From Filomicrobium sp. (GTDB lineage: Bacteria > Pseudomonadota > Alphaproteobacteria > Rhizobiales > Hyphomicrobiaceae), in assembly GCA_017792465.1 (NCBI GenBank), contig CP051234.1:3442501-3506500 (forward strand): DNA of 64,000 bases, read 5' to 3'. Under the pieces are notes generated by a model. It was not told the DNA's origin. It saw nothing but the letters and a program-made list of their open reading frames with translations, and did no database searches. Positions 1-64,000 of the stretch are shown in pieces. Positions within the stretch are counted from its first letter, which is position 1; each line of letters opens with the position of its first letter. The translations under genes and the position numbers were made by a program.

Positions 1-708
1 CTGATTGTGGGGTGTGGCGGTGAACGTTGTTTTGGGGCGGCGTTCATGGGCTGTGGGGCAGGAGAACCTTAGTTGTGTCTCGCAGGTGCGTCGGCCGGCT
101 TCTAAGCTCGATCCGTAACCATTTGATAACGAATAAAAATCCCCGCCCGGCAAAAGTCAGGAAAGAATATCCCTAACTGTTCCGCAGGCGACAGATGCTT
201 AATCAGTTTCGGCTTAAGACTTGTGTCGAAGGCGACGGAAGAGCCAATCGGTTCAAGTTGCAGTCCCAGGGCGGGAAGCCGCGGGCGTAATTGTGCAGCG
301 CGACGATAACATTGGTATGAGCTGAAGCAGTTACGCCTCTGTAACAATGATCAATTGTTGCTGACGGGGGCTTGCAATATCAACCATAATTCGGGCTTTT
401 TGTGCGCCGCACAACGAGCGGGAATTGAATTGCGGCGCGATGCCTCATCGATTTGAGGGCCGCGTTAGGGATTTAACGACCGCCGATCGAACCACCGAGA
501 AAGTCGGCGTGGCGCCGGCTCGATCGGGAAAAAAAGAGCCGCAGCGCTCAAGCGGGGAGCAATTCCAGCAGCGTCAGCGGCCTGGGGTAAGTCCGGTTCC
601 AAGGGGAAGAGGGCAAGCCACAGAGTTGGGATTTAACCATGCCAGCCCGTCGGTTACGGCACCGTGTTTGCACGGATTGTTTACATGCCGTAAGTATGGT
701 GGGTTGAG
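1..708. other. long leader region without a supported gene
   Basis: I find no convincing coding region in these 708 bases. The short reading frames on both strands have no recognisable motif, ribosome site or family resemblance. One small hairpin is visible at 400-414 (arms TTGTGC and GCACAA around GCC). A tail of an upstream gene ending in frame 1 at about base 72 cannot be excluded. A non-coding RNA could lie here, but I recognise none. Confidence 0.4.
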
Positions 709-1623
709 ATGTTAGTGAGTGCAAATAAGGCGATGAAAAACAACACAAATAAGTTGGCCTTGCTTGGTGGCCTTTCATACGACGGCGGTCGCGTAGGTGT
801 GCTGCTTATACACAGCCTCGGCGGCACCCCGCTGGAGTTGAAGTACATTGCGCAGGGATTTGCACGTGAAGGTTATTCTGTCGAATGCCCGATTCTGCCG
901 GGCATGACGAACGGCACGGACGTTTTGAGCCTGGCGCGTTGGCAGGACTGGTATGCCGAGGTCGAGCGGGTGTTCGACGAACTGAGCGCCAAATGCGATA
1001 CGGTTCTGGTCGGCGGTCTGTCTGCCGGTGCGATCCTATCGCTGAAGCTGGCGAAAGAGCGCCCTGAGGAAGTGGCCGGTGTTCTGGCGTTCGCGCCGAC
1101 GCTGTGGCCGAACGGCTGGGCTGTTCCGTGGACGTTCAACTTCTACCGTCTGGTTCATACGCGCTGGTTTGCACGTCTGTTCCGCTTCAATCAGCGGGCA
1201 CCTTACGGCGTCAAGGATGAGCGCATCCGCAAATTCATGAGCGACGCGTTCAAGGCCGAAAACCGCACGATTGAAGAGGTTTACGCACGTCCGGGCGTCA
1301 TGGTTCTTGAATTCTGCCGCCTTGTTCGCCACATGACTCGGCACTTGCGGGACGTGGCTGCCTCGACGTTGATCGTTCATCCGCGTGAGGACGACCAGAG
1401 CAGCTTGAAGAATGCGCTGAAGTTGCAGCACGATCTGGCCGGTCCGGTCGAAGCGATCGTTCTCGACGACAGCTATCATATGGTGACGCTTGACCGTCAG
1501 CGTGATCTCGTTCTCGATCGGGCTCTCGACTTTTCGGCACGCACCGTTGCGCGCGTTGAAGCCGGTCGCAAAACGGCTGCTCCGAAGCGCCGTTCGGCCG
1601 AAGTTGTTGAGATTTCGGGCTGA
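709..1623 (+). CDS. alpha/beta hydrolase, carboxylesterase-like
   Basis: This is a 304-residue cytoplasmic alpha/beta-hydrolase resembling Est30-type carboxylesterases and serine aminopeptidase-like lipases. The oxyanion-side motif HSLGGTP lies near residue 37. The nucleophile elbow GGLSAGA (GxSxG) lies near residue 105. A late Asp (HPREDDQS) and the His of DDSYHMV complete a plausible catalytic triad. The substrate is unknown; family members hydrolyse short-chain or acyl-glycerol esters. The ATG at 709 has only a weak ribosome site, and the ATG at 733, preceded by AAGG, is an alternative start. The gene is monocistronic and ends at a strong terminator. Confidence 0.85.
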   Translation: MLVSANKAMKNNTNKLALLGGLSYDGGRVGVLLIHSLGGTPLELKYIAQGFAREGYSVECPILPGMTNGTDVLSLARWQDWYAEVERVFDELSAKCDTVLVGGLSAGAILSLKLAKERPEEVAGVLAFAPTLWPNGWAVPWTFNFYRLVHTRWFARLFRFNQRAPYGVKDERIRKFMSDAFKAENRTIEEVYARPGVMVLEFCRLVRHMTRHLRDVAASTLIVHPREDDQSSLKNALKLQHDLAGPVEAIVLDDSYHMVTLDRQRDLVLDRALDFSARTVARVEAGRKTAAPKRRSAEVVEISG

Positions 1624-1647
1624 TAGCGTAGTGGAAATTGAATATCG

Positions 1648-1680
1648 AAAAGGCCGGGAGCGAAACTCCCGGCCTTTTTC
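1648..1680 (+). terminator. Rho-independent terminator
   Basis: A perfect hairpin (arms AGGCCGGGAG and CTCCCGGCCT, loop CGAAA) is followed by a T run. It sits 25 bp after the esterase stop. The A run on its left side could also serve the converging DUF2147 gene. Confidence 0.85.
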
Positions 1681-1728
1681 GTTTTGAATCAATGGTTCCG
1701 CGGTATGTCCCGCACCTAATTAGGAGAA

Positions 1729-2241
1729 TTAGAAGCCGGAGGCGCTTTGCGCCGTTTTGCATTTCGGCAGATCGTTAGGTGCGCGTTTCCAAGTCAGCGA
1801 CTTTCCGAATAGTTTCACGCCGGCATAGCCATAAACCGTCAAAGTATCCGGTTGCGCGAGTTTTATTTCCACATTGTAACTCTTACCGACTTTTGGATCA
1901 TATACCCAGCCGTCGCCCCAGGACCCGTCGCTCAAAGGCGCCAGATTTCCCAATACCTGAATGCCGCAAATCATGCGATCGCGCATGTTTGCTTCAGGGT
2001 TGTACTTGTCACGCAAAGGTTGGCCCTCGGCATTGGTTTCTTTTTCAAGCCAAAAGATATGGCCGCAGAGGCGCTCGCCGCAGGGCGTAATCTGGACGGC
2101 GCCGCGGCCGCTATCATCGAACCAAAGTCCTGTTTCTGGCGGGTTGGCCAAAGCCAGGGAGCCTGGAAATACTGCGCTGACAAGCACATAGCTGGAAAGT
2201 CTGGCCAGGCGCCGGAGTTTGCATTGCAGGTTCTCGGACAT
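1729..2241 (-). CDS. DUF2147 family secreted protein
   Basis: This protein matches the DUF2147 family by its pattern: GLWFDDSGRGAVQI, an internal Cys pair (TPCGERLCGHIFWL), MICGIQVLG, and a final GKSLTWKR segment. It is about 170 residues from the chosen start, which gives a signal peptide with RRLARL as the charged region and cleavage near ALA-NPP, so it should be periplasmic. The open frame runs up to an ATG at 2295. I prefer the internal ATG at 2241 because the signal peptide then starts normally, but neither start has a good ribosome site. The molecular function of this family is not established. Confidence 0.8.
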   Translation of the reverse strand: MSENLQCKLRRLARLSSYVLVSAVFPGSLALANPPETGLWFDDSGRGAVQITPCGERLCGHIFWLEKETNAEGQPLRDKYNPEANMRDRMICGIQVLGNLAPLSDGSWGDGWVYDPKVGKSYNVEIKLAQPDTLTVYGYAGVKLFGKSLTWKRAPNDLPKCKTAQSASGF

Positions 2242-2621
2242 CTGTTTGTTACTCAATCTAAAGTTTCGAAGAAATAGTCCCGACATAACCATCATATTGG
2301 CGCAAAGTCGGTCTCTATTCGCTTGCCTTTAGTTGATGGCGAGGTCAAGGAGAGCCCTCGAAAAAGGTGACTTCATAATGCCGCAGTTTCTTAAATTGTC
2401 CCAAAATAACATTATGTTGGCTTATAATTAACCTTGCCGTTCCAAGGTTGTGATACAACGCCTCATGTACTCAGGCTGTCGGTCGTGCTGTATCGCCTCA
2501 ATTCAAAGGCGGAACAGGAAGTTTCCACGGTTGCGTGACGGAATTGGAGTTTCGCAGTCCAAACGAGAATTTTCGGTTTCCGGATGGTAAGAATTCACAA
2601 CGGTGAAAAACAGGGCTGCCG
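2242..2621. promoter_or_regulatory. intergenic region between divergent genes
   Basis: This gap separates the leftward DUF2147 gene from the rightward export operon and must hold both promoters. It contains an AT-rich stretch with TATAAT at 2423-2428 and an odd palindrome AACAT-T-ATGTT at 2408-2418 just upstream of it. No -35 box with normal spacing is evident, so the promoter assignment is weak. No gene is seen. Confidence 0.35.
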
Positions 2622-3755
2622 ATGATCTTCACGCTTGCATTTCGTAACCTGTTTCACGATCGCGTCCGCCTTATGGTGACGCTGGTCGGCATCTTGTTTT
2701 CGATCGTGCTGGTTGCTGTTCAGCTTGGCCTCTATCTGGGCGCGAGCCGGATGATCACGGCCAACATCGATCACGCCGACGCCGAGTTGTGGATCATGCC
2801 GTTTGGCGCGAAGAGCTTCGAAGACGGCGGCCTTTTGATGGGCGCGCGCGAGCGTCATCAGGCATTGGCGACGCCAGGCGTCGAGCGCGTGACGCCGATT
2901 GTGGTCCGTTTCTCGGAGTGGCGCAAACCCGCAGGCGGGTCGACGCGTGTCGTCGTCATCGGTTCGGATGCCGAGGAAGGCGCGCTGCTGCCGCTTAATC
3001 TCGAAACCGGGTCGTGGGACGACATCAAAGCGCCGAGCGCGATTGCGGTCGACAAGACCTACCTCAAAGATCTGGGGGTCGAAGCAATTGGCGACACGGC
3101 GCAGATCAATGCCGGACGCGTCAAGATCACCGCGCTCACTTCAGGCGTGCGCTCGTTTACTCAATCTCCCTACGTTTACATGCCGCTGGCGCGCGGGCGT
3201 CAGCTTGTCGGTGCGGCCGGCAGCGATCTGGCGACGTTCCAGCTCGTGAAGCTTTATCCCGGTGCTGACGTTGAGAAGGTCCGTAACGATCTTTTGAACC
3301 GCCTGGAAGGCGCTGAAGTTCTGACGACTGCTGAATTCCGTCAGCGCAGCCTGCGGCAGTGGCTCTTCCGCACTGGCGCCGGTGTGGCGCTGATCGGCGG
3401 CGCGCTGCTTGGCATTCTTGTCGGTACGGTGATTGTCGCGCAGACGCTTTATTCGAGCACGAAGGATCACATCAACGAATTCGCGACATTGCGTGCTCTT
3501 GGATCTTCGTCGGGTTATATCCATAAAGTTATCTTGACGCAGGCGGGTCTGAGCGCCGTTTTTGGCTACGTGCTCGGCATGCTGCTTGCCCTTTTGGTCG
3601 TACTGGCAAGCCAGTCGACGCCATTGCCGATTGTCATGACGCCGTCGCTGGCGGCGGGCTTGTTCTCGGTGACTTTGTTTATGTGTGCGATTTCGGCGAT
3701 CTCCGCGATTGTGAAGGTCACTAAGATCGATCCAGCAACGGTGTTCAGTCGATGA
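2622..3755 (+). CDS. ABC transporter permease, DevC-like
   Basis: This 377-residue inner-membrane permease belongs to the MacB/FtsX superfamily and most resembles DevC of DevBCA exporters. It has one membrane segment at about residues 15-37, a large periplasmic domain, and three C-terminal membrane segments at about residues 250-370. Its stop overlaps the start of the ATPase gene by four bases (ATGA), which implies translational coupling. With the next two genes it forms a complete inner-membrane exporter: permease, ATPase and membrane-fusion protein. In cyanobacteria DevBCA exports glycolipids through TolC; the substrate here is unknown and no outer-membrane partner is nearby. Confidence 0.88.
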   Translation: MIFTLAFRNLFHDRVRLMVTLVGILFSIVLVAVQLGLYLGASRMITANIDHADAELWIMPFGAKSFEDGGLLMGARERHQALATPGVERVTPIVVRFSEWRKPAGGSTRVVVIGSDAEEGALLPLNLETGSWDDIKAPSAIAVDKTYLKDLGVEAIGDTAQINAGRVKITALTSGVRSFTQSPYVYMPLARGRQLVGAAGSDLATFQLVKLYPGADVEKVRNDLLNRLEGAEVLTTAEFRQRSLRQWLFRTGAGVALIGGALLGILVGTVIVAQTLYSSTKDHINEFATLRALGSSSGYIHKVILTQAGLSAVFGYVLGMLLALLVVLASQSTPLPIVMTPSLAAGLFSVTLFMCAISAISAIVKVTKIDPATVFSR

Positions 3756-4504
3756 CCCATGAAGCGGTGCTATCCGCCAAAGATATTGTCAAAGAGCTGG
3801 GACAGGGCGCTGGCAAGGTCATGGCGCTCAAGGGCGTCGATCTGAAGCTCGTGCCTGGCGAACTGACGCTGTTGATGGGGCCGTCGGGTAGCGGCAAGAC
3901 GACGTTGCTATCCATTCTTGGCTGCATCCTGCAGCCGACGTCGGGTGAACTCGTCGTCGATGGACAATCGACCGACGGGCTCGATCCGGAAGAACTGGCG
4001 GCGCTGAGGCGCGAGCACATCGGCTTCATCTTCCAGTCGTACAACTTGTTTCCGACGCTGTCGGCCCTTGAAAATGTCCGAATTGCCCTCGATGTGCGTG
4101 GGCAGAAGGGATATGAGGCGGCTAAGCGCAGCGAGGAAGTTTTGCGGCAAGTCGGTCTCGGGCACCGGCTGAGAAATTTCCCCGGCAACCTCTCTGGCGG
4201 TGAGCAACAGCGCGTCGCCGTGGCCCGGGCCATCGTCAGTTCTCCGTCGATTGTTCTGGCCGACGAGCCAACAGCAGCGCTCGACGGGGAAAACGGAAAT
4301 GCGGTGATGGAACTGCTGGCGCGGATTGCCCATGAGCAGCAGCGCAGCGTTCTGGCCGTGACGCACGATCCAAGGACCTTGCCCTATGCCGATCGTGTCG
4401 TACGCATCGAAGACGGGCTTATCGTTGGCGAAGAACGCAGGCCGGAAGGGCTTGATGCGCCAGAAATTACCGATCTCACCAAACGACGGAAAGCACATGC
4501 TTAA
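3752..4504 (+). CDS. ABC transporter ATP-binding protein, DevA-like
   Basis: This 250-residue cytoplasmic ATPase carries every expected motif: Walker A GPSGSGKT at 43-50, Q-loop FQSYNLF, signature LSGGEQQR near 147, Walker B IVLADEP near 169, and the switch His in VTHDPR. It belongs to the MacB/LolD/DevA clade that powers lipid or peptide export. It overlaps the permease gene by 4 bp and the fusion-protein gene by 8 bp, so the three are translated as one unit. Confidence 0.92.
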   Translation: MTHEAVLSAKDIVKELGQGAGKVMALKGVDLKLVPGELTLLMGPSGSGKTTLLSILGCILQPTSGELVVDGQSTDGLDPEELAALRREHIGFIFQSYNLFPTLSALENVRIALDVRGQKGYEAAKRSEEVLRQVGLGHRLRNFPGNLSGGEQQRVAVARAIVSSPSIVLADEPTAALDGENGNAVMELLARIAHEQQRSVLAVTHDPRTLPYADRVVRIEDGLIVGEERRPEGLDAPEITDLTKRRKAHA

Positions 4505-5609
4505 AATCGATAACAACATCTCGACTTTCCTCATCGCGATTACGATTGCGGGCGGGATGCTGTCGACGACGATCAAGGCTCCGAAGACTTCGGGCAATGG
4601 CGAATACTCATTCATGGGTCCGGCCAATGCTGAAGGCACTCAGGGGGCGCATCCGGTTTGGGCCGCTTCGGCAACCGGCCGCATTGAACCTGCCTCGGGC
4701 GCTGTGAGAATTTCTCCGCGAGCCGGTGGGCGTATCGAAAATGTCTACGTCAACATTGGCGATCGCGTTTCCAAAGGCGACATTCTCGTCCGCCTCGATG
4801 ACGAAGATGCACGCCAGAAGATGATTGCGGCGAAGGCGGAAGCCGAGGTGCGCAAGCTGGAGCGGGCGGACGAACAGGTCACCGGCCTTGCCGAAGACCG
4901 CCGCAAGCTTGAAGACGAAGTCGCCGACGCCCGCCGTGATGTCTTCAACGCTTGGCAGGCGCTTGACGATACGCTTGAACTCAAGCGTCAGGACAAAGCT
5001 CGTGACAGCGACGTTGTTGCCGCGCGCGATGCCATCTCCAAGTCCGAAGAGCGCCTCGACAAAGCGCAAGCCGATTTGAAGAAGCTCAACACCAATCCTG
5101 ACATGCCATTGCCGGGCCGTCTCGATACGTCCTTGACGATTGCCCGCTCGGACCTCGCATTGGCCGAAGAGGCGGTCCAGCGCGCGCGCATCCGCGCCCC
5201 GTTCGATGGCAGCGTGTTGAATGTCATGGCGCATGAAGGCGAGACAGCCGCTCCAGGCCCTCAGGCTCCGCTCATCATTTTCGGCGATCTCACCAAGATG
5301 AACGTCCGCGCCGAAGTTGAAGAGCGTGACGTCAGCAAGGTGCGCGTCGGCCAGAAGGCGGTTATCAAAGCCGATGCCTATCCGGATCGTGAATTCGAAG
5401 GCACCGTCAAGGAAATCGCCGGAGCGCTGGGCAGCCCGCGTATCGCTGTTCGCGGACCGCGCCGCCCGGACGACGTTGATGTTCTGGAAGTCGTCATCGA
5501 GCTTGATGGTACGGCACCGCTGCTGACGGGCATGCGCGTTGACGTGTTCTTTCGTCAGGAAGGCGCGCTTGCTAAGAAGCCAGCTTCGGTTGCTTCCAAG
5601 ACCAACTGA
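4497..5609 (+). CDS. HlyD-family membrane fusion protein, DevB-like
   Basis: This 370-residue periplasmic adaptor has an N-terminal membrane anchor at about residues 8-25. A split lipoyl domain follows: GRIENVYVNIGDRVSKGD on one side and RIRAPFDGSVLNVMAHEGE on the other, separated by an alpha-hairpin coiled coil. The frame is open further upstream inside the ATPase gene, but the ATG at 4497 gives the expected short cytoplasmic tail and an 8-bp overlap. It should link the DevC/DevA-like pump to an outer-membrane channel encoded elsewhere. The operon ends at the terminator just downstream. Confidence 0.88.
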   Translation: MLKIDNNISTFLIAITIAGGMLSTTIKAPKTSGNGEYSFMGPANAEGTQGAHPVWAASATGRIEPASGAVRISPRAGGRIENVYVNIGDRVSKGDILVRLDDEDARQKMIAAKAEAEVRKLERADEQVTGLAEDRRKLEDEVADARRDVFNAWQALDDTLELKRQDKARDSDVVAARDAISKSEERLDKAQADLKKLNTNPDMPLPGRLDTSLTIARSDLALAEEAVQRARIRAPFDGSVLNVMAHEGETAAPGPQAPLIIFGDLTKMNVRAEVEERDVSKVRVGQKAVIKADAYPDREFEGTVKEIAGALGSPRIAVRGPRRPDDVDVLEVVIELDGTAPLLTGMRVDVFFRQEGALAKKPASVASKTN

Positions 5610-5641
5610 TCGTTGACGCAACGCGTTCGCATTTGAAAATC

Positions 5642-5679
5642 AAAGGCCCCGGTATCGATGAGATTCCGGGGCCTTTTTG
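5642..5679 (+). terminator. Rho-independent terminator of the export operon
   Basis: Arms AGGCCCCGG and CCGGGGCCT enclose a 13-base loop and are followed by TTTTTG. It lies 32 bp after the DevB-like stop. Confidence 0.88.
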
Positions 5680-5769
5680 TTTGGGCATTGGGGAGCGTTG
5701 AAGGTCGCGTCGCCTGGCGGTAGACCACGTCGCGCGAGGCGGCCTTCAGTTGTTCAGCCGTTCAGCGGT

Positions 5770-6891
5770 TCATGCGCCCCGGGCGGCGGCGTCGATATGC
5801 TGGGCAAGCGCACTTTCGATACCGAGCCGGATGGCGAGTTCTTTCAGGAACTCTTTTTCGCCCGTCGTATCGGGGTCGATCGCAATTCGGGCCGCGGCGT
5901 AAATCTGGGCGGCCTGCTCTTTGCTCTTCACCGCGTTTGCCAAGTCTGCGGCTGAAGCTGGCGCGTTGAGTTCCTTGGCCAGAAATTCTTCAGCTCCTGC
6001 TTCCAGTTCGCCGCCGCCTTGCAGGTTGGACAAAATGCGCTGCTGCTCGTCGGCATCGATGCGGCCGTCTGCGGCGGCTGCTGCGATCATCGTGCGGACC
6101 ATCAGCATGGCATCGTCGTTGCTGACGGCGTCGGGTTCGAATCCGGAGCCGGTTGGCGGCGGGGCGATATCGCCTTCGGCCGACTGGGTGGCGCTCTCGC
6201 CGTTTTGGTAGTTCTGATAGGCCTTGTAGGCGAGGCCGCCGATGAGCGCGAGGGCTCCGAGCTTTGCTGCACTCACCGCAATCGAGCGGCCGGTCTGGGT
6301 GCCGAGGATTAATGCGCCCAGGCCACCGAGCGCGGCGCCTGTGCCAAGCTTGTTGCTGGCGATCAATTCTTTTAGTGATGCCATCAGCTCTTCGGGGGAG
6401 CGGCCTGAAAGCTGGCGGGCCAATTCGCCGAGTTTGTCGCTGGCGCCGGTTGCCTCATCGAGTTTGGAGGCACCTTCTTTGGTGCCCTGGGTGGCTTGGT
6501 TGAGGATGTCTCCGAGAATATCGGTGATGCCTTTTGAAGAGCCTGAACCGGCTGAGCCGGATGCGTCTTTTCCGCTGCCCCCAAGCTGGCCGAGGATGTC
6601 GCCAAAGCCGCCGAAACCGCCATCTTCTTTTTGAGGGGCGGCATCGCTCTTCTGGGTCTGGGCATTCCCACCGCCCAATTTTCCAAGCAGATCGCTTAAG
6701 GGATCGCCCTGCTTACCACCTGAAGTTTCCGTGCTTGCCTGGGGCAGGGCGTTGCGAAGCAGGTCGCCAAGGCCACCGGCGCCGCTGCCGAAAAGATCGC
6801 TCAATGGGTCGCCTTGTTTGCCGCCGGCAGACTGGGCGGATGGCTTCGGGCCGTTGAGAAGAGATTCCAAAATGCTTTTGGCGTCGAACAT
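5770..6891 (-). CDS. DUF533 / TerB-like protein with low-complexity N-terminus
   Basis: The C-terminal half of this 373-residue protein matches the DUF533 (YebE-type, TerB-fold) family. A hydrophobic segment (GALALIGGLAYKAYQNYQNG) is followed by an acidic helical domain beginning MLMVRTMIAAAAADGRIDADE, a typical TerB-like turn. The first 190 residues are Gly/Ser/Gln-rich, and the unit GKQGDPLSDL occurs twice (near residues 25 and 59), with related FGDILGQLGG blocks after it. The ATG has an ideal GGAGG site. The function is unknown; family members sit at the inner membrane. Confidence 0.8.
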   Translation of the reverse strand: MFDAKSILESLLNGPKPSAQSAGGKQGDPLSDLFGSGAGGLGDLLRNALPQASTETSGGKQGDPLSDLLGKLGGGNAQTQKSDAAPQKEDGGFGGFGDILGQLGGSGKDASGSAGSGSSKGITDILGDILNQATQGTKEGASKLDEATGASDKLGELARQLSGRSPEELMASLKELIASNKLGTGAALGGLGALILGTQTGRSIAVSAAKLGALALIGGLAYKAYQNYQNGESATQSAEGDIAPPPTGSGFEPDAVSNDDAMLMVRTMIAAAAADGRIDADEQQRILSNLQGGGELEAGAEEFLAKELNAPASAADLANAVKSKEQAAQIYAAARIAIDPDTTGEKEFLKELAIRLGIESALAQHIDAAARGA

Positions 6892-7008
6892 GGTGCGTCC
6901 TCCAGACGGGATAAAGGCTCTATCTAAATGAGTAAGGACTGAACCTTGCTAGGACAATAGCGCGTCTGAGAGGAAATGAGTTGCGATCAATCAGTTGGTC
7001 AGTGGCCG

Positions 7009-10000
7009 TTATTCAGCGGGAGCCGCAGATTTGGCAGGTGTGTCGGGCTGGGTGTCGGCTTCAGCGGAGCCTTCGTCAGGCTCGCCGACATAGCGCGCGA
7101 AGATCCACCAGATACCACGACCGACGTCATCCATGAGGACGTAGACGGCAGGGACGAAAAGGAGCGACAGTACGGTCGAGGAAATGAGGCCGCCGATGAC
7201 CGCGATCGCCATCGGGGCGCGGAATTCACCGCCGGAATCGAGCGCCAATGCCGAAGGCACCATGCCGCCGACCATGGCGATGGTCGTCATGATGATGGGA
7301 CGGGCGCGCTTGCGTCCGGCGTCGATGATCGACTCGTTGCGCTCCATGCCATGCTTTTGCTGCTCGATGGCGAAGTCGACGAGCATGATGGCGTTCTTGG
7401 TGACGATGCCCATTAGCATGAGGATGCCGATGACGACGGGCAGGCTGATTGGGTTGCCGGTCAACGCCAGGGCGACGATGGCGCCGCCGATCGACAGTGG
7501 CAGCGAGAACAAAATGGTGATCGGCTGCAGGAAGCTTGAGAAGAGCAAGACGAGGACGGCGTAGACCATCATCAACCCGGCGCCCATGGCGCTGGCGAAG
7601 CCTTCGAAAACCTCGACCATGATTTCGGCATCGCCGAACTGTTTGACGACAACGCCATCGGGCAGGTTCTTGGCGGCGGGGAGAGCCATGATGGCGTTGA
7701 CCGCATCGCCGAGCGGCGTGTTGCCGACGAGATCGGCGCCGAGCAGGATGCGCCGGTTGCGGTCGTAGCGGTCGATTGAGGTCGGGCCCTGGGATAGCTC
7801 GAAATCGGCAACCGCTCCGAGCGGGATCGCTTTGCCGGTGGCGCTGGTGACGGTCAGGTTTTCCAACAGGCCGAGTTCGGCACGCGCCCTATCGGGGAGC
7901 TTGACCCGGATCGGGACCTGCCGGGTGCCGACGTCGAATTTTGCGAGGTTGGCGCCGATGTCACCGATGGTGGCAATGCGGACGGCTTCGGAGATGGCTT
8001 GGGTCGAGACGCCCAGATCCGCGGCGATTGCGCTCTTGGGATAGACGCGCAATTCGGGGCGGTCGAGCTCGGCAGTCGAGACAACGTTGAGGAGCGAGGG
8101 AATGCGTTTGGCCTGGCTTGTCAGTTCGGCACCGACGCGGTTGATGGCAGCGGAATCTGTGCCGCTGACGACGAGTTGAACCTGACGCTGACCATTGTCC
8201 TGCATGAACCAGAAGCGGATATCAGGTACGTCGGCGAGTTGCAGGCCGATGTCTTCCTGGATCTTTGCCTGGGTCTTCTTGCGCTCGTCTTTGGGAATGA
8301 GCGTGATGATGAAGGTTGCCTTGCGGACTTCCGAGCCCGATCCGAGGATCGTTCCGCCGTTGACGAAGACGTTCTTGACGTTCGGGTTCTTCTTGAGCTC
8401 TTCGGCGATGTGGGCGGTCGTTGCCTTGGTTTCTTCCAGGCGGGAGCCCGGCGGCAACTCAACGGCAAGCAGCGCGCGCGCAATGTCTTCGGTGGGCAGG
8501 AAGCCGGATGGCAACAAGTAGAATGATCCGATCGAGCCGGCAAAGATCAACAGGCCGAGGCCAACCGAAGCGATGCGGTGGCGAACGGTCCAGCCGACGA
8601 GCTTCGTGTAGGAGCGGATGACGCGGCCGTCTTCGTGCGGTTCGTCGGTGCCGCGCATGAAGTAGGCGGCCAGCAACGGCGTGATGAGACGGGCGACAAG
8701 CAGCGAGAAGAAGACGGCGAATGCGACCGTCAGGCCGAATTGCTTGAAGTACTGGCCGGCAATGCCGCCCATGAAGCTGACCGGCATGAAGACGGCAATG
8801 ATGGTGACGGTGATGGCGATCACGGCGAGGCCGATTTCGTCGGCGGCTTCCAGGGCGGCACGATAAGGCGATTTTCCCATGCGCATGTGGCGGACGATGT
8901 TCTCGATCTCGACGATGGCGTCGTCGACGAGTATGCCAGTGACGATGGTGATGGCCAGCAGCGAGACCAGGTTCAACGAGAACCCGGCAGCTTGCATCGC
9001 GAAGAAGGCGGGCAGGATCGACAGCGGCAATGCAATTGCGGCGATGACGGTGGCGCGTAGATCGCGCAGAAACAGGAAGACGACGATGACGGCGAGGATT
9101 GCGCCTTCGATCAGCGTCTTCATCGTGGCTTCGTAGGTGCCGACGGTATTGTCGACGGTGTTGTCGATCCGCCTGATTTCGGCGTTGGGGAATTCCTTGC
9201 GGAGTTCGTCGATTTTTTCGGCGACCTGTTCTGCAACGCCGGCATCGCTTTCGCCTTTGCCGCGCGAGATGGCGAAGGCGACGACGGGCTCGCCATCGAC
9301 GACGGCGAAGGTGCGCGGTTCTTCCCAGGTGTCGGTGACGGTGCCTAATTCATCGAGGCGGATGTTGCGGCCGCCGGGCAGGGCAATCGATGAGGCTGCG
9401 AGATCTTCGACGCTGCGCTTGCCTGCCAAGGTCCGGATGGCTTGTTCGCGGTCGGCGATCTCGCCGCGGCCGCCGGCCAGATCGACATTGGTCGCGCGCA
9501 ATTGCGCGTTGACTTCGCCAGCCGTGATGCCGAGCGACAGCAGGCGGTCGGGGTTGAGGGTGACGTGGATTTCGCGGACGACGCCGCCGATGCGGTCGAC
9601 GGCGGAGACACCACCGACGCTCTGCAGGCGGCGCTTGATTGTGTCATCGACGAACCAGGAGAGTTCTTCGAGAGACTTTGTCGGATCGCTCACCGAATAG
9701 GTGACGATGGGCAGGCCTTCGATTTCGACGCGTTGGATGATCGGTTCGTCGATGGTGCGTGGCAGGTCGCTTCTTATCCGCGCGATGGCGTCTTTGACGT
9801 CGTTGAGCGCGCGGTCGGCATCGACTTCGAGGCGGAATTCGATTGTCGTGACCGAGAGGCCTTCGGTAATCGTGGTTGTCTGGTGCTTGACGCCGGTGAC
9901 GCCGGCAATGGCGTCTTCGATTTTCTTGCTGACCTGGGTCTCAAGTTCGGAGGGTGCCGCGCCCGACTGCGTTATCTGGACCTGAACGACGGGCACATCG

Positions 10001-10119
10001 ATGTTGGGAAAACGCGTGATGGGGAGCACGTTGAAGCTTGTCCAGCCCAGCACGATCAGGACTAGGAACAGGACGAGCGAAGGGATCGGCTGGCGGATCG
10101 ACCAGGCTGAAATATTCAT
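7009..10119 (-). CDS. RND efflux pump permease (HAE1/AcrB family)
   Basis: This 1036-residue inner-membrane RND transporter has the usual layout: one membrane segment at residues 12-30, a large porter domain, six segments, a second porter domain and five more segments. The proton-relay Asp pair is visible in ILVDDAIVEIEN near residue 400. Its ATG overlaps the stop of the adaptor gene (ATGA). It should export lipophilic toxins or drugs, driven by protons, as part of a tripartite pump; the outer-membrane channel gene is not in this window. The tetR gene two positions upstream suggests toxin-inducible expression. Confidence 0.93.
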   Translation of the reverse strand: MNISAWSIRQPIPSLVLFLVLIVLGWTSFNVLPITRFPNIDVPVVQVQITQSGAAPSELETQVSKKIEDAIAGVTGVKHQTTTITEGLSVTTIEFRLEVDADRALNDVKDAIARIRSDLPRTIDEPIIQRVEIEGLPIVTYSVSDPTKSLEELSWFVDDTIKRRLQSVGGVSAVDRIGGVVREIHVTLNPDRLLSLGITAGEVNAQLRATNVDLAGGRGEIADREQAIRTLAGKRSVEDLAASSIALPGGRNIRLDELGTVTDTWEEPRTFAVVDGEPVVAFAISRGKGESDAGVAEQVAEKIDELRKEFPNAEIRRIDNTVDNTVGTYEATMKTLIEGAILAVIVVFLFLRDLRATVIAAIALPLSILPAFFAMQAAGFSLNLVSLLAITIVTGILVDDAIVEIENIVRHMRMGKSPYRAALEAADEIGLAVIAITVTIIAVFMPVSFMGGIAGQYFKQFGLTVAFAVFFSLLVARLITPLLAAYFMRGTDEPHEDGRVIRSYTKLVGWTVRHRIASVGLGLLIFAGSIGSFYLLPSGFLPTEDIARALLAVELPPGSRLEETKATTAHIAEELKKNPNVKNVFVNGGTILGSGSEVRKATFIITLIPKDERKKTQAKIQEDIGLQLADVPDIRFWFMQDNGQRQVQLVVSGTDSAAINRVGAELTSQAKRIPSLLNVVSTAELDRPELRVYPKSAIAADLGVSTQAISEAVRIATIGDIGANLAKFDVGTRQVPIRVKLPDRARAELGLLENLTVTSATGKAIPLGAVADFELSQGPTSIDRYDRNRRILLGADLVGNTPLGDAVNAIMALPAAKNLPDGVVVKQFGDAEIMVEVFEGFASAMGAGLMMVYAVLVLLFSSFLQPITILFSLPLSIGGAIVALALTGNPISLPVVIGILMLMGIVTKNAIMLVDFAIEQQKHGMERNESIIDAGRKRARPIIMTTIAMVGGMVPSALALDSGGEFRAPMAIAVIGGLISSTVLSLLFVPAVYVLMDDVGRGIWWIFARYVGEPDEGSAEADTQPDTPAKSAAPAE

Positions 10120-11405
10120 TCCCGATTCTCACTCACGCGTCTGGCATCCTTGGCCGGGCGAACGGCGTCGCCGTCTCGCAGGAAGGAGCCGGCTTTGGCG
10201 ACGACGCGATCGCCTAAGGAAAGCCCGGATGCGATCTCGATCATGTCGTCGGCCGATAGGCCCAATTCGACGGTCGTCGATTTGACTTTGCCGTCTTCAA
10301 TTTTCTGCACATAGGCGTCGCCGGCGTCATAGAGCACAGCCGACAGCGGCACCGCGAGGCCCCGATGACGGTTGGCCAGAACGTTGGCGCGGCCGAACGC
10401 ACCGATGCGCAGGTTCCTGTCTTTTCCAAGGAAGATGCGGACCTTGCCCAACCGCGTCGTCGGGTCGATCTCAGGTGAGATCAAGCGCACCTTGCCTGCA
10501 ACTTTGCCCGCACCGGACACGCGGACGTCGGCGGATTGATCGGGGGCCATGCGGACGAGCTTGGGTTCGATGACGGTGGCTTCGAGTTCGATCTCGCCGT
10601 CTTTTGCCAAGTAGAAGAGCGGCGTCTTGCTGCCTGAGGCGAGGTCGCCGACGCGCGCGTTGCGGCGGGTGATCAGTCCGGCGACCGGTGCGCGGACTTC
10701 GGTTCGGGAAAGGTTCCAGTCAAGTTCACGCAGTTGCGCTTCGATCTGCGCCTTGGCAGCTTTGGCGACGGCAACGCCATCCTTAGCGGTCGCGAGCTTG
10801 GCACGGGCAACGCCGGCGGAGGCCCTGCGCTGATCGTAGGTGGATTCTGAGAGATATTTGTTCTTGAGTAGCGGCGCGGCACGGGCCAGTTGGGCTTCGG
10901 CATCGCGTAAGGTGGCTTCGGCTTCAGCGACGCCGCTTTCAGCCTGGGCGATTGCAGCAATCGATCTTTGCAGATCGGCGGCGCTTTGAGCCTTCTTGGC
11001 GCGCAAGGTTTCCTGTTCCAGCGTCGCAAGGAGACCGCCTTTATCGATGCTGTCGCCTTCTTCGACCGACAGATCGATGATGCGAAGGCCTTCGACCTCC
11101 GGGGCGACGAGAACCTGTTCGCGCGCGACGAGTGAGCCGGTAACCGTGATGTCATCGACGAAGTCGTGCGAAGTCACGACTGCAACCGTGACGGAAGGCA
11201 CGAGGCGCGAATTGTTGTTGACGCCGGCATGGTCCGTCTTGGCGGCTGCCTTGGCTTCTTCGGGAACCAGATCGCTTGCGAGTTCTTTGACTTCGCTTGC
11301 GCCATTTGCGAGCAGGTCGCGCACATTGATCTGGCCGGTATGGTCGAGATAAGCCAGCGAGCCGCCGGCGATCAGAAGGGCGATCAGGAATATCCACTTC
11401 TTCAT
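10116..11405 (-). CDS. RND efflux periplasmic adaptor subunit
   Basis: This 429-residue membrane-fusion protein has an N-terminal anchor (WIFLIALLIAGGSLAYLD). A lipoyl half-site (LRIIDLSVEEGDSIDKG) precedes a long alpha-hairpin rich in Ala, Glu and Lys, and the second lipoyl half (VRAPVAGLITRRNARVGD) follows. A beta-barrel and a membrane-proximal domain complete it. It lies between tetR (2-bp gap) and the RND permease (4-bp overlap) in one leftward operon. The ribosome site AGGAA lies inside the end of tetR. Confidence 0.92.
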   Translation of the reverse strand: MKKWIFLIALLIAGGSLAYLDHTGQINVRDLLANGASEVKELASDLVPEEAKAAAKTDHAGVNNNSRLVPSVTVAVVTSHDFVDDITVTGSLVAREQVLVAPEVEGLRIIDLSVEEGDSIDKGGLLATLEQETLRAKKAQSAADLQRSIAAIAQAESGVAEAEATLRDAEAQLARAAPLLKNKYLSESTYDQRRASAGVARAKLATAKDGVAVAKAAKAQIEAQLRELDWNLSRTEVRAPVAGLITRRNARVGDLASGSKTPLFYLAKDGEIELEATVIEPKLVRMAPDQSADVRVSGAGKVAGKVRLISPEIDPTTRLGKVRIFLGKDRNLRIGAFGRANVLANRHRGLAVPLSAVLYDAGDAYVQKIEDGKVKSTTVELGLSADDMIEIASGLSLGDRVVAKAGSFLRDGDAVRPAKDARRVSENRE

Positions 11406-11407
11406 GA

Positions 11408-12064
11408 CTATTCCTCCAAAGCGTCTGCTTGCGCGAGTGTCGCGGCTGAGGGCTGTGCTTGCTGTTCGATTGGGGCGGGCCGTAGCAGCGCGTTGACGGT
11501 TTCCATCACCAGCGGCATGAACGCTTTGCCGTCGAACGCTTCGTCGACCGCGCGGCGGCAGAACATTCCTTCGCCGATGACGCAGATCATCTTTGCAGTC
11601 TTTTCAGGCGTTGCGACGGGGTCGATGCGGCCTTCCTGCTGGGCACGTGCGATCAACTGGGTCAGGTTTTCAAAAACCAGCTGGTCGCAAGTCATCCAGA
11701 TCTTGGCGATGCTTTCGTTGCGGGTTGCTTCGGCGGCAATTTCGAGATTGAGGATGCGCTTATACTGGGGCTGTTCGAAGGTGTAGTGCTCGCCAAGCGC
11801 GCCCAAAGCGGCGGCGAGATCCGGGGCCTTGGCCATCTCGGCGAACTGTTGGGTGAGGTTGGCCCTGTCGCGCTCGACGATGCCGGCGATCAAGGCTTCC
11901 TTCGATTCAAAATGGACATAGAGCGCACCGGCGCTGACTTTGGCCTCGGCGCAGATGTCGGCCATGGTCGTGCCGTGAAACCCGGAGCGCGCAAAGCAGC
12001 GTTCGGAGGCATCGAGGATGTGCTCTCGTCGCGCTTCAATGGTTTCTGGTCTTAGTCGCGGCAT
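11408..12064 (-). CDS. TetR/AcrR family transcriptional regulator
   Basis: This is a 218-residue repressor with an N-terminal helix-turn-helix, TMADICAEAKVSAGALYVHF (near residues 30-49), followed by the usual ESKEALI helix. The C-terminal ligand domain resembles AcrR-like regulators. It is the first gene of the operon, 2 bp before the adaptor. A perfect 8-bp inverted repeat overlaps the predicted promoter upstream, so it probably represses itself and the pump until a pump substrate binds. Confidence 0.9.
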   Translation of the reverse strand: MPRLRPETIEARREHILDASERCFARSGFHGTTMADICAEAKVSAGALYVHFESKEALIAGIVERDRANLTQQFAEMAKAPDLAAALGALGEHYTFEQPQYKRILNLEIAAEATRNESIAKIWMTCDQLVFENLTQLIARAQQEGRIDPVATPEKTAKMICVIGEGMFCRRAVDEAFDGKAFMPLVMETVNALLRPAPIEQQAQPSAATLAQADALEE

Positions 12065-12282
12065 TCGTTGGTTTCCGTATGGTCTTTGTCGTCTCTTCTT
12101 GGTCGTGGCCGGTGGGTGGTCTTAAGGCGTTGCCAGCAGTTCGATTGCTTCAGGCGGCATCTACATCCTGGGTGCTCTTTAATATCTGCCCTGTCCTGCC
12201 TATCTGCGTCGCACCCCGGGCTTTGAGGCCGCTTATTCCGAATGCTTGAGAAGTCTGTTCTTGGTTGACTTAATATGCACAC

Positions 12283-12300
12283 AAAACGAATGTTCGTTTT
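12283..12300. promoter_or_regulatory. TetR-type operator palindrome
   Basis: The perfect inverted repeat AAAACGAA-TG-TTCGTTTT lies about 220 bp upstream of tetR, and its right end overlaps the proposed -10 box. A second short palindrome, TATGTACATA, follows at 12302-12311. Size, symmetry and position fit a TetR dimer site. Confidence 0.7.
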
Positions 12301-12327
12301 ATATGTACATAAATTGCGCCCGATCAA
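12298..12327 (-). promoter_or_regulatory. predicted promoter of the tetR-adaptor-RND operon
   Basis: Read leftward, TTGATC (12322-12327) and TATAAA (12298-12303) are spaced by 18 bp. The -10 box shares three bases with the operator palindrome, which fits autorepression. Transcription would start inside the operator and leave a leader of about 220 bases. Confidence 0.5.
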
Positions 12328-12603
12328 TGTCTTTTTATCGATACGCTTGAGACAATTTGGCCGGGAGGGATTCTAACTTCGGTTTGTTGCATTTTTGCAG
12401 GCTTGGCGGCTTGCGAAATGCTGATGCGCCGGGTGGCGTCCTGATGTTTTTTCCTTTTTATTTCAAGCCTCTGGGGTGCTCGTTCGAGACCGTTTGCTCC
12501 GATCTCCGCGAATTCAGCGCAACAATAGCTCGTTTGCAGCGGGGCGCAGTTCCGCCGGGAACGAAGGGGCCGTTTGGTGGGACTTTCAGGGGCGGTGCGA
12601 GCC

Positions 12604-12951
12604 CTAGTCCTTGCGGCAGGGCGTGCCGGTGAACTCGCAAACGGTGCCGCTGGGGCCGGAATAGCAGCGTTCGGTTGAGTTTTCGGCGCGGCTCCAATTG
12701 GCGTAAGGGTCTCCGAGACCCGGCAAGCTTCGGACTTTGGCGCGCCAGTTGGCGTGGGTTTTTATGCGTGCGAGCCATTCATAGCTGGCCGGTTCGCCGG
12801 CTGCGTGCACGACGGCATCCGAACAGGTCTTGGCCGCCGCCGGAAAGGCGAAGGATGCTAGTGTGAGCGCGACCAGAAGAGTTCTGATTGAAGGCACAGG
12901 CGTTGGCAAACGGGCGTCAGCGTCGGGCATCGGAATATTGGAGTCCCTCAT
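12604..12951 (-). CDS. small secreted protein with C-terminal cysteines, unknown function
   Basis: I do not recognise this 115-residue protein. It has a signal peptide (LLVALTLASFAFPAAA) and a mature part with YEWLARIKTHANWRAKVRSL. It ends in a Cys-containing tail (ERCYSGPSGTVCEFTGTPCRKD) like small periplasmic proteins whose cysteines pair. The frame is open to 13122. The ATG at 12951 gives a plausible signal peptide, and 13011 is an alternative; none has a strong ribosome site. It lies 71 bp downstream of the BcsS-like gene and may be cotranscribed with it. Confidence 0.6.
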   Translation of the reverse strand: MRDSNIPMPDADARLPTPVPSIRTLLVALTLASFAFPAAAKTCSDAVVHAAGEPASYEWLARIKTHANWRAKVRSLPGLGDPYANWSRAENSTERCYSGPSGTVCEFTGTPCRKD

Positions 12952-13022
12952 GTTGGGATCGGCGTCCGGTATGGCTGTTGGGGTGCCGCCATGCGGTAAG
13001 CGCCTTGTCATCGGCGGGGCAA

Positions 13023-13949
13023 TTAGTACTGCGTGATCCAGTTGACAGTCCCGTAAGCTGATTGGCGCTGACGAAAATCCCCGATCAGTCCGGCAGAAGC
13101 AGATAGCTCCCCACCGTACCACTCATAGCGAGCAAACAATCCGACGCGGCCGTAGTCAATTGCTTTGGCCCGGTAATTTGGATCTTCCTGGTAGATTTTA
13201 TAGTCGCCCTGGCGGTCGATATTGATCCCGGCTTCGGGTCCGATCGAGAAATTCGAGAACGGCTTGTAGCCAAGGCGCGCGCGGGCCGAGCGTGTGTTAT
13301 GGGCTTGCGCCCAGGCGAGATCGACCGAGGCGAACGCGTTGGTGCCGATATTGAACCAGAATTCGGCAACGCCTTTCACGCCCCAATCCATGCCGTTGGT
13401 TGTCGAATTCGCATCGTAGGGCGCGATCTTATGGTCGGCGAAAGAAGCGCCAACAAAGAGCTTGAGGATCAGAGGGTCGAGCCGCCAGAGATAACCGATC
13501 AGCGCGTCGCCGAATGACACCTGGGCGTCGTAGTTTTCGGTGGGCTTTGTCTCTTTGACGATTTGATAGGAATAGTGTCCGTAGCCGCCGACAAAACGGA
13601 TGCGCAGACCGTTCTGGTGGATATCGCTGAAGGGCGCAAGCGTCGACCCCGAATAGACCAGCCAATAATTCTCGCCGGCGTCGGCCCAGACTTCGTTATG
13701 CCGGTCCAATTTGGCTTCTTCGCTGGGCTTTTGGTTCGAGGGTTCTGCTGCTTCATCGTTGGCAAATGCGGTGGGCTGGATTGCAAACGCTGCGAGAAGA
13801 CTGAGAGCGGCAATGATGAGCTTGGCCAAGGCGCGCAAAGCGGAGAACGCGGACGACGTTTGGCGCTGTTTCGCGGCACCCGTTGGCGTTCGAGAAAAGA
13901 TTTGAAAAATCTCGCTGTCAGATTCCCACCGCACAACAGCGCCTACCAT
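13023..13949 (-). CDS. cellulose biosynthesis protein BcsS-like outer-membrane protein
   Basis: This 308-residue protein resembles the BcsS family found in alphaproteobacterial cellulose loci. A signal peptide region (LIIAALSLLAAFAIQPTAFA) is followed by alternating aromatic beta-strand sequence (RIRFVGGYGHYSYQIV, GLFARYEWYGGELSASAGL) ending in WITQY, consistent with a beta-barrel ending in an aromatic residue. No cellulose synthase genes are in the window, so the role in polysaccharide export is inferred from the family only. The start is uncertain: ATG 13949 lacks a ribosome site and gives an unusually long leader before the signal peptide. Confidence 0.7.
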   Translation of the reverse strand: MVGAVVRWESDSEIFQIFSRTPTGAAKQRQTSSAFSALRALAKLIIAALSLLAAFAIQPTAFANDEAAEPSNQKPSEEAKLDRHNEVWADAGENYWLVYSGSTLAPFSDIHQNGLRIRFVGGYGHYSYQIVKETKPTENYDAQVSFGDALIGYLWRLDPLILKLFVGASFADHKIAPYDANSTTNGMDWGVKGVAEFWFNIGTNAFASVDLAWAQAHNTRSARARLGYKPFSNFSIGPEAGINIDRQGDYKIYQEDPNYRAKAIDYGRVGLFARYEWYGGELSASAGLIGDFRQRQSAYGTVNWITQY

Positions 13950-14285
13950 ATATGACTTAGAGTATACTCAGTGCACAGATGTCATTGTTTGAATAACGAA
14001 GTATACGGCGTGTGGAGTCAAGCTTATTTGCCTGCTCTTGAGCAGTTAGGCGAGGTGGCGAGCCTGAGATCGTCAGATTTCAATTCTAAATTGTCTATTA
14101 TTTACTCAATTCTACTTCAGATTGTCTCGCGATCGGCTTTGCGCGGCTGCCGGAAAAAGTCTGACAAATCTTGCATTTTTGAAACGAAGGTTGCGTTCGA
14201 TCAACCTTGCAGGTGGGGCTATGTGATTTATATAGCAAGGTGCGACGGCAAGTAGTTAAGCGCATTGTGAGGAGGCGCCCGCGTT
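13950..14285. promoter_or_regulatory. AT-rich divergent intergenic region
   Basis: This region separates the leftward BcsS-like gene from the rightward phasin-like gene. It contains a 10-bp palindrome, GAGTATACTC, at 13960-13969, just upstream of the BcsS-like start. It also holds a 7-bp inverted repeat, AAGGTTG-N8-CAACCTT, at 14187-14208, next to the predicted phasin-like promoter. A 94-codon frame at 13971-14255 shows no coding signs. Confidence 0.45.
14207..14234 (+). promoter_or_regulatory. predicted promoter of the phasin-like gene
   Basis: TTGCAG (14207-14212) and TATATA (14229-14234) are separated by 16 bp. The -35 box overlaps the right arm of the inverted repeat at 14187-14208, a position where a bound regulator would act. 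The gene starts about 45 bp downstream. Confidence 0.4.
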
Positions 14286-14735
14286 ATGAATTATCAGTTT
14301 AAAAACAACAGTTTAGAGTATTGTAAGCTGCACGACGTGCTCGATCAGTACTATGCACCGTTCTTTGGCCAGTCTGACTTTGACAAGTCGGATTGGAAAG
14401 GTCCGGTTCGGGCCCAGCTTGAGCTTTGGGCTCTGGCTTCCAGAAGGGCGCGCGCAACCATCGAGCTGACCGGGCAGTTGGCGACGTGCAATACGCCCGC
14501 CAAGATGATGGCGGCGTATTCGGATTACTGGCGAGGGTCCTTCGCGGACTATGCGGAATCAACCAAGCGCATGGCTTCGATGTTCTCGATGCAGCCAGAA
14601 ACCCGCACGATCGAGCGGTGGAACGAAACGGCTCAAACGCAACCGAAAGTCCGCTTGGACAACATGGTTCCCCAGCAGCCAGTTTATCAAAACGGATCGT
14701 ATGGAACTCATTCGACGCGCGTTGGGGCGTCCTAG
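14286..14735 (+). CDS. phasin-like protein
   Basis: This 149-residue protein has no signal peptide and a mostly helical, amphipathic middle. The segment LWALASRRARATIELTGQLATC plus YSDYWRGSFADYAESTKRM resembles phasins (phasin_2 type) that coat polyhydroxyalkanoate granules. The assignment rests on composition and length, not on a diagnostic motif, so a general helical stress protein is also possible. GAGGAGG lies 11 bases before the ATG. The gene has its own promoter and terminator. Confidence 0.6.
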   Translation: MNYQFKNNSLEYCKLHDVLDQYYAPFFGQSDFDKSDWKGPVRAQLELWALASRRARATIELTGQLATCNTPAKMMAAYSDYWRGSFADYAESTKRMASMFSMQPETRTIERWNETAQTQPKVRLDNMVPQQPVYQNGSYGTHSTRVGAS

Positions 14736-14792
14736 GCGCTTTGGCACGGTTTGAACATATCTTGAGAGCGGCTGCATAATTTGTAGCCAAAC

Positions 14793-14826
14793 AAAAAGCC
14801 GGCAGCGAATTTCGCCGGCTTTTTTG
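14793..14826 (+). terminator. Rho-independent terminator
   Basis: Arms AAAAAGCCGGC and GCCGGCTTTTTT around a 10-base loop end in a T run, 58 bp after the phasin-like stop. Confidence 0.85.
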
Positions 14827-14978
14827 TTGGATATTTGTGCATCGGGGATTTCACGCAGTTCTCGCTCAACTGTGATTTTCCTCAGCGTTTCAAGGCGTCT
14901 ATTGCTGTGCGTGTGTCGTATTCATGAAATTGAATTTCATTTTGGATGCGTTTGATTGAGCAATAAGGGCCTCTTAAA

Positions 14979-15647
14979 ATGAGCCGATGGCGAAATTCAA
15001 ATCGCGCGGGACTCGCATTCGGGGTGTCAGCCGTTGCGATTCTTTTGTGTTGCGGTGTCTCGGTCGAGCCGCCGACTTCGCTTCATTGGAAGACGGGTGG
15101 CGCGCAGGAATATCGAGTTTCACAGGCCGTTGAGAAAAGCGCTGCTGGGACAGCCGCCCGATCGGAGCAGATTTCCCCGCTTTCTGTCGTCGAAGGCGGT
15201 TTGCGTTTGCGCTACGGGGCAATTTCGCATTTGTCTCCCGTTGATCTTGAAAATCTTCGCCAACGTGGGGATGTCGTGCTGGTCGATGTGCGCGAAGCAG
15301 ACGAGTTCGATGTCAGTCACTTAGACGGCGCAAAGCGAATTGATCCGGGCGCGCAAGCTGGGGATGTGCTCAAAACGGTTGGTAGCCCGCAAGGCAAGTC
15401 CATTGTTTTTTATTGCTCGGTCGGCGTTCGCAGTTCGGCTGTGGCTGAGCGCGCCCGTCAAACTTTGATGCGAGAGGGGGCTGTCGGTGTCTACAACCTC
15501 AGCGGTGGAATCTTTCGATGGCACAACGAGGCCCGCAAGCTCATTCATCGCGGCAAGCCAACCAACCTGATCCACAAATATGACGATACCTGGGGGCGAC
15601 TGGTCAAACGTCAGGAATTGGCGGTGACGCGTGCCCCTAAGGATTGA
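14979..15647 (+). CDS. exported rhodanese-domain protein
   Basis: This 222-residue protein has an N-terminal hydrophobic leader (GLAFGVSAVAILLCCGVSVE) and a single rhodanese domain at about residues 90-190. The active-site loop is CSVGVRS in VFYCSVGVRSSAV. Other family marks are VDVREADEFDVSHLDGA and NLSGGIFRWHNE. The leader contains a Cys pair, but the lipobox is not canonical, so it could be a membrane-anchored or secreted sulfurtransferase. No neighbour gives a pathway. Confidence 0.82.
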   Translation: MSRWRNSNRAGLAFGVSAVAILLCCGVSVEPPTSLHWKTGGAQEYRVSQAVEKSAAGTAARSEQISPLSVVEGGLRLRYGAISHLSPVDLENLRQRGDVVLVDVREADEFDVSHLDGAKRIDPGAQAGDVLKTVGSPQGKSIVFYCSVGVRSSAVAERARQTLMREGAVGVYNLSGGIFRWHNEARKLIHRGKPTNLIHKYDDTWGRLVKRQELAVTRAPKD

Positions 15648-15788
15648 TCGAGGGTTTCAACCGCATTTCCTGTTTGGTTTTTCTTAAACTCACTCGCGAT
15701 GGCTAGGAATTCAATTCGCAAAAACGTTTGGCGTTTGATCTTGGAATTGATTGCGCAATTTTCGGTGTGCGCAAACCTTAAAAGCGCT

Positions 15789-16334
15789 TTAAAGCTTAGC
15801 CAAAGCGTCTCCGAAACCTTTCAGCGATATTGGAATCCCGATGCCGGCTTCCTCGGTTTGGAAAATAATAAATACGGCTTGTTTTCCTGTGCGCAGTTTT
15901 TCGACGAGTTTGGCATCGACGGTGACCTGCGCATAACAGGCAAATGAATGGCAGCGCAAAAACGGAGCGTTGCCGACGTCCTCGCCGTCGATTTTCAGTC
16001 CCAATCCCGGTGGCAACAGGACCCCCAACGGGGCGAAGACCCGCAACACCTGGGTTCCGTCAGTGAACTTCTGAAAATAGACCGTTAGTCCGACATTGTT
16101 GCGGTCTTCGGCGGTGACGCTTTGGACCACGGCGCAGACTTCGGCGCTGGCGCCCGGCGGTGGTGGTTTGCAGACGATCTGCCAGTCGCCATGCTGAGAC
16201 CGGACCTTGCCATCTCGCGTTTGTGCTGCAGCGGGCTGGTGGATGAGAGCCACCGAGAGCAGGATCGCCAAGCTGGCTGCGATGAAGGACCGGCTCAAAA
16301 CCGCCGCTTGTTTCCCCGAGGTCTTATTCGGCAT
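15789..16334 (-). CDS. invasion-associated locus B (IalB)-like periplasmic protein
   Basis: This protein has a signal peptide ending QPAAA-QTRDG, then HGDWQIVCKPPPPGASAEVCAVVQ, LRVFAPLGVLLPPGLGLKIDG and RCHSFACYAQV. This pattern, including the spaced cysteines, is that of the IalB family common in Rhizobiales. Despite the name, most members are periplasmic proteins of unknown role in non-pathogens. The frame is open to 16484; I chose the ATG at 16334 (181 residues) because it gives a normal signal peptide. Confidence 0.82.
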   Translation of the reverse strand: MPNKTSGKQAAVLSRSFIAASLAILLSVALIHQPAAAQTRDGKVRSQHGDWQIVCKPPPPGASAEVCAVVQSVTAEDRNNVGLTVYFQKFTDGTQVLRVFAPLGVLLPPGLGLKIDGEDVGNAPFLRCHSFACYAQVTVDAKLVEKLRTGKQAVFIIFQTEEAGIGIPISLKGFGDALAKL

Positions 16335-16763
16335 TCCGAAATTCGGGCCAGTGATTGCCAAGTTGGTGTCTCCGCCGCTTTTATTTTCTGATATAGGTCG
16401 GCATCTTTGCCGAAAGACCCGCCCGTCGATCCTGGAGGAAAGCGGCCAAATTGGGACTTCCCAAACGCTGTTGAGAAAGTCCATTGCAGGCTTCGGACGG
16501 CGTTGCTATTAGCGAGGTGCATTGATCTACGTCATGCGAGTCGATCAGCGCGCGCAATTGACGCATGAAAGTTGACTTGTACTAGAGGCGTAGGGTTTGA
16601 TGAATGAGGGTTCTCGTCTGCTCGATCTATTCAGAACATTTCTACCGGACTCTGATGTTCCTGGTGGCTAAGCCTCAAGGGGAATTCGACCGGTGAGCAG
16701 GCGAGTAGCACATAACTAACGAATCAGGGGGCCTGGAGCAAATCCGGGCAAATTAGGGAGCGA
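16335..16763. other. intergenic region upstream of the cytochrome oxidase cluster
   Basis: No gene is supported here apart from the possible N-terminal extension of the IalB-like frame up to 16484. The predicted ctaC promoter lies at 16558-16585, leaving a leader of roughly 170 bases. Confidence 0.45.
16558..16585 (+). promoter_or_regulatory. candidate promoter of the cytochrome oxidase cluster
   Basis: TTGACG (16558-16563) and TACTAG (16580-16585) are spaced by 16 bp. A second TTGACT lies between them at 16572. This is the best match in the gap before ctaC but is not strong. Confidence 0.35.
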
Positions 16764-17669
16764 ATGATGGTGAAGCGACTGCTTGGGACATGGTCGTGGG
16801 CCAGTCTTGCAGGAATTCTGGCCTTGGCGATGTTCGTCTTGCCGGCCAGCGCCCAGGTTGCGGGGCAGCCAGTTGATGGCCAGTTGGGTATGCAAGCTGC
16901 TGTGACTCCCGTCGCACACAGCATCCACTCCTTCTATGATCTTGTGACTTACATCATCATAGCGATCGCGCTGTTCGTTCTCGGACTGATGGTCTACGCG
17001 ATGTATGCCTTCTCCGAGAGCCGTAACCCGACACCGTCGCGGACGACGCACAACACGCTGATCGAGGTGATCTGGACCGTTTTGCCGATCATCATCCTGG
17101 TTATCATCGCGGTGCCATCGTTCAAGCTCTTGCACCTGCAGTTTTCGTATCCGAAGCCGGACCTGACGATCAAAGCGACCGGCCACCAGTGGTATTGGAC
17201 GCATGCCTACCCCGATCAGGGCGGGTTCGAGTTCGATACCTACATGCTGGATTCTGACGGATTGAAAGAGCGTCGCGCCAAGGGGCTGGATGCACCGCGC
17301 AACCTCGCCGTCGACAATGAAGTCGTGGTTCCGGTCAACAAGGTCGTCCACGTTCTGGTTACAGCCGGTGACGTGCTCCACAACTGGACCATTCCATCGT
17401 TCGGTTCGAAGATCGACGCCGTTCCTGGTCGCCTGACGGCCACTTGGTTCAAGGCTGAAAAAGAAGGCGTCTATTACGGACAGTGCTCGGAGCTTTGTGG
17501 CGTGAACCACGCGTTCATGCCGATCGCGGTTCGCGTTGTCGATCAGGCAACCTTCGATGCCTGGATCGAAGCTCGCAAAGAAGATGATGAGGACAAGGCC
17601 AACGCGATTATTCAGAAGGCGGCTTTGGACTTGAAGTCACGCAACAAGGTGGCATCTGCCGCGGATTAA
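16764..17669 (+). CDS. ctaC: cytochrome c oxidase subunit II
   Basis: Subunit II carries the CuA centre that accepts electrons from cytochrome c. A signal peptide (MFVLPASAQV) is followed by two membrane segments and a periplasmic cupredoxin domain. The CuA ligands are visible as His206 (VLHNWTIP) and, in CSELCGVNHAFM, Cys241, Glu243, Cys245, His249 and Met252. The aromatic path GHQWYWTHAYP is intact. At 301 residues the length is normal and no cytochrome c domain is fused, so this is an aa3-type enzyme. AGGGAG precedes the ATG. Confidence 0.96.
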   Translation: MMVKRLLGTWSWASLAGILALAMFVLPASAQVAGQPVDGQLGMQAAVTPVAHSIHSFYDLVTYIIIAIALFVLGLMVYAMYAFSESRNPTPSRTTHNTLIEVIWTVLPIIILVIIAVPSFKLLHLQFSYPKPDLTIKATGHQWYWTHAYPDQGGFEFDTYMLDSDGLKERRAKGLDAPRNLAVDNEVVVPVNKVVHVLVTAGDVLHNWTIPSFGSKIDAVPGRLTATWFKAEKEGVYYGQCSELCGVNHAFMPIAVRVVDQATFDAWIEARKEDDEDKANAIIQKAALDLKSRNKVASAAD

Positions 17670-17679
17670 TTTAGCCTAG

Positions 17680-19404
<1,725 letters not shown>

Positions 19405-19509
19405 TCAAGGCGCGGGCCGGGCGGAAGTTTTTCTGTCCCGGCTTGCCCGTTTGGTGGTGTGCGAGCACATGGCGATCTTTGTGCTCCTTGAAGTGGAAGA
19501 CGTTTGAGG

Positions 19510-19528
19510 CGGGCGAATTTTTCGCCCG
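19510..19528 (+). other. perfect hairpin between ctaD and ctaB
   Basis: CGGGCGAA-TTT-TTCGCCCG is a perfect 8-bp stem in the 249-bp gap between ctaD and ctaB. No T run follows the stem, so it may act in message processing or stability. Confidence 0.45.
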
Positions 19529-19653
19529 TCGCCGCAGGTTTGAAGGCCCGGATTAAGGGTTGGCCGGTTGGGCGTTGCGCGAGCCCCTTGATGCAACAGG
19601 GTTTCGGCGCGGGTGTCAGCGGCGGACTAGAGACAAAAAAGAAGCAGAACCAA

Positions 19654-20607
19654 ATGAACAGGCCGGCTGAAGTTTTGGGAGGACAACCAGGGGACGTGGG
19701 CGCAGGCCTTGCGATCGGTCCTGGGGTTGGTGATTTCTTCGCGCTGATGAAGCCGCGCGTGATGTCGCTTGTGATTTTCACGGCGCTCGTCGGGATGCTC
19801 GCCGCACCTGGCAGTCTGCATCCGGTTTTGGGCTTTATCGCGGTGTTGTCGATTGCCGTGGGTGCGGGTGCTTCTGGCGCGCTTAACATGTGGTACGACG
19901 CGGATATCGACCGGCACATGGCGCGCACGGCGGCGCGTCCTATTCCGCGCGGTCTCGTCACCGAAACCGAAGCGCTGACGTTCGGCACTGTCATGGCGGT
20001 GACGTCGGTCCTGACGCTGGGCGTCCTGGTCAACTGGGTTGCCGGTGGTTTGCTGGCGCTGACGATCGCGTTTTACGTTTTCATCTACACGATGTGGCTG
20101 AAGCGCCGGACGCCGCAGAATATCGTGATCGGTGGCGCGTCAGGTGCGTTTCCGCCGATGATCGGCTGGGCCGCTGTGACGGGGAACGTGTCGATTGAAA
20201 GCATCGTCTTGTTCCTGATCATCTTCATGTGGACGCCGCCGCATTTCTGGGCGCTCGCGCTTTACCGTTGCCGCGACTATGAGCGCGTCGGTGTGCCGAT
20301 GCTGCCAGTTGTGGCTGGTCTTCAGGAAACGCGGCGCCAAATCGTGATCTATTCGCTGCTGTTGGTTCCGGTGGCTGCGAGTCCGGCCTTTATCGGCCTG
20401 GGTGGCGTGGTTTACGGCGTGACGTCAGCGGTGCTTGGCGCGATTTTCCTTTGGCTGGCGTTCCGAGTCTATCGCATCACTGAGGGCCGCGAGGCAGACA
20501 AAGCTGCAAAGCAACTGTTTGGATTTTCGATCTTTTACCTGTTCGCGCTGTTTGCTGTTTTGCTCGGTGAGCATTTGGCAGCGCGTCTGGTGCCGCTGTT
20601 GGGTTAA
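19654..20607 (+). CDS. ctaB: heme O synthase (protoheme IX farnesyltransferase)
   Basis: This 317-residue UbiA-family membrane prenyltransferase adds farnesyl to heme B to give heme O, the precursor of heme A for the oxidase. The first Asp-rich motif is clear: [20 protein letters not shown]. The second loop carries [15 protein letters not shown]. The chosen ATG gives the usual start before [17 protein letters not shown]; the longer open frame from 19504 overlaps gap sequence. Confidence 0.93.
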
Positions 20608-20670
20608 GGACTGCGCCCCTAATTCGTCATGGTGCGCACCCCGCAGCATGATGGAAGGGTAGGCAAGAAG

Positions 20671-20862
20671 ATGAGTGAAGAAAAGGACAAGGCACACGTG
20701 AGCCAGGCGGAATTAACGGAAGCTCAAGTCGAAGAACTGCGTCTCAAGCGCCAGAAATTGCGCTCGATTGCGATTGCCGTCGGCTTGGTCCTTCTGGTTG
20801 TTCTGTTCTACGTCGCGACGATTGTCCGCTTGGGCGGCAATGTCTTGAACCGCTCGATTTGA
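20671..20862 (+). CDS. small CoxF-like membrane protein of the oxidase cluster
   Basis: This 63-residue protein has a charged helical N-terminus (AQVEELRLKRQKLRSIAIAV) and one membrane segment (VGLVLLVVLFYVATIVRLGGN). Small proteins of this kind lie between ctaB and ctaG in many Rhizobiales and are called CoxF; the role in oxidase assembly is presumed, not shown. Its ATG is preceded by a weak AAGAAG, and ctaG starts 34 bp downstream. Confidence 0.75.
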   Translation: MSEEKDKAHVSQAELTEAQVEELRLKRQKLRSIAIAVGLVLLVVLFYVATIVRLGGNVLNRSI

Positions 20863-20896
20863 GCTCGGCTGAGGTTTCGAGGAGAGAAGCAAACGC

Positions 20897-21502
20897 ATGA
20901 CGACAGAAGCGTCATCTTCCACGAACGGGCCGGTATCCGCGCGCCATGCGCGGGTGGCGATCATCTGCGCTGCGATCGTTGCGGGTATGGTGGGTTTGTC
21001 GTATGCGGCAGTGCCACTCTACCAGATGTTCTGCCGTACCACCGGTTTCGGCGGTACGACGCAGGTTGCCATTGCTCCTTCTGAAAAGGTGCTCGACCGC
21101 ACGATCGTGATGCGTTTCGACGCCAACATCTCAAAGCAGCTCAAATGGAAGTTCGAGCCAGTCGAAAACAAGTTCGATCTGAGGATCGGTGAAAACCGCA
21201 TCGCGAAATTCCGGGCGACAAACATCTCGGATCACACGACGACGGGGACCGCTTCGTTCAACGTTTCGCCGGAGGCTGCGGGCATCTACTTCAACAAGAT
21301 CGAGTGCTTCTGCTTCACCGAACAGACGTTGAAGCCGGGCGAATCCGTTGAAATGCCCGTCAGCTTCTATGTCGATCCGGAGATGGTCAACGATCCGGAT
21401 GCGAAGCAGATCACCGAGCTGACGTTGTCCTACACGTTCTATCCGGTTAAAGGGGCCGAACACGCCGGCGTCAGCGGCAATGCGCAGAAGTCGGGCGGAT
21501 AG
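20897..21502 (+). CDS. ctaG: cytochrome c oxidase assembly protein CtaG/Cox11
   Basis: This 201-residue Cox11-family copper chaperone delivers copper to the CuB site of subunit I. It has one N-terminal membrane segment and a periplasmic Ig-like domain. The copper-binding CFCF motif appears in IECFCFTEQTLKPGE, and another conserved Cys lies in LYQMFCRTTGFGGT near the membrane. A GGAGAG site precedes the ATG. Confidence 0.95.
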   Translation: MTTEASSSTNGPVSARHARVAIICAAIVAGMVGLSYAAVPLYQMFCRTTGFGGTTQVAIAPSEKVLDRTIVMRFDANISKQLKWKFEPVENKFDLRIGENRIAKFRATNISDHTTTGTASFNVSPEAAGIYFNKIECFCFTEQTLKPGESVEMPVSFYVDPEMVNDPDAKQITELTLSYTFYPVKGAEHAGVSGNAQKSGG

Positions 21503-21608
21503 CATGTATCGCATGACGGAAATGAGCTTGGTCTGAATGAAAAGGAAAATCGGTCCGTGCGGGTGATGCCGGCGTGGATCCGCTAAGAGGGAACTATGGG
21601 AGAGCACA

Positions 21609-22514
21609 ATGGCTGATAGCCACGCAAAACATCACGACTACCATCTTATCGATCCGAGCCCGTGGCCCATCGTAGCGTCCATCGCTGCTTTCGCCACGGC
21701 AATTGGTGCGATCGCCTGGATGCGTACGGCAAAGGACGGCCTGTTCGGTGTTACTGGCCCTTGGCTGTTCCTGATCGGTTTTGTTGCTTTGTCCTTCGTT
21801 GCCGCGGCCTGGTGGGCGGACGTGATCAAGGAATCGAAGCGCGGCGATCATACGCCTGTCGTGCAGCTGCATCTGCGCTACGGCATGATCATGTTCATCG
21901 CTTCGGAAGTGATGTTCTTCGTCGCCTGGTTCTGGGCCTACTTCGATGCCGCATTGTTCCCTGGCGGTTTGCTGCACCCGGAGGGCCTTACGGAGCCAAC
22001 GGGGCTCGTTATGCGCAACGAGCTGACCGGTGGTCATTGGCCGCCGGCTCAATCAGAATATTTCCAGCACACCTTCGACCCGTGGGGGCTGCCGTTCGTC
22101 AACACGCTGATCCTTTTGTTGTCGGGCGTTACGGTGACATGGGCGCACCATGCGCTGCTTGAAAACAAGCGGAGCCAGTTGGTCTACGCTTTGATCATCA
22201 CGGTCGCGCTGGGCATGCTGTTCACGGTTTGCCAGGCCTACGAATACGGTCATGCAGCCTTCTCGTTTGCCGGCCACATCTACGGTTCGACCTTCTTCAT
22301 GGCGACAGGGTTCCATGGCGCTCATGTTATCATCGGGACGATCTTCCTGTTCGTCTGCTTGATCCGTGCGGTGCGCGGGGACTTCACGCCGAAGAAGCAC
22401 TTCGGCTTCGAAGCTGCTGCCTGGTACTGGCACTTCGTTGACGTCGTCTGGCTGTTCTTGTTCGCTTCGATCTACGTCTGGGGTGCTGGCCCAATGGCCG
22501 GCGGCGGACACTAA
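21609..22514 (+). CDS. ctaE: cytochrome c oxidase subunit III
   Basis: This is a 301-residue integral membrane subunit with seven predicted segments. Typical motifs are MIMFIASEVMFFVAWFWAYF, WGLPFVNTLILLLSGVTVTW, GFHGAHVIIGTIFL and the ending YWHFVDVVWLFLFASIYVWG. It stabilises subunit I and its proton uptake. GGGAGAG lies before the ATG. Confidence 0.96.
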   Translation: MADSHAKHHDYHLIDPSPWPIVASIAAFATAIGAIAWMRTAKDGLFGVTGPWLFLIGFVALSFVAAAWWADVIKESKRGDHTPVVQLHLRYGMIMFIASEVMFFVAWFWAYFDAALFPGGLLHPEGLTEPTGLVMRNELTGGHWPPAQSEYFQHTFDPWGLPFVNTLILLLSGVTVTWAHHALLENKRSQLVYALIITVALGMLFTVCQAYEYGHAAFSFAGHIYGSTFFMATGFHGAHVIIGTIFLFVCLIRAVRGDFTPKKHFGFEAAAWYWHFVDVVWLFLFASIYVWGAGPMAGGGH

Positions 22515-22572
22515 GGCGAACGCCAACGAAAGAGGTGCGGGACCAATCGTTTTGCGCCAGAGGTTAAAGACG

Positions 22573-22592
22573 GGGGCGGCCTTTGCCGCCCC
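22573..22592 (+). terminator. hairpin after ctaE, possible weak terminator
   Basis: GGGGCGGC-CTTT-GCCGCCCC is a perfect 8-bp stem, 58 bp after the ctaE stop. Four T's follow only after AAGTCG, so termination may be partial and let some transcription reach the DUF983 and SURF1 genes. Confidence 0.45.
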
Positions 22593-22698
22593 AAGTCGTT
22601 TTCAGCGCCCTGGCATCGACGGTTTGACAATCCGCATTGACCGCGAACGGCGATCGAGGTCATCGAGGCGGTCTTTTTAATGTGCAAGAGGTAAGGCC

Positions 22699-23097
22699 AT
22701 GAACTGGAAGCCGGGGCAGGACAGAGTTGGGCGCGAGAACGACGCGTCGCCGATCTATGCCGGGTTGATGGTGAAGTGCCCGCGATGCGGCAAGGGCTCG
22801 CTCCTGCACCAGTTCTTGAACCTCAGGGATAAATGCTCGGTCTGCGGGCTCGACTACAAGTTCGTCGACACGGGCGATGGTCCGGCAATCTTTGCCATCT
22901 TCATTCTGGGCTTCGTCGTGCTGGGTGGCGCCTTGTGGGTGGAATTCAATTTCGAGCCGCCACTGTGGGTTCACGCCGTGCTATGGGGCGTCGTCACGCC
23001 GATCCTCGCGATTGGGCTTCTGAGGGTTTTGAAAGCAACGCTGATTGCCTTGCAGTATTACCACCGCGCCGAGGAGGGGCGGCTGCACAAGGATTGA
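22699..23097 (+). CDS. DUF983 family zinc-ribbon membrane protein
   Basis: This 132-residue protein has an N-terminal Cys4 zinc-ribbon (KCPRCGKGSLL, then DKCSVCGLDY) and two membrane segments (FAIFILGFVVLGGALWVEF and LWGVVTPILAIGLLRVL). The family regularly sits between ctaE and surf1 in alphaproteobacteria and is thought to be linked to oxidase biogenesis; no activity is established. GAGGTAAGG precedes the ATG. Confidence 0.85.
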   Translation: MNWKPGQDRVGRENDASPIYAGLMVKCPRCGKGSLLHQFLNLRDKCSVCGLDYKFVDTGDGPAIFAIFILGFVVLGGALWVEFNFEPPLWVHAVLWGVVTPILAIGLLRVLKATLIALQYYHRAEEGRLHKD

Positions 23098-23190
23098 TGC
23101 TGTTTGCATGGCGTTCTTTGGTGGCCAATTATTTGGTGTCGCCGAAGGATCCAGGACCATCGCGAATGAAACTCAGTTTGGTTCTTCTTG

Positions 23191-23955
23191 ATGCTTGTTA
23201 GGTTGTCGCGCGCGGGTCTTTTGTGGCCGAGTGTTTTGAGCCTCATCGGGCTTGCCATCCTCATCGGTCTTGGCAGTTGGCAGATGTCGCGCAAGGCGGA
23301 AAAGGAACGCCTGATTGCGCAGATCGATGCGCGGCGTTTGGGTGCGCCGGTCGCGCTTGCCAATATCGCTTCAACGACAGATCTGGACAAAATCGACTAT
23401 CAGCGCGTGACGGTCAGCGGCACCTTCATCGAGGGGGCGGCCAAGTTTTATTATGCGCCCGACGCGCGGCTGGGTCCGGGCTACGACGTCTATGAGCCTC
23501 TGGAATATGCGCCGCGCAAGGTGGTGTGGGTCAATCGCGGATACATCCCCGAAGCGCTGAAGGATGAGCCCGCGAAATGGGAGAGCTCTGCTCCGGTGGA
23601 GATCTCGGGGCATGTGCGTTTGCCGGCGCATCCGGGAAGTTTTACCCCGCCTAACGATCCGGCCAAGAACATCTGGTATTGGCGTGATGTCGAAGGCATG
23701 CAGAGGTCTGCATTCGGGGCGTCTGAAGGGCCGCAAATCGAGGCGGCGCCATTCTTTGTCGTTGCGGAGGCTGAGGATGGTCAGACGCCGGCCGATCAAT
23801 GGCCGCGTCCGGGCGTATCGAAGCTCGAAATCTTCAATAAGCACCTCGAATATGCGCTCACGTGGTACGGCCTGGCTTTGACGCTGTTGGGCGTTTACGC
23901 GACTTTTGCGTGGACGCGGCTGGCGAAATCGTCCGAGCGGGGCGAAGAGGCTTAA
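23191..23955 (+). CDS. SURF1 family cytochrome oxidase assembly factor
   Basis: This 254-residue Surf1/Shy1 homologue is thought to help heme a insertion into subunit I. The two membrane segments at the ends are clear (SVLSLIGLAILIGLGSWQM and WYGLALTLLGVYATFAW). The body has family marks such as YQRVTVSGTF, VWVNRGYIP and a final EIFNKHLEYALTWYG. A TTG three bases upstream is an alternative start. Confidence 0.9.
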   Translation: MLVRLSRAGLLWPSVLSLIGLAILIGLGSWQMSRKAEKERLIAQIDARRLGAPVALANIASTTDLDKIDYQRVTVSGTFIEGAAKFYYAPDARLGPGYDVYEPLEYAPRKVVWVNRGYIPEALKDEPAKWESSAPVEISGHVRLPAHPGSFTPPNDPAKNIWYWRDVEGMQRSAFGASEGPQIEAAPFFVVAEAEDGQTPADQWPRPGVSKLEIFNKHLEYALTWYGLALTLLGVYATFAWTRLAKSSERGEEA

Positions 23956-24154
23956 AATCCGCCCATTTGTCGCCATCCAAATGCATTCAGTACCTTGTTG
24001 TCAGGCCCGCACCAGACTAGGTTGCCGCTCAGTTTGTGGGGTTTGATGCGTCTTTGAGCGACGGGACTGTCAGTGGACTGCCTGATCCGATCGAACACCG
24101 CTTAGGGCAGGCTCGCCCCGTCCTTTCAAGGTCTCATCTTCAAGCATTTGAGAA

Positions 24155-25570
24155 TTGCCGTTGGAATACGTTTCGACACGGGGTGAAGCCCCAAAGCTCA
24201 ATTTCGAAGAAGTGCTGCTGGCAGGGCTGGCGCGCGATGGCGGGCTTTATGTTCCAGAAAGCTGGCCGAGCTTCACGCCTGAGAAGATCGCAGGCTTCGC
24301 GGGGCTGCCGTTCGACCAGTTGGCCGTCGAAGTGATCCTTCCTTATGTCGGCAATTCGGTCGGTCGCGCGGCGCTGTCGGATATGGCGGCATCGGCTTAT
24401 GGCACTTTCTCGCATGCCGCCGTGACGCCGCTTGTGCAGATCGCGCCCAACCGTTTCGTGCTTGAACTGTTTCGCGGACCGACGCTGGCGTTCAAGGATG
24501 TCGCCATGCAGCTTCTGGCGCGGCTGATGAACCATGTGCTGCAAAAGCGCGGAGCCCGAGCGACGATTGTCGGCGCCACTTCCGGCGACACGGGCGGAGC
24601 GGCCATCGAAGCGTTTCGCGGCGCCTCCAATGTCGATGTCTATATCCTGTTCCCGGAAGGCCGGGTGTCGGATGTGCAGCGGCGCATGATGACGACGCCG
24701 ACGGAGAGCAACGTCCATGCCGTTGCCGTTCGCGGGACGTTCGATGACTGCCAGGCGCTCGTCAAGGGCATGTTCAATAACCACGCCTTTCGTGATCGCA
24801 TCGGACTATCGGGCGTCAACTCGATCAACTGGGCGCGCATCGTCGCTCAGATCACCTATTATTTCGCCGGGGCTGTCGCGCTTGGTGCGCCGCATCGGAA
24901 GATCGCGTTCTCGGTGCCGACTGGGAATTTCGGCGACATCTTCGCAGGCTATGCCGCGAGGCGGATGGGGCTGCCGATCGACCGGCTTGTTATTGCGTCG
25001 AACGAGAACGATATCCTGCCAAGAACGCTCAACAGCGGTGCTTATGAAATGCGCGGTGTCGTGGCGACGACGTCGCCGTCGATGGATATCCAGATTTCCT
25101 CGAACTTCGAGCGCTATCTGTTTGAAGCTTCCGGCCGCGATGCCGGGCTGATCCGCCGTTTGATGGATCACCTCAAGCAGTCGGGTCGCTTTGAGCTAGA
25201 GGGCAAGGTTGCCAAAGCCATGCGTGGGGAATTCCAGGCGGCTGCGGCGAGCGAAGACGAAGTTGCCGGCGCAATCAAAAGGGTTCTGGCGAGTTCTGGC
25301 TATCTTATCGAGCCGCATACGGCTTGCGGTGTGCACGCCTTCGATGCGTGCGGCAATGGCGGGGCAGGAGAAGTTCCAGAAGTTGTTCTTTCGACGGCAC
25401 ATCCAGCGAAATTCCCGGATGCAATCGAAGAGATTACCGGCGTGCGACCCGGGCTGCCTGCTTCTTTGAGTTATTTAATGACCGATCCGGAGCGTTTCGA
25501 AGTGCTCGACAACGACCAAGCGGTCGTCGAAGCTTATGTCGAGGAAACCGGGCGCGCGGCGTCGGCATAG
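24155..25570 (+). CDS. thrC: threonine synthase
   Basis: This 471-residue PLP enzyme makes threonine from O-phosphohomoserine; its partner homoserine kinase is encoded at 34.9-35.8 kb. The start YVSTRGEAPKLNFEEVLLAG is typical of type-2 ThrC. The PLP lysine is in TLAFKDVAMQ and the phosphate-binding loop is GATSGDTGGAA. No ATG is available: the frame begins with TTG at 24155, and a second TTG at 24161 has a better-placed GAGA site, so the protein may be two residues shorter. It stops 12 bp before the peptidase gene. Confidence 0.95.
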   Translation: MPLEYVSTRGEAPKLNFEEVLLAGLARDGGLYVPESWPSFTPEKIAGFAGLPFDQLAVEVILPYVGNSVGRAALSDMAASAYGTFSHAAVTPLVQIAPNRFVLELFRGPTLAFKDVAMQLLARLMNHVLQKRGARATIVGATSGDTGGAAIEAFRGASNVDVYILFPEGRVSDVQRRMMTTPTESNVHAVAVRGTFDDCQALVKGMFNNHAFRDRIGLSGVNSINWARIVAQITYYFAGAVALGAPHRKIAFSVPTGNFGDIFAGYAARRMGLPIDRLVIASNENDILPRTLNSGAYEMRGVVATTSPSMDIQISSNFERYLFEASGRDAGLIRRLMDHLKQSGRFELEGKVAKAMRGEFQAAAASEDEVAGAIKRVLASSGYLIEPHTACGVHAFDACGNGGAGEVPEVVLSTAHPAKFPDAIEEITGVRPGLPASLSYLMTDPERFEVLDNDQAVVEAYVEETGRAASA

Positions 25571-25582
25571 ATAAGGACCTTG

Positions 25583-26878
25583 ATGACAAGTCAGATTACC
25601 ACGCTTGCCAATGGACTTCGCGTCGTCACCGATGAGATGCCGCATCTGGAGACGGTGTCGCTTGGCGCATGGGTCGGTGTTGGCGCGCGGCATGATCCGG
25701 CTCCCGTCAACGGCATCGCGCATTTCCTTGAGCACATGGCGTTCAAGGGAACAGCCAAGCGTTCGGCACGGGATATCGCCGAAGAGATCGAGACGATCGG
25801 TGGGGACATCAACGCGGCCACTTCGCTTGAGACGACAGCTTATTACGCGCGCGTCCTGAAAGGCGACGAAGCGACCGCGCTCGATGTCCTCTCGGATATT
25901 TTGCACAATTCGCTCTTCGACGAGACGGAGCTGCGACGCGAACGCGATGTCATTTTGCAGGAGATCGCGGGCAGTCAGGATAGTCCCGATGACGTCGTCT
26001 ACGATCTGGCGCAAGAAGCAGCTTTTCCCGAACAGCCTTTGGGCCGGACAATTCTTGGAACGCCTGCAACCGTCGAGGCGATCTCGCCGGACAGTTTGCG
26101 GACCTATCTCAATCAGCGCTACGTCCCGGCGAATATGATCGTGAGTGCTGCCGGCGGCGTCGAGCACCAGCGGTTGGTCGAATTGGCTGAACAGCACTTC
26201 GGGGCCCCGGGTGGTCCAGGCGGCGAAGCGCGGGCCAATGGCGAGGATGAGGAGCCCGTTGCTAAATATGTCGGCGGTGCTGTCGCCTCGTCGCGTCCGT
26301 TTGAGCAGTGCCACGTGGTTTTCGGGTTCGAGGGACCGAAGTATGGCTCAGCGGACTATTATGCGTCGCAGGTTCTGTCGGGTTTGCTTGGCGGTGGAAT
26401 GTCCTCAAGACTTTTCCAGGAAGCGCGCGAAAAGCGGGGCTTATGCTATTCTGTCTATTCGACGGCCTGGGGGCTCAGCGATACCGGCGTCTTTGCGGTT
26501 CATGCCGCGACCGGTCGCGAACTTGCCAAAGACCTGCTCGATGTGTTGAGCGGGGAAATCTTCAGGCTCGCGGGTGAAGAACCCAGACCGGAAGAAGTGC
26601 AGCGGGCGAAAGCTCAGCTGAAGGCCGGGCTGATGATGGGGCTGGAAAGTTCGGCTGTGCGTGCCGAACAGATGGCGCGGCAGCTTGCAGGTCATGGCCG
26701 GCTGATCGAAAAGGCGGAGTTGATCGAGAAGGTCGAAAAGGTCACGCCCGCCGATGTTCAAAGGCTGCTGCGGACGATGGTCCTTAGAGGTCCGACGGTT
26801 GCTATCGTTGGGGCCGGGGGCAAGTCCAAAGAGCTTGCCGAGCGCAGCCGTGAGGCATTTCAAGCCGCTGCGGCGTAA
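25583..26878 (+). CDS. M16 family zinc peptidase (mitochondrial processing peptidase-like)
   Basis: This 431-residue pitrilysin-family protein has the inverted zinc motif HFLEH in GIAHFLEHMAFKGT near residue 50, and ETTAYYARVLK and ERDVILQEIAG further on. Alphaproteobacterial members are the closest bacterial relatives of the beta subunit of mitochondrial processing peptidase; the natural substrate is unknown. The Gly-rich loop region SGLLGGGMSSRLFQEAREKRGLCY is intact. AAGGA precedes the ATG. Confidence 0.93.
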   Translation: MTSQITTLANGLRVVTDEMPHLETVSLGAWVGVGARHDPAPVNGIAHFLEHMAFKGTAKRSARDIAEEIETIGGDINAATSLETTAYYARVLKGDEATALDVLSDILHNSLFDETELRRERDVILQEIAGSQDSPDDVVYDLAQEAAFPEQPLGRTILGTPATVEAISPDSLRTYLNQRYVPANMIVSAAGGVEHQRLVELAEQHFGAPGGPGGEARANGEDEEPVAKYVGGAVASSRPFEQCHVVFGFEGPKYGSADYYASQVLSGLLGGGMSSRLFQEAREKRGLCYSVYSTAWGLSDTGVFAVHAATGRELAKDLLDVLSGEIFRLAGEEPRPEEVQRAKAQLKAGLMMGLESSAVRAEQMARQLAGHGRLIEKAELIEKVEKVTPADVQRLLRTMVLRGPTVAIVGAGGKSKELAERSREAFQAAAA

Positions 26879-26892
26879 CTGGAGGGCTTTCG

Positions 26893-27489
26893 GTGGCATT
26901 CCTGCGGCCGACTGCGGAAAAAGAAAGCTCTTTGCCACTGATTGGGGGGCGGGTTGTGCTGCGCCCGCTCATTCTCGACGATTACGGTGCCTGGTCGGAT
27001 TTGCGGGCGAATAGCCGCCAGCACCTGGAGCCGTGGGAGCCCGAATGGCGCCAGGATGAGCTTTGGAAGAGTTCATTTCGCCGACGCGTTAGGCATTACC
27101 AGCGCGAAGCACGCGAAGATCTCGGCTACGCCTTCGGCATTTTTGATCGTGACGGGGTCCTGCTTGGGGGCGCGACGCTGGGCAATGTGCGCCGCGGCGT
27201 GATGCAGTGCGCCACGCTGGGCTACTGGCTGGGCCAGCCGTTTATTGGCCAGGGCTATATGACCGAATCTGTGCGCACAATTATCCCCCATGCTTTTGGT
27301 CAGTTGCGACTGCATCGACTTGAAGCTGCCTCTATGCCGTCCAATACAGCGTCAATAAAGGTTCTTGAGAGGACGGGATTCGTGCAAGAGGGCTTGGCGC
27401 GACGCTATCTCAAGATAAGCGGATCGTGGCAGGATCACATGCGATTCGCGCTCTTGGCCGAAGACGTTGATCAGGAGACTGACGCTTAA
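26893..27489 (+). CDS. GNAT N-acetyltransferase, RimJ-like
   Basis: This 198-residue cytoplasmic acetyltransferase of the RimJ/RimL type has LRPLILDDYGAWSDLR at the start, the acetyl-CoA region GYWLGQPFIGQGYMTESVRTI, and the closing EAASMPSNTASIKVLERTGFVQEG. RimJ acetylates the N-terminus of ribosomal protein S5; the target here is inferred only. The start is GTG with GGAGG in front. Its stop shares a base with the start of the GGDEF/EAL gene. Confidence 0.88.
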   Translation: MAFLRPTAEKESSLPLIGGRVVLRPLILDDYGAWSDLRANSRQHLEPWEPEWRQDELWKSSFRRRVRHYQREAREDLGYAFGIFDRDGVLLGGATLGNVRRGVMQCATLGYWLGQPFIGQGYMTESVRTIIPHAFGQLRLHRLEAASMPSNTASIKVLERTGFVQEGLARRYLKISGSWQDHMRFALLAEDVDQETDA

Positions 27490-30400
27490 TGGACCATCAG
27501 CACCGCGAGGAAGGGGCGAAACGGCTCCGCGCGGAATGGGTGCATGTACGCATGGCCCTTTGCTTTGCTGTGGCTGTTTTCGCGTTTTTCATGCAACTTG
27601 GCTCGGCCTACGCGCTCAAGCCGATCGTCGTCAATCCCCGCTCAGACGTTATCGAAGTCACCTCGCGCGGCGAGATCTGGGATAACCGGGGCGACAGCCT
27701 GCAGGTGGAAACGGCCGCCGGGCTTGATGGCGTCATCGGACGCATGGACGTCAAGGCGACGACGCCGGGCACAAATCCCAACTGGATTGTCTTCGCTCTC
27801 ACCAACAGGACCGACCGCCATATCGAGCGCTGGCTGACGGCGGATCGCTACAACAGCATCGGTTCGGGTGCGGTTTGGCCGGACCTCGATGCCAGCCGGA
27901 TTGCCGCCGTGACGCCTTCGATCGGGTTCGTGCCCGAGCGGGTCAAGAGCGACAGGGCTGATGTTTTCCGGATCACGCTGGAGCCCGGACAGACGATTAC
28001 GTTCGTCGCTGAACTGTCGTCAGAGCGGTTTTCGCGAATATTTCTGTGGAAACCATTGGCCTACGAATTGAAGGTTCGCGAGCGCCAGCTCTTCAACGGC
28101 GTGCTTCTCGGACTGACCGGATTGATGGCTATCTTTTTGACCGCGATCTTTGCGGCCAACCACAAAGCGATCTTCCCGACGGCGGCCCTCTTTGCATGGT
28201 GCGTGCTTGTCTATCTGTGCGTCGATTTCGGCTTCTTCCATAAGCTGTTCAACCTTCGGCCCGAAGACAACGCCGTCTACAGGGCCGCGGGCGAAGCCTC
28301 GATAGCAGCCAGTCTCGTCATCTTCCTCTTCACCTTTTTGAGGCTAGGTCTCAGTCATGGCATTGTGCGCATGCTCTTTGGCGTTTGGATGCTGGCGCAG
28401 CTGGCGTTGATCGCCGTCGCTGTCGTTGACCCCAGATTGTCGGCGACGTTTGCGCGCTTGTCTTTCCTGCTGATCGGTGGTGCTGGTGCGGCGATCGTGT
28501 TGTTCCTGGCCGTCCGCGGGCAGGACCGTGCGATGTCGATCATTCCGACTTGGATCTTGTTCCTGGTCTGGATCTTTGCGACAGCGGTGACGCTGACCGG
28601 ACGGATGTCGGGCGATATCGTCGTTGCCGGGCTTGCAGCCGGGCTCGTGCTGGTTGTTGTTCTGATCGGCTTTACGGTGACGCAGTTTGCGTTCCGCTCG
28701 CTGGAACCGACCTATGGCGCTGCTCCCAACGAACAGCAGTTGCGGGCTCTTGCCGTCGATGGCGTTGGCGCGGCGACCTGGGAATGGAGCGCGCGCCGCG
28801 ATGAGATCAAAGTCGGTTCGGTTCTTGAAGCGCAGCTCGGGCTGAACCACGGCGAGCTCTCGACTAAGGTCGACGATTTTCTCGAATACGTTCAAGAGGG
28901 CGACCGCGACCGGTTCCGGCTGGTTCTGTGGTCGATCAAGGAACGCTCAGGTGGGCGGATCCGCATCGAGTTTCGTATGCGCCATGCCGACAATACCTAC
29001 CGCTGGTATGAGCTTGAAGCCGCGAGTATCGAGACTTCGGACCGTCGCAACGTGCGTTGTGTCGGCTTGATGCGCGATATCACCGACACCAAGCGGACGC
29101 ATGAGCGCTTGCTGCAGGATGCCGTTAACTGCCGGGTCACGAACCTGCCGAACCGCGAACTCTTCATCGACAGGCTCGCGGTCGCCAGTCAGCGGGCCAA
29201 GGCGGAAGACGCGATCCGGCCGACGGTGATCTTCATCGACCTCGACCGGTTCCGTAGCGTCAACCAGAACCTCGGTCCGGTTGTCGGCGACAGCTTGCTG
29301 GTGACGACGGCACGGCGGTTGAAACGTCACCTGGGAGAGAATGATACGCTGGCGCGGATTGCCGGCGATCAGTTTGCGATCCTGCTCCTCAACCAACAGG
29401 ACCCGCGCGAGCTGGCGGCGCTGGCGGAGACCATCCGCAGATCTTTGAGGGCGCCGATCAAGATTGCCGGGCAGGACGTGATCTTGACGGGGTCGCTGGG
29501 GATCGCGGTTTACGATGGGGATGAGACAACGCCCGACGCGCTTCTCAAAGGTGCTGAGATCGCGATGTACCGGGCCAAGCGCAAAGGTGCTGACCGGATC
29601 GAGTTGTTCCAGCCGGCGATGCTGACCGAGAGCGGCGGGGCGTCGAGCGAAGAACTGGAACTGCGCAAGGCCATCGAGAGCGGGCAGCTGAGCGTTCTTT
29701 ATCAACCGATCGTTTATCTGCCGACCGAAGAGCTGGCCGGTTTCGAGGCCGTTTTGAGCTGGGCGCGGCCGAAGATGAAACCGCTCGGACACGCCGCCAT
29801 CATCGAGATTGCCGAACGCGGAGATCTGATCCGCAAGGTGGGTGGTTTCCTTCTGACGACGGCGATGGAAACGGCGAAGTCCTGGCAGACGATGTTGCCG
29901 CGCTCGGAGGCGCCGTTGTTCGTCAGCGTCAATATCTCGAACCGGCAGATGTTCCGGCCGGAGATCGTCGAAGAGTGGCGGCAGATTATTCGCCGCAACA
30001 TCGTTCCGCAGGAGTCGATCCGGCTGGAAGTGTCTGAAACGCTGGCGATGGAGAATCCCGAGCGCGCCATCGAAATGATGCGCGTATTGGAGGCGGCCGG
30101 GTCGGAGCTCGTCATCGATGAATTCGGTGGCGGCTATTCGTCGGTGAGCTATTTGCAACGGTTCCCTGCCGGGACGCTGAAGATTAATACCTCGATCGTG
30201 CAGGCGGGGACGACGGGCGAAGGCGATGGCGATGCGGTCATCCGTTCGATTGCTTCGATGGCGCACGAACTGGGTAAACGGGTGCTGGCCGAAGGCGTCG
30301 AGATCGAGGATGACGTCATCTTCCTCAGGGCGATTGGCTGCGAATATGGCCAGGGGCTCTACTATGGCGAGCCGATGCCTGACACCGATGTCGCCGACCT

Positions 30401-31733
30401 CGTGCAGCTGATCGCGAAATCTGAAAAGAAGCTCGAAGCTCCTGGCTTGTTCCGGACGCGTCCGAAGAAATCGAAAAAGAAGAAGCAGGGTTCCGAAAGT
30501 GGTGCGGGACGGCGCAAGAAGTCCGATCAAGGCGTGGCGGCTCGTTCCGAAAACGACGCCGCAAACGGTGCTGTGCCTCCGGGTGGTCCGCCAAACGGCC
30601 ATTGGCCACCGCCACCGCCAGTCGGGGGAGAAGGCTTTGCGCCGCGCGGCGAGCCTGAGCGCGGGCCTGCGGGCGAAGACAGGGCCTTCGAGGGGACACG
30701 GGATGGTCAGGCACCAGGTGCCGGGATGCCTCCACCGACGCCCCCACCGGGTGGTCAGCGGCCTGCGAACCGTCCAACTGCCGAAGACGTTTTCCGCGAT
30801 GCCAAGAAGGCGATTGCGAGCCTGCCGAATGTGACCGTGCGTCCGCTTGATCGGAAAGTGCAGACGGGGAATCCGGGTGCAAAGCCTGCACAGTCCGGAC
30901 CGATGTCATCACCGCCGCTGCCGCCATCTGCGCCGAAGCCCGTGCCGCCGACACCGCCGTCGGCGTCGAGCAATACGCCGCCGCCGTCCGCGCCGCCACG
31001 CGAGAATTTCACGCCTCCGGTTTCGCCGCCGCCACCATCGCGGGCGAAGCCTGCCAGTGTCGCGCCGTCGGCCAAGCAGGACACGACCGATCTCGTCAGC
31101 CTTGCCAAAGGGTTGTCGGCGAGTGCCGGGGACGGCGCGCGGCGTGGGGCGAGCGAAGCGCCAAAACCGCAATCGCCGCCACCTGTGTCGAGCATCTTCC
31201 CACCAGCGCCGCCGTCATCGTCTGAGAGCCTTCGGGCAAGTTCGCAAGCCGCTTCGGGTAATGGCGCGACGCCACCTCCCGTTTCGAACGCGCCGGGCAA
31301 GCCAATTGCGGCTGCTCCCCCGCCGCCGCCACAGCCTCCTGCTCCAGAGCAGACAGCAGGCGGTCCGGGGGCATCGGTCTCGAACAGGCCGCCGCGGTTG
31401 CAGCAGCCAAGCGATCCGGTTGAGACGACCAGGCCGACCCAGCCCATTCCGCCCGCACCGCCGGTCGGTCATAACGGCGCAGGCGAGCCTGCACAGGCGA
31501 AGTCCGGGCCCGCTGGCCAAGGCGCCAACGGCAAGAGCGAAGAGGATCCCTACGGGCATCTGCCACCGGGTATCGCGGCGAGCCTCGCGCGCTTGGCTGG
31601 CAAGTCGGGTGGCGGCAAAGCCCCAGGCGCACGACCGCGTCCTCCCTTGCGGGCGGTCGCATCAAAGCGCACGCCTGAACCGGCCAGCAGTTCGGGTTCG
31701 GGCCGACCTGATAAAGGCCCGAAAGGCGGATAG
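27489..31733 (+). CDS. large membrane GGDEF/EAL protein with PAS domain and proline-rich tail
   Basis: This 1414-residue protein has a signal-like segment (about 18-42), a periplasmic domain to about 200, a block of about seven membrane segments to about 400, and a PAS-like domain (about 415-535). A GGDEF domain (about 540-700), an EAL domain (about 720-965) and a disordered tail of more than 400 residues rich in Pro, Ala and Ser follow. The GGDEF signature is replaced by AGDQF (625-629), so cyclase activity is unlikely. The EAL domain keeps Glu753 (EAV), Glu847, Lys898, AEGVE and the Gln of YGQGLYYGEP, but has DE at 877-878 instead of DD and KIN instead of KID. It may be a weak phosphodiesterase or a c-di-GMP sensor. 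TAATG overlap couples it to the GNAT gene. Confidence 0.9.
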   Translation: MDHQHREEGAKRLRAEWVHVRMALCFAVAVFAFFMQLGSAYALKPIVVNPRSDVIEVTSRGEIWDNRGDSLQVETAAGLDGVIGRMDVKATTPGTNPNWIVFALTNRTDRHIERWLTADRYNSIGSGAVWPDLDASRIAAVTPSIGFVPERVKSDRADVFRITLEPGQTITFVAELSSERFSRIFLWKPLAYELKVRERQLFNGVLLGLTGLMAIFLTAIFAANHKAIFPTAALFAWCVLVYLCVDFGFFHKLFNLRPEDNAVYRAAGEASIAASLVIFLFTFLRLGLSHGIVRMLFGVWMLAQLALIAVAVVDPRLSATFARLSFLLIGGAGAAIVLFLAVRGQDRAMSIIPTWILFLVWIFATAVTLTGRMSGDIVVAGLAAGLVLVVVLIGFTVTQFAFRSLEPTYGAAPNEQQLRALAVDGVGAATWEWSARRDEIKVGSVLEAQLGLNHGELSTKVDDFLEYVQEGDRDRFRLVLWSIKERSGGRIRIEFRMRHADNTYRWYELEAASIETSDRRNVRCVGLMRDITDTKRTHERLLQDAVNCRVTNLPNRELFIDRLAVASQRAKAEDAIRPTVIFIDLDRFRSVNQNLGPVVGDSLLVTTARRLKRHLGENDTLARIAGDQFAILLLNQQDPRELAALAETIRRSLRAPIKIAGQDVILTGSLGIAVYDGDETTPDALLKGAEIAMYRAKRKGADRIELFQPAMLTESGGASSEELELRKAIESGQLSVLYQPIVYLPTEELAGFEAVLSWARPKMKPLGHAAIIEIAERGDLIRKVGGFLLTTAMETAKSWQTMLPRSEAPLFVSVNISNRQMFRPEIVEEWRQIIRRNIVPQESIRLEVSETLAMENPERAIEMMRVLEAAGSELVIDEFGGGYSSVSYLQRFPAGTLKINTSIVQAGTTGEGDGDAVIRSIASMAHELGKRVLAEGVEIEDDVIFLRAIGCEYGQGLYYGEPMPDTDVADLVQLIAKSEKKLEAPGLFRTRPKKSKKKKQGSESGAGRRKKSDQGVAARSENDAANGAVPPGGPPNGHWPPPPPVGGEGFAPRGEPERGPAGEDRAFEGTRDGQAPGAGMPPPTPPPGGQRPANRPTAEDVFRDAKKAIASLPNVTVRPLDRKVQTGNPGAKPAQSGPMSSPPLPPSAPKPVPPTPPSASSNTPPPSAPPRENFTPPVSPPPPSRAKPASVAPSAKQDTTDLVSLAKGLSASAGDGARRGASEAPKPQSPPPVSSIFPPAPPSSSESLRASSQAASGNGATPPPVSNAPGKPIAAAPPPPPQPPAPEQTAGGPGASVSNRPPRLQQPSDPVETTRPTQPIPPAPPVGHNGAGEPAQAKSGPAGQGANGKSEEDPYGHLPPGIAASLARLAGKSGGGKAPGARPRPPLRAVASKRTPEPASSSGSGRPDKGPKGG

Positions 31734-31852
31734 CCGGATTGGCCCCGGAAGCCGGAATTTTCGCTTAGCAGATTTGGTTTGGCGTGCGGAGCGGCGTGAC
31801 GGCCCGTCATCTCGGCCTATCACCACATCGCACGGATTGGTTCAGGTTACGC

Positions 31853-32473
31853 TCAGGCGTGACCGGCATCCGAGACGAGGTGCGAGGGATCGATCCCGAG
31901 CTGTGCCAGCGCCAGATCGTATTTGGCGAGCGGGTCATCGGAGAAAACGATTTGCGGATCGGCTTCGCAATTCAGCCAACCGTTGTGCTGGATTTCGCTT
32001 TCCAATTGGCCGGGCGACCAGCCGGCATATCCCAATGCGAGAATGGAATGTTGGGGACCGTCGCCTGTGGCGATGGCCTTGAGGATATCGATGGTGGCTG
32101 TCAGGCAGATGTCGTCTTGGATATTGAGTGTGGAATCGGCGACGAAATAATCCGAAGTGTGAAGCACAAAACCGCGTCCGGTATCGACCGGGCCGCCGAC
32201 GTGAATTGCGATTTCAGGAACGTCGTCATAGGTATCCGGCTCATTGACGTCAGAGACCGGCGGGAAGATATCGAGACGGTCGAGCAGGTCGGGGAAAGAA
32301 ATGTTCTTGGCGGTTTGATTGATGATCAGCCCCATCGCGCCTTCTTCGGAGTGCGCGCACAAATAGATGACCGAACGCGCAAACCGGGGATCGGACATCG
32401 AAGGCATTGCGATCAATAACTGGCCCTCCAGGAATGAGGGCTCGTCATCGACAAAAGTGGGGCGTTTTTTCAT
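31853..32473 (-). CDS. YqgE/AlgH family protein
   Basis: This 206-residue cytoplasmic protein has the family pattern: [50 protein letters not shown]-like sequence (here [16 protein letters not shown]) and [14 protein letters not shown]. AlgH was named from alginate regulation in Pseudomonas, but the biochemical role of the family is unsettled. The gene is single, 119 bp from the end of the converging EAL gene. Confidence 0.93.
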
Positions 32474-32653
32474 GGCAAAGAGATTAACGCTGGATTGTGC
32501 CAGAAGAAAAGCAGATTTGGATGCTGCGGGATTGTTGGTTATCAGGGTGCGAAGTGAACTAGACGTGACTTGCGCGCGAGACGCAAATACTGGGAAAACG
32601 CTAATTGGGGCGCATATATTGCCTCAGCGGGAAGCAAAATAAGGACATTAGAA

Positions 32654-33568
32654 TTGAGGCTTCTTCAAATCGGCCGATTGCGCAAAACATGCGGTTTTCA
32701 GCGCTTCATGGCTGCGCTCTTCCTTTTCGGCTTGTTTTGGCCGGTGTCACATTCAGGCTCGGCTGAAGCGGGCGAACTTGCCTCCGACTGGGTTCGCGGG
32801 CATGCCTCCAGGGTGCGGCTTGTTGCAGGTCGGCAAATTGGTTTGGGATATGGTGCAGGGCACAGCGGGATCGTCGCCGGTGTCGTGATCGAACTCGACG
32901 ATGGCTGGAAGACTTATTGGCGCAACCCTGGGGAAGCCGGTGGCGTGCCGCCGGACTTCGACTTCTCGAAATCGGTTAATGTTGCAGGCGCAAAAGTGAT
33001 TTATCCAGCGCCGAAGCGAATAAGCGATCAGACGGGCGACACCATCGGCTACAAGCATGCTGTCGTGTTTCCGGTTCTGGTGACGCCGGCCAAGGCCTCA
33101 GAGCCGGTTGTTATGAACCTTGAATTCGCATTTGGCGTCTGCGCTGACATTTGCGTTCCGGCGGAAGCGTCGATGAGTTTGGAAGTGCCGGCGAACGTTT
33201 CTGAAAAGGTGCCCGAGGAAGTTCTTGAGGCGATGGATCATGTGCCGCGTGAAGTTGATGCGCGTCGGCAAGGGGATCCGAAGCTTGTTTCGTTCAAAGC
33301 AGATTTGGAAAGCAAGGCGCCGCGGATTGATTTGGACGTCGCGTTTCCAGGCGGGGCCGAGAACGGCGATCTTTTCGTGACCTCGCCCGATGGCCTTTAT
33401 GTTCCGATGGCGAAGCGGGTTGCTGGCAAAGGCAGTGAGGAACAATCGGCGCAGTTTGTCATTGATTTGCGAGATGCTTTCGAACTGGACGAATTGAAGG
33501 GAAAGAAGCTCACGCTGACCATGGTCGGTGCGGAAGGGCAGTCGCAGCGCGAGATCGATCTGAAATAG
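32654..33568 (+). CDS. DsbD N-terminal-domain-like periplasmic protein
   Basis: This 304-residue exported protein resembles the stand-alone DsbD-alpha-type domain found in alphaproteobacteria. After a signal peptide (MAALFLFGLFWPV) it has VIELDDGWKTYWRNPGEAG, IGYKHAVVFPVLV and the Cys pair in FGVCADICVPAEASMSL. It lacks the membrane electron-carrier domain of full DsbD, so another protein must supply reductant. The TTG at 32654 has AAGGA eight bases upstream and a charged leader; the ATG at 32708 is an alternative. Confidence 0.8.
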   Translation: MRLLQIGRLRKTCGFQRFMAALFLFGLFWPVSHSGSAEAGELASDWVRGHASRVRLVAGRQIGLGYGAGHSGIVAGVVIELDDGWKTYWRNPGEAGGVPPDFDFSKSVNVAGAKVIYPAPKRISDQTGDTIGYKHAVVFPVLVTPAKASEPVVMNLEFAFGVCADICVPAEASMSLEVPANVSEKVPEEVLEAMDHVPREVDARRQGDPKLVSFKADLESKAPRIDLDVAFPGGAENGDLFVTSPDGLYVPMAKRVAGKGSEEQSAQFVIDLRDAFELDELKGKKLTLTMVGAEGQSQREIDLK

Positions 33569-33693
33569 GCTGGTCCAGCTTCTGATGGATAGAAGCGTCG
33601 GTATGCGACTGCCGATTGCAGCAACAGAATACGCTATAACCCTACTGCCAAAATCGGGTATAGAGGTCGGCGTACAATTATGAGGAGCGTTCG

Positions 33694-34191
33694 ATGACTA
33701 TTTCAATCGGTGACCGTTTGCCGGAAGCCAAGTTCTTCGTCATGGGACCGGAAGGGCCGCAGCCTAAGACCACGGCTGAAGTTTTTTCCGGCCGCAAGGT
33801 TGCGTTGTTTGCTGTGCCGGGCGCCTATACGCCGACGTGCCACAAGCAGCACATGCCCGGCTTCATTGAGCGGCTGGATGAAATCAAAGCCAAAGGGGTT
33901 GACGCGGTTTGCTGCACGGCTGTGAACGATGTCTTCGTCATGGATCAGTGGGGCAAGGACACCGGAGCCGACGGCAAGGTCGAGATGCTCGCTGACGGTT
34001 CGGGAGACTTCGCAAAGGCGACCGGGCTCGACATCGACCTTTCAGGTCATGGATTGGGCGTGCGCTCGAAGCGTTATGCGATGCTCGTCGATGATGGTGT
34101 CGTGAAAGTGCTCAACATCGATGACGCGCCGCCGCAGCATGACAAATCGAGCGCTGCGACACTGTGTTCGGCAATCGGCAACATGATCTGA
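33694..34191 (+). CDS. peroxiredoxin, Prx5 type
   Basis: This 165-residue thiol peroxidase has the motif PGAYTPTCHKQHMPGF holding the peroxidatic Cys (near residue 50), and the later Arg in GLGVRSKRYAMLVDDG. It reduces hydrogen and organic peroxides in the cytoplasm using glutathione or thioredoxin. Extra cysteines (AVCCTAVND and TLCSAI) could serve for resolution. AGGAGCG precedes the ATG, and the gene is single. Confidence 0.93.
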   Translation: MTISIGDRLPEAKFFVMGPEGPQPKTTAEVFSGRKVALFAVPGAYTPTCHKQHMPGFIERLDEIKAKGVDAVCCTAVNDVFVMDQWGKDTGADGKVEMLADGSGDFAKATGLDIDLSGHGLGVRSKRYAMLVDDGVVKVLNIDDAPPQHDKSSAATLCSAIGNMI

Positions 34192-34323
34192 TCTGGATTT
34201 GTCGAGTTCGCGCGCTTGGCGCGTGAAGATAATTGGCGGGCTGGAAATCAATATTCCGGTCCGCTTTTTTGTTCTGGACGCTGCGGGGCGGGCCCAAGTG
34301 GCGGCCAGAGGTGGCAAGTCGGT

Positions 34324-34776
34324 TTATTTGAACGGCGCCATACCCTCGCGCGCCAGCTCGTCGGCGCGTTCGTTTTCGGGATGTCCGGCGTGGCCCTTGA
34401 CCCAATGCCATTCGACGTCATGGCGGGTGCGCAGTTCATCGAGCTTCTGCCAAAGCTCGGCGTTCTTGACCGGCTTCTTATCAGAGGTGCGCCAGCCGTT
34501 TTTCTTCCAGCCGTGGATCCACTTCTTGATGCCGTTTTGCACGTAGGTGGAGTCGGTGTGGAGGTCGACCTTGCTTGGCCTCTTGAGAGCGGCGAGCGCT
34601 TCGATGGCGGCCTGCAGTTCCATCTTGTTGTTGGTCGTCATCGCTTCGCCGCCGTTGAGTTCCTTGCGGTGGACACCTGACATCAAAATAGCGCCCCAAC
34701 CGCCCGGTCCGGGATTCCCCGAGCATGCACCGTCGGTGTAGATCGTAACGTTGGGTTTGCTGTTCGTGTCGGACAT
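34324..34776 (-). CDS. rnhA: ribonuclease HI
   Basis: This 150-residue enzyme cleaves RNA in RNA-DNA hybrids. All four metal-binding carboxylates are visible: Asp in [16 protein letters not shown], Glu in [12 protein letters not shown], Asp in LHTDSTYV and Asp in ENERADELA. The basic handle [20 protein letters not shown] is intact. The open frame extends to 34884, but the ATG at 34776 gives the normal length. It follows thrB and ispH in the same direction. Confidence 0.95.
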
Positions 34777-34864
34777 GAGGTCTTCGTAAATGTGTTGCGT
34801 AGGATTTGCAGCGGCCGCGAACGCGGTGGCGTTACGAATGGATCGTGGACAATGACGATCGGGG

Positions 34865-35833
34865 TCAGGCGGGGTTGAACCCATACTCGGCGGTTGTCGC
34901 GGTGCGTTGATGGAAGCGCAGCCGTCTCAGGTAGGCTTTGGGATCGTGCGGTTTGACGATCGCATCTTCGGGCGTGTTTAGCCAGTCATAGCAGCGCGTC
35001 AGCAGGAAGCGGAGTGCCGCACCGCGCGCGAGGATCGGCAGGGCGGCGCATTCGGCTTCGCTCAATGGGCGGACTTCGTTATAGCCGCTCATCAACGCGC
35101 GGCCCTTGGTGATGTTAAAGGAGCAGTCGTCCTCGAAACACCAAGCATTGAGACAAATGGCGAGATCGTAGGCGAGGCAGTCGTTGCAGGCGAAATAGAA
35201 ATCGATGACGCCGGAGAGCTTGCCGCCGATGAAGAAGACGTTATCGGGGAAGAGGTCAGCGTGGATCACGCCTTGCGGGAGGCCGCGCGGCCAGTCCTTT
35301 TCGAGCCAGTCGAGTTCGGCGGTGATGTCTTCTTTCAAGCCGGTGGAGATGGATTCCGATTCACCAGCGAAGTGGTTGAAGAGCGGTCGCCAGCCTTTGG
35401 GGCCAAGCGCGTTTTCGCGCGTGAGTGCAAAGCCATTTGCGGCCAGATGTAAGCGCGCCAGTGCGCGGCCAAGTTCAAGGCAGTGTGAGGGCGCTGGATG
35501 TTTGACGCAGATGCCTTCGAGGAAGGTGATGATGGCTGCGGTGCGTCCGCAAAGTTCGCCGGTATGATTGCCTTTGAGATCTCGCACCGGCAGCGGACAG
35601 GAGACGCCGTTCGAATTCAGGTGCTCCATCAATCCGAGAAAGAAAGGTAGGTCGGTGGTGGCGACGCGCTTCTCGTAAAGCGTGAGGATGAAATTTCCTG
35701 CCGTCGTGTGGAGCAGATAGTTGGTGTTCTCGACGCCTTCGGCAATGCCTTTGAAGGAGAGAAGTTCTCCCAGGTCGTAGCGCTTCAGGAAAAGCGCAAG
35801 GTCTTCGTCGCTGACTTCGGTATAGACCGCCAT
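34865..35833 (-). CDS. thrB: homoserine kinase, ThrB type II
   Basis: This 322-residue kinase of the aminoglycoside-phosphotransferase fold phosphorylates homoserine for threonine synthase (thrC at 24.2 kb). It begins [20 protein letters not shown], typical of alphaproteobacterial ThrB. The catalytic loop is [12 protein letters not shown] and the metal-binding segment is [11 protein letters not shown]. It lies 108 bp downstream of ispH and 88 bp before rnhA, a common Rhizobiales order. Confidence 0.95.
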
Positions 35834-35941
35834 AGGGTTTTTTCTGTTTCTCGTCGCTTGGGCGTGATTATCGTTAAACGTGCTTACGGCATCAGTCCAG
35901 CTTAAGAAGCAGAGGCTTGCGCGGAGTCGTTGCCGGATAGC

Positions 35942-36946
35942 TCATACAGCGGGCGCTTCATCGCGCAAAGCGCGCGGCACATTGAAGGCTATGTTCTCTT
36001 CCGCCGTGGTGACGATTTCAAGCTTGGTTTGGAAACGCTTGCCGAGTGCGCTGACGATTTCGTCGACGAGAACTTCAGGGGCGGAGGCACCGGCGGTGAT
36101 GCCTACCGTGCCGTCAGCCGGGATCAACTCCCAGGGGATGTCTTCACTACGCTGGACCAGCCTGCCGTTCGGACAACCTGCGCGTTCGGCGACTTCGACG
36201 AGGCGCAATGAGTTCGACGAGTTGGGTGCGCCGACGACGAGGACGAGATCGCAATTTGGAGCGATTTCTTTGACGGCGGTTTGCCGGTTCGTCGTCGCGT
36301 AGCAGATGTCTTCCTTGTGTGGCCCGACGATGTTGGGGAACCGCTTTCTGAGATAATTGGCAATCTCCGCGGTATCGTCGACGGACAATGTGGTCTGCGT
36401 CGTGAACGCGAGCTTGTCGGGGTCGGCAGGTTCGAAGCTTTCAGCGTCTGCGAGGGTCTCGATCAAGTGGACGGCGCCGTCGGGCAGCTGGCCCATGGTG
36501 CCGATCACTTCCGGATGGCCGGAATGGCCGATCAGCAGCACTTGCCGTCCAGCTTCATGGTGGCGGATAGCCTCAAAATGTACTTTAAAAACAAGCGGGC
36601 AGGTGGCATCGAGCACGAACATGTTGCGGGCATTTGCGGCTTCTGGGACGCTCTTAGCCACGCCATGTGCTGAAAATATCACAGGCTGGTCGGTGACAGG
36701 GATATCATCGAGCTCTTCCACAAAAATGGCACCTTTGGCGCGCAATGAGTCGACGACATAGCGGTTGTGTACAATCTCATGACGCACGTAGACAGGCGCG
36801 CCAAACTTTGCGAGTGCGAGTTCAACGATCTTGATGGCGCGGTCGACACCGGCGCAGAAGCCTCGCGGAGCTGCCAACAGGACCTTCAGCGACGGCAAGT
36901 CAGACGTCTGGGTTTGCGTCGGTTGGTCTGGTGAGTCAGATGCCAT
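35942..36946 (-). CDS. ispH: 4-hydroxy-3-methylbut-2-enyl diphosphate reductase
   Basis: This 334-residue iron-sulfur enzyme makes IPP and DMAPP in the last step of the MEP pathway. The three cluster cysteines lie in [23 protein letters not shown] and [11 protein letters not shown], and the conserved [12 protein letters not shown] is present. Its products feed the polyprenyl synthase at 62.5 kb and CtaB's farnesyl donor. CACCTCT just before the ATG gives no strong ribosome site, but the start matches the family. Confidence 0.97.
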
Positions 36947-37194
36947 AGAGGTGATGCCCTTAACAGTTAACGGGATTACTTCTGTTTCGCCTATTGAGAT
37001 GCTTGGCCGCTTCTAATCGGGGGTGCTAAACTTTGAGTCGGGTCATGACAACACGTTATGCAAGCGTGGGTCGGGGGGTAAATCGGCCAGTAGACACGCG
37101 CCCGATGGATTATGGGGACTCGTTCGGCATCATGCAATCTTCTGGAATGTCGCCTCGCGCTCGCGGAAAGACCGCATCTTTCACGCGCGCTGGC

Positions 37195-37830
37195 ATGCAT
37201 CGCTCACTCAGCTTTGTGCTGGTGGCGGTGGCTGCGTGTGCGACGAGCGGATGCGGGATTTCGTCACTGACATCCGGCTTCGGATCGAGCATTCTGGGTG
37301 GTGGTTCAAGCCAGACGGAAGTGGCTTCGGTGACCGAAGAGCAGTTGCTTTCGGCTGCGAAATCCGACGTGAACGGTGGTGCTGATTCTTTGTCGACCGG
37401 TGCGATTGCAGCGGGCTGCCCTCAGTTCATTCCTGAATTGCGCGAAGGCAATGTCACGATTTACGAACCAGGTCGGGTTGGCGACAGTCTTGCGATCATG
37501 CATCGCGGCGAGATTACCAAGACGGCGCGCGAGTGCATCGTCGAGCCGGGCCGGGTCATCGTCAAATACGGTTTTTCCGGCCGCGTTCTGCTTGGGCCGC
37601 GCGGAAAGACCGGTCCTGCCTCTTTCCCTGTGAACATCTACGTGACGGACTCGGCGCGGGCCAAGGTCGCAAGCGACACGATGCAGGTTTCGGTTGATCT
37701 CAACGTCGATAAGCCGATCAGCTACTTCTCGGCTGTGAAGGTTATTGCCTTTGACGTTGCGCAAGGTGCGCGGCCTGGCGAATACAAGATGTACGTCGCT
37801 TTTGACCAGAAGACGCCGGGCGCTGGCTAG
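37195..37830 (+). CDS. putative lipoprotein of unknown function
   Basis: I do not recognise the family. From the ATG at 37195 the protein has a lipoprotein signal (SFVLVAVAACATSGC) with a plausible lipobox ending at Cys, then a Ser/Gly-rich linker. A compact beta-rich domain of about 140 residues follows (CPQFIPELREGNVTIYEPG, RVIVKYGFSGRVLLGPRG, YKMYVAFDQKTPG). The frame is open back to 37033 with other ATGs at 37045, 37105, 37132 and 37147, so the start is uncertain. It should sit in the periplasm attached to a membrane. Confidence 0.65.
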   Translation: MHRSLSFVLVAVAACATSGCGISSLTSGFGSSILGGGSSQTEVASVTEEQLLSAAKSDVNGGADSLSTGAIAAGCPQFIPELREGNVTIYEPGRVGDSLAIMHRGEITKTARECIVEPGRVIVKYGFSGRVLLGPRGKTGPASFPVNIYVTDSARAKVASDTMQVSVDLNVDKPISYFSAVKVIAFDVAQGARPGEYKMYVAFDQKTPGAG

Positions 37831-38047
37831 TCGGCGCTCCAGCTTGGGTCGGGTTGCCCACCCTCTCCGCCTCCGCAGGCCTTCTCTCTTCTTTCGGAAC
37901 ACGTATCCATCTTCGCTTGAAGTGAGCGTGCGGATGCCGTGCGGTCGGGCTGCGCGCGGCGTTGTCGCTCGTCTGGCGTCTGTCTGTCTTGGCTTCTTGA
38001 TCAGAACCCATAGACAACGCAGAAGCAGCGTGCGCAGGGCTTGAATC

Positions 38048-38080
38048 AAAAAAGGCGGGACCTTGGGTTCCCGCCTTTTC
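38048..38080 (-). terminator. terminator of the F0 ATP synthase operon
   Basis: AAGGCGGGA and TCCCGCCTT form a 9-bp stem. Read leftward the stem is followed by six T's, so it ends the atp operon. A shorter T run on the other side may also stop the converging lipoprotein gene. Confidence 0.85.
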
Positions 38081-38115
38081 GCAAATTCGATCTTAGCCAG
38101 TGCCTGAAGGATAGA

Positions 38116-38610
38116 TCAGTTCAGTCTGGTGCGAACAGCCTTGATGCTGTTGTCGATAAGCTTGGCGGCCTTGTCGCCCTGGACTTTCTGGCTCACGACT
38201 TTTTCGGCTGCCGAAACGGCTGCGTCGATCGCGGAGGACTTCACGTCGCTAACGGCTTGAGCCTCGGCGCGTGCAATCTTTTCTTCAGCCAGCTTGGTGC
38301 GGCGCTCAAGGCTTTCGCGCAGCTTGACTTCGGTTTCCTTCTCCATCGTCTCGGCGTCGCGGCGCGCCTTTTCGATGATTTCCTTGGCTTCTTCTTCGGC
38401 CTCGCGCGCCTTCTTCTGGTATTCGGTCAGAAGGGCCTGGGCTTCCTCGCGCAGACGGCGGGCTTCGTCGAGTTCATGACGGATACGCTCGGCGCGGTCG
38501 TCGAGCGCCTTCGCCATCGTCTTGTGGACGCCCATGTAATAGAGGATGCCGCAGAAGATCAGGAACGCCAGAAGGACCCAATACTCGGGATTGTCGATAA
38601 TGGCCTGCAT
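38116..38610 (-). CDS. atpF: F0F1 ATP synthase subunit B
   Basis: This 164-residue b subunit has one N-terminal membrane segment (YWVLLAFLIFCGILYYMG) and a long charged coiled coil (ERIRHELDEARRLREEAQAL and onward) that forms the peripheral stalk. It is the last gene of the F0 operon, 11 bp after atpF'. Alphaproteobacteria carry two b-type genes, and this is the one with the shorter N-terminus. Confidence 0.94.
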   Translation of the reverse strand: MQAIIDNPEYWVLLAFLIFCGILYYMGVHKTMAKALDDRAERIRHELDEARRLREEAQALLTEYQKKAREAEEEAKEIIEKARRDAETMEKETEVKLRESLERRTKLAEEKIARAEAQAVSDVKSSAIDAAVSAAEKVVSQKVQGDKAAKLIDNSIKAVRTRLN

Positions 38611-38621
38611 CTTGAGATCCT

Positions 38622-39200
38622 TTAGCTCTTCAGCGCGGACTGGATGTCAGCGGCAGCAACGTCGGTGTCGATCAGCTGCTTGACGACGGCGCTGGCGACA
38701 TCGGTTGCGATTTCGTCGACACTGGCCAGAGCCTTGGAGCGCATGTCCTGGATACGGGTTTCGGCCTCGGCCAAACGACCGTTGATTTCCTCGTCGACGG
38801 CGCGCTGGCGCTCGGCAACATTGGCATCAAGCTTTTCGCGGGTTTCGCGGGCGATTGCACCGGCGTTGGCGCGGGCGTCGCCGAGAGCTTTTTCATAGTC
38901 GGCCAGGGCTTTGTCGGTATCCGACTTCAACCGCTCTGCCGTGTCCAGATCGCGCTGGATGCGCTCGCGGCGCTCGTCGATGACTTCGCCGATGCGTGGA
39001 AGGACAAGCTTCGACATCAGCACGTAAAGTGCCGTGAACGTCAGTGCCAGCCAAACGAGCTGCGGCGCGAAGGTGTCGACGTTGAATGGTGGGAAACCAA
39101 CGTCATGACCGCCGCCGTGGGCTCCGGTAGAGGTGTGGACGTCAGCAGCGTGGACGTCGTGAGTGCTGCCTGCGCCCTCGGTATGGGATGTTTCAGCCAT
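38622..39200 (-). CDS. atpG: F0F1 ATP synthase subunit B'
   Basis: This is the 192-residue second b-type stalk subunit. It has an unusual N-terminal stretch of about 38 residues rich in His, Gly and Thr (THDVHAADVHTSTGAHGGGH), a membrane segment (LVWLALTFTALYVLMSKLVL), and a coiled coil with DERRERIQRDLDTAERLK. It pairs with subunit B in the peripheral stalk. The gene is called atpG or atpF' depending on the source. Confidence 0.92.
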   Translation of the reverse strand: MAETSHTEGAGSTHDVHAADVHTSTGAHGGGHDVGFPPFNVDTFAPQLVWLALTFTALYVLMSKLVLPRIGEVIDERRERIQRDLDTAERLKSDTDKALADYEKALGDARANAGAIARETREKLDANVAERQRAVDEEINGRLAEAETRIQDMRSKALASVDEIATDVASAVVKQLIDTDVAAADIQSALKS

Positions 39201-39301
39201 GGCTCGCCGGGATCAGAAATTCGTAATTAAAGGACGAGGCGCGCCAACCTTTTTGAGGGATCGGCGCGGCCTCGAATTTAAAGTCGCTCAGGTTTGCCGA
39301 A

Positions 39302-39529
39302 TTAGACGGCGAAGAGCAGAAGAAGCGCGATCAGCAGCGAGAAGATGCCGAGAGCTTCCGTCAGTGCGAAGCCGAGAAGCAGCGTACCGCGCTGGCCGTC
39401 AGCAGCCGATGGGTTGCGCAGAGCGCCCGAGAGGAACTGGCCGAACAGGTTGCCGAGGCCGATGCCTGCGCCTGCCATGCCGAGGCATGCGATACCGGCA
39501 CCGATGTACTTGGCTGCGATTGGATCCAT
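39302..39529 (-). CDS. atpE: F0F1 ATP synthase subunit C
   Basis: This 75-residue proteolipid has two membrane helices. The polar loop is [16 protein letters not shown] and the proton-carrying acid is the Glu in [13 protein letters not shown]. The first helix has the Gly-rich [16 protein letters not shown]. It forms the rotating ring. AAAGGAGC precedes the ATG. Confidence 0.96.
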
Positions 39530-39610
39530 TTTTGAGCTCCTTTAAGTTTTTGTCTGTTCGCTATTTTGAAGTTTGCGAATGGTTGAAAGTGCCGGCCGGC
39601 CGCGAACCGC

Positions 39611-40381
39611 TTAGTGCGATCCGTGAACGGCGTCGTTGAGGTAGATGCAGGTCAGGACTGCAAAGACGTAGGCCTGCAGAACTGCGACCAGCAATTCGAG
39701 AGCGGTCAGCGCGACGGTCAGCGCCAGCGGCAGCGGCGCCAGAATGCTCCAGAAGCCGGCGCCAAGCAGCAAGCCGACGAAGCCGGCGAAGATCTTCAGC
39801 GCGATGTGACCAGCAAGCATGTTGGCGAACAAACGCACCGAAAGGCTGATCGGACGCGAGATGAAGGAGATGATTTCAATAGGCACAAGCAGCGGCAGCA
39901 GGGCAGCGGGCACGCCTGATGGGACGAAGATGCCGAAGAAGCCGAGGCCATGCTTGTAGACGCCGTAAGCGATGACGATGCCGATGACGAGAAGCGCCAG
40001 AGCCGCGGTGACGGCGATGTGGCTTGTCACGGTGAAGGTGATGCCTGGGATCGGGATCATGCCGAGCAGGTTCAATACGAGCACGAAGATGAAGATCGAG
40101 AACACAAAGGGGAAGAAGTGCATTCCCTTGGTGCCGACGTTCTCGCGCACCGTATTGGCGACGAATTCGTAGATGAGTTCCGAAACCGACTGCATGCGGG
40201 TCGGAACGAGGTTGCGACCGCCTGTTGAGAAGTAGAGGAACGAGAAGATGATGCCCAATGCCACCAGCATGAAGGCACCGGAGTTCGTCAGTGATGCATC
40301 GACGCCGAAAATATTGATCGGCAACAGTTCCTTGATCTCGAACTGCTCGATTGGACTATGCCCATGACCGTCAGCTGCCAC
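39611..40381 (-). CDS. atpB: F0F1 ATP synthase subunit A
   Basis: This 256-residue membrane subunit forms the proton half-channels. The essential Arg is in [20 protein letters not shown], and the C-terminal helix ends [21 protein letters not shown]. The start is GTG with GGGGAGCG in front. It lies 11 bp after atpI. Confidence 0.96.
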
Positions 40382-40392
40382 GGCGCTCCCCC

Positions 40393-40824
40393 TTAAATAT
40401 CGTCATCATCATCGGGAACCGCTTTTCCCTTGGAAGGGTCGGACGGTCCGGTCTTAATCTTCATGCCGGCGCGCACCACATTCAGCATTCCTGCGGCTGA
40501 GCCGAGCAGGAAGAAAATGATGAACATCAGCGGCCACGTCTTCGTGCCGAATACATTCGGCATCAGATAAGTGTCCAGGTACCAGCCAATGGCGGCCCCT
40601 ACTACAATCCCGCCGATCAATTCCGTGGACAGTCTGAGCGCGCGGCCCATGACTTCCCCGTGATCGTTTCCGCCCTTCTTCGGCTCGCCACGGTCTGAGC
40701 CCGGTTCGGAGCGCGCAGCCTCAAGCCTGCGACCGATCTCGGCAGAGCGCCGTTTGAATTCAGCCCGTTCGTCTGGACTGATCTGGCCGTCGCGGTCGTT
40801 GGGACCCTTGTCTGCAGGTGCCAT
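40393..40824 (-). CDS. atpI: AtpI/AtpZ family protein
   Basis: This 143-residue protein is the first gene of the F0 operon. A charged N-terminus ([20 protein letters not shown]) precedes two membrane segments ([20 protein letters not shown] and [20 protein letters not shown]) and an acidic end (DDDDDI). AtpI-type proteins help assemble the c ring or import magnesium; the exact role is not settled. Confidence 0.9.
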
Positions 40825-41142
40825 GACAAAAAGCCTTTCACGCAGATCTTGGGCGGATAAGTCGGCAGGGATTTGTAACGGGCCGGACCATAGAGACGGC
40901 CCTATGGGGTGTCAAGAAATCCATCCTGCGACAAAGGTTTGGGTTTAGCCCCGAAAATTCAGGGATTTTGGCCTGCTGCGACGATATTTCCAACGGGATT
41001 TCGCGGGGGGCTTCGTGCGTGGACGTGACGGCTGTTTGTGACTTTTAAATCGGAGGTTAAGCGGTTGGTCACGGGGAGCTGGTTAAATCTCAGCATTCCG
41101 ACCGGCTGCGTGGATTTTGCGGCCAGCTAAGGGAGACTGGTC
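40825..41142. other. divergent intergenic region, atp operon and SUMF1-like gene
   Basis: The region holds the atp operon promoter near its left end. The rest shows no gene. A promoter for the rightward gene must lie in the right half but is not clear to me. Confidence 0.45.
40887..40915 (-). promoter_or_regulatory. promoter of the F0 ATP synthase operon
   Basis: Read leftward, a consensus -35 TTGACA (40910-40915) is followed after exactly 17 bp by TATGGT (40887-40892), about 60 bp before the atpI start. It is the cleanest sigma-70 type promoter in the window. Confidence 0.7.
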
Positions 41143-42399
41143 GTGCTTGATATGAATACTTTCATTTTATTGGCCGTCGGCACTGTATTCGCCGCCGTTG
41201 GCATCATGGCCTGGGTGGTCGATTCCGGGGTCAAGGAGCAATATAAAGCTATTATCAAGTACAGCCTGTTTGCCATGTTTGCGGCCCTGATCGGGCTCTT
41301 CTTCCTGATCAAAGACGATAGCGAATTCGAATACGCCGGCTGGACGCCTCAGGAGAAGGACAAGAAATCTTCGCGGAAAGGCGGCATGGCGCTTGGTGGC
41401 GACGGCGGCGGTGGACAAACGACCATGTCCGATGACGGCGGCGGTGGCGGCGAGCTGACGTTGGAAGAAGGCGAAGCTGCGAAAGGCGGGGGCATCCCAG
41501 AGGAAGAAGAGGAAGCTGCGAACGGTGGCGGCCTGCCAGAGGAGGAAGAGGAAAAAGAGGAAAAAGCTGAGGCCGACAAAGGTCCGTCACAGGACTGTCC
41601 GGTGTGCCCGCTTATTGTTCCGATTTCATCGGGGCGTGCTCTCGTCGGCGCGTCGCAGAAGATTGTCGCGAAGGGCGCGCAATCGGGCCCGGCAAGCCAC
41701 GCAGTCGTGAAATCGGGCTTTGGCATCGGCAAATTCGAAATCACGGTCGGTGAGTTCAAGGCGTTCGTCGATGAGACCGGACATCGGCCGTCGCAGTCCT
41801 GCAGGTCGGGTGGCAAGCCTGGCGGGAACTTCAAGAATCCGGGGTTCAGCCAAGGTTCCGAATCGCCTGTCACCTGCGTGAGCTGGGAAGATGCCAATGC
41901 CTATACAAGCTGGTTGACGCTCAAGACCAACAAGACATACCGCCTGCCGACCGAAATCGAATGGGAATATGCGGCGCGTGCGGGGCATTCGGGCGTGCAT
42001 GGCGGCACAGATCCGCTAACGGCCAACGATGCGAACTTCGCGGATGGTTCTGGAAAGTCGATTGGCCGGACAACCAAGGTCGGCAGTTATCCGGCTAACG
42101 GCAATAATATGAATGACGTTCATGGCAATGTCTGGGAGATGACTGCCGACTGCTGGTCGCCGGTTTATGCGGGGACGCAGAAAGTTGCGCCGGACAAAGT
42201 CGATTGCTCGCGCCACATCGCCAAGGGCGGCGCGTGGTTCAGCTCTAAAGAATTGTTGAATTTTGCGATGCGGGTTGGCGTCACGTCCGACCTGGCCAAC
42301 AACGGGCTCGGTTTCCGTGTCGTGCGAGAGAGCGATCAGCCGGTGGTCCGTGAACAATCGCGCTTGTCGAATGGCTTTGCCGGTGGTCTGCCGAAGTAA
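41143..42399 (+). CDS. membrane-anchored SUMF1/FGE-fold protein lacking catalytic cysteines
   Basis: This 418-residue protein has two membrane segments (MNTFILLAVGTVFAAVGIMA and YSLFAMFAALIGLFFLI). A Gly- and Glu-rich linker with two near repeats (EEGEAAKGGGIPEEEEE, then EEAANGGGLPEEEEE) leads to CPVC and a SUMF1 domain from about residue 165. Domain marks are FEITVGEFKAFVDETG, PVTCVSWEDANAYTSWL, YRLPTEIEWEYAARAG and HGNVWEMTADCW. Where true formylglycine-generating enzymes have two cysteines near the C-terminus, this one has KELLNFAMRVGVTSD with none, so formylglycine formation is unlikely. GTG at 41143 has GGGAGA upstream; ATG 41152 is an alternative. Confidence 0.85.
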   Translation: MLDMNTFILLAVGTVFAAVGIMAWVVDSGVKEQYKAIIKYSLFAMFAALIGLFFLIKDDSEFEYAGWTPQEKDKKSSRKGGMALGGDGGGGQTTMSDDGGGGGELTLEEGEAAKGGGIPEEEEEAANGGGLPEEEEEKEEKAEADKGPSQDCPVCPLIVPISSGRALVGASQKIVAKGAQSGPASHAVVKSGFGIGKFEITVGEFKAFVDETGHRPSQSCRSGGKPGGNFKNPGFSQGSESPVTCVSWEDANAYTSWLTLKTNKTYRLPTEIEWEYAARAGHSGVHGGTDPLTANDANFADGSGKSIGRTTKVGSYPANGNNMNDVHGNVWEMTADCWSPVYAGTQKVAPDKVDCSRHIAKGGAWFSSKELLNFAMRVGVTSDLANNGLGFRVVRESDQPVVREQSRLSNGFAGGLPK

Positions 42400-42494
42400 G
42401 TCGGCGGATTTGCGGGGTTTTGGTCCATCCATCTATCTAACGGTTCGCGGATTGTCTGTCGGTGGCGGGCGCGCTGCGCCTGGACATGCGTCTA

Positions 42495-42528
42495 AAGATT
42501 CAATATTGATATTTGACACATCAATCTT
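42495..42528. promoter_or_regulatory. inverted repeats and -35 box upstream of the XRE gene
   Basis: Two nested repeats flank a consensus TTGACA (42513-42518): AAGATT (42495-42500) with AATCTT (42523-42528), and TTGAT (42506-42510) with ATCAA (42520-42524). They lie 40-75 bp before the XRE-type gene, a position that fits autoregulation. The matching -10 is not convincing. Confidence 0.45.
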
Positions 42529-42569
42529 GCTTTCTTAGCCTCTATTTTTACTGCCCTGGATATCTATCC

Positions 42570-42830
42570 ATGATCACTGCAGCTCAAATGCGTGCGGCTC
42601 GCGCGCTGCTTGGTATCGACCAGAAGACTTTGGCGTCGCTGTCGGGCGTATCCGTGCCAACGATCCAGCGTATGGAGGCAAGCAGTGGCAACGTTCGCGG
42701 CGTCGTCGAGAGCCTGACGAAAGTGGTTGAGGCTTTGGAGGCCGCAGGCGTCGAGCTGATCGGCGATGGGGCGGCAAGCCCGGATGGCGGGCGTGGCGTT
42801 CGCCTCAAGGCTTCGACCGTGAGGAACTGA
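42570..42830 (+). CDS. small XRE-family HTH regulator
   Basis: This 86-residue protein has a helix-turn-helix of the XRE type: MRAARALLGIDQKTLASLSG, then VSVPTIQRMEASSG, with a C-terminal segment KVVEALEAAGVELI that is typical of short alphaproteobacterial regulators. It lies 89 bp upstream of the SulP gene in the same direction and may control it or itself. There is no clear ribosome site before the ATG. Confidence 0.8.
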   Translation: MITAAQMRAARALLGIDQKTLASLSGVSVPTIQRMEASSGNVRGVVESLTKVVEALEAAGVELIGDGAASPDGGRGVRLKASTVRN

Positions 42831-42919
42831 ATTCCAGGGACAAGTCTTTTGCGACGGCGACCGCCGACGAGAGCCTGCGATCCCGCCGCTTCCTTTATTC
42901 AGAAGGTGCGGCTGAAACC

Positions 42920-44644
42920 ATGTCAGAAAAATTGCTTCGTCATGACGAGGCGCCGAGTTTCATCGAGCTGTTCACGCCGAAGCTGGTGACGGTTCTGGAA
43001 GAAGGCTACGACCTCGCGCAATTTCGCTCGGATGCCATTGCGGGGTTGACGGTCGCGATTGTGGCGCTGCCGCTGTCGATGGCGATTGCGATAGCCTCGG
43101 GCGTTACGCCGGCGCAGGGACTTTACACGGCGATTGTCGGCGGCTTTTTCGTTTCGGCGCTGGGCGGTTCGCGGTTTCAGATCGGCGGCCCGGCCGGCGC
43201 GTTCATCGTTCTTGTGGCGGCGACGGTTGCGCAGCATGGGGTCGACGGCCTGATCCTGGCGACCTTCCTGTCGGGATTGATGCTCGCAGCGGTCGGCTTT
43301 TTGAGGCTGGGCACGTTCATCAAGTTCATTCCGTTTCCGGTGACGGTTGGGTTTACGGCCGGGATCGCGGTGATCATCTTTGCCAGCCAGATGAAGGAGC
43401 TGTTTGGGCTGTCACTGGCGCATGAACCGGGTGAGCTTATTCACAAGATCCCGGCACTGTGGTCTGTGCGCGAGACCTGGGTTCCCGAAGCACTGATGCT
43501 GTCGGTGGTGACGATCGCTGTGATCGTCGGCTTGCGCAGATGGCGACCCAACTGGCCCGCGTTGCTGATCGCGGTGGTGCTGGCGTCTGTTGCCAGCGCG
43601 GGCTTCGGATTGCCGGTTGAGACGATCGGGTCGAAGTTCGGCGGTGTCCCCTCGACGCTTCCATTCCCGGCCCTGCCGGATTTCACGGCGGAGAAGGTCC
43701 TTGCCGTTCTACCGGCTGCTGTGTCGTTCACGCTGCTGGGGGCGATTGAATCGCTGTTGTCGGCGGTGGTTGCCGACGGGATGACAGGGCGGCGGCATCG
43801 CTCGAACTGCGAGCTCGTCGCGCAAGGTGTGGCCAACGTCTTCTCCGCGCTCTTCGGCGGGATTTGCGTCACTGGGACGATTGCGCGGACGGCGACCAAT
43901 GTGCGTTCGGGCGCGCATGGACCAGTGGCTGGAATTCTGCACTCGGTGTTCTTGTTGCTCTTCATGCTGCTGGCTGCTCCATTGGCGGGCTATATCCCGC
44001 TTGCGGCGCTGGCCGGCGTACTCGCGGTCGTGGCCTGGAACATGATCGAGAAGCCGGCGATTGCCAGTTTGCTGCGTTCAGGTCCGGGCGAAGCGACGGT
44101 GCTCGGCGCGACGTTCCTTTTGACGATCTTCCGGGATTTGACCGAGGCCATCGTTGTGGGCTTTGCGATCGGATCGGTGCTCTTTATCCAGCGCATGAGC
44201 CGGGCGACCGCGGTTGCTGCTCACACGCCGCTCGTGGGGCGCGATGTTGCCGATGGCTCATATCCGCGCGACGCCTATGACGAGCAACGCGCTGCCGACC
44301 CTTATGTCGTCGTCTACCGGATTACGGGGGCGTTGTTCTTTGGTGCGGCGGCGTCAATCGGTTCTGTTCTCGACCGGATCCAGGATAGCCACCGGGCGCT
44401 AGTGGTCGACTTTTCCGCCGTTCCGTTTCTCGATTCAACCGGCGCACATATGATCGAGGGCCTGGCGCACAAGGCGCATCGGCGCGGCGTTGAAGTCTGG
44501 CTGACGGGCGCGACGCCTGACATTCGCCGCGTGTTTCTGACCCACGGATTGAAGAAGCCGCTGATCCAATACGCAAAGACGGTCGAGGATGCGCTTGATG
44601 CCATTCGGGATGCCAAGGCGCTTGAAGTATCGCCGACTATCTGA
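42920..44644 (+). CDS. SulP family anion transporter with STAS domain
   Basis: This 574-residue inner-membrane transporter belongs to the SLC26/SulP family. The membrane core begins with AGLTVAIVALPLSMAIAIASGV and contains GGSRFQIGGPAGAFIVLVAA and FGGICVTGTIARTATNVRSG. A C-terminal STAS domain follows (ALVVDFSAVPFLDSTGAHMI) with the conserved DST. Members carry sulfate, bicarbonate or dicarboxylates; the substrate here cannot be read from sequence. Confidence 0.92.
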   Translation: MSEKLLRHDEAPSFIELFTPKLVTVLEEGYDLAQFRSDAIAGLTVAIVALPLSMAIAIASGVTPAQGLYTAIVGGFFVSALGGSRFQIGGPAGAFIVLVAATVAQHGVDGLILATFLSGLMLAAVGFLRLGTFIKFIPFPVTVGFTAGIAVIIFASQMKELFGLSLAHEPGELIHKIPALWSVRETWVPEALMLSVVTIAVIVGLRRWRPNWPALLIAVVLASVASAGFGLPVETIGSKFGGVPSTLPFPALPDFTAEKVLAVLPAAVSFTLLGAIESLLSAVVADGMTGRRHRSNCELVAQGVANVFSALFGGICVTGTIARTATNVRSGAHGPVAGILHSVFLLLFMLLAAPLAGYIPLAALAGVLAVVAWNMIEKPAIASLLRSGPGEATVLGATFLLTIFRDLTEAIVVGFAIGSVLFIQRMSRATAVAAHTPLVGRDVADGSYPRDAYDEQRAADPYVVVYRITGALFFGAAASIGSVLDRIQDSHRALVVDFSAVPFLDSTGAHMIEGLAHKAHRRGVEVWLTGATPDIRRVFLTHGLKKPLIQYAKTVEDALDAIRDAKALEVSPTI

Positions 44645-44662
44645 GGTTTTGATCCCTGGCGG

Positions 44663-45775
44663 CTAATCCTCGTGGCGGGTGAGCGCGTGGTTGATGATTT
44701 TCTTCATCACGCTTGGCAGGGCTTCGCCGTGGAGTTTGCGGCGGTTGACCCATTTGCAGCGCTCAGGCTCGGCCCACAGCTGTAGCGAGGCGTCGGTTGG
44801 GACGACGGCGAAGTAGACCTGCATTTCAAGCCGGAAGTGGGTGAAGGTGTGGACGACAGTGCCGGGCACCTTCCACCAGTCGGACGTGACGGGGGCTTCG
44901 CGCAGGGCTTTCGCCTTTGCCAGATTGGCGGCAACCCAATCCGTTGAAGGGACTTCGAGCATCCCGCCGAGAAGTCCGGCGGTCGGTCGGCGGCGCAGCA
45001 GGATGTCGCCATCTTCACGTAGCGCGACGAAGGCATGCGCGCGGCGGACAGGCCGTTCGGCCTTGGGTGCCTTGCGCGGCAGTTCGGCTGCGATGCCTTT
45101 GGCAAGCGCGTGGCAATCGATCTGCAATGGGCAGGTCAAACACGACGGGCTTTTCGGAGTGCAGACGGTGGCGCCAAGATCCATCATGGCTTGTGCGAAG
45201 TCGCCGGGCCGGTCGGCGGGGACCAGCGAGCTGGCATAGCGCTTGATCTCCGGCTTTCCGGCAGGAAGCGGCAGTTGCAAGGCAAAGAGCCGCGAGACGA
45301 CGCGCTCGATGTTGCCGTCGACGGGGGCGGCCTTTTCGCCGAATGCGATGGCGGCGATTGCCGCTGAGGTGTAGGGACCGATGCCGGGAAGCTTGCGCAA
45401 TTCGCGCTCTGCGCGCGGGAACTGGCCGCCGTATTCGTCGACGATCATGCGGGCGCAAGCGTGCAGGTTCCTGGCGCGCGAGTAGTAGCCGAGCCCGGCC
45501 CAGGCGGCGAGCACCTCATCAAGGTCAGCCTTGGCAAGCTTGCCGACGGTCGGCCATCGGCGCAGGAAGTCTTTATAATAGGGGATAACCGCTTTGACGG
45601 TCGTCTGCTGCAGCATGATTTCGCTGAGCCAGACGTTATAAGCCTTGGCGCGCTTGCCGGGGGCTCTGCGCCAGGGAAGTTCGCGGCGCTCGGTGTCGTA
45701 CCAATCCAGCAATCGCTCGACGGTGGCTGGGCCCGCCGGCCGAAGGGGGAGTTGTTTTTGTGCAACGCTGCTCAT
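44663..45775 (-). CDS. mutY: A/G-specific adenine glycosylase
   Basis: This 370-residue repair enzyme removes adenine mispaired with 8-oxoguanine. The catalytic Glu is in LSEIMLQQTTV. The helix-hairpin-helix is LPGIGPYTSAAIAAIAFG, the catalytic Asp is in APVDGNIERV, and the iron-sulfur ligands are CTPKSPSCLTCPLQIDC. A NUDIX-like C-terminal domain (DGDILLRRRPTAGLLGGMLE) recognises 8-oxoG. The ATG at 45775 has GGGAGG upstream; a GTG at 45808 would add 11 residues. Confidence 0.96.
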   Translation of the reverse strand: MSSVAQKQLPLRPAGPATVERLLDWYDTERRELPWRRAPGKRAKAYNVWLSEIMLQQTTVKAVIPYYKDFLRRWPTVGKLAKADLDEVLAAWAGLGYYSRARNLHACARMIVDEYGGQFPRAERELRKLPGIGPYTSAAIAAIAFGEKAAPVDGNIERVVSRLFALQLPLPAGKPEIKRYASSLVPADRPGDFAQAMMDLGATVCTPKSPSCLTCPLQIDCHALAKGIAAELPRKAPKAERPVRRAHAFVALREDGDILLRRRPTAGLLGGMLEVPSTDWVAANLAKAKALREAPVTSDWWKVPGTVVHTFTHFRLEMQVYFAVVPTDASLQLWAEPERCKWVNRRKLHGEALPSVMKKIINHALTRHED

Positions 45776-45894
45776 CGAGCCTCCCGCGGGGCCATGCGAA
45801 TCATTCACTCAATGTTAACCATAGCGGTCAGAGTTTGGAATTGGTCTGGGCTTGGGTTCCTTCAAGCCGGTGCCGGAAATTTCGAGGCCTTCAG

Positions 45895-46545
45895 ATGAGG
45901 CAGCAGCGCAAAGCAACACGAATGAACGGGCGTCCTGGTGGCGACCGGCTTGTCGGTGCGCGCGAAGCTCTGGCACGTAAGGCGATGCAGATGCGCAGGC
46001 CTCCCAATATCGGCACGTCTGTCGGCTCGTTCGTCCCCAAACTGGCGCAAAAAGCCTTTGAAAAATATGGGTTTTCGACTGTCGCCTTGTTGACGGACTG
46101 GCCGGTGATCGTCGGTCAGGATCTGGCTCAATATACCAAGCCCGACAAGCTGAAATGGCCTCGTCTTGTCGCTATCGCAAGCGATGTGGAAGCGGGTTGC
46201 GAGGGGCGGCCGGGGGCGACTTTGATCCTTCGCGTGCTGCCGGCACGGGCGCTCGATGTGCAGTACGGCATCCCGCAGATCATCGATCGTATCAACAGTT
46301 ATTTTGGATATCGGGCGGTTGCGGACGTGCGCATCCTGCAGGTGCCGTTCGAGAACGTGGGCGCAGCACAGTCTTGCCGGAAATCACCGCAAGCGGCTGC
46401 GAGCCAGGGGCAATCCCAGCGACAGGCTTCGCCGGCTGGTGGCGATGAGGCTGCCAATGACGATCTGGTGGCCGGCGTCGTTCACGAAAAACTGAGGGAT
46501 TCGCTGCGGCGGCTGCAGGCGGGGATTTCGAATACAAGCCGCTGA
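45895..46545 (+). CDS. DUF721 / DciA-like protein
   Basis: This 216-residue protein has the DUF721 core: VGSFVPKLAQKAFEKYGFST, LLTDWPVIVGQDLAQYTKPD, then LILRVLPARALDVQYGIPQI and INSYFGYRAVADVRI. DciA proteins of this family load the replicative helicase in bacteria that lack DnaC or DnaI. The C-terminal part (from about 160) is low-complexity. GAGG lies 8 bases before the ATG, and mutY is divergent. Confidence 0.85.
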   Translation: MRQQRKATRMNGRPGGDRLVGAREALARKAMQMRRPPNIGTSVGSFVPKLAQKAFEKYGFSTVALLTDWPVIVGQDLAQYTKPDKLKWPRLVAIASDVEAGCEGRPGATLILRVLPARALDVQYGIPQIIDRINSYFGYRAVADVRILQVPFENVGAAQSCRKSPQAAASQGQSQRQASPAGGDEAANDDLVAGVVHEKLRDSLRRLQAGISNTSR

Positions 46546-46736
46546 CGCGGATTTTCTGGGCTCTGGCGGCGCCGTGATGAGGGTCGAATAGCGCCAGATG
46601 CAACTTTGTCCCTAACAAACCGTTCAGTTGCTATTCAGCCCGAAATCGCCTTAATCGCAGCAGACCAATAGATTAGCTGGCGGGGGTGCCTGGATTTTCC
46701 GGCGCTTGCCAGCTTGCCGAAGCAGGAGCCATAGCC

Positions 46737-47414
46737 TTGTCAAAACCTAGCCAGACATTGTTCGCCGCCAATATTGATCGCCGCCGGTTGCTTGCCGGTT
46801 CGGGCGCCGTGCTGGGTGTCGCGGGCTTAGGTCTCGCATCGGGTGCGAGCCGCGCCGAAGCTGTCGAGGTGTCGAAGCTGATGGCCGACACTGGCCTTCC
46901 CGACCTTTCGGAAGGACCGGCGGATGCCAAGGTCACGATCGTTGAGTACGCTTCGCTGACGTGTCCGCATTGTGCGCACTTCCACTCGGAGGTGTTCCCG
47001 GAACTCAAGAAGAAATACGTCGATACCGGTAAGGTCCGCTTTGTCTTCCGCGAATTTCCGCTCGACAACCTTGCTGCTGCTGCTGCGATGCTGGCGCGGT
47101 GCTCGGGTGACGACAAAGCGCTGCCGATGACCGGCGTGCTGTTCGATAAGCAGGACGAATGGGTTGTGCGCAATAACCCCGTGCCGGCCTTGTTTGAAAT
47201 CGCAAAGCAGGCAGGCTTCACGAAGGATGCATTTGAAAAATGCCTCAAGGACCAGTCGCTGCTCGATAAGATCCTGGCACAGCGCAAGCGGGCCTCGGAA
47301 GAATTCGGGGTCAGCTCGACACCGTCGTTCTTCATCAACGGCGAGAAGTTCACCGGCAATCCGACGGTCGAAGGTCTTTCGGGGGCAATCGATCCTCTGT
47401 TGAGCGCGGGGTAA
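46737..47414 (+). CDS. Tat-exported DsbA-like thiol:disulfide oxidoreductase
   Basis: This 225-residue thioredoxin-fold protein has a twin-arginine leader (IDRRRLLAGSGAVLGVAG) and the active site CPHC in YASLTCPHCAHFHSEVFPEL. The cis-Pro loop is VSSTPSFFINGEKFTG. It should form disulfides in periplasmic proteins or act as a ScsC/DsbA-like oxidase. The start is TTG with AGGAG eight bases upstream; GTG 46686 would extend it. The next gene is a paralogue. Confidence 0.88.
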   Translation: MSKPSQTLFAANIDRRRLLAGSGAVLGVAGLGLASGASRAEAVEVSKLMADTGLPDLSEGPADAKVTIVEYASLTCPHCAHFHSEVFPELKKKYVDTGKVRFVFREFPLDNLAAAAAMLARCSGDDKALPMTGVLFDKQDEWVVRNNPVPALFEIAKQAGFTKDAFEKCLKDQSLLDKILAQRKRASEEFGVSSTPSFFINGEKFTGNPTVEGLSGAIDPLLSAG

Positions 47415-47419
47415 GGCGG

Positions 47420-48253
47420 GTGATCCTCGGCTTGGCGCAGAGTCTGTCGTTGGGGCGGATTTTCCGGTTTGCCGCAGTTGGTTTCGCGGTGGGCGTTGTT
47501 GCGGCTGGCCTTTCGGGGTGTGCGGGCGAACAGCTTCTCGCGACAAGTGCGATTGAAGGCAATGGGGCAGGCGGTAACAGCGCCAGCGCTTATGCCGTGG
47601 CCTCTGCGCATAAGAACAAGCCGTTCAATCCATTCGAAGACCCGCACGCGACCGACATCGGCAAGCGGCAGGTGCTGACCAATCCGTCGTTCGAAGACGT
47701 GATGAAGGTCGGAGCCTTGCCTGAGATGTCGATGGGCCGCGCGGATGCGCCGGTAACCGTCATCAAGTACGCCTCGCTGACCTGCCCCTACTGCAAGAAG
47801 TTCCAGGCGACGGTTTTCCCGAAGTTCAAGCGCAATTACATCGATACCGGCAAGGTGCGCTTCATCATTCGCGAATTTCCAATCGGGCGTTCGTCGGGCA
47901 ATGCAACGATTGCTCTGAGATGCGCGCCGGCCGACAAATATTTTAAGCTTTACGGCAAGTTTCTTGCCCAACAGGGCAAGTGGGTCTCGCAGGAGGTCCG
48001 TCTCGATAATATCTATCAAGTTGCGTCGCAGGTGGGGTTATCCCGTGCTCAGTTTGACGCCTGCCTCAAGAATCAGGACTTAATCAACGGACTGGCTTGG
48101 GTGAAAGATCGCGGCCGTACGCTGGGCGTGATCGGGACACCGAATTTCTATATTCAAAACAAGCTGGTAAAGAAGGTTCTTGATTACGATGGTTTGGTGG
48201 CGCTGGTCGAGGCCGAGTTAAGCGCCAGGAAGACGATGGCAGTCGCGAATTGA
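47420..48253 (+). CDS. DsbA-like thiol oxidoreductase with lipoprotein-type signal
   Basis: This 277-residue paralogue of the preceding gene starts 5 bp after it at a GTG. Its leader ends GLSGCAG, a good lipobox, so it is probably anchored to a membrane. The active site is CPYC in YASLTCPYCKKFQATVFPKF and the cis-Pro loop is IGTPNFYIQNKLV. A spacer of about 75 residues lies between the lipid anchor and the catalytic domain. Two such genes before smc are common in Rhizobiales. Confidence 0.88.
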   Translation: MILGLAQSLSLGRIFRFAAVGFAVGVVAAGLSGCAGEQLLATSAIEGNGAGGNSASAYAVASAHKNKPFNPFEDPHATDIGKRQVLTNPSFEDVMKVGALPEMSMGRADAPVTVIKYASLTCPYCKKFQATVFPKFKRNYIDTGKVRFIIREFPIGRSSGNATIALRCAPADKYFKLYGKFLAQQGKWVSQEVRLDNIYQVASQVGLSRAQFDACLKNQDLINGLAWVKDRGRTLGVIGTPNFYIQNKLVKKVLDYDGLVALVEAELSARKTMAVAN

Positions 48254-48305
48254 TTGGCTTTGCGCCAACCGCGGTAGGCCATTCTGCCCGGCTGGAGCCA
48301 ATGGA

Positions 48306-51300
48306 ATGCACTTGAGCCGACTTAGGCTCGTCGGTTTCAAGTCCTTTGTCGAACCGACGGAACTCGTCATCTCGCGCGGCCTGACAGGTGTTGTCGGGCC
48401 GAACGGTTGCGGCAAATCCAATCTGCTTGAAGCGCTGCGCTGGGTGATGGGCGAAAGCTCGTACAAGTCGATGCGCGCTTCGGCGATGGATGATGTGATC
48501 TTTGCCGGCACAGCGACGCGTCCGGCGCGCAACAGCGCTGAGGTTACGTTGTTCATCGACAACTCGGAATTCCTGGCGCCTGCCGAATTCAACGATACCG
48601 AGCAGATCGAGATCAGCCGCCGGATCGAGCGCGATGCGGGTTCGGCTTATCGGATCAACGGGCGGGAGTCGCGAGCCCGCGACGTCAAAATCCTGTTTGA
48701 AGATGCGGCAACGGGTGCGCGGTCTCCAGCACTTGTGCGGCAGGGGCAGATTTCTGAAATCATCAATGCCAAGCCCGAAGCGCGCCGGCGCATCCTTGAG
48801 GATGCAGCAGGTGTTGCCGGGCTTCATACGCGGCGGCATGAGGCAGAGCTGCGGCTGAAGGCGGCTGAAGCCAACCTTGCCCGGCTCGATGATGTCGTCG
48901 GCGGTCTCAATTCCCAGGCCGAGTCGTTGAAGCGCCAGGCGCGTCAGGCGCGGCGCTATCGAGAAATCTCAGGTCAGATCCATAAGGTTGAAGCGCTGGC
49001 GCTGCATTTGGCGTGGCTGGAGCTGCAGGCGGCAGTCGATCGCGAGGATGGCCTGCTGTGCGCCGTCCTGGAGAGGTTGTCTGAGGTCTCGCGCCAGGAA
49101 TCGCAGGCGATCCGGCTTGAGGCAGAAATCTCCGAACGGTTACAGCCGCTGAGGGAAGACTTGTCGGCGAAGGCGGCGGCGGCGGCGCGAGTCCAGCACG
49201 AGTTGGAGGCGTTCGAGCGCGAGGCTGTGCGCCAGGCTGAACGTGCCCGCGAGCTTGATGCGCAGGTTGAAAGTCATGGGCGTGACAAGGCGCGCGAAGA
49301 AGGCCTGCATACGGAAGCGTTGCAGACAGTGACGCGTCTTGGAGAAGAAATCGCAGCGCTTGAAGCGCGCGAGGCCGAGTTTAACGACGCTGAAGCGCGG
49401 GCGCGCAAGGAGCTCAATGAAGCCAACGGGCTATTGGAGGTTGCCGAAAAAAGCCTGCGGGAATCCAGCACGTCGTTTGCAAACGAGTCGGCGCGGCGTT
49501 CCTCTTTGCTGCGCATGCAGCAGGACCGGCAGAATTCCTACCAGCGGCTTGAAGCGCAAATCGCGGACCTCAACCGTCAGGCCGCCGAAGTCGGCGAGCT
49601 GGACACTGTGCGCGAACAAGCTGAAAGCTTGCGGGCCAATTCGGTGGCCTTCGAAGAGCGCCTTACGACAATCGAAGGTCAGGTCGTCGAGGCCGAAGCG
49701 CGCGTGACGGAAAGCTCGGCGCGTTTTGAAGAAGCCCGGACGGTGGCGCAGGAAATCCGCCTCAAGGTTTCGGCGCTCAATTCAGAGCGTGCAACTTTGG
49801 AGCGCGCGTTGGCTGTGAAAGCTCCCGGCAAAGCCGCTGCGATGGTTGATGCCGTCAAGGTAGCCGAAGGTTATGAGGCGGCTTTAGGCGCGGCGCTGGG
49901 CGAGGATTTGGATGCTTCGACGGATGAAGCCTCTGCGCTGCATTGGCGGTTGGTCGAGGCGGGTTCCGATGACCCGGAGCTTCCCGCCGGGGTTCTGCCG
50001 CTTTCAGATTTCGTCGTTGCTCCGCCGGAGTTGGCGCGGCGGCTGCGGCAGATCGGTGTGGTCGAGTTCGAGGACGGAGCTGAGCTGCAAAATAGCCTGC
50101 TGCCGGGTCAGCGGCTCGTATCGCGCAGTGGTTTAATGTGGCGCTGGGACGGGTTCGTTGCGGCCGCCGAAGGTGCGAGTGCAGCGGCTAAACGTCTGGA
50201 GCAACGCAACCGTCTGGCGGCGCTCGAAGCGGAAGCCGAAGAGGCGGCTCGCGAGCTTGCGCAGCGCTCCGAGAACTTGGCTGAAGCCGAAACAGCCGTG
50301 CAGTCGGCCAAGGATAACGAGCGCACGTTGCGCGGGACGTGGCGCGAAACGCAGAGCGAGCTTGGCCGTGCGCGTCAGTCGCTCGCCGATGTCGAGAAAA
50401 AGATCGCGACCGCCGAAAACAAGCTGTCGGCGATTGCCAGCTCCATGCAGCGCTCGGAGGCTGACCTCGAAGAGGCCAAGGCGCATCTGCAGGAAAGCGA
50501 ATTGGCGCTCAAGGATTGCGACGAAGCGTTGATCGCGCGTCTGCAATCGGAATGGGAAACAGCGCAAGAGCGGGCGCAGGAGTTGCGGTCTCAGGTTGCC
50601 GAAAAGCGCGCCGTCTTGACGACGATGCTGGCTTCGCAGGATGAAAGCCGCCGCCGGTTAAAGTCGCTCGGCGAAGATCTGACGCGCTGGAAAGAGCGTG
50701 CGAGTTCCGCGCAATCGCACATCGAAGCGCTGGAAAAACGCATCGCCGAGACGACCGCGCAGCTTGGCGAGTTCGCAGGGCTGGAAGAAAAAGCAGCTGC
50801 CGGGCGTCAGCAGTTCTTGGATACGCTGAGCGCTGCGGAGGCTGCGCACAAGGCTTCGGCCGATGCCGTTCAGCAGGCCGACACCAATGCGCGCGAAGCT
50901 GTCGAGGCGCTCAGGGCATTGCAGGCTGCCGTCTCCGAAGCGCGTGAAGAGCGTGCCGGTCACGAAGCCCGCCTCGAAGCCTTCAAGCAGCGCCGTGATG
51001 AGGCGGAGGCGCGCATTCGCGAAGTCTTCGATACCGATCCGATGTCGTGTCTGGCTCTGGCGGAATTGCCGGAAGGCGCGGAGCTTCCGGCGTTCGCGGA
51101 TGTTGAAAAGCACTTGGCCAAGTTGCGCGCTGATCGCGAACGGTTGGGCGGCGTCAACCTGCAGGCCGACGAAGACCTGGAGCGGATCACGGGCCAAGTG
51201 CAGGGCATCGAAACCGAGCGCGCCGACGTGCAGGAGGCCGTCGACAAGCTGCGTCAGGGGATCGGTCAGCTCAACCGCGAGGGTCGTCGCCGGATCAACG

Positions 51301-51773
51301 AGGCCTTCGAGATGGTCAACGGTCATTTCGGGCGGCTGTTCGAGACGCTGTTTGGCGGCGGGGAAGCGCGCCTGGAGATGGTGCAGTCGGAGGAAGATCC
51401 GCTCGAAGGTGGGCTTGAGATCATCGCCAAGCCGCCGGGCAAGAAACCCGCGACGCTGTCGCTTCTGTCAGGCGGCGAGCAGACTCTAACGGCGCTGGCG
51501 CTCATCTTCGCGGTGTTCCTGACAAACCCGTCGCCCATCTGCGTCCTGGACGAGGTCGACGCGCCGCTGGATGACGCCAACGTCGACCGCTTCTGCACGC
51601 TGATGGAGAGCATGGCTGAGGATACGCAGACACGCTTCCTGGTCATCACCCACCATCCGATGACGATGACGCGCATGAACCGCTTGTTCGGCGTGACGAT
51701 GGCCGAGAAGGGGATCTCGCAGCTGGTGTCGGTGGATTTGGAAACTGCGCAGGGCTTCCGCGAGGCTGGTTAG
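48306..51773 (+). CDS. smc: chromosome segregation protein SMC
   Basis: This 1155-residue condensin ATPase has the Walker A motif GPNGCGKSN at 31-39, and RQGQISEIINAKPEARRRIL after it. Long coiled coils are interrupted by a hinge at about residues 510-620. The signature LLSGGEQTLTALAL (near 1053) and Walker B ICVLDEVDAPLDD follow. The length is normal. It compacts and segregates chromosomes, normally with ScpA and ScpB, which are not in the window. Confidence 0.96.
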   Translation: MHLSRLRLVGFKSFVEPTELVISRGLTGVVGPNGCGKSNLLEALRWVMGESSYKSMRASAMDDVIFAGTATRPARNSAEVTLFIDNSEFLAPAEFNDTEQIEISRRIERDAGSAYRINGRESRARDVKILFEDAATGARSPALVRQGQISEIINAKPEARRRILEDAAGVAGLHTRRHEAELRLKAAEANLARLDDVVGGLNSQAESLKRQARQARRYREISGQIHKVEALALHLAWLELQAAVDREDGLLCAVLERLSEVSRQESQAIRLEAEISERLQPLREDLSAKAAAAARVQHELEAFEREAVRQAERARELDAQVESHGRDKAREEGLHTEALQTVTRLGEEIAALEAREAEFNDAEARARKELNEANGLLEVAEKSLRESSTSFANESARRSSLLRMQQDRQNSYQRLEAQIADLNRQAAEVGELDTVREQAESLRANSVAFEERLTTIEGQVVEAEARVTESSARFEEARTVAQEIRLKVSALNSERATLERALAVKAPGKAAAMVDAVKVAEGYEAALGAALGEDLDASTDEASALHWRLVEAGSDDPELPAGVLPLSDFVVAPPELARRLRQIGVVEFEDGAELQNSLLPGQRLVSRSGLMWRWDGFVAAAEGASAAAKRLEQRNRLAALEAEAEEAARELAQRSENLAEAETAVQSAKDNERTLRGTWRETQSELGRARQSLADVEKKIATAENKLSAIASSMQRSEADLEEAKAHLQESELALKDCDEALIARLQSEWETAQERAQELRSQVAEKRAVLTTMLASQDESRRRLKSLGEDLTRWKERASSAQSHIEALEKRIAETTAQLGEFAGLEEKAAAGRQQFLDTLSAAEAAHKASADAVQQADTNAREAVEALRALQAAVSEAREERAGHEARLEAFKQRRDEAEARIREVFDTDPMSCLALAELPEGAELPAFADVEKHLAKLRADRERLGGVNLQADEDLERITGQVQGIETERADVQEAVDKLRQGIGQLNREGRRRINEAFEMVNGHFGRLFETLFGGGEARLEMVQSEEDPLEGGLEIIAKPPGKKPATLSLLSGGEQTLTALALIFAVFLTNPSPICVLDEVDAPLDDANVDRFCTLMESMAEDTQTRFLVITHHPMTMTRMNRLFGVTMAEKGISQLVSVDLETAQGFREAG

Positions 51774-52216
51774 GAAGAGTCTTTATTGGCGCCTTCGGAT
51801 GCCTACGCTCGGCTTCGCCTCGCGCATCCGGCGCCGTACTATTCTTCGCAATCGGTCTGGAAGGTCTGGGAGCAAGGCGACCTGGCGCTAGCCCAACACC
51901 GGCTTGCCGAGTGTTGGCGCGAGAATTCGCCCGCCTGTCCATGCGAAGCATGGCTCCGCCATGACCGGAGCGGCCCGCGCTGGAAGCGCGAAACGGCCGC
52001 GTGAGACATATTATTTGCGCCTTCGGGTTGCCCACTTTTTTCCTCGGCGCTCCGGATGCCCACGCCTTCGGCGCATCCGCGCCATGACATTTTAGTTGGC
52101 CCTTCGGGTGCCGACCAGCACCCGGGCCCGTACTATTCTCCGTGACGAAGTCCAGTAATTCGAAACCTTCCGGAAAATGACATAAGGTCGGCCTCAAGGA
52201 TTGCGGGAGGTGCGCG
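51774..52216. repeat. cluster of palindromic repeat elements after smc
   Basis: This 443-bp spacer has no supported gene but is dense in inverted repeats. CGGATGC and GCATCCG occur as arms at 51796-51830 and again at 52053-52079. CGGGTGC and GCACCCG occur at 52105-52124, inside longer GGCCC/GGGCC arms. CCATGC-GAA-GCATGG lies at 51939-51953, and a 25-bp CCAACAC...GTGTTGG palindrome at 51893-51917. The mixture resembles a mosaic of REP-like elements. Confidence 0.7.
51893..51917. repeat. 25-bp dispersed palindrome, copy 1
   Basis: CCAACACC and GAGTGTTGG-type arms surround GGCTTGCC. This copy is the exact reverse complement of copy 2 at 54709-54733. Confidence 0.8.
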
Positions 52217-52645
52217 ATGCGTAATCTAATTTTGATTTTGATGATGCTTTTCTTGGTCGGGGCTGTCCAAGCCGGGGCTGCTACAGAGCCGAACGACCCA
52301 GATGCCGATTTGTCTGAAGGAGATGTCGAGCGTCTGAACGCGATGCTAGGCTGTACCGACAAAGTCTTTCTTCCGCGATCTGGCGACAAGTGCGTCATAG
52401 AGGATGCAAAGTGCCTGGAGTATCGAGTGTCTGTTGAGGGCAATCCGTCGGCCTCAAAAAGAGGTGCTGTTCAGAGCGCTTGGAGGCAATGGAAAAATCG
52501 TTGCAAGGATGAACTCCAAATCGATCCGAAGTTCTGTAATTGGGGAGAGGCACGCGGTAAGCGCTACGTCTGTGCAGAGCTGGTGGGTGGGCAGTATCGT
52601 TATCGCGCGATCGCTACTCCCTGTTTGTGCCGTAACGATAAATGA
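52217..52645 (+). CDS. small secreted Cys-containing protein, unknown function
   Basis: I do not recognise the family. The 142-residue protein has a clean signal peptide (MRNLILILMMLFLVGAVQAGA) and a mature part with seven cysteines (LGCTDK, DKCVIEDAKCLEY, NRCKDE, FCNWG, YVCAEL, TPCLC). These probably form disulfides in the periplasm. Base composition at the 5' end is more AT-rich than its neighbours. GGGAGG precedes the ATG. It is flanked on both sides by palindromic repeats. Confidence 0.65.
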   Translation: MRNLILILMMLFLVGAVQAGAATEPNDPDADLSEGDVERLNAMLGCTDKVFLPRSGDKCVIEDAKCLEYRVSVEGNPSASKRGAVQSAWRQWKNRCKDELQIDPKFCNWGEARGKRYVCAELVGGQYRYRAIATPCLCRNDK

Positions 52646-52737
52646 CTTCGACAAGACCAACCTGTGTCCACGCCGCCATGGCGAAGCCCGGCTTATGGAT
52701 GCGGGATGACGGAGAGGCGAACTTCTCCGAAGCCGTC

Positions 52738-52782
52738 ACCCCGGCGTCCACGCGAAGCGTGGATTTGTTAAATCGCCGGGGT
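52738..52782. repeat. nested palindrome (REP-like)
   Basis: Outer arms ACCCCGGCG (52738-52746) and CGCCGGGGT (52774-52782) are perfect. They enclose an inner hairpin TCCACGC-GAA-GCGTGGA (52747-52763). A related hairpin, CCATGC-GAA-GCATGG, lies at 51939-51953. A further pair, GACGG/CCGTC, spans 52708-52737 just before it. Confidence 0.7.
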
Positions 52783-52833
52783 CTGGCCACGTTTCTAGTT
52801 TTGCAGCCAACGGCCTTCGATCATCACCCCTCC

Positions 52834-53715
52834 TCAAATCTCGTCCCTCACTTGCGCGTAGGCGATGACGGAGAAGAGGACGGTGCCGCCGGTTACGTTG
52901 CCGAGTAGCGTCGGCAGGAAGAACTGCGTGGCGGCGGCGGCCAATTCCAGTTTGCCTTCGAAGACGAGCACGAACGCTTCGACCGATCCGGCGATCACGT
53001 GGGTGAAGTCACCGGCAGCGATCAAATACGTCATCAAGGTGATGACGATGAATTCGTTGCCTTCCGACGACGGCAGCATCCACACCAGAGCGGCGATCAG
53101 CCAGCCGGCCATGATGCCCGACAAGAACATCTCCATCGGCGGCTTGGCGATCATGTGATCGGACAGCGAGATGACGGCGGCGTGGACCTCGGGCGCGAGG
53201 ACACCGCTTGACGTGATGAAGCCGGCAAAGAGCGCGCAGCCGATGACGTTGGCGGTCAGGACGATCAGCCAAAGGCGAGCGAGCACGAACCACCACACGG
53301 CCTTGCCGCGCTGCATGGCGGGCAAAACGGCGGTCAGCGTGTTTTCGGTGAAGAGCTGCTGGCGGCCGAGAATGACGATCAGGAAGCCGACCGAATAGCC
53401 GAGGTTATCTACGAGCGGTTTCCATGGGGCGTCGGGCAAGTGCGCGGCGAGGATGGCTTCGGCGATGACCGAGAAGCCGATCGACAAACCTGCGGCGATG
53501 CCCGACCAGAAGAGCGCGTGGAAATGGCGAACGAGTTCCTTGTCGCCTTCGCGGCGGATGATGTCGAAGACCGTTGCCGCGCGCAGGCGGCTGTGGTGGA
53601 CGACGACGGGGACGGGTTTGCCACCGGACTTCTTCTCGTCTTCGGCTTTGTCGCGGTCGATTTCGTGGGCTTCTTCGCCCAACAGTTCCTCGGCATTATT
53701 TTTTTCTTCGCTCAT
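52834..53715 (-). CDS. formate/nitrite transporter (FNT) family channel
   Basis: This 293-residue protein has a charged N-terminal tail (AEELLGEEAHEIDRDKAEDE) and six membrane segments typical of FNT pentameric channels, resembling the YfdC branch. Examples are WSGIAAGLSIGFSVIAEAIL, GRQQLFTENTLTAVLPAM and GVLAPEVHAAVISLSDHMI. The signature segment FTENTLTAVLP is present. The carried anion (formate, nitrite or another) is not evident, and neighbours give no hint. Confidence 0.88.
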   Translation of the reverse strand: MSEEKNNAEELLGEEAHEIDRDKAEDEKKSGGKPVPVVVHHSRLRAATVFDIIRREGDKELVRHFHALFWSGIAAGLSIGFSVIAEAILAAHLPDAPWKPLVDNLGYSVGFLIVILGRQQLFTENTLTAVLPAMQRGKAVWWFVLARLWLIVLTANVIGCALFAGFITSSGVLAPEVHAAVISLSDHMIAKPPMEMFLSGIMAGWLIAALVWMLPSSEGNEFIVITLMTYLIAAGDFTHVIAGSVEAFVLVFEGKLELAAAATQFFLPTLLGNVTGGTVLFSVIAYAQVRDEI

Positions 53716-53957
53716 GACTGCCCCTGATCTGTTGACGTCGCGGCTGCATCTGGCGCGATTCGCGACGTTACATAACGCGCTTACCCCATCGGCAGTTCGA
53801 TCAGATTAACAGAAAAGACGCGCGGATGGCGCTTCGGCCACATCATCCGCTTGGAGTTTGGGAACTCGTCAAGCGGCGAATGCGGTCGCAGGGCCGCGAG
53901 GATGCGCGACCAGCAAGGGTTTCAAGGCGCGTTGAGTTTGGCGGTGCGGGAAGGCGA

Positions 53958-54503
53958 TCAGCCGTAGGCGGTGTCGGCCGGCTTGAGCTTTTGTCGCTGA
54001 TCGGCGGCAGTCGTGCGCGGTTCGGCCTGTGCTTTGCCCTGGATCGCGTACAAGGTGTCGATCCGATAGAACAGGAGGTCATCGGCAGGTTCGCAGCGTC
54101 CGCCGGCGCGCTCGGCGAGATGGCGCATTGCGATGTTGTCGTTGCGGCAGACCACAAGAGCTGGCGCAGGCCAGATGATAGTGAGCGCAGTTTTGAGGAG
54201 GCTGGAGCCGATCCCGCGGCCCTGCAATTTGCTTTCGACCGAAAATGCCATTTCGACGATCGGGGCGTTGTGGTCGCTCGAAAGGCTCAGCTCGGCAACG
54301 CCGCGCAGCGTATCGTCTTCGAAGGCGCCAATGAGCATGGTGCCGGAGCCGGCAAGGTAGAGGCAGTGGGCCTGAAGGGCGGCGTCATCCATGACGTGGT
54401 TGAAGCGCATCCAGCGGGCGCGCTCGTCAAGGCGCATGAGATGCTCGCAGTAAAGCGAAAGCTCTGTTTCGTCCAACTGGCGGATTTCTACTGACTTACT
54501 CAT
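53958..54503 (-). CDS. GNAT family N-acetyltransferase
   Basis: This 181-residue protein has an acetyl-CoA binding loop in EMAFSVESKLQGRGIGSSLLKTAL (QGRGIG) and NDNIAMRHLAERAGGRCE after it, a standard GNAT fold. The N-terminal RWMRFNHVMDD resembles acetyltransferases fused to or near cyclic-nucleotide sensors, but no such domain is here. The substrate is unknown, and the last 20 residues look disordered. Confidence 0.82.
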   Translation of the reverse strand: MSKSVEIRQLDETELSLYCEHLMRLDERARWMRFNHVMDDAALQAHCLYLAGSGTMLIGAFEDDTLRGVAELSLSSDHNAPIVEMAFSVESKLQGRGIGSSLLKTALTIIWPAPALVVCRNDNIAMRHLAERAGGRCEPADDLLFYRIDTLYAIQGKAQAEPRTTAADQRQKLKPADTAYG

Positions 54504-54708
54504 AGCGCCTGAACCTGTTTGTTTGGTTTTCAGTTCAGCCTAGCGCCAATGAACTAAACAGCCGTAAAGCGGGCGCGCCTCCAACGTTAGGACAAAGTCA
54601 ATTATAATTCTTGGTTATCAATTCGTTATTGGAGTTTTTTGGCAGGAGTCTTTGGCTCACGCAGAGCTCGCTTTGCTCGCCTGCTCCGCATGGGCGGCGC
54701 GCTTTGTG

Positions 54709-54733
54709 CCAACACTCGGCAAGCCGGTGTTGG
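54709..54733. repeat. 25-bp dispersed palindrome, copy 2
   Basis: CCAACACTC and CCGGTGTTGG surround GGCAAG. It is identical to copy 1 when read on the other strand. Confidence 0.8.
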
Positions 54734-54802
54734 ATTGCGACCAGGTCGCTTTGCTCCTGGGACCTTCGGTCCTGCTAAGCATTCTAGCCGACACTCAAAT
54801 TG

Positions 54803-54827
54803 CCAACACTGGGCAAGCCCGTGTTGG
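54803..54827. repeat. 25-bp dispersed palindrome, copy 3
   Basis: CCAACACTGGGC and GCCCGTGTTGG arms are almost perfectly complementary. It differs from copy 2 at two positions. Confidence 0.8.
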
Positions 54828-54884
54828 ACGGGGCATGCCGGAGTTGGGATGGAAGCCGCCGGAGCTGAAGCGTAGTCGCGGATG

Positions 54885-57305
54885 TTAGCCCGCAATTTTT
54901 GAGAAGTCGGCGACGTTCAAGGTGGCGGCGCGGATTTCGGACAAGAGCTTCAAGCGGTTTTCGCGCAAAGACGGATCGTCGGCGTTGACGGTGACGTCGT
55001 CGAAGAACTTGTCGACGGGGGCGCGCAGTTCGGCGAGCGCGCGCATGGCGCCTTCGAAGTTCTCGACGTTGATGGCGGCCTGGGTGTCGAACTTGACCTT
55101 GGCAATGGCTGCGGCGAGCGCGCGTTCGGCGGGCTCTTTCATGAGCGGGCCGTCGGGTTCGCCGTCGTAGGTCTTCTTGTCCTTCTTTTCCTCGATCGAG
55201 AGGATGTTGGTGGCGCGCTTGACGCCGGCCAGCAGGTTTTCGCCGTCTTCGGTTTCGAGGAAGTCTGTTAGGGCTTCGACGCGTTTGACGATGAGCGCAA
55301 TGTCGTCCTGGCCGGGCAGTGCGAAGACGGCGTCGATCAGGTCATGACGCTTGCCTTCGTCGCGCAGGTGCACCTTGAGGCGGTCGGCGAAGAAGGAGAG
55401 AAGGTCCTCGCGCATTCCCAAGATAAATGTTTCGAATTCGCTGTTGGTGTTTTCAAAAACAAATGCTCCCCGAGCTGGTGCACGTGGGATATCGCATTCT
55501 CGGTGAATGATCAGTGATCTGCGAGCAAACTCGGATAGTTCCCTGCCACCTTCTTGTGCCTGCCAGTTTTTGAATTCTTCGTATTCCATATGCCTAGTCT
55601 TAGGCAGCGCTTTGGAGAGGTTTTGTTCAAGGTCTTTGATGTTTTGTGCAAGAAGGGCGAACGTACCTAGAATGCCAGTTTTCTGAATTTCATTAATTGT
55701 CGGCGGTAACCATTCGTCGCTTTGTCGATTCCACCACTTGTGCACTTGCTCGAATGGGCGTCGATCAGCTTGATTGAAATAGCTCTCGATTGCATCGGCG
55801 ATCACAGAGTAGAGCGATACGCGCAGATCATTCTCCAGCAATATGCGGATGACGCCCAAGGCGGCGCGGCGGAGCTGGTAGGGGTCGCCGGAACCGGTCG
55901 GCTTTTCGTCGATGGCCCAGAAGCCGACGAGTGTGTCGAGCTTGTCGGCGAGCGCGACCGCGATGGCGACGCTGTCGCCGTCATCTTCCTTGGGGACCGT
56001 GTCGGAGGGGCCTTTGGGTTTGTAATGCAGCTCGATGGCGCGGGCGATCTCAGGCTTGGCGCCGCCCTTTTCCGCGTAGTAGCGGCCCATCAGGCCTTGC
56101 AGCTCGGGGAACTCGCCGACCATCTCGGAGACGAGGTCAGCCTTGCAAAGCTGTGCGGCGCGGCGGGCAGCTTCAGCATCGGCGTCGACGGCACCTGCGA
56201 TCTGGTAGGCCAATTCGGCGATGCGTTCGACGCGTTCTTTCTGGGTGCCGAGCTTGGCGTGGAAGGTGATGTTCTCAAGCTTGACCGCCATCTCGTCGAG
56301 CGGGTGCTTGAGGTCCTGGTCCCAGAAGAATTTCGCATCCGACAATCGCGCGCGGATGACCTTCTCGTTGCCGGCGATGATCTCAGCGCCGCCGTCAGCC
56401 GCGATGAGGTTCGACACGAGGATAAAGCGGTTGGCGAGTTTGCCGGTCTTGGGGTCTTTCAGCGAGAAGCACTTTTGGTGCGATTTCATCGAGGTGATGA
56501 GGCATTCGGGCGGCACTTCCAGGAAGCTTTCTTCGAAGGTGCCCATCAGCGCGACCGGCCATTCGGTGAGACCGGCGTTCTCATTCAGCAGCGCTTCGTC
56601 CTCGACCAGTTCGAGGCCAGCGTCTTCGGCCAGCTGGCGGGCGTCCTCGGCGATCATCGCGGCGCGCTCGGAAGAGGGCAGCAGCACCTTGGCGTCGCGC
56701 AGCTTGCGGCCATAGTCGGCGAAGTCGGTGACGGCGAAGGGGTCCTTGCCGTGGAAGCGGTGGCCGCGAGTCATGTTGCCGGCGGCAATGCCTGCGATTT
56801 CGAACGGCACGACGTTGCCATCAAACAGGCACAGCACCGATTGCAGCGGGCGGACCCATTGAAAATCGCCCGAGCCCCACCGCATGGATTTCGGCCAAGG
56901 GAATTTCGAAGCGACGTCGGGGATGACTTCAGCGATGATGTTGGGTGCTGGACGGCCGGGCTTTTCGATTTTGGCGACGTAGAAATCGCCCTTCTTCGCG
57001 TCGGAGACGACGGTTGCTTCGTCAATGGACGACAAGCCTGCGCCGCGCAGGAAGCCTTCGATGGCTTTTTCGGGTGCGCCAACGCGCGGGCCTTTGCGCT
57101 CATCGGAGATCGCGGGCGACATGGCGGGTACGTCTTCGATGACGACCGTCAGGCGGCGCGGGGTTGCAAACGACAAGCAGGCGCCATGCTCGAGACCTCC
57201 GGCCTTCAGCCCTGCTGAGACGAGACGCGCGAGGTCTTCGGCTGCGCGCGCCTGCATGCGGGCTGGAATTTCTTCGGACAGGAGTTCGAGTAGTAGCTGT
57301 GGCAT
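54885..57305 (-). CDS. glyS: glycyl-tRNA synthetase beta subunit, with in-frame insertion
   Basis: This is the beta subunit of the tetrameric glycyl-tRNA synthetase, which binds tRNA and works with GlyQ. Family marks include [22 protein letters not shown] at the start, [36 protein letters not shown] and the late [15 protein letters not shown]. It is 806 residues, about 110 longer than the usual ~690. The excess lies at about residues 505-622 (nucleotides about 55435-55790), where GC content falls to roughly 42-52% against about 65% nearby. The insertion keeps the frame. The start is ATG at 57305. Confidence 0.94.
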
Positions 57306-57398
57306 GGCGAAGGTATAGGTCTCCGAAAGGTGGGAGCCCCGTTCTAGTTCGCCAGCCAGTAGAAGTGAAGCCGTACGTTAAGCGGTTTGTCGCAGGGG

Positions 57399-57719
57399 CT
57401 ATTGGGCGGGGACGGTCGTGACCGGGCTCGTCGAACCTGTATCGGGCGCTTCGTTCTGGCTTGGGGCTGATTCCATTGCAGCTGGCTCGGCCGCGCCAGT
57501 GGGCTCGATGCCGGTGGGGTAGATATTGTTGACCTCGGTCAGGATCATGTTGCCCAGTTCTTCGGCCGCACCGGTGGTGTGCAGGTAGCCAAGACCGACG
57601 GCGATCAGAACGACCATGAACCAGAAGACCGGTTTTTTCAGGATCAGCCATCCGACTAACAGGACGGGGACGACCGCGAATGCAATTCCAATCCAGGGGT
57701 TGACTAGCTCGGGGCTCAT
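57399..57719 (-). CDS. small membrane protein between glyQ and glyS
   Basis: This 106-residue protein has two hydrophobic segments (WIGIAFAVVPVLLVGWLIL and FWFMVVLIAVGLGYLH) and a disordered tail rich in Pro, Ala and Thr. I do not recognise it. A small membrane gene between glyQ and glyS is common in Rhizobiales, so it is probably original to this locus. It starts after GGAGAAACTCTG and ends 93 bp before glyS. Confidence 0.7.
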   Translation of the reverse strand: MSPELVNPWIGIAFAVVPVLLVGWLILKKPVFWFMVVLIAVGLGYLHTTGAAEELGNMILTEVNNIYPTGIEPTGAAEPAAMESAPSQNEAPDTGSTSPVTTVPAQ

Positions 57720-57903
57720 CAGAGTTTCTCCGTCAGAATAGGGCGCGGTTTGCGGCCCGGCCTCGGTTTGTTTCTCAAGTTTTTTCGTGGGCCAGGATAT
57801 ACCGCGGGCAATCCGACATGGTTATGACGGAGCGGTTTGGGAAGAGCTTTAGTTTTTAAGTCTTTGAATTCGCAGCTGTCTTATTGCTTGTCGGGGCCCT
57901 GGA

Positions 57904-57958
57904 TCACGCGCCAGCACCGCCACCTTCGGTTGCAAGCCACGCGCCGCAGCAGGCTTTG
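57904..57958 (-). pseudogene. duplicated 3' end of glyQ (last 17 codons plus stop)
   Basis: These 55 bases match 58667-58721, the true end of glyQ, at 51 positions. Read leftward they encode the same 17 residues ([17 protein letters not shown]) and a stop. All four differences fall at third codon positions and are synonymous. The match stops abruptly at 57958/57959. It looks like the tail of an older or foreign glyQ allele left behind by recombination. Confidence 0.85.
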
Positions 57959-57967
57959 TTGTCGAAT

Positions 57968-58657
57968 TCAGTCTCTGGTCAGTTGGTAGAGAAGAAAGCC
58001 TGAGGCGAACAGAATCCAGGGGATGATTGGGTTCCAGAAAGGTATGAGCAATGCCGGTAGCAGGCCACCTCTTTGCCTTCCCATATTCGTCACTGGAAGC
58101 AAGGATACTCCCGCGACTTCGTAATTCTCTGGGTACATCAAGTCATTTGAGCCGAGGTCGTAAGACAGTTCTGGTAGGCCTCCATGAGGGGTGGGAATCA
58201 TTTGCAGTCTTTGCTTCCCCGGGCGTTTGTAAACAAAGGCGTGTGGGGACCCGATCGGCTCTCCATCAAGCGTATGAATAATTGCCACGTCTCGTCTGTG
58301 GAGCGCGACGATGATTTTTGTTTTTTCTGTCAATCCTAATGCGGCAGGGCCTCCGCGGGCATCGACAAACCAGCCCTTTTCAAACCGACCGTCGGGATCG
58401 TATCGCTGGATGCGGGAGAGGTGCATTGTGAATGTGTAGATTCGCCCATTTGGGCCAAGAAGCCCCTGGCCGGTCGATGGCAATTCAACGTAGTCGAGTG
58501 TTGATCCGGCTAACGGAACCAGCCAGCAGCCGAAAAATCCAATTGCACCGGCAGAAACTAGGACGCCAGCTATCGGATGCCCACGGCGATAGATGTTTCT
58601 AGCGGTTAGTAAGAAACCGACAAGAAACGCTACCAGGATCAAATAAGAGAGGTTCAT
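57968..58657 (-). CDS. orphan membrane protein inserted next to glyQ
   Basis: I do not recognise this 229-residue protein. It has membrane segments at residues 4-18 and 29-48 and at the C-terminus (PIIPWILFASGFLLYQLT). Between them lies a soluble part with beta-propeller-like phrases (GPNGRIYTFTMHLSRIQRYD, HTLDGEPIGSPHAFVYKRPG). Its composition is near 48% GC, unlike its neighbours. It begins 9 bases after the glyQ stop and ends 9 bases before the duplicated glyQ tail, so it fills the inserted segment almost exactly. Confidence 0.65.
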   Translation of the reverse strand: MNLSYLILVAFLVGFLLTARNIYRRGHPIAGVLVSAGAIGFFGCWLVPLAGSTLDYVELPSTGQGLLGPNGRIYTFTMHLSRIQRYDPDGRFEKGWFVDARGGPAALGLTEKTKIIVALHRRDVAIIHTLDGEPIGSPHAFVYKRPGKQRLQMIPTPHGGLPELSYDLGSNDLMYPENYEVAGVSLLPVTNMGRQRGGLLPALLIPFWNPIIPWILFASGFLLYQLTRD

Positions 58658-58666
58658 TCTCCGGGG

Positions 58667-59680
58667 TCAAGCGCCGGCGCCGCCACCTTCGGTTGCAAGC
58701 CAGGCGCCGCAGCAGGCTTTGGAGAGTTCGCGCACGCGCAGGATGTAGCTCTGGCGTTCGGTGACGGAGATCACGCCGCGGGCATCGAGCAGGTTGAAGA
58801 CGTGGCTCGCCTTGATGGCCTGGTCGTAGGCGGGAAGCGCGAGCAGGTGCTTGTCACCGCCGGTTCCCTTGTCGAGCAGCGATTTGCATTCGGCTTCGGC
58901 GTCCTTGAAGTGCTGCAGCAGCATCTCGGTATTGGCGTGCTCGAAGTTGAAGCGCGAATATTCCTGCTCGGCCTGCAGGAAGACGTCCCCGTAGGTGATT
59001 TTGTTTTCGCCTGTGCCGCCGTTGTAGTTGAGGTCGTAGACGCGGTCGACGCCTTGGACGTACATCGCGAGGCGTTCGAGGCCGTAAGTGATTTCGCCGG
59101 AGACCGGGCGGCAATCGTAGCCGCCGACCTGCTGGAAATAGGTGAACTGCGTCACCTCCATGCCGTTGCACCAGACTTCCCAGCCTAAGCCCCAGGCGCC
59201 GAGCGTCGGGCTTTCCCAGTCGTCCTCGACGAAGCGGATGTCGTTCAAGGTCGGGTCGATGCCGATGCGGTCGAGGCTTTGCAGGTAGAGTTCGAGGATG
59301 TTGGGCGGCGACGGCTTCAGGAGCACCTGGAACTGGTAGTAGTGCTGCAGGCGGTTGGGGTTTTCGCCGTAGCGGCCGTCCTTGGGGCGGCGCGAGGGCT
59401 GGACGTAGGCGGCTTTCCAGTTCCTGGGGCCAAGCGAGCGCAAGGTGGTGGCCGGGTGGAAGGTCCCGGCGCCGACTTCCATGTCGTAGGGCTGGAGGAC
59501 GACGCAGCCTTGCGCGGCCCAGAACTGCTGCAAGGCGAGTATCATGTCCTGGAAGGACTCGGTGGGGCGGAGGGAGTTTTTTTGTTGCCCAACACCCGAA
59601 TTGCCAGCGTTGGACAGGCCTGTTTTGGCAGATGCTGCCTGCGGCACCGATTTCTTGTTCTTCTTGGATCCCTTGCCCAT
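58667..59680 (-). CDS. glyQ: glycyl-tRNA synthetase alpha subunit
   Basis: This 337-residue catalytic subunit activates glycine and charges tRNA with GlyS. The class II core is intact: [60 protein letters not shown] and [20 protein letters not shown]. The first ~38 residues (Lys/Ser-rich, then [15 protein letters not shown]) are extra; residues 23-31 are encoded by a dispersed 25-bp palindrome. The 3' end is duplicated 763 bp downstream. The start ATG fits the promoter at 59716-59743. Confidence 0.95.
59589..59613. repeat. 25-bp dispersed palindrome inside glyQ, copy 4
   Basis: CCAACACCC and GCGTTGG arms with ATTGCC in the centre match the family in the spacers at 51.9 and 54.7-54.8 kb, with several changes. 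This copy lies in the coding region for GlyQ residues 23-31. Confidence 0.65.
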
Positions 59681-59715
59681 GCCTGAAGCCTGTCGATTGG
59701 AGTGAAAACTCGCGC

Positions 59716-59743
59716 ACTATAGCGATGCTCAGGCGTCTGTCAC
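59716..59743 (-). promoter_or_regulatory. predicted glyQ promoter
   Basis: Read leftward, GTGACA (59738-59743) and TATAGT (59716-59721) are 16 bp apart, about 35 bp before the glyQ start. The site would drive glyQ and the genes after it. Confidence 0.55.
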
Positions 59744-59869
59744 GTGGGCGTTTGTTGGGTCTTTCAGGGCATTATGCTGCATCTGCCGTATGCTGGCCTA
59801 ACTTGAGGTTGAGGCTGGAGAATTCCAAAGCGCAGACCGCGCTCAAAACCAAATCCAGGGAGAGAGAAC

Positions 59870-60076
59870 ATGGCTATTTTGAAAGTCCTCGAACTTATGA
59901 CCCATTCCGATAAGGGCTGGGAAGACGCCACGGCGAAGGCTGTCGCGAAGGCTGGAGATTCGGTCGACAACATCAAGTCGGTCTGGGTTCAGGATTTCTC
60001 GGCGACCGTCGGAAAAGACGGCAAGATCGATCAGTATCGCGTGACGTGCAAGGTCACGTTCGAGGTCAAAGACTGA
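59870..60076 (+). CDS. dodecin family flavin-binding protein
   Basis: This 68-residue protein forms dodecamers that store flavins. The sequence fits the family: MAILKVLELMTHSDKGWEDA, the flavin-stacking Trp in IKSVWVQDFSATV, and the closing YRVTCKVTFEVKD. GGAGAGAGA precedes the ATG. It is divergent from glyQ. Confidence 0.93.
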   Translation: MAILKVLELMTHSDKGWEDATAKAVAKAGDSVDNIKSVWVQDFSATVGKDGKIDQYRVTCKVTFEVKD

Positions 60077-60107
60077 CCTCTTGTGCGCGGGCAGGAGGCT
60101 TCATCGC

Positions 60108-60314
60108 TCAATGATGGCGCGGCTTATAGGAGCCTGAATCTGCGTCGTAATCCAGCGAGCCAAGATCGCGCGGCTCGTTGGATTGCGCCGCCTCCTGCTT
60201 TGCGCGCTCTTTTTCGGCTTCGGCGCGGTGCTTTTTCAGCGACCGGTGGGCGAGCCGGTAGCCGGCGACGAGGCTCGCTCCGACGGCGACGAGAAGAAAG
60301 ACATGGGGCGGCAT
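60108..60314 (-). CDS. small single-pass membrane protein
   Basis: This 68-residue protein has one membrane segment (VFLLVAVGASLVAGYRLA), then a basic/acidic helical stretch (KKHRAEAEKERAKQEAAQ) and the end LDYDADSGSYKP. I do not recognise it, but similar small proteins lie next to S49 peptidases in Rhizobiales. The ATG at 60314 has AAGGA upstream and avoids overlap with the peptidase gene; the longer frame to 60356 is less likely. Confidence 0.65.
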   Translation of the reverse strand: MPPHVFLLVAVGASLVAGYRLAHRSLKKHRAEAEKERAKQEAAQSNEPRDLGSLDYDADSGSYKPRHH

Positions 60315-60334
60315 CGGGCCCGTCCTTTCAGATT

Positions 60335-61168
60335 TCACAGTCCGTAACGCGACCATAGTGCACGAGCTTCGGCCGTCGACAAGATGTCGTCAGCCAAAGA
60401 GACGTCCGCAGCGGAAGCGCCCAGAGACATGCCCGGACGGCGCAGCCAGCTCAAAAGGCCACCGCGGCTCATGGGCACGGCGCGCAGACGGACCTTCGGG
60501 CCGTGCAGTTCCTGCATTTTCGTGCGCACATCGCTGATGCCGTCGATGAGGCCCATTTCCTGGGCTCTGGGTGCCGTCCAGAATGCGCCGGAGAAGACTT
60601 CGCTGTCAGGTGCGGAGATTTTCTCGCTGCGTCGCTCTTTGACGACGCCGATGAAGGTGTCGTGGATGTCTTCGAGGATCGCGGTGATGCGGGCGATGTC
60701 TTCGGGCTTTTCAGGCTTGAAGGCGTCGAGCTGGCTTTTGGCGGTGCCCGAAGTATAGATGCGCCGTTCGACGCCGAGTTTGTCGATCGCTTCAACAAAG
60801 CCAAACCCGCCGGAGATGGCGCCGATGGAGCCGACAATCGAACATGCGTCGGCGTAGATCTCGTCGCCCGATACGGCGAGGTAATAACCGCCGGATGCGG
60901 CGACGTCCTCGCAGAAGACGTAGATCTTCTTTTTGTTTTCTTTGGCCAGTTGGCGCAGTCGCTTGAAGATCAGGCTCGACTGCACGGGTGAGCCGCCTGG
61001 GGAATTGATGATGACGGCCATCGATGGGAGCTTCGACAGTTTGAAGGCGCGATGCATCGCCTCGACGGTGGTCGCCAGCGAGATGCCTGGGCGCAATGGC
61101 GTCGCCATTCCGATCGGTCCGTTGAAACGTAGGACTGGTACGACAGGACCGCTTTTGAATGGCCACAT
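60335..61168 (-). CDS. S49 family peptidase (SppA/SohB-like)
   Basis: This 277-residue serine peptidase of the SppA type has the substrate strand VIINSPGGSPVQSS, the nucleophile in EDVAASGGYYLAVSGDEIYA, and the catalytic Lys in TSGTAKSQLDAFKPEKPED. The region VGSIGAISGGFGFVEAIDKL is intact. It probably degrades signal peptides or membrane-protein fragments. There is no clear membrane anchor at the N-terminus. AAGGGGG precedes the ATG. Confidence 0.92.
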   Translation of the reverse strand: MWPFKSGPVVPVLRFNGPIGMATPLRPGISLATTVEAMHRAFKLSKLPSMAVIINSPGGSPVQSSLIFKRLRQLAKENKKKIYVFCEDVAASGGYYLAVSGDEIYADACSIVGSIGAISGGFGFVEAIDKLGVERRIYTSGTAKSQLDAFKPEKPEDIARITAILEDIHDTFIGVVKERRSEKISAPDSEVFSGAFWTAPRAQEMGLIDGISDVRTKMQELHGPKVRLRAVPMSRGGLLSWLRRPGMSLGASAADVSLADDILSTAEARALWSRYGL

Positions 61169-61308
61169 ATGTGCCCCCTTGGATTGCGTGTTGGCGGGAT
61201 GAGGCGCTGCATGTGAGCGTCAAGGATGGAAATTGCAAGCTCGTTTGGATCAGCGAGGCTTATATCGCAACGATCAGAGCGATTTACCAGTTCGTCGGCG
61301 AGGGGGCT

Positions 61309-62184
61309 TCAGGATTTTGGAACAGGCAGTGGTTGTCCGAGGCGCAGGACCCCGTCGATTTCCGGCGTGAAGGCGTTGCCTTGCGAATGCAAGACGAGTC
61401 CGGGGTGAATGACGAGGCTGCCGCGGCTTCCCTTGGTTCCGCGGACAATGACGCGGTTCGCGGGTTCACCTTGCCGGGGGTAGATCGGCAGCACGCTAAT
61501 TGAGCCGAAGCGGCCTGCAAAACTGGCGAGGACTTCGCTGAGGGCTTCGGCCTTGTGGATCATTAAGGCCGTGCCGCCTTGTTGAGCCATGCGCGCCATG
61601 AAACGTCCCCAGTCGTTGAGGTTTTGAGCTTCGTCCATGGCGTGGGAGGCGGCTTTCAGCCGTTCGCCACTGGGCGTGCCTTGCCGGGCGCCCATGAATG
61701 GTGGATTGGCGACGACGTAAGCGAAAGAGTTGTCGCGCAGGCCTATCGATTGGATTTGGGCTGTGCTGGCGCCGATTGCTGCTTCAATGCAGGCGACGCG
61801 TCCTGTTAGATCGTTGCGCGCGATGTTCTGGCGGGCCAGATCGCAAAGTTCTGACTGTTTCTCCATCAGCGTGACATTGAGCGAACTTATGCGCCGGGCC
61901 GCACATAGGCCGATCGTGCCGACGCCAGCGCCAAGGTCCAAGAGTGGGCTGCCCGCTGCCCGATCCGCATCAATCGCCGCGGCCAGAAGGACGGCGTCAA
62001 TCCCGGCGCGATACCCGCGTTTAGGTTGCAGGATGCGCAGTTCCCCGCCAAGAAAGGCGTCGTCGGTGACGTTGCTCTCGTCTGCAAGTCCTGTTGCAGC
62101 GCGTTCGGGGGGCGCTGTTTCTGGTATTGGATCGGAATTTGCGGCGTCAACGAGGCCGGCGCCGGGCTCAGGAACCTTCGTCAT
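61309..62184 (-). CDS. N6-adenine methyltransferase, TrmN6-like
   Basis: This 291-residue SAM-dependent enzyme resembles the tRNA1(Val) A37 N6-methyltransferase family. The SAM site is LDLGAGVGTIGLCAARR and the adenine-binding motif is NPPF in VVANPPFMGARQG. The KRGYRAGIDAVLLAAAI element before the SAM site is typical. The ATG at 62184 overlaps the end of the DUF2007 gene by 17 bp; a TTG at 62205 is an alternative start. Confidence 0.88.
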   Translation of the reverse strand: MTKVPEPGAGLVDAANSDPIPETAPPERAATGLADESNVTDDAFLGGELRILQPKRGYRAGIDAVLLAAAIDADRAAGSPLLDLGAGVGTIGLCAARRISSLNVTLMEKQSELCDLARQNIARNDLTGRVACIEAAIGASTAQIQSIGLRDNSFAYVVANPPFMGARQGTPSGERLKAASHAMDEAQNLNDWGRFMARMAQQGGTALMIHKAEALSEVLASFAGRFGSISVLPIYPRQGEPANRVIVRGTKGSRGSLVIHPGLVLHSQGNAFTPEIDGVLRLGQPLPVPKS

Positions 62185-62398
62185 AGAGCCATTTTCCCAA
62201 GTCAACTTCTTTAATCAGCTTACGGGCTTCTTCGGCATTATCTTCGTGGACCAGAAGCCGGCGGGGAAGCATGCCAATCGAACCTTCCAGAATACTCATG
62301 TTGGAATCCGCGATAAGCGCGGTGATCCCGGCCTGTTGCAGCAGGTTTTCCAGATAGTTCAAAAGGACCGGATCGTTGGTTCGGACAAGCTCGCGCAT
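62168..62398 (-). CDS. DUF2007 family protein
   Basis: This 76-residue protein fits the DUF2007 family, which has a GlnB-like fold: MRELVRTNDPVLLNYLENLL, then GITALIADSNMSI and LVHEDNAEEARKLIKE. The family is described as a putative signal transducer; no ligand is known. It overlaps the methyltransferase gene and is divergent from the polyprenyl synthase gene, as in many Rhizobiales. Confidence 0.9.
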   Translation of the reverse strand: MRELVRTNDPVLLNYLENLLQQAGITALIADSNMSILEGSIGMLPRRLLVHEDNAEEARKLIKEVDLGKWLYDEGS

Positions 62399-62526
62399 TC
62401 GTCAAATTCTTCTGTTTGGTCGTCTCGCCTTGAGTTTAGGGTGCGGATACGGCAAAGAGGCGTTAGTCTTCGACCTCAGCGGTTCGAAATGGCTGTTTAG
62501 AAACTTGCAAGACCGAGGTAACGACA

Positions 62527-63543
62527 TTGGGCGTTGTTGTCCGATTTGAAGAAGCGAGAGATCCAAAACAAGGGCTGCAGCCCCTTCTCGATCTTGTTCG
62601 CGACGACATGGAAGGGATCAACCGCCTGATCCTAGACCGCGCGGTCTCGGATGTCGAAATGATACCTGAGCTGGCGCATCACCTGATTGATTCAGGGGGG
62701 AAGCGTCTACGGCCGATGCTGACTCTGGCGACGGCGAAAATGACAGGATTTGAGGGCAACGAGCACATCCGCGTTGCTGCTGCCGTCGAATTCATGCACA
62801 CGGCGACGTTGCTGCATGACGATGTAGTCGATGAAAGCGACTATCGCCGGGGCAAACTTGCTGCGAGGACGATCTGGGGCAACCAGGCAAGCGTTCTGGT
62901 CGGGGACTTCCTGCTCGGGCAGGCGTTCCGTATGCTCGTTGACGTCGGAAACCTGCAAGTCCTTAGGATTTTGTCGAACGCGGCTGCGGTGATCGCCGAG
63001 GGCGAAGTCATGCAGTTGTCGGCAGCCAAGAACCTGGCGACGACCGAGGATGAATACCTCAGCATCGTCAACGCCAAGACGGCGGCTCTGTTTCTTGGGG
63101 CGGCCGAGTCCGGGGCGGCTTTGGCTGAGCGTCCGGCCGAAGAACTGGCTGCGCTGCGCTCCTACGGCAAGAACCTGGGGATCGCCTTCCAGCTCATCGA
63201 CGATGCGCTCGATTATTCTGGCGACAGCAAAAACCTTGGCAAGGCGGTCGGCGACGACTTCCGCGAAGGCAAGGTGACGCTTCCGGTCATTCTGGCGTTC
63301 CGCCGGGGGAACCAGGAAGAGCGGTATTTCTGGTCGCGCACGATCGGCGACGGCAAGATTGAGGATGGCGACCTGGAGCGCGCGGTGTCGCTGATCCAGC
63401 AGCACGGGGCCATCGAAGCGACAGTTGATCGAGCCAAGTCCTACGGCACGATTGCCTGGGATGCGATGGAGATCTTCTCAGGCTCGCCTCAGAAGGAAGC
63501 TTTGCAGGCGGTCATCGGGTTCTGCATCAGCCGGGCGCACTGA
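62527..63543 (+). CDS. polyprenyl (octaprenyl-type) diphosphate synthase
   Basis: This 338-residue trans-prenyltransferase builds the ubiquinone side chain from IPP. The two Asp-rich motifs are LLHDDVVDESDYRRG (near residue 97) and FQLIDDALDYSGD. The Lys/Arg site SGGKRLRPML is intact. It most resembles IspB/DdsA enzymes; the chain length made cannot be read reliably. The start is TTG, seven bases after GAGGT. Confidence 0.93.
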   Translation: MGVVVRFEEARDPKQGLQPLLDLVRDDMEGINRLILDRAVSDVEMIPELAHHLIDSGGKRLRPMLTLATAKMTGFEGNEHIRVAAAVEFMHTATLLHDDVVDESDYRRGKLAARTIWGNQASVLVGDFLLGQAFRMLVDVGNLQVLRILSNAAAVIAEGEVMQLSAAKNLATTEDEYLSIVNAKTAALFLGAAESGAALAERPAEELAALRSYGKNLGIAFQLIDDALDYSGDSKNLGKAVGDDFREGKVTLPVILAFRRGNQEERYFWSRTIGDGKIEDGDLERAVSLIQQHGAIEATVDRAKSYGTIAWDAMEIFSGSPQKEALQAVIGFCISRAH

Positions 63544-63642
63544 TTTCTATAGCGCCGGGCTCGCCACTGGTGCGAGCCGGCGAGTTTCCGTTCGCTGCAG
63601 CGTTGCTGACCGGGGCTGATCCGCATCTATGCACGCATTTAT

Positions 63643-63672
63643 AGGACCACCGCTTTTGAGGGCAGTGGTCCT
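63643..63672. terminator. hairpin between converging genes, likely terminator
   Basis: AGGACCAC and GTGGTCCT form a perfect 8-bp stem about 100 bp after the polyprenyl synthase stop. TATTGTTTG follows, so the T run is imperfect. Confidence 0.55.
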
Positions 63673-63702
63673 TATTGTTTGTTGGACAGGTCTTGCGAAG
63701 GA

Positions 63703-64000
63703 TTAAGCGGCGACGCTTGGGCGGCCGGTCATTTGTGCGCCGCGCACCGGGATCAGCAGGTTGCTACGAATCTCGGGTTGCTGACAAAGCTGCTTGATGT
63801 CGAGGAGTATCGTCACCAGAGGACGATCGGTGTCGTAACAGATATTTTCCTCGTGGGAGAGTTCCTCCTGCATCTTCTCGAATTCACTCGCAATATCGCT
63901 GAAGGGGCCCTGGAACCGGCGACGGAAATAGGCTCCGCCTTGCAGTCCGGCGCGGGTCAGTTCGTTCGCTTCGCCAGCGGTTGCTGTCGGCGGCAACTCG
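63703..64000 (-). CDS. C-terminal part of an unidentified protein, cut by the window edge
   Basis: The reading frame runs leftward from the window edge to a stop at 63703, with no convincing start inside, so only the last ~98 residues are visible. Recognisable phrases are FYRRRF-like (here FRRRFQGPFSDIASEF), EKMQEELSHEENICYD and VTILLDIKQLCQQPEIRSNL. I do not recognise the family. The composition and the convergent hairpin before it support a real gene. Confidence 0.6.
   Translation of the reverse strand, partial: ELPPTATAGEANELTRAGLQGGAYFRRRFQGPFSDIASEFEKMQEELSHEENICYDTDRPLVTILLDIKQLCQQPEIRSNLLIPVRGAQMTGRPSVAA

What the first reader, a model, noticed from the sequence alone, without database searches (positions are those of the whole stretch)
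57904..58721. glyQ 3' end duplicated, flanking an AT-rich orphan gene
The last 17 codons and stop of glyQ (58667-58721) recur at 57904-57958 with 51 of 55 bases identical. All four differences are synonymous third-position changes, so both copies evolved as functional coding ends. Between them lies one AT-rich membrane-protein gene, with 9 bases on each side. This fits replacement of the glyQ end by an allele from another strain that brought a new gene along, or insertion of a cassette that rebuilds the gene end, as islands do at tRNA 3' ends. No integrase is present.
Basis: partly seen in the sequence, partly recalled or inferred. Interest (0 to 1): 0.78.

Follow-up and report, generated by a model that had tools for sequence, protein, structure and literature searches.

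The report
Old gene ending left behind
A small foreign gene has been slotted in behind an essential gene in such a way that the gene got a fresh ending and its old ending was left stranded further along; this looks like a readable scar of ordinary gene uptake, not a new mobile element.

Summary
The last 17 codons and stop of glyQ (58667-58721) recur at 57904-57958, 51 of 55 bases identical, all four differences synonymous. Between them lies one 229-codon gene, 9 bp from each copy. Searches of related genomes found neither the gene nor a second tail. In some relatives glyQ is followed by the 106-aa gene that here lies behind the stranded tail. So the 763-bp segment is most likely a lineage-specific insertion into a variable glyQ-glyS slot. 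Best explanation: DNA from a close relative, carrying a glyQ end plus a passenger gene, recombined homologously inside glyQ and joined illegitimately 55 bases before the end of the resident gene. Such displacement is proposed in print for Vibrio immunity arrays. The genome has ComEC and a gene-transfer-agent-like cluster but no Ku match. No integrase was recognised nearby. Donor unknown; which tail is native is undecided. A sample of the same genome held one comparable but more ambiguous case.

The parts
58667..59680 (-). glyQ, glycyl-tRNA synthetase alpha subunit (337 aa)
   Evidence: PF02091 E 2.9e-145; 79-88% identical in the six same-genus genomes with a near-full-length match
58667..58721 (-). 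tail copy 1: last 17 codons and stop of the intact glyQ; probably the donor's tail
   Evidence: that it is the donor's is inferred from the gene order, not from the sequences
58658..58666 (-). 9-bp spacer with GGAGA (ribosome-binding-like) before the orphan ATG
   Evidence: sequence
57968..58657 (-). passenger (orphan) gene, 229 aa: two N-terminal and one C-terminal hydrophobic helices, beta-rich middle with one RIQRYDPDGRFxxGW motif resembling an NHL-repeat blade (resemblance seen by eye)
   Evidence: one paralogue in the same genome at G000:C1:1329149-1329520
57959..57967 (-). 9 bp between orphan stop and stranded tail; the novel junction lies at or near its end
   Evidence: sequence
57904..57958 (-). 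tail copy 2: stranded glyQ end (17 codons and stop, no gene body); probably the resident's old tail
   Evidence: followed by sequence resembling the region before the 106-aa gene in G008
57720..57903 (-). 184-bp spacer between stranded tail and the 106-aa gene
   Evidence: part of it aligns with G008's sequence just upstream of its 106-aa homologue (0 of 100 shuffles as good)
57399..57719 (-). 106-aa membrane-type protein, probable ancestral neighbour between glyQ and glyS
   Evidence: homologue downstream of glyQ in 12 of 29 relative loci
54885..57305 (-). glyS, glycyl-tRNA synthetase beta subunit
   Evidence: PF02092 E 1.3e-190

Best explanation
It is the scar of a one-sided homologous, one-sided illegitimate gene acquisition (homology-facilitated illegitimate recombination) in a variable slot between glyQ and glyS. 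A linear DNA fragment from a close relative carried the 3' part of its glyQ followed by the passenger gene. Inferred step 1: it recombined with the resident glyQ somewhere upstream of the last 17 codons. The result, which is shown, is an unbroken glyQ ending in one tail, then the new gene, then a stranded tail without a body that leads on to DNA of the old downstream kind. No promoter-like site was found between glyQ and the passenger, which starts 9 bp after the glyQ stop behind a GGAGA, so it is probably read with glyQ (inference). Prediction: recombination between the two 55-bp tails would delete the passenger cleanly and leave glyQ whole.
For: Copies differ at 4 of 17 third positions and at no residue, against 31-51% third-position difference to the seven relatives compared (six same-genus, one same-family), so both look like allelic working ends. 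Empty sites: in G007 the 106-aa gene starts at the glyQ stop; in G005 it lies about 285 bp on, with no orphan in the genome. Part of the spacer after the stranded tail resembles G008 DNA before its 106-aa gene, so that side is probably resident DNA. Where glyS was reached (19 of 30 loci, window included) the glyQ-glyS gap ranges from about -8 to 1404 bp, with different ORFs in it in different relatives. The orphan has lower GC and GC3 than its neighbours. Possible DNA entry routes exist: ComEC (PF03772) and a gene-transfer-agent-like head-tail cluster; no Ku match, so classical end joining is not indicated. The same mechanism is proposed in print for Vibrio immunity arrays (PMC5361080, passages).
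Against: No donor was found and no strain of the same species was available, so the donor allele is inferred. No shift of nearest relative marks a crossover inside glyQ, though the relatives are too distant to show one well. No clear microhomology is visible at the junction; the donor side of it is unknown. Which tail is native is undecided. The spacer gave no convincing similarity to G002, G003 or G007 and only weak similarity to G005. Where measured, this kind of recombination is rare: 3e-10 per recipient in E. coli (PMC3240628, abstract), orders of magnitude below homologous recombination elsewhere (PMC5361080, passage). Tail statistics rest on 17 codons. An old internal duplication whose changes all fell on the working copy is unlikely but not excluded.
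Confidence: 0.66

Rival explanations
1. A circular or plasmid-borne DNA carrying a glyQ end plus the passenger gene integrated by a single homologous crossover within the 55-bp tail (Campbell type), giving direct repeats at both sides.
For: Gives exactly this topology, both tails flanking the insert; 55 bp may be enough for rare homologous pairing (general knowledge). The abstract of PMC3240628 names circularisation and single crossing-over as one fate of linear DNA in E. coli.
Against: The circle would be only 763 bp, with no replication or mobility gene recognised; no match to the orphan in the plasmid or phage collections.
Confidence: 0.15
2. A site-specific gene-end cassette: a recombinase supplied in trans inserts small circles at the glyQ 3' end and the cassette rebuilds the end, as islands do at tRNA genes.
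For: Restored gene end, displaced fragment, synonymous-only differences, short defined repeat.
Against: No integrase recognised in the glyQ interval here or among the up to four longest ORFs shown for each of 29 relative loci (read by eye, no family search); the tail pattern hits 0 viral contigs; the orphan's paralogue behind a decarboxylase gene has no detectable duplicated end (local score 14 against up to 16 in 20 shuffles).
Confidence: 0.08
3. Internal event without a donor: the glyQ end was duplicated within the genome when the orphan moved in from elsewhere, and the copies then diverged.
For: A paralogue of the orphan exists in this genome; the copies are nearer to each other (2 differences in the first 42 bases, 4 in 54) than either is to any of the 29 relatives compared (5 or more in 39-42 bases).
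Against: A bodiless tail is free to change, yet all four differences are synonymous (about 0.004 by chance); the paralogues are only about 30% identical, so no recent copying of the gene between those two places.
Confidence: 0.09

Closest known systems
Homology-facilitated illegitimate recombination (Streptococcus, Acinetobacter, Pseudomonas; E. coli at low rate)
   Same: One homologous end anchors the DNA, the other end joins without homology; foreign DNA is gained next to a homologous anchor
   Different: Shown there in experiments; here it is inferred from a natural scar and the donor is unknown. Seen: abstract and outline of PMC3240628, passages of PMC5361080
Displaced 3' ends in Vibrio cholerae T6SS effector-immunity arrays and orphaned Rhs ends
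   [quoted passage not shown] passages)
   Different: There the displaced pieces are toxin and immunity genes; here it is the end of an essential tRNA-synthetase gene, protein unchanged, with a passenger of no known kind
Minimal mobile element (Neisseria)
   Same: Slot between two conserved genes with different whole-gene content (definition read as a passage of PMC3898611)
   Different: By that definition incorporated solely by homologous recombination; here one end is not homologous, and my comparison is between species, not strains
Insertion with long target duplication (Helicobacter pylori, often restriction-modification genes; Nobusato 2000, known to me only through a passage of PMC1643837, and a reference entry in PMC3031569)
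   Same: Inserted gene flanked by a long direct repeat of target sequence
   Different: Here the two copies differ as two alleles do, and the cargo is no recognised restriction-modification gene
Islands in tRNA or tmRNA genes (Islander, PMC4383910; start of abstract in a listing)
   Same: Target end rebuilt, displaced fragment marks the far side
   Different: No integrase recognised, protein-coding target, 763 bp

Membership tests
Homology-facilitated illegitimate recombination product | homology to the resident gene at one end of the insert | tested here: met
   the tail on the unbroken glyQ and the stranded tail are 93% identical alleles; the crossover itself was not located
Homology-facilitated illegitimate recombination product | non-homologous junction at the other end | tested here: met
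   12 of 60 bases match upstream of the repeat, i.e. chance level at the orphan/tail junction
Homology-facilitated illegitimate recombination product | junction at short microhomology | tested here: inconclusive
   donor sequence beyond the junction unknown
Homology-facilitated illegitimate recombination product | known donor DNA | tested here: not met
   apart from G000 itself no clear orphan homologue in samples of 59 relatives, 103 family, 397 order and 398 phylum genomes, which overlap; five weak hits, two read and both NHL-repeat-like by eye
Minimal mobile element slot | conserved flanking genes with different genes between them | tested here: met
   gap about -8 to 1404 bp in the 19 of 30 loci where glyS was reached, ORF content differing; glyS not reached in 11 of 30
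Minimal mobile element slot | incorporation solely by homologous recombination | tested here: not met
   stranded tail shows one non-homologous join
Site-specific integrative element at a gene 3' end | integrase in or near the element | tested here: not met
   the insert holds the orphan only, with no Pfam match, and the glyQ-glyS interval only the 106-aa gene besides
Site-specific integrative element at a gene 3' end | same target repeat used by other elements or phages | tested here: not met
   0 viral contigs with the tail pattern; no second tail in the other 46 order genomes whose tail matched the pattern
NHL-repeat proteins (passenger gene) | match to a curated NHL or other Pfam model | tested here: not met
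   no Pfam family to E 1; only weak profile hits to NHL-like proteins

The most novel reading that the evidence does not exclude
This bacterium may add genes routinely by 'end displacement': gene-transfer-agent or transformed fragments anchor in a conserved gene, replace its 3' end and strand the old one, so that even essential genes act as landing pads without being broken, and the paired ends make each gain reversible. Stranded, synonymously diverged gene ends would then be a general, searchable fossil of single gene-uptake events.
Probability: 0.12. Interest if true: 0.62.

Novelty: new member of a known kind. Interest (0 to 1): 0.35.

Why it matters
It is an unusually clean record of what looks like one gene-uptake event: both alleles of the recombined end are still present and the junctions can be placed within a few bases. 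It shows how an essential gene can serve as an anchor for foreign DNA without losing function, and suggests a simple genome-wide search (stranded gene ends with synonymous-only differences) to measure how often genes arrive this way.

Tried and rejected
Gene-end cassette with recombinase: no support. Paralogue locus behind the ornithine-decarboxylase-like gene as a second tail duplication: not supported, best local score 14 against up to 16 in 20 shuffles; the seven same-genus loci read have other DNA after that gene. Second tail in G143: overlap of two contig ends. Crossover trace inside glyQ: none visible. Deciding the native tail from relatives: 10 to 14 with 5 ties of 29. RNA structure around the stranded tail: folds worse than shuffles, z 1.96, 198 of 200 shuffles at least as good. 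Promoter or terminator: in 57300-59900 one promoter-like site upstream of glyQ (0.7 expected) and one terminator-like site on the + strand inside glyQ (3.3 expected), none between glyQ and glyS. Orphan homologues: none in viral contigs, in genome contigs by the two narrow patterns used (177 stretches, none confirmed), plasmids, phages, NCBIfam above cut-off, PADLOC. A strict tail pattern in genome-contig hit two contigs, one match each, no duplicate. Fold search not run because the model is poor. Other repeats in the genome sample: dispersed intergenic repeats (L087 at 4-5.6 kb), low-complexity coding (L083) and a terminator-like repeat in G007 (L119) were set aside after reading the sequence; short-period repeats in L073 and one in L072, stretches in L087 at 15.8-18.8 kb and L098 that look like paralogous copies, and repeats inside coding genes of L062 and L063 were set aside on coordinates and ORFs without further tests.

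Full report
What is there. On the minus strand the order is glyQ (59680-58667), 9 bp, an orphan gene of 229 codons (58657-57968), 9 bp, a second copy of the glyQ end (57958-57904), 184 bp, a 106-codon membrane-type gene (57719-57399) and glyS (57305-54885). The two glyQ ends match at 51 of 55 bases, 763 bp apart. The match stops sharply on both sides: 12 of 60 bases upstream and 15 of 60 downstream agree. About 2e-16 such repeats are expected by chance in the window (base composition only), and the repeat finder reports no other direct repeat of 35 nt or more within 6 kb in it.

Two alleles, not a decayed copy. All four differences are synonymous. Of the 162 possible single changes in the tail 41 are synonymous, so four of four by chance is about 0.004. 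The copies differ at 4 of 17 third positions; seven relatives (six same-genus, one same-family) differ from the window's glyQ at 31 to 51% of third positions where the residue is the same. The two copies therefore look like ends of two glyQ alleles from closely related lineages, brought together recently enough that the bodiless one has not decayed. The estimate rests on 17 codons. Over the first 14 codons (39-42 bases comparable) in 29 relatives, 10 are nearer to copy 1, 14 to copy 2 and 5 tie, so the native copy cannot be named from sequence.

Relatives lack it. The orphan has no match in the other 58 of 59 relatives or the other 102 of 103 family genomes. In the 397 order and 398 phylum genomes sampled there are, besides G000, five weak hits in all (the sets overlap, and one search used E up to 0.01). 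Two of the five loci were read; both hold NHL-repeat-like proteins by eye, sharing a short RIQ-type blade motif; the other three were not read. A glyQ-tail pattern with one mismatch allowed matched 47 of 397 order genomes; it says nothing about the 350 where it missed even their own glyQ. Two copies in one place occur only in the window's genome; the one other double hit is overlapping contig ends. A strict version of the pattern in genome-contig hit two contigs, one match each: a MAG titled Hyphomicrobium sp. and one titled Hyphomicrobiaceae bacterium. Local comparison of each relative's tail with up to 1.5 kb downstream gave scores of 8-17 in 29 loci against 47 in the window. In three of the 29 the score exceeded the best of 30 shuffles (L005 15/13, L007 16/15, L014 14/13) and in two it equalled it (L024, L028); none came near 47.

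Which side is resident. A homologue of the 106-aa gene follows glyQ, at various distances, in 12 of 29 relatives; in G007 it starts at the glyQ stop. Part of the 184-bp spacer behind the stranded tail aligns with the DNA just before the 106-aa gene of G008 (score 22; 0 of 100 shuffles as good), weakly with the interval of G005 (3 of 100), and not with G002, G003 or G007 (22, 48 and 68 of 100). So the stranded side is probably resident DNA and the orphan side new.

A variable slot. glyS was reached in 19 of 30 loci (window included), with gaps from about -8 to 1404 bp; in 11 it was not reached within the stretch held, one of which is only 196 bp long. ORFs in the gap differ, including DUF4262-like ones in L009 and L025 (named by eye, no search). 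This resembles a minimal mobile element slot as defined for Neisseria (PMC3898611, passage), except that one junction here is not homologous and that I compared species, not strains.

The passenger. It has no Pfam match to E 1, one NCBIfam hit far below cut-off, no PADLOC match, and none in plasmids, phages or viral contigs. Its own genome holds one paralogue, about 30% identical, behind an ornithine-decarboxylase-like gene and before an FRG-domain gene that matches PADLOC candidate PDC-S15. The paralogue argues that the ORF is a real protein. That locus has no detectable duplicated gene end. A model from two sequences is poor (mean pLDDT 53): two N-terminal helices, a beta-rich middle, a C-terminal helix. 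A membrane-anchored sensor or surface protein is a guess.

Mechanism. The simplest course of events is homology at one end and illegitimate joining at the other. The abstract of PMC3240628 describes this for three competent species and, at 3e-10 per recipient, E. coli. PMC5361080 proposes it for Vibrio immunity-gene arrays, including the shift of an old effector 3' end downstream, says that the process is rare, and mentions the same idea for Rhs genes (passages). The window's genome has ComEC and a gene-transfer-agent-like head and tail cluster at C1:805-819 kb; of eight ORFs scanned seven match terminase, portal, prohead protease, capsid, tail tube, DUF2460 and GTA_TIM families. A Ku search gave no match. 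These are possible routes, not proof. No crossover trace is visible inside glyQ.

A possible second case. Forty 20-kb stretches of the same genome (800 kb; twenty spread over the genome, twenty in its first 1.4 Mb), the window and the paralogue locus were scanned for direct repeats. One further gene-end duplication was found: the last 26 codons and stop of an Imm11-family gene, its spacer and the first codons of a Crp-type gene recur about 1.19 kb away (165 of 187 bases identical ungapped), with a 216-codon gene and an intergenic repeat between. It is more ambiguous than glyQ: the tails differ also in amino acids; the gene between is itself weakly similar to the Imm11-family gene (26% over 95 aa, E 0.009 for the single comparison), so a paralogue array with one decayed member would also explain it; and no same-genus orthologue of the Crp gene was found, so no empty site could be read. 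A 400-kb sample of G007 gave no gene-end case, only a terminator-like repeat. One against none is no evidence of a rate difference, and the window was chosen for its case and does not count.

Literature searches. 'glyQ' with 'integration site' gave two papers, on essential-gene methods and a CRISPRi screen by the abstract starts listed. Searches for long target duplication, minimal mobile element and homology-facilitated illegitimate recombination gave the precedents above. 'Gene transfer agent' with 'Hyphomicrobium' listed three papers, none opened. One combined search gave nothing. I saw no report of a stranded glyQ end in these searches; that is not proof of absence.

Verdict. Observation confirmed; interpretation partly supported: allele replacement with a passenger gene, not an island-like cassette. 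It is a neat and testable scar of a known kind of event.

Noticed in passing
L061:17720-19093 (G000:C1:217720-219093): End of an Imm11-family gene plus spacer plus start of a Crp-type gene duplicated around a 216-codon gene and an intergenic repeat; a bodiless gene end is left before the Crp gene. May be end displacement or a decayed paralogue array.
   Followed up: partly
L034:12624-14566 (G000:C1:1327623-1329565): Orphan's paralogue and an FRG-domain gene (PADLOC candidate PDC-S15) sit behind an ornithine-decarboxylase-like gene; the seven same-genus loci read have other DNA there.
   Followed up: partly
L064:5065-19234 (G000:C1:805065-819234): Gene-transfer-agent-like structural cluster with open reading frames matching terminase, portal, protease, capsid, tail tube, DUF2460 and a 1325-aa GTA_TIM protein.
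   Followed up: partly
L005 and L008 (G002, G003), glyQ 3' end: GlyQ of two same-genus species runs on past the usual GGG end into a similar extension of about 16 residues (ending HRR), so the glyQ end itself varies within the genus.
   Followed up: no
L009 and L025, glyQ-glyS interval: Two different DUF4262-like ORFs (named by eye) lie downstream of glyQ in relatives from different families.
   Followed up: no
L087:3960-5617 (G000:C1:453960-455617): Dispersed intergenic repeats; four copies seen of a palindrome-like unit close to CCAACATTCGGCA(A/G)GCCGATGTT within 2 kb.
   Followed up: no
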